From Actinomycetota bacterium (GTDB lineage Bacteria > Actinomycetota > Humimicrobiia > Humimicrobiales > Humimicrobiaceae): a stretch of 6,103 nucleotides of DNA. Below are positions 1-6,103 of this stretch, piece by piece. Every line of letters starts with the position of its first letter. Position 1 is the stretch's first letter. The position numbers were made by a program, and so were the translations under genes. The stretch is from NCBI GenBank assembly GCA_023379515.1, contig JAMCQQ010000246.1:1-6103 (forward strand), read 5' to 3'. The notes under the pieces were generated by a model. It did no database searches and was not told where the DNA came from. It saw only the letters and a program-made list of their open reading frames with translations.

Positions 1-649
1 CCAGGAAACCATCGGTTCTACCATTTAAATTTGGGAATGATGGTATATTTACTGTTAATACATTGATTTCCCTGCCATCTGTCCAATTTTTCTTTATCCA
101 CTCACCTGCAGCTTTCCCTGCTTTACGGGTCATCTCAAAGTTCTCATTACCACCATAAGTGCTGACTCCATTTAAATAAATAACGTCAGAAACTGTGGGG
201 ATTTTCTTGTCCTTGGCAGCATTTATTCCTGCATCATATCCGGTTGGTGAACCAGGAAATACCAGAACGCCATCAACAGCCATGGAAACAAATTGCTCAA
301 TTATGCTGACACCCTTTCCTACATCGCCCTGGGAATCAACAATGTTGTATACAATTCCTGCTTCATCAGCCTTGGCTTTAAAACCGGTAAGCACTGTATT
401 ATACCACTGGTGTGTCATCCAGGATGCCATTATACCTATGGTTTTACCCTTAAAAGCAGCTTCTGTAGTAGCTGTAGTCTCCCCTGCAGTTGTTTCAGCC
501 ACAGTAGTTTCTGCTGCAGTAGTAATTGTCTCAACAGACTCGTTTGCTTTTACTTGACCTTGAGTAGGCGACTGGCACGCAACCATAACCAGTATTAAGC
601 TAACTACTGTTATTGCAGCGATTAGGATACTTAAAATCTTCTTTTTCAT
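1..649 (-). CDS. Sugar ABC transporter substrate-binding lipoprotein (partial, 3' end beyond window)
   Basis: This is the N-terminal 216 codons of a periplasmic-binding-protein-like lipoprotein (Peripla_BP_4, ribose/xylose-binding type), which would capture a sugar outside the membrane and pass it to an ABC permease. Residues 2-4 are lysines, 5-24 are hydrophobic, and Cys25 (in MVAC) is a plausible lipidation site. Residues 37-65 form a Thr/Glu/Ala-rich linker with repeated ETT units, a tether to the membrane anchor. The binding fold starts near residue 68 (GKTIGIMASW) and includes an IIEQFVSMAVDGVLVFPGSP stretch typical of the family. The family is usually about 330-380 residues, so roughly 40% lies outside the window. 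The ATG at 649 is chosen because AGGGAGG precedes it by 4 bases. It is the third gene of the lacI-isomerase operon, 66 bp after the isomerase. The exact sugar cannot be read from the sequence; the isomerase suggests a fucose-, arabinose- or related aldose. Confidence 0.9.
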   Translation of the reverse strand, partial: MKKKILSILIAAITVVSLILVMVACQSPTQGQVKANESVETITTAAETTVAETTAGETTATTEAAFKGKTIGIMASWMTHQWYNTVLTGFKAKADEAGIVYNIVDSQGDVGKGVSIIEQFVSMAVDGVLVFPGSPTGYDAGINAAKDKKIPTVSDVIYLNGVSTYGGNENFEMTRKAGKAAGEWIKKNWTDGREINVLTVNIPSFPNLNGRTDGFL

Positions 650-653
650 ATTA

Positions 654-660
654 CCTCCCT
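654..660 (-). promoter_or_regulatory. Ribosome binding site of the binding-protein gene
   Basis: The minus strand reads AGGGAGG followed by TAAT and then ATG at 649. This strong site fixes the start of the lipoprotein gene and would allow it to be translated independently of the upstream isomerase, as expected for a binding protein made in excess. Confidence 0.75.
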
Positions 661-695
661 TTTTAGCTAAAAATATTTTGATAAATAAAGAATTC

Positions 696-707
696 CACCT
701 CCTTTCT
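696..707 (-). promoter_or_regulatory. Orphan, extended Shine-Dalgarno sequence
   Basis: The minus strand reads AGAAAGGAGGTG, 9 bases after the isomerase stop. It is complementary over 12 bases to the usual bacterial 16S rRNA 3' end (CACCTCCTTTCT), longer than most real ribosome sites. No ATG or TTG follows at a normal distance. Only ATT codons and a GTG overlapping the motif are available, and the frame from that GTG closes after 11 codons. It may be the relic of a lost start, a tiny leader peptide, or a ribosome standby site ahead of the binding-protein gene. Confidence 0.45.
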
Positions 708-715
708 GCATTAAT

Positions 716-2047
716 TTATATTCCCTGAAGGGAAATCTTATCTCCCATCAAAGAAGCAAATTCTTGTATTCTCTTCTCATAGTTTCCATATACTAAACCC
801 AGATGCTGGGATGAAAATTGATCCATATTATTATCGATCCTGTCTCTTAAGTTAACTGAAATAGCAGGCATTATTTTCTGCCTCAGATTAGATTCTATTC
901 CCTGACCCACAGTATAGAGCAGTTCATAAGAACCTATTTTTTCAGATAATCTCATCATCGTGATTTCTCCGGATTTTAAAATAGCTGAAGCTACTATACC
1001 CTTAAAACCTTTAAAGCTGGTTTCATTGATCTTTAATGATTTAGATAAGGAAAAAGGAGCAAATCCACATGAAGAAAAATATCCATTATTTTCATGATAA
1101 TCCAGAATATCAACATATGTTGGAGTAGTATCAGATAATAAATGCAGAATATGCATACTGACCTGAATAGGAATATCTCCCTCGCAGGCAATCGTGTAAC
1201 CTTCATCAGCTAACATTGACAGCGGTATACAAGCTGAACATCCAAAATCCTTTGTAAGCTCATACTGGCATTTGATATTTATGCCATCCAGATTATATTT
1301 TTTTATGAAGCTTTTCAAACTGCAATATAGACCCGCTGCTTTTTGCAAAATTTCATCGTTTATCTTATGATCTGTAACTTCATTTATTTTTTTTACTGTT
1401 TTTAATATTGCCTCAGTTTTTATATTATTAATCTCTTTAATAATGGAATAGATATCAAAATGTACAATCTCCGGGCCTATAATGGCGCTCATCAACAGAT
1501 GATCAAAAGAAGCAGGATACATGCTCATAGACATATAACCTACAAGGCCAAGTCTGGTTCTTCTTAGGGCTTTTTTTGCAGAAGAAGCAAATATGTAATC
1601 ATTTATTTCTTTTAATATATCCTTATTATCAGGAAATCCTACTACTCTTTTAAAATTAATATCTATTCTTTTTAAGGAACCCTGCAGAGCCAGTATTCCA
1701 ACCAGGGAACCTGACTGCTCTTTGGAACCTTTCCAATCAAACATGGGAAAGCCCCAGATTATTATAGGAAGGTGTTTAAGTTCTTTTATAATCACCAGTG
1801 GTACACTGCATTCTACCCAGGTACTGATAAAAATAATACAACAATCAATGTCTTCACCCGGTATTTTTAAAGCCTGGCTCAGCGCTTCCTTTTCATCCAG
1901 TATTGGCTTTTCCGAACCTATGACTGTATTATGGGATTTCTTCAGAGAATCAATGGCCTCTTTGGCTAACCTGACAGAAACATTATCCATATATTCATAA
2001 TAATCATGATGGGCAATATTGAAAAATCCGATTTTTTTTTCTTTCAT
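716..2047 (-). CDS. L-fucose/L-arabinose isomerase-like protein
   Basis: This 443-residue cytosolic protein resembles the L-fucose/L-arabinose isomerase superfamily, metal-dependent enzymes that interconvert an aldose and a ketose. It is shorter than classical FucI (about 590 residues) and matches the compact, poorly characterised members often found in sugar operons. By eye, the metal ligands are kept: Glu289 in ACEGD, Asp313 in YVDILDYHE, and His415 in SQHLGLVYG. The Glu-Asp spacing of 24 equals that recalled for E. coli FucI (Glu337, Asp361, His528). The N-terminal half is Rossmann-like, with hydrophobic strands such as CCIIFIS and LPIIIWGF. The start overlaps the lacI stop as ATGA and no clear ribosome site precedes it, so translation is probably coupled to lacI. 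The binding-protein gene follows. The substrate is not determined; no kinase or aldolase is visible in the window to narrow it. Confidence 0.82.
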   Translation of the reverse strand: MKEKKIGFFNIAHHDYYEYMDNVSVRLAKEAIDSLKKSHNTVIGSEKPILDEKEALSQALKIPGEDIDCCIIFISTWVECSVPLVIIKELKHLPIIIWGFPMFDWKGSKEQSGSLVGILALQGSLKRIDINFKRVVGFPDNKDILKEINDYIFASSAKKALRRTRLGLVGYMSMSMYPASFDHLLMSAIIGPEIVHFDIYSIIKEINNIKTEAILKTVKKINEVTDHKINDEILQKAAGLYCSLKSFIKKYNLDGINIKCQYELTKDFGCSACIPLSMLADEGYTIACEGDIPIQVSMHILHLLSDTTPTYVDILDYHENNGYFSSCGFAPFSLSKSLKINETSFKGFKGIVASAILKSGEITMMRLSEKIGSYELLYTVGQGIESNLRQKIMPAISVNLRDRIDNNMDQFSSQHLGLVYGNYEKRIQEFASLMGDKISLQGI

Positions 2048-3066
2048 TTTTTATATTTCTTGCTTGAAGATTTTCTGATTATTAATTCGGTCGAAAGTTC
2101 TATTGCTTTTGGTTTGGATTGACTTCCCTGTTCAATTCTTCTGAGCAATTCTTTGGCTGCAATCATTCCAGTGTTATAAACCGGCTGGCTTACTGCGGTA
2201 AGGGGCGGGTCAATATATGGCGCCCATTCAAAATCATCAAAAACAACAATGGCCATATCCTCCGGAACATGAAGATTCTTTTCCCTCAAGGCCTCTAAAA
2301 CACCCAAAACCATCCGGTTGTTAGTGGCAAATATGGCTTCCGGGGGATCAGGATTTTTTAATAATTCATGAGTCAAAGAGGCCGCTTCAATATTGGATAG
2401 ACTGCCTATTTTAATATAATCTTCCCTGATATTAATATTATTATCTTTAAGTGCAGCCAGATACCCGTCCAAACGTTCCTGAAATCCATGATATTTCGCA
2501 TAATGTGCCACTATGGCTATCTTTTTATAACCATTATCAATCAGATGCTGAGTAGCATTTCTTGCACCATTAATGCTATCAACTTTCACCAGACTGAAAT
2601 GTAATTTAGTATAATCTGAAGGATAAACCTCAGTAACCACAAAAGGTATACCTGAGTTAAAGTAAAATTCTGTTTCATTAAAAGTAGCCATATTTGAAAT
2701 TGTGGCAATTATTCCATCTACTCTTTTTTGAGCCAGAATCAGTAAATTTTCTTTTTCAAGCTCTTCGCTATTATCAGAATTGCAAAGGATGAGATTATAA
2801 CCTTTTTTCTTAAAGAAGTCTTCTATTCCTCGGTAAAACTCAGGATAATAAATATTTCTGATATCTGAAATCATTATTCCAATTAAATAAGACCTTTTAC
2901 TTTTTAAGGAGCGGGCCAAAACATTGGGAATAAAGCCAAGTTCACTGATGGCGACTTCTACTCTGCTTTTTAAATCCTGGCTTACAAATGCTGAACTGTT
3001 GATTACTGCAGATACTGTGGCTATGGAAGTCTTTGCTTTTTTTGCAACGTCTCTTATGGTGGCCAT
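2044..3066 (-). CDS. LacI-family transcriptional repressor
   Basis: This is a full-length (340-residue) LacI/GalR-type regulator. Residues 2-23 (TIRDVAKKAKTSIATVSAVIN) form the helix-turn-helix. Residues 47-57 (PNVLARSLKSK) form the hinge, whose Leu in ARSL would enter the minor groove at a central CpG. Residues about 60-330 form the sugar-binding-protein-like effector domain, with IGIMISDIRNIYY at its start, DGIIAT near 118, and AIVVFDDFEWAPYIDPPLTAVSQP near 272. Recognition-helix residue 20 is Ala, where many members have Arg. It heads the operon with the isomerase (4-bp overlap) and binding protein. A near-consensus promoter and tandem CG-centred repeats lie directly upstream, so it probably represses itself and the operon until a sugar binds. 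AGGAAGG 4 bases before the ATG supports the start. Codons 51-61 carry one arm of a 31-bp inverted repeat; because they encode family-conserved residues, this arm is the original copy. Confidence 0.95.
   Translation of the reverse strand: MATIRDVAKKAKTSIATVSAVINSSAFVSQDLKSRVEVAISELGFIPNVLARSLKSKRSYLIGIMISDIRNIYYPEFYRGIEDFFKKKGYNLILCNSDNSEELEKENLLILAQKRVDGIIATISNMATFNETEFYFNSGIPFVVTEVYPSDYTKLHFSLVKVDSINGARNATQHLIDNGYKKIAIVAHYAKYHGFQERLDGYLAALKDNNINIREDYIKIGSLSNIEAASLTHELLKNPDPPEAIFATNNRMVLGVLEALREKNLHVPEDMAIVVFDDFEWAPYIDPPLTAVSQPVYNTGMIAAKELLRRIEQGSQSKPKAIELSTELIIRKSSSKKYKK
2885..2915 (+). repeat. 31-bp inverted repeat, arm A (within lacI)
   Basis: The plus strand here equals the minus strand of 3292-3322 at all 31 positions, and both flanking bases differ. 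This arm encodes lacI residues 51-61 (ARSLKSKRSYL), a conserved hinge segment, so it is the likely source of the second arm. The arms are 376 bp apart. Confidence 0.95.
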
Positions 3067-3070
3067 AAAA

Positions 3071-3077
3071 CCTTCCT
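3071..3077 (-). promoter_or_regulatory. Ribosome binding site of lacI
   Basis: AGGAAGG lies 4 bases before the ATG at 3066. It overlaps the proximal operator-like repeat by two bases, so bound repressor would also cover this segment of DNA. Confidence 0.7.
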
Positions 3078-3099
3078 AAACGGTTAGCTAAACGGTTAG
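3076..3099 (-). promoter_or_regulatory. Tandem operator-like repeats for the LacI-family repressor
   Basis: Two identical, abutting 12-bp units (minus strand CTAACCGTTTAG) occupy 3088-3099 and 3076-3087. Each is a near-palindrome, with CTAA and TTAG arms about a central CG, the hallmark of LacI-family operators; one symmetric pair is mismatched. They start directly after the -10 box and run to the ribosome site, so they cover the expected transcription start near 3093. Binding there would block transcription of lacI, the isomerase and the binding protein. A second reading of the same DNA is one dyad around TTAGCTAA at the junction of the units. The link to this particular repressor is inferred from position and symmetry. 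Confidence 0.8.
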
Positions 3100-3129
3100 A
3101 TTATATCATTTCAAAAAATATGATGTCAA
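3100..3129 (-). promoter_or_regulatory. Sigma70-type promoter of the lacI-isomerase-binding-protein operon
   Basis: The minus strand shows TTGACA (3124-3129), an 18-bp spacer, then TATAAT (3100-3105): both hexamers are exact consensus. The expected start, near 3093, falls inside the operator-like repeats and gives a leader of about 27 bases before lacI. So strong a promoter suggests the operon is held off mainly by repression. Confidence 0.88.
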
Positions 3130-3182
3130 TAGTAAAAAAGAAAGTTTTGCAATTCGAAGGATAAAATATTATTAATTTTGCC

Positions 3183-3299
3183 CTACTGCCATTTATCCAA
3201 AGCAGACGCAAGCTCCCCGTGGTTGGCAGAATATTCTTCCAGGCCCATCCCGGAAATAAATGCCTCAATTGCCTGCCTCAATGCTTTTGCTCCCGCTCC
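3183..3299 (-). pseudogene. Detached C-terminal remnant of the RuBisCO-like protein
   Basis: Reading from 3299 to the TAG at 3183-3185 gives 38 residues: GAGAKALRQAIEAF first and ASALDKWQ last. This matches the C-terminal helix and tail of RuBisCO-like proteins, which follow the GGG phosphate-binding loop. It is in a different frame from the upstream part (3317-4396), and a TAA at 3300-3302 closes its own frame immediately upstream. It has no start codon of its own and no ribosome site. It is the true end of the broken RLP gene. Confidence 0.88.
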
Positions 3300-3322
3300 T
3301 TAAAAAGTAAAAGGTCTTATTT
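3292..3322 (-). repeat. 31-bp inverted repeat, arm B (at the break in the RLP gene)
   Basis: This is the inverted copy of lacI codons 51-61. It spans exactly the point where the RLP loses its frame and supplies the premature TAA at 3317-3319. Its last bases (GGAGCGGG) fit the RLP coding sequence for GAGAK, so short chance homology may have guided the rejoining. Confidence 0.95.
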
Positions 3323-4396
3323 CAGTCTGGGGTGAACTCCGCCTGAAGGTATAGGAAATGTTCTCTTTATATTATGCCACTCAAGTATAAGGTCAAATGC
3401 AATCTGTCTGTACCGCTCATCGAGCAGTCTGTATTTTCCCGATTCTATTGGATAAACAACCATATCGGCTCCGGCAAGACGTGCAAGTTTTCCCAGCACA
3501 AGATGCGACGCCAACCCTCCATAAGGATTTGCATAAAGCACTCCTGAAAAATCAAGGTGAGCAAGTACCGGAACATTTATATCAGGATTTTCAGCAATGC
3601 TCTGCATTGAAGCTATGCCCTGGGTAAGATAATTTATCATTAAAGCATTTGCCCCGGCTTCAACTGCCCTTTTCGCATTATCAAGCAGTTTGTCTGCCCT
3701 GTCTGTTATGTTTACGCAATAAAGAGTCTTCTCACCCTTGAGCTCATAAGCCTTTTTTGCCATTTCCATATAAAGCTTTATCCTTGAAGTCCTATTATTA
3801 TAATCTGTTTCAGACAGCAGCTCGTCATCCTTTATTATATCCACACCGCCCGCTGCAGCATTGTAAAAGAATTTTGCACCAACTTCAGGAGTAAATCCTG
3901 TGCAAGGCTTGATCATATTGTTAAGGAGCGGCCGCTGAGGAACGCCCAGTAATTTTCTTATACCTTCAATTCCGAATTTCGGCCCCTTAAAACCCTCCAG
4001 ATATTTTTTTGGAAATTCAACATCAAGCAGCTTGATTCTGCCCATTACTGAAGTATTGCCTATTATCGTCGTAAGAAGCATTGGTATCTGGCAGCCTATA
4101 TTTACAAGTGGCACTGCGATGCTTATTACATATCTTCGCTCAGAAATATCAGCTGGCAGCTCAAATTCATGGTTTGGCACTTCATTTATTGATATCACTT
4201 TTGCAGCATATTTTTCCCTCATTTCCTCAGTTTCGCCCTCTACAGCGGTCCAGGTTCCTGTTGACATGTCAACAGCCAGCGTTTCCGCAAACTTAATTAT
4301 GTCTGTTTTGGGCTTTTCCTCAATGAAGTATGTTGCAATTATGTAATCTTCCCTGTCAAATCCATCCGGTAAAAAATGGAGTGATCTATTGAACAT
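3317..4396 (-). CDS. RuBisCO-like protein (form IV), truncated at the C-terminus
   Basis: This 359-residue protein has the RuBisCO large-subunit fold: an N-terminal domain with STGTWTAVEGE (45-55) and IIGN (Asn114), then the barrel. The metal site is intact: GGVDIIKDDE gives Lys189 (carbamylated Lys in RuBisCO), Asp191 and Glu192. Lys163 (in IKP), His280, loop-6 Lys321 and SGG (351-353) also match. By eye, RuBisCO Arg295 is replaced by Leu281 and His327 by Val314, so CO2 fixation is unlikely; RLPs instead act as enolases, isomerases or decarboxylases on related sugar phosphates. The family is usually about 400-430 residues. Here the frame stops after GGVHPRLK and the second Gly-rich phosphate loop (GGGIHGHP type) is missing, with the rest found in another frame at 3183-3299. 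It is therefore probably inactive as assembled. GGGAGG 9 bases upstream supports the ATG at 4396. The neighbouring sugar operon hints at carbohydrate catabolism (RLPs act in D-apiose pathways), but the substrate is unknown. Confidence 0.88.
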   Translation of the reverse strand: MFNRSLHFLPDGFDREDYIIATYFIEEKPKTDIIKFAETLAVDMSTGTWTAVEGETEEMREKYAAKVISINEVPNHEFELPADISERRYVISIAVPLVNIGCQIPMLLTTIIGNTSVMGRIKLLDVEFPKKYLEGFKGPKFGIEGIRKLLGVPQRPLLNNMIKPCTGFTPEVGAKFFYNAAAGGVDIIKDDELLSETDYNNRTSRIKLYMEMAKKAYELKGEKTLYCVNITDRADKLLDNAKRAVEAGANALMINYLTQGIASMQSIAENPDINVPVLAHLDFSGVLYANPYGGLASHLVLGKLARLAGADMVVYPIESGKYRLLDERYRQIAFDLILEWHNIKRTFPIPSGGVHPRLK

Positions 4397-4405
4397 TTTT
4401 ATATA

Positions 4406-4411
4406 CCTCCC
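4406..4411 (-). promoter_or_regulatory. Ribosome binding site of the RLP gene
   Basis: GGGAGG stands 9 bases before the ATG at 4396 and decides that start. The initiation region is intact even though the gene is broken at its far end, which suggests recent damage or an artefact. Confidence 0.75.
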
Positions 4412-4615
4412 AGGATAAAATCATATTTGGCTATTTATTATAAAACAAGTCAACGCATATAAGAATAAGTAATATTCTTTTTAATAGTATAAACCAGATA
4501 TTTATCCATAATTTGACGTTGTAAATATATAGAAAAGGAGAATTTGGAGTTAACATCCGCTGGTCATCAAATGTGCCAGATGCAGAAAGCATTCTAATGA
4601 TGGGTTAACACCTAT
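4412..4615. other. Intergenic region between the lipoprotein gene and the RLP gene
   Basis: These roughly 200 bases carry no supported gene. The RLP promoter should be here. Candidate elements on the minus strand are TTGACT at 4447-4452 and TATAAT at 4436-4441, but they are too close together to form one promoter, so I assign none. A weak hairpin (AGAATGC, five-base loop, GCATCT on the minus strand, about 4578-4595) lacks a T-tract and is not called a terminator. No repeat of the operator-like sequence found upstream of lacI is visible here, so the RLP does not appear to be under the same repressor from this side. Confidence 0.4.
4511..4521 (+). repeat. 11-bp direct repeat, copy 1
   Basis: ATTTGACGTTG occurs here and again at 4618-4628, where it covers the last codons of the lipoprotein gene. 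Two short copies flanking about 96 bases could be a target duplication or chance in AT-rich DNA. Confidence 0.35.
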
Positions 4616-5695
4616 TCATTTGACGTTGAGCCATTCATCCCATGCAGGTTTGGCAGTTCCATCGATACGGCTGCGCAGGCCCATGCTTCTGAATGGTTCA
4701 AAAGTGTCCTGATCGTACATGAAAGTCCATATAACAAATTCCTTGTTTAAATCACCCATCAGACTGAAAAACACCTCTACAAATTTCGCCTGTTCGGCAT
4801 TACTGCTCTCCCACCCTTCAGGACTGTCATCGCTGTGCCAACCGATTTCTGTGAATGCTATGGGTTTTAATGTATGTAATTTAATTTCAGTATAATAGTC
4901 TGTAGGTATCTCGGAAGGATCTTTATAAATTAATCCGGGATATGTAGTGAAAGCGATAATGTCTGACTTAGAAAATCTATCAAGCAGTGTCCACTGTGCT
5001 TTGGCCGGATCGTTTGTGCCGCCGAACAAACCATCATCAAGACCCTTCATTTTTTCCAACTGGAAGATGGTAAAAACCTTTGTGCCAGGTGATTTTGCCT
5101 TCACAACATTTGATATTTCGCTGTAAAATTGGGTAAAGTTATCAAAGTCTGCCGACGATTTAGCATAGAGCGTGTTCACCTCAATGCCGATGGCAAAATA
5201 TTCCGGTTTGTATTTATCAGCAAAATCAGCAGCGCTGGTTTTGTAAATCTGTTTTGTATTATTGTCAAGCGGCCTTAACATCCTTCCGCTCGATTGCGTA
5301 AAGAATTGAGTTTCTATGATAGGAACATATCCAAATTCAGAGGCAAGAGAAGCGACCACCACAGGACCGCCGCTTTGGGTGTTTGAGAGTTCATACCAGC
5401 CACCTGCCCAACTGACTATCTCACCTGTCTGCTTCACCTTTTCAAAAAAATCGGTGAAATCAGCCGGATTAAAACTTTTTGGTGAGAGACTCACACCTTT
5501 AAGTGCTCTCACCCTGGTTGAAAAACTTTTGTCCGTGACTTCCGGGTATTGCTGTGGTTGAATGGTGTCTTTATTTGATTGTTTATTCACGCATCCGCTA
5601 ACAGCTATAGCTCCGATCAATAGGATTCCGATCAATAAGAATGCCATTATATTTCTGTTTTCAAACTTAATAGCTGATCCTCCCGCAAATTTCAT
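4616..5695 (-). CDS. Glycoside hydrolase-like exported lipoprotein
   Basis: This protein of up to 359 residues has a lipoprotein signal: hydrophobic residues 18-32, then the lipobox VSGC with Cys35. It would be anchored outside the cytoplasmic membrane. The rest reads as a TIM-barrel hydrolase of clan GH-A type, such as GH53 relatives. FAIGIEVN ends in a strand with Glu172 as candidate acid/base, and PIAFTEIGWHS gives Glu283 as candidate nucleophile; their spacing and order fit the clan. KGVSLSP (66-72) would be strand 1 and VIWTFMYD (321-328) strand 8. I cannot name the family or polysaccharide. The start is uncertain: ATG at 5695 has no ribosome site, while GGGAGG at 5679-5684 lies inside the frame, 7 bases before an ATT codon (Ile9) and well before Met17 (5647). 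Starting at Ile9 or Met17 still keeps the signal peptide. It sits alone behind its own candidate promoter; the base composition seems somewhat GC-richer than in lacI, by eye. Confidence 0.72.
   Translation of the reverse strand: MKFAGGSAIKFENRNIMAFLLIGILLIGAIAVSGCVNKQSNKDTIQPQQYPEVTDKSFSTRVRALKGVSLSPKSFNPADFTDFFEKVKQTGEIVSWAGGWYELSNTQSGGPVVVASLASEFGYVPIIETQFFTQSSGRMLRPLDNNTKQIYKTSAADFADKYKPEYFAIGIEVNTLYAKSSADFDNFTQFYSEISNVVKAKSPGTKVFTIFQLEKMKGLDDGLFGGTNDPAKAQWTLLDRFSKSDIIAFTTYPGLIYKDPSEIPTDYYTEIKLHTLKPIAFTEIGWHSDDSPEGWESSNAEQAKFVEVFFSLMGDLNKEFVIWTFMYDQDTFEPFRSMGLRSRIDGTAKPAWDEWLNVK
4618..4628 (+). repeat. 11-bp direct repeat, copy 2
   Basis: This is the second copy of ATTTGACGTTG (see 4511-4521). 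On the minus strand it covers the end of the lipoprotein gene, including most of its stop codon. Confidence 0.35.
5679..5684 (-). promoter_or_regulatory. Strong ribosome site inside the lipoprotein reading frame
   Basis: GGGAGG (within GCGGGAGGATC) lies 15 bases into the longest frame. Seven bases further is ATT at 5669-5671, followed by AAG TTT GAA AAC, a normal charged signal-peptide start. The nearest in-frame ATG, at 5647, is 31 bases away. The motif suggests that translation starts downstream of 5695, possibly at the rare start codon ATT. Confidence 0.5.
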
Positions 5696-5729
5696 CTAAC
5701 ACGTAAAATATAGATTTTATTTGTAAAAC

Positions 5730-5758
5730 TTTATATTATTAATAATAAAAACAGTAAA
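5730..5758 (-). promoter_or_regulatory. Candidate promoter of the lipoprotein gene
   Basis: The minus strand shows TTTACT (5753-5758), a 17-bp spacer and TATAAA (5730-5735), matching the sigma70 consensus at 4 and 5 of 6 positions. Transcription would begin near 5723, ahead of every candidate start codon. The spacer contains a 14-bp AT palindrome (5734-5747). In DNA this AT-rich, chance matches are common, so this is a moderate call. Confidence 0.45.
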
Positions 5759-5794
5759 GCGCAATCAGTCATGAGACAACCATAGATTTCACTA

Positions 5795-6103
5795 TTAATA
5801 TCTCATCCTTTTATAAAAAATCTTTTTTGCTATTTCTACAACAATAATATATAAAATTACGATGGCCGCCAGTACCAATATAAAAATAAAAGGTAAAGGT
5901 TTAAAACCAAATATTGTACTTAAGGGCGTATAAGGTAAGGATAGGGTTACTGCTATAATCATAAATGTAGCAATTAAAAGATACTTCCCGGGTTTACTTT
6001 TAAAAATAGGTCTGCGCGTCCTAATGGCCAGAACTATTATGGATGCAGAGATTACTGATTCCAAAAACCAACCGGTCCCGAATTGTTCCGTATTTGCATT
6101 CAT
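5795..6103 (-). CDS. P-type cation-transporting ATPase, C-terminal end (partial)
   Basis: These 102 residues match the C-terminal membrane domain of P-type cation ATPases (Cation_ATPase_C), closest in pattern to Mg2+-type MgtA/MgtB. FGTGWFLESVISASIIVLAI followed by RTRRPIF is the family signature at the M8 region, and YTPL with FGFKPLP matches the loop before the last helix. Hydrophobic segments lie at about 12-27, 41-57 and 70-90, as expected for the last membrane helices, and a basic tail (KKIFYKRMRY) ends the protein. The Met at the window edge is probably internal, because the catalytic phosphorylation and nucleotide-binding domains lie upstream, outside the window. The transported ion cannot be decided from this part; Ca2+ pumps with this domain remain possible. 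The gap of about 100 bases and the candidate promoter that follow suggest the lipoprotein gene is a separate unit. Confidence 0.85.
   Translation of the reverse strand: MNANTEQFGTGWFLESVISASIIVLAIRTRRPIFKSKPGKYLLIATFMIIAVTLSLPYTPLSTIFGFKPLPFIFILVLAAIVILYIIVVEIAKKIFYKRMRY

Follow-up and report, generated by a model that had tools for sequence, protein, structure and literature searches.

How did a gene for a RuBisCO-like protein (RLP) come to be interrupted, at the very point where its reading frame fails, by an exact inverted copy of a piece of the regulator gene beside it? The window, by which we mean the entire 6,103-nt stretch of DNA analysed, carries on its minus strand the RLP gene (4396 down to ~3183), a lacI-family regulator gene (2044..3066), a sugar-isomerase-like gene (716-2047) that adjoins lacI and gives weak matches to Fucose_iso_C and sulfoquinovose isomerase, all below the curated cut-offs, and a partial gene for a sugar-binding protein (649-2). 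At higher coordinates lie an open reading frame of 359 amino acids with a lipoprotein-like start and no match in Pfam or NCBIfam (4616-5695) and the end of a gene for a cation-transporting P-type ATPase (5795-6103), which continues beyond the window. We consider a single fold-back, or template-switch, mutation to be the best explanation for the broken RLP gene and give it a probability of about 0.6; this figure and the gradings of all other explanations are judgements rather than computed values. If real, the locus would offer a natural and clean example, from an uncultured bacterium, of inverted copying across ~0.4 kb in which the donor and both junctions are preserved, and would illustrate how a single event can inactivate a gene and at the same time set a perfect inverted repeat next to a regulator. 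As an artefact, it would exemplify a chimera that mimics a pseudogene in metagenome data.

A repeat search of the window found that positions 2885-2915 (arm A) and 3292-3322 (arm B) are exact reverse complements over 31/31 bases, with 376 nt between them, and the bases flanking the arms differ at both ends, making the match exactly 31 nt long, as the initial annotation had it. Besides the two arms, the window holds no further copy of the 31-mer with up to 3 mismatches. The second-longest exact inverted repeat in the window measures 16 nt and overlaps itself. A chance origin is ruled out by simulation and shuffling: exact inverted repeats in 300 first-order Markov sequences reached at most 22 nt (self-complementary palindromes included), and a search of 200 shuffles for the 31-mer gave zero matches. 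Nor did the 127 loci fetched for comparison (903,626 bases, partly overlapping) contain a comparable short-range inverted copy. Requiring at least 20 nt and a spacer of 50 or longer, we count 8 exact inverted pairs in these loci. The three that reach 25 nt all have spacers above 3000, and only in one pair, 21 nt long, are the copies less than 1000 apart. For the inverted pair in one of these loci (L026), the figure of 322 nt crosses a broken diagonal, an unbroken part measuring 76 nt. Separately, a 53-bp perfect hairpin with a 6-nt loop lies at the extreme end of another contig (L038, 9003-9114) and looks like a contig-end artefact.

The direction of copying can be read from the lacI side. Arm A (2885..2915, minus strand) is native lacI coding sequence, comprising 9 whole codons (RSLKSKRSY) and two bases at each end, and the same peptide is encoded at this place by the LacI orthologues P0121, P0122, and P0123 (95, 92, and 90% identical). 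Arm A is therefore in its native place and lacI is the donor, as had been proposed from the window alone. The donor gene is unharmed, remaining open across its 340 amino acids and resembling its orthologues. At an E-value of 1e-75, lacI relatives were found in 0 of 198 genomes, a result that does not establish their absence, and the best match in four relatives is 41% identical, so that the comparison with relatives is gene by gene. We rejected a mobile element or phage piece as the source of the repeat on the same observation, the native place of one copy in lacI coding sequence; viral_contigs contains no exact match to the 31-mer, and an Rfam scan of the window returned no family at gathering score.

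Arm B (3292..3322) sits in the RLP gene in the opposite orientation, its plus strand corresponding to the lacI coding strand, and divides the gene into a first part (3323..4396, minus strand), open and conserved over codons 1-358, and a last part (3183..3293, minus strand) of 36 codons (GAKALRQ...KWQ) plus a stop, which lies in a different frame. Counted from the Gly codon, arm B and the last part overlap by the GG at 3292-3293. In the RLP reading direction, the arm contributes AAA followed by a TAA stop, so that the insert both shifts the frame and terminates it, and the open reading frame in its present form (3317..4396, minus strand) encodes 359 amino acids and stops within the insert.

What was lost can be measured against relatives, a comparison that the initial annotation had proposed and that we carried out. 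Among genome contigs, the nearest RLP genes are those of L001-L004, four uncultured actinobacteria (77-80% identical). The nearest protein is P0001, an intact metagenome protein of 423 amino acids, 95% identical over the full query; against the NCBIfam model for 2,3-diketo-5-methylthiopentyl-1-phosphate enolase, P0001 scores 384.7 bits, under the cut-off of 409, and for each of the five further families listed it also stays under the cut-off. In agreement with the initial count, 38 nt separate the SGGVH His from the GAKALRQA Gly in the window, and the relatives have 96 there. After PRL, 87 nt (29 codons) have given way to 29 nt of arm B, a net change of -58, in a count that assigns the final GG of the arm to the start of the Gly codon. 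The spacing of 29 codons is found in all four DNA relatives and in 17 of the 18 aligned protein relatives, and the missing segment is present in P0001. The exception, P0022, is an RLP relative of 389 amino acids that leaves the family right after VPK, near the position of the RLP break in the window, and looks like a frameshift. The original estimate of about 30 replaced codons thus becomes exactly 29, and the view of arm B as an inverted insertion accompanied by a local deletion holds against the relatives: judged by all four DNA relatives, the original RLP sequence has been replaced between two clean junctions. A programmed frameshift is ruled out, the 29 codons being absent and the letters in their place derived from lacI. 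The lost stretch carries the conserved GG.IHGHP.G, which aligns without gaps to solved 2,3-diketo-5-methylthiopentyl-1-phosphate enolases, e.g., 2oek, and which we take, from RuBisCO structure, to be the end of the barrel with the phosphate-binding loop. Without this stretch and everything downstream of it, the product of the broken gene should be inactive.

The two junctions probably differ in what they share. At the presumed priming junction (3292..3296, plus strand), inspection suggests a possible microhomology, CCCGC, or GCGGG in the RLP orientation. GG is certain as shared, whereas sharing of all five bases would require GCG as the lost Ala codon. The four DNA relatives use GCA, GCC, GCA, and GCT at this codon, and GCG accounts for 11 of the 105 Ala codons across four genes of the window; since no DNA relative has GCG, five primed bases are not supported. 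At the other junction, where the arm gives AAA, all four DNA relatives and 18 of 18 aligned proteins have Val, and the junction probably shares no bases. The short matching ends are therefore weaker than first described: one junction has 2 certain bases, and 5 only if Ala was GCG, and the other probably has none. The proposal of GGAGCGGG as the matching end has to be withdrawn: it is simply the end of the arm, and RLP and lacI plausibly share GC?GG, of which the final GG alone is certain.

As a plausible mechanism, a break or stalled synthesis in the RLP gene would expose a free 3' end on the plus strand, which leads from lacI into the RLP tail, with the end placed in the Ala-Gly codons ahead of GAKALRQA. 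This end would fold back across a loop of ~376 nt and pair with GCGGG, or at least GG, in lacI (2911-2915), and its extension toward 2885 would copy ~26-29 nt and so generate the inverted copy. Once displaced, the new end would be joined after PRL to the other RLP part, probably without shared bases, and rejoining across the gap would cost the RLP gene 29 codons and leave lacI untouched. We infer the order of these steps and the priming bases. The geometry agrees with the scheme: a fold-back needs its donor on the same strand and behind the presumed 3' end, which is where the lacI segment lies, and a single excursion of a DNA end is expected to leave lacI intact and to give the observed order of RLP, inverted lacI piece, and rest of RLP. 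A point against it is that Ku, which would serve end joining, was found in only one of the four relatives, whose genomes are possibly incomplete. The initial proposal of template switching or single-strand-templated repair thus stands as the best explanation, on matching ends weaker than it had assumed.

Mutations of this kind are already known, and ours would be a long-loop member. Fold-back insertions described at double-strand breaks in yeast are mostly 5-34 bp long, with inverted microhomology priming one end, 0-5 bp shared at the other, and a loop of 41 nt (PMC11724301). Our locus resembles them in that a nearby sequence has been copied, short and inverted, into a junction, with microhomology as the possible primer at one end and few shared bases at the other; the differences are the loop of ~376 nt instead of 41, the bacterial host, the deletion of 29 codons, and the fact that the yeast event was measured whereas ours is known from sequence alone. 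Quasipalindrome mutations in Escherichia coli are attributed to template switching onto the nascent strand (PMC7202029), and there, as proposed here, the switch and return leave an inverted copy. However, the E. coli events described make a pre-existing imperfect inverted repeat more perfect, whereas the relatives of our locus show no pre-existing quasipalindrome beyond a few bases. The four-point template switches surveyed elsewhere (PMC8794818, PMC7954356) likewise have four switch points and replace the original sequence with a reverse-complement copy, but the surveys, as far as their reported scope goes, concern short-range events (the RNA-stem survey capped the source-target distance at 8 bp; PMC8794818), and here source and target are ~0.4 kb apart. 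The length of the loop compared with known cases thus counts against the fold-back.

Also against it is that relaxed constraint after the event is not clear. Before the break, the RLP gene differs from the four relatives mostly at third codon positions (69, 34, and 187 differences from L001 at positions 1, 2, and 3), and the gene was therefore under selection until recently. P0001 differs from the window at 19 of the 358 residues that precede the break and at 7 of the 36 that follow. With 13 outgroups to polarise them, the earlier changes map to the window branch in 6 cases and to P0001 in 5, with 8 unclear, giving no excess on the window branch; those after the break map in 3 and 1 cases, respectively, with 3 unclear, numbers too small to judge. 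Other pairs also vary in the tail: P0001 and P0002 differ at 57 of 358 residues before and 12 of 36 after. We considered whether relaxed constraint proves the pseudogene to be real and older, and rejected this argument; no decay is shown, though the window tail is somewhat more divergent. Because the arms are identical and the RLP gene has no clear decay, the event is either recent or never occurred in a cell.

The latter possibility is the strongest alternative, although we consider it unlikely: an in vitro fold-back during whole-genome amplification or library making would yield the identical sequence and could have entered the consensus through low coverage or overamplification. The lack of clear decay in the RLP gene and the intactness of its closest relative, P0001, fit this origin. 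So do the chimeras reported for multiple displacement amplification, of which 406 of 475 were inverted, mostly joining nearby segments and often primed by short complementary sequences (PMC1855051); like our locus, they show nearby pieces joined in inverted orientation, short complementary bases at the junction, and loss of sequence. However, the chimeras described in that report join two pieces, whereas here the original gene resumes after 31 nt, so that an artefact would need a return to the RLP gene, and its authors give arguments that hairpin self-priming is not a major route (PMC1855051). Moreover, the window lacks any other long inverted copy.

Of the chimeras raised as alternatives at the outset, one of amplification or library origin thus keeps a real, if minor, share of the probability, and a de Bruijn mis-join through a shared 31-mer is weaker than first stated and, in our judgement, highly improbable. 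The match does end sharply at both sides, and 31 is a common k-mer size. However, the piece sits between two RLP parts, and one collapsed 31-mer creates neither of the novel junctions: on both sides arm B is bordered by RLP sequence distinct from the lacI flanks, which demands two more junctions, each with k-mers from reads. Because both new junctions need reads of their own, a k-mer mis-join alone is insufficient, and two independent chimeras would have to merge in the 31-mer.

Marginally less credible still is a 376-bp segment, comprising the RLP tail, the lacI promoter region, and the part of LacI that binds DNA, that flips now or once flipped between the 31-bp repeats; perfect inverted repeats do surround the start of a regulator gene, and the observed order would arise if an inversion that duplicated its ends were later reversed, but this requires more than one step, one repeat is ordinary lacI coding sequence, the RLP gene is broken either way and lacI would be broken in the other orientation, and there is no recombinase among the family-matched genes of the 6.1-kb window (the gene at 4616-5695 being unmatched). 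Returning to the fold-back mutation, an equally slim chance is that this one event itself created the 31-bp repeats around the 376-bp segment, which recombination could now flip, making the locus a newborn switch seen before decay.

Just upstream of lacI, at 3077-3099, we also noted by eye two direct copies of TAAACGGTTAG with starts 12 bases apart, which are possibly the operator of this regulator.
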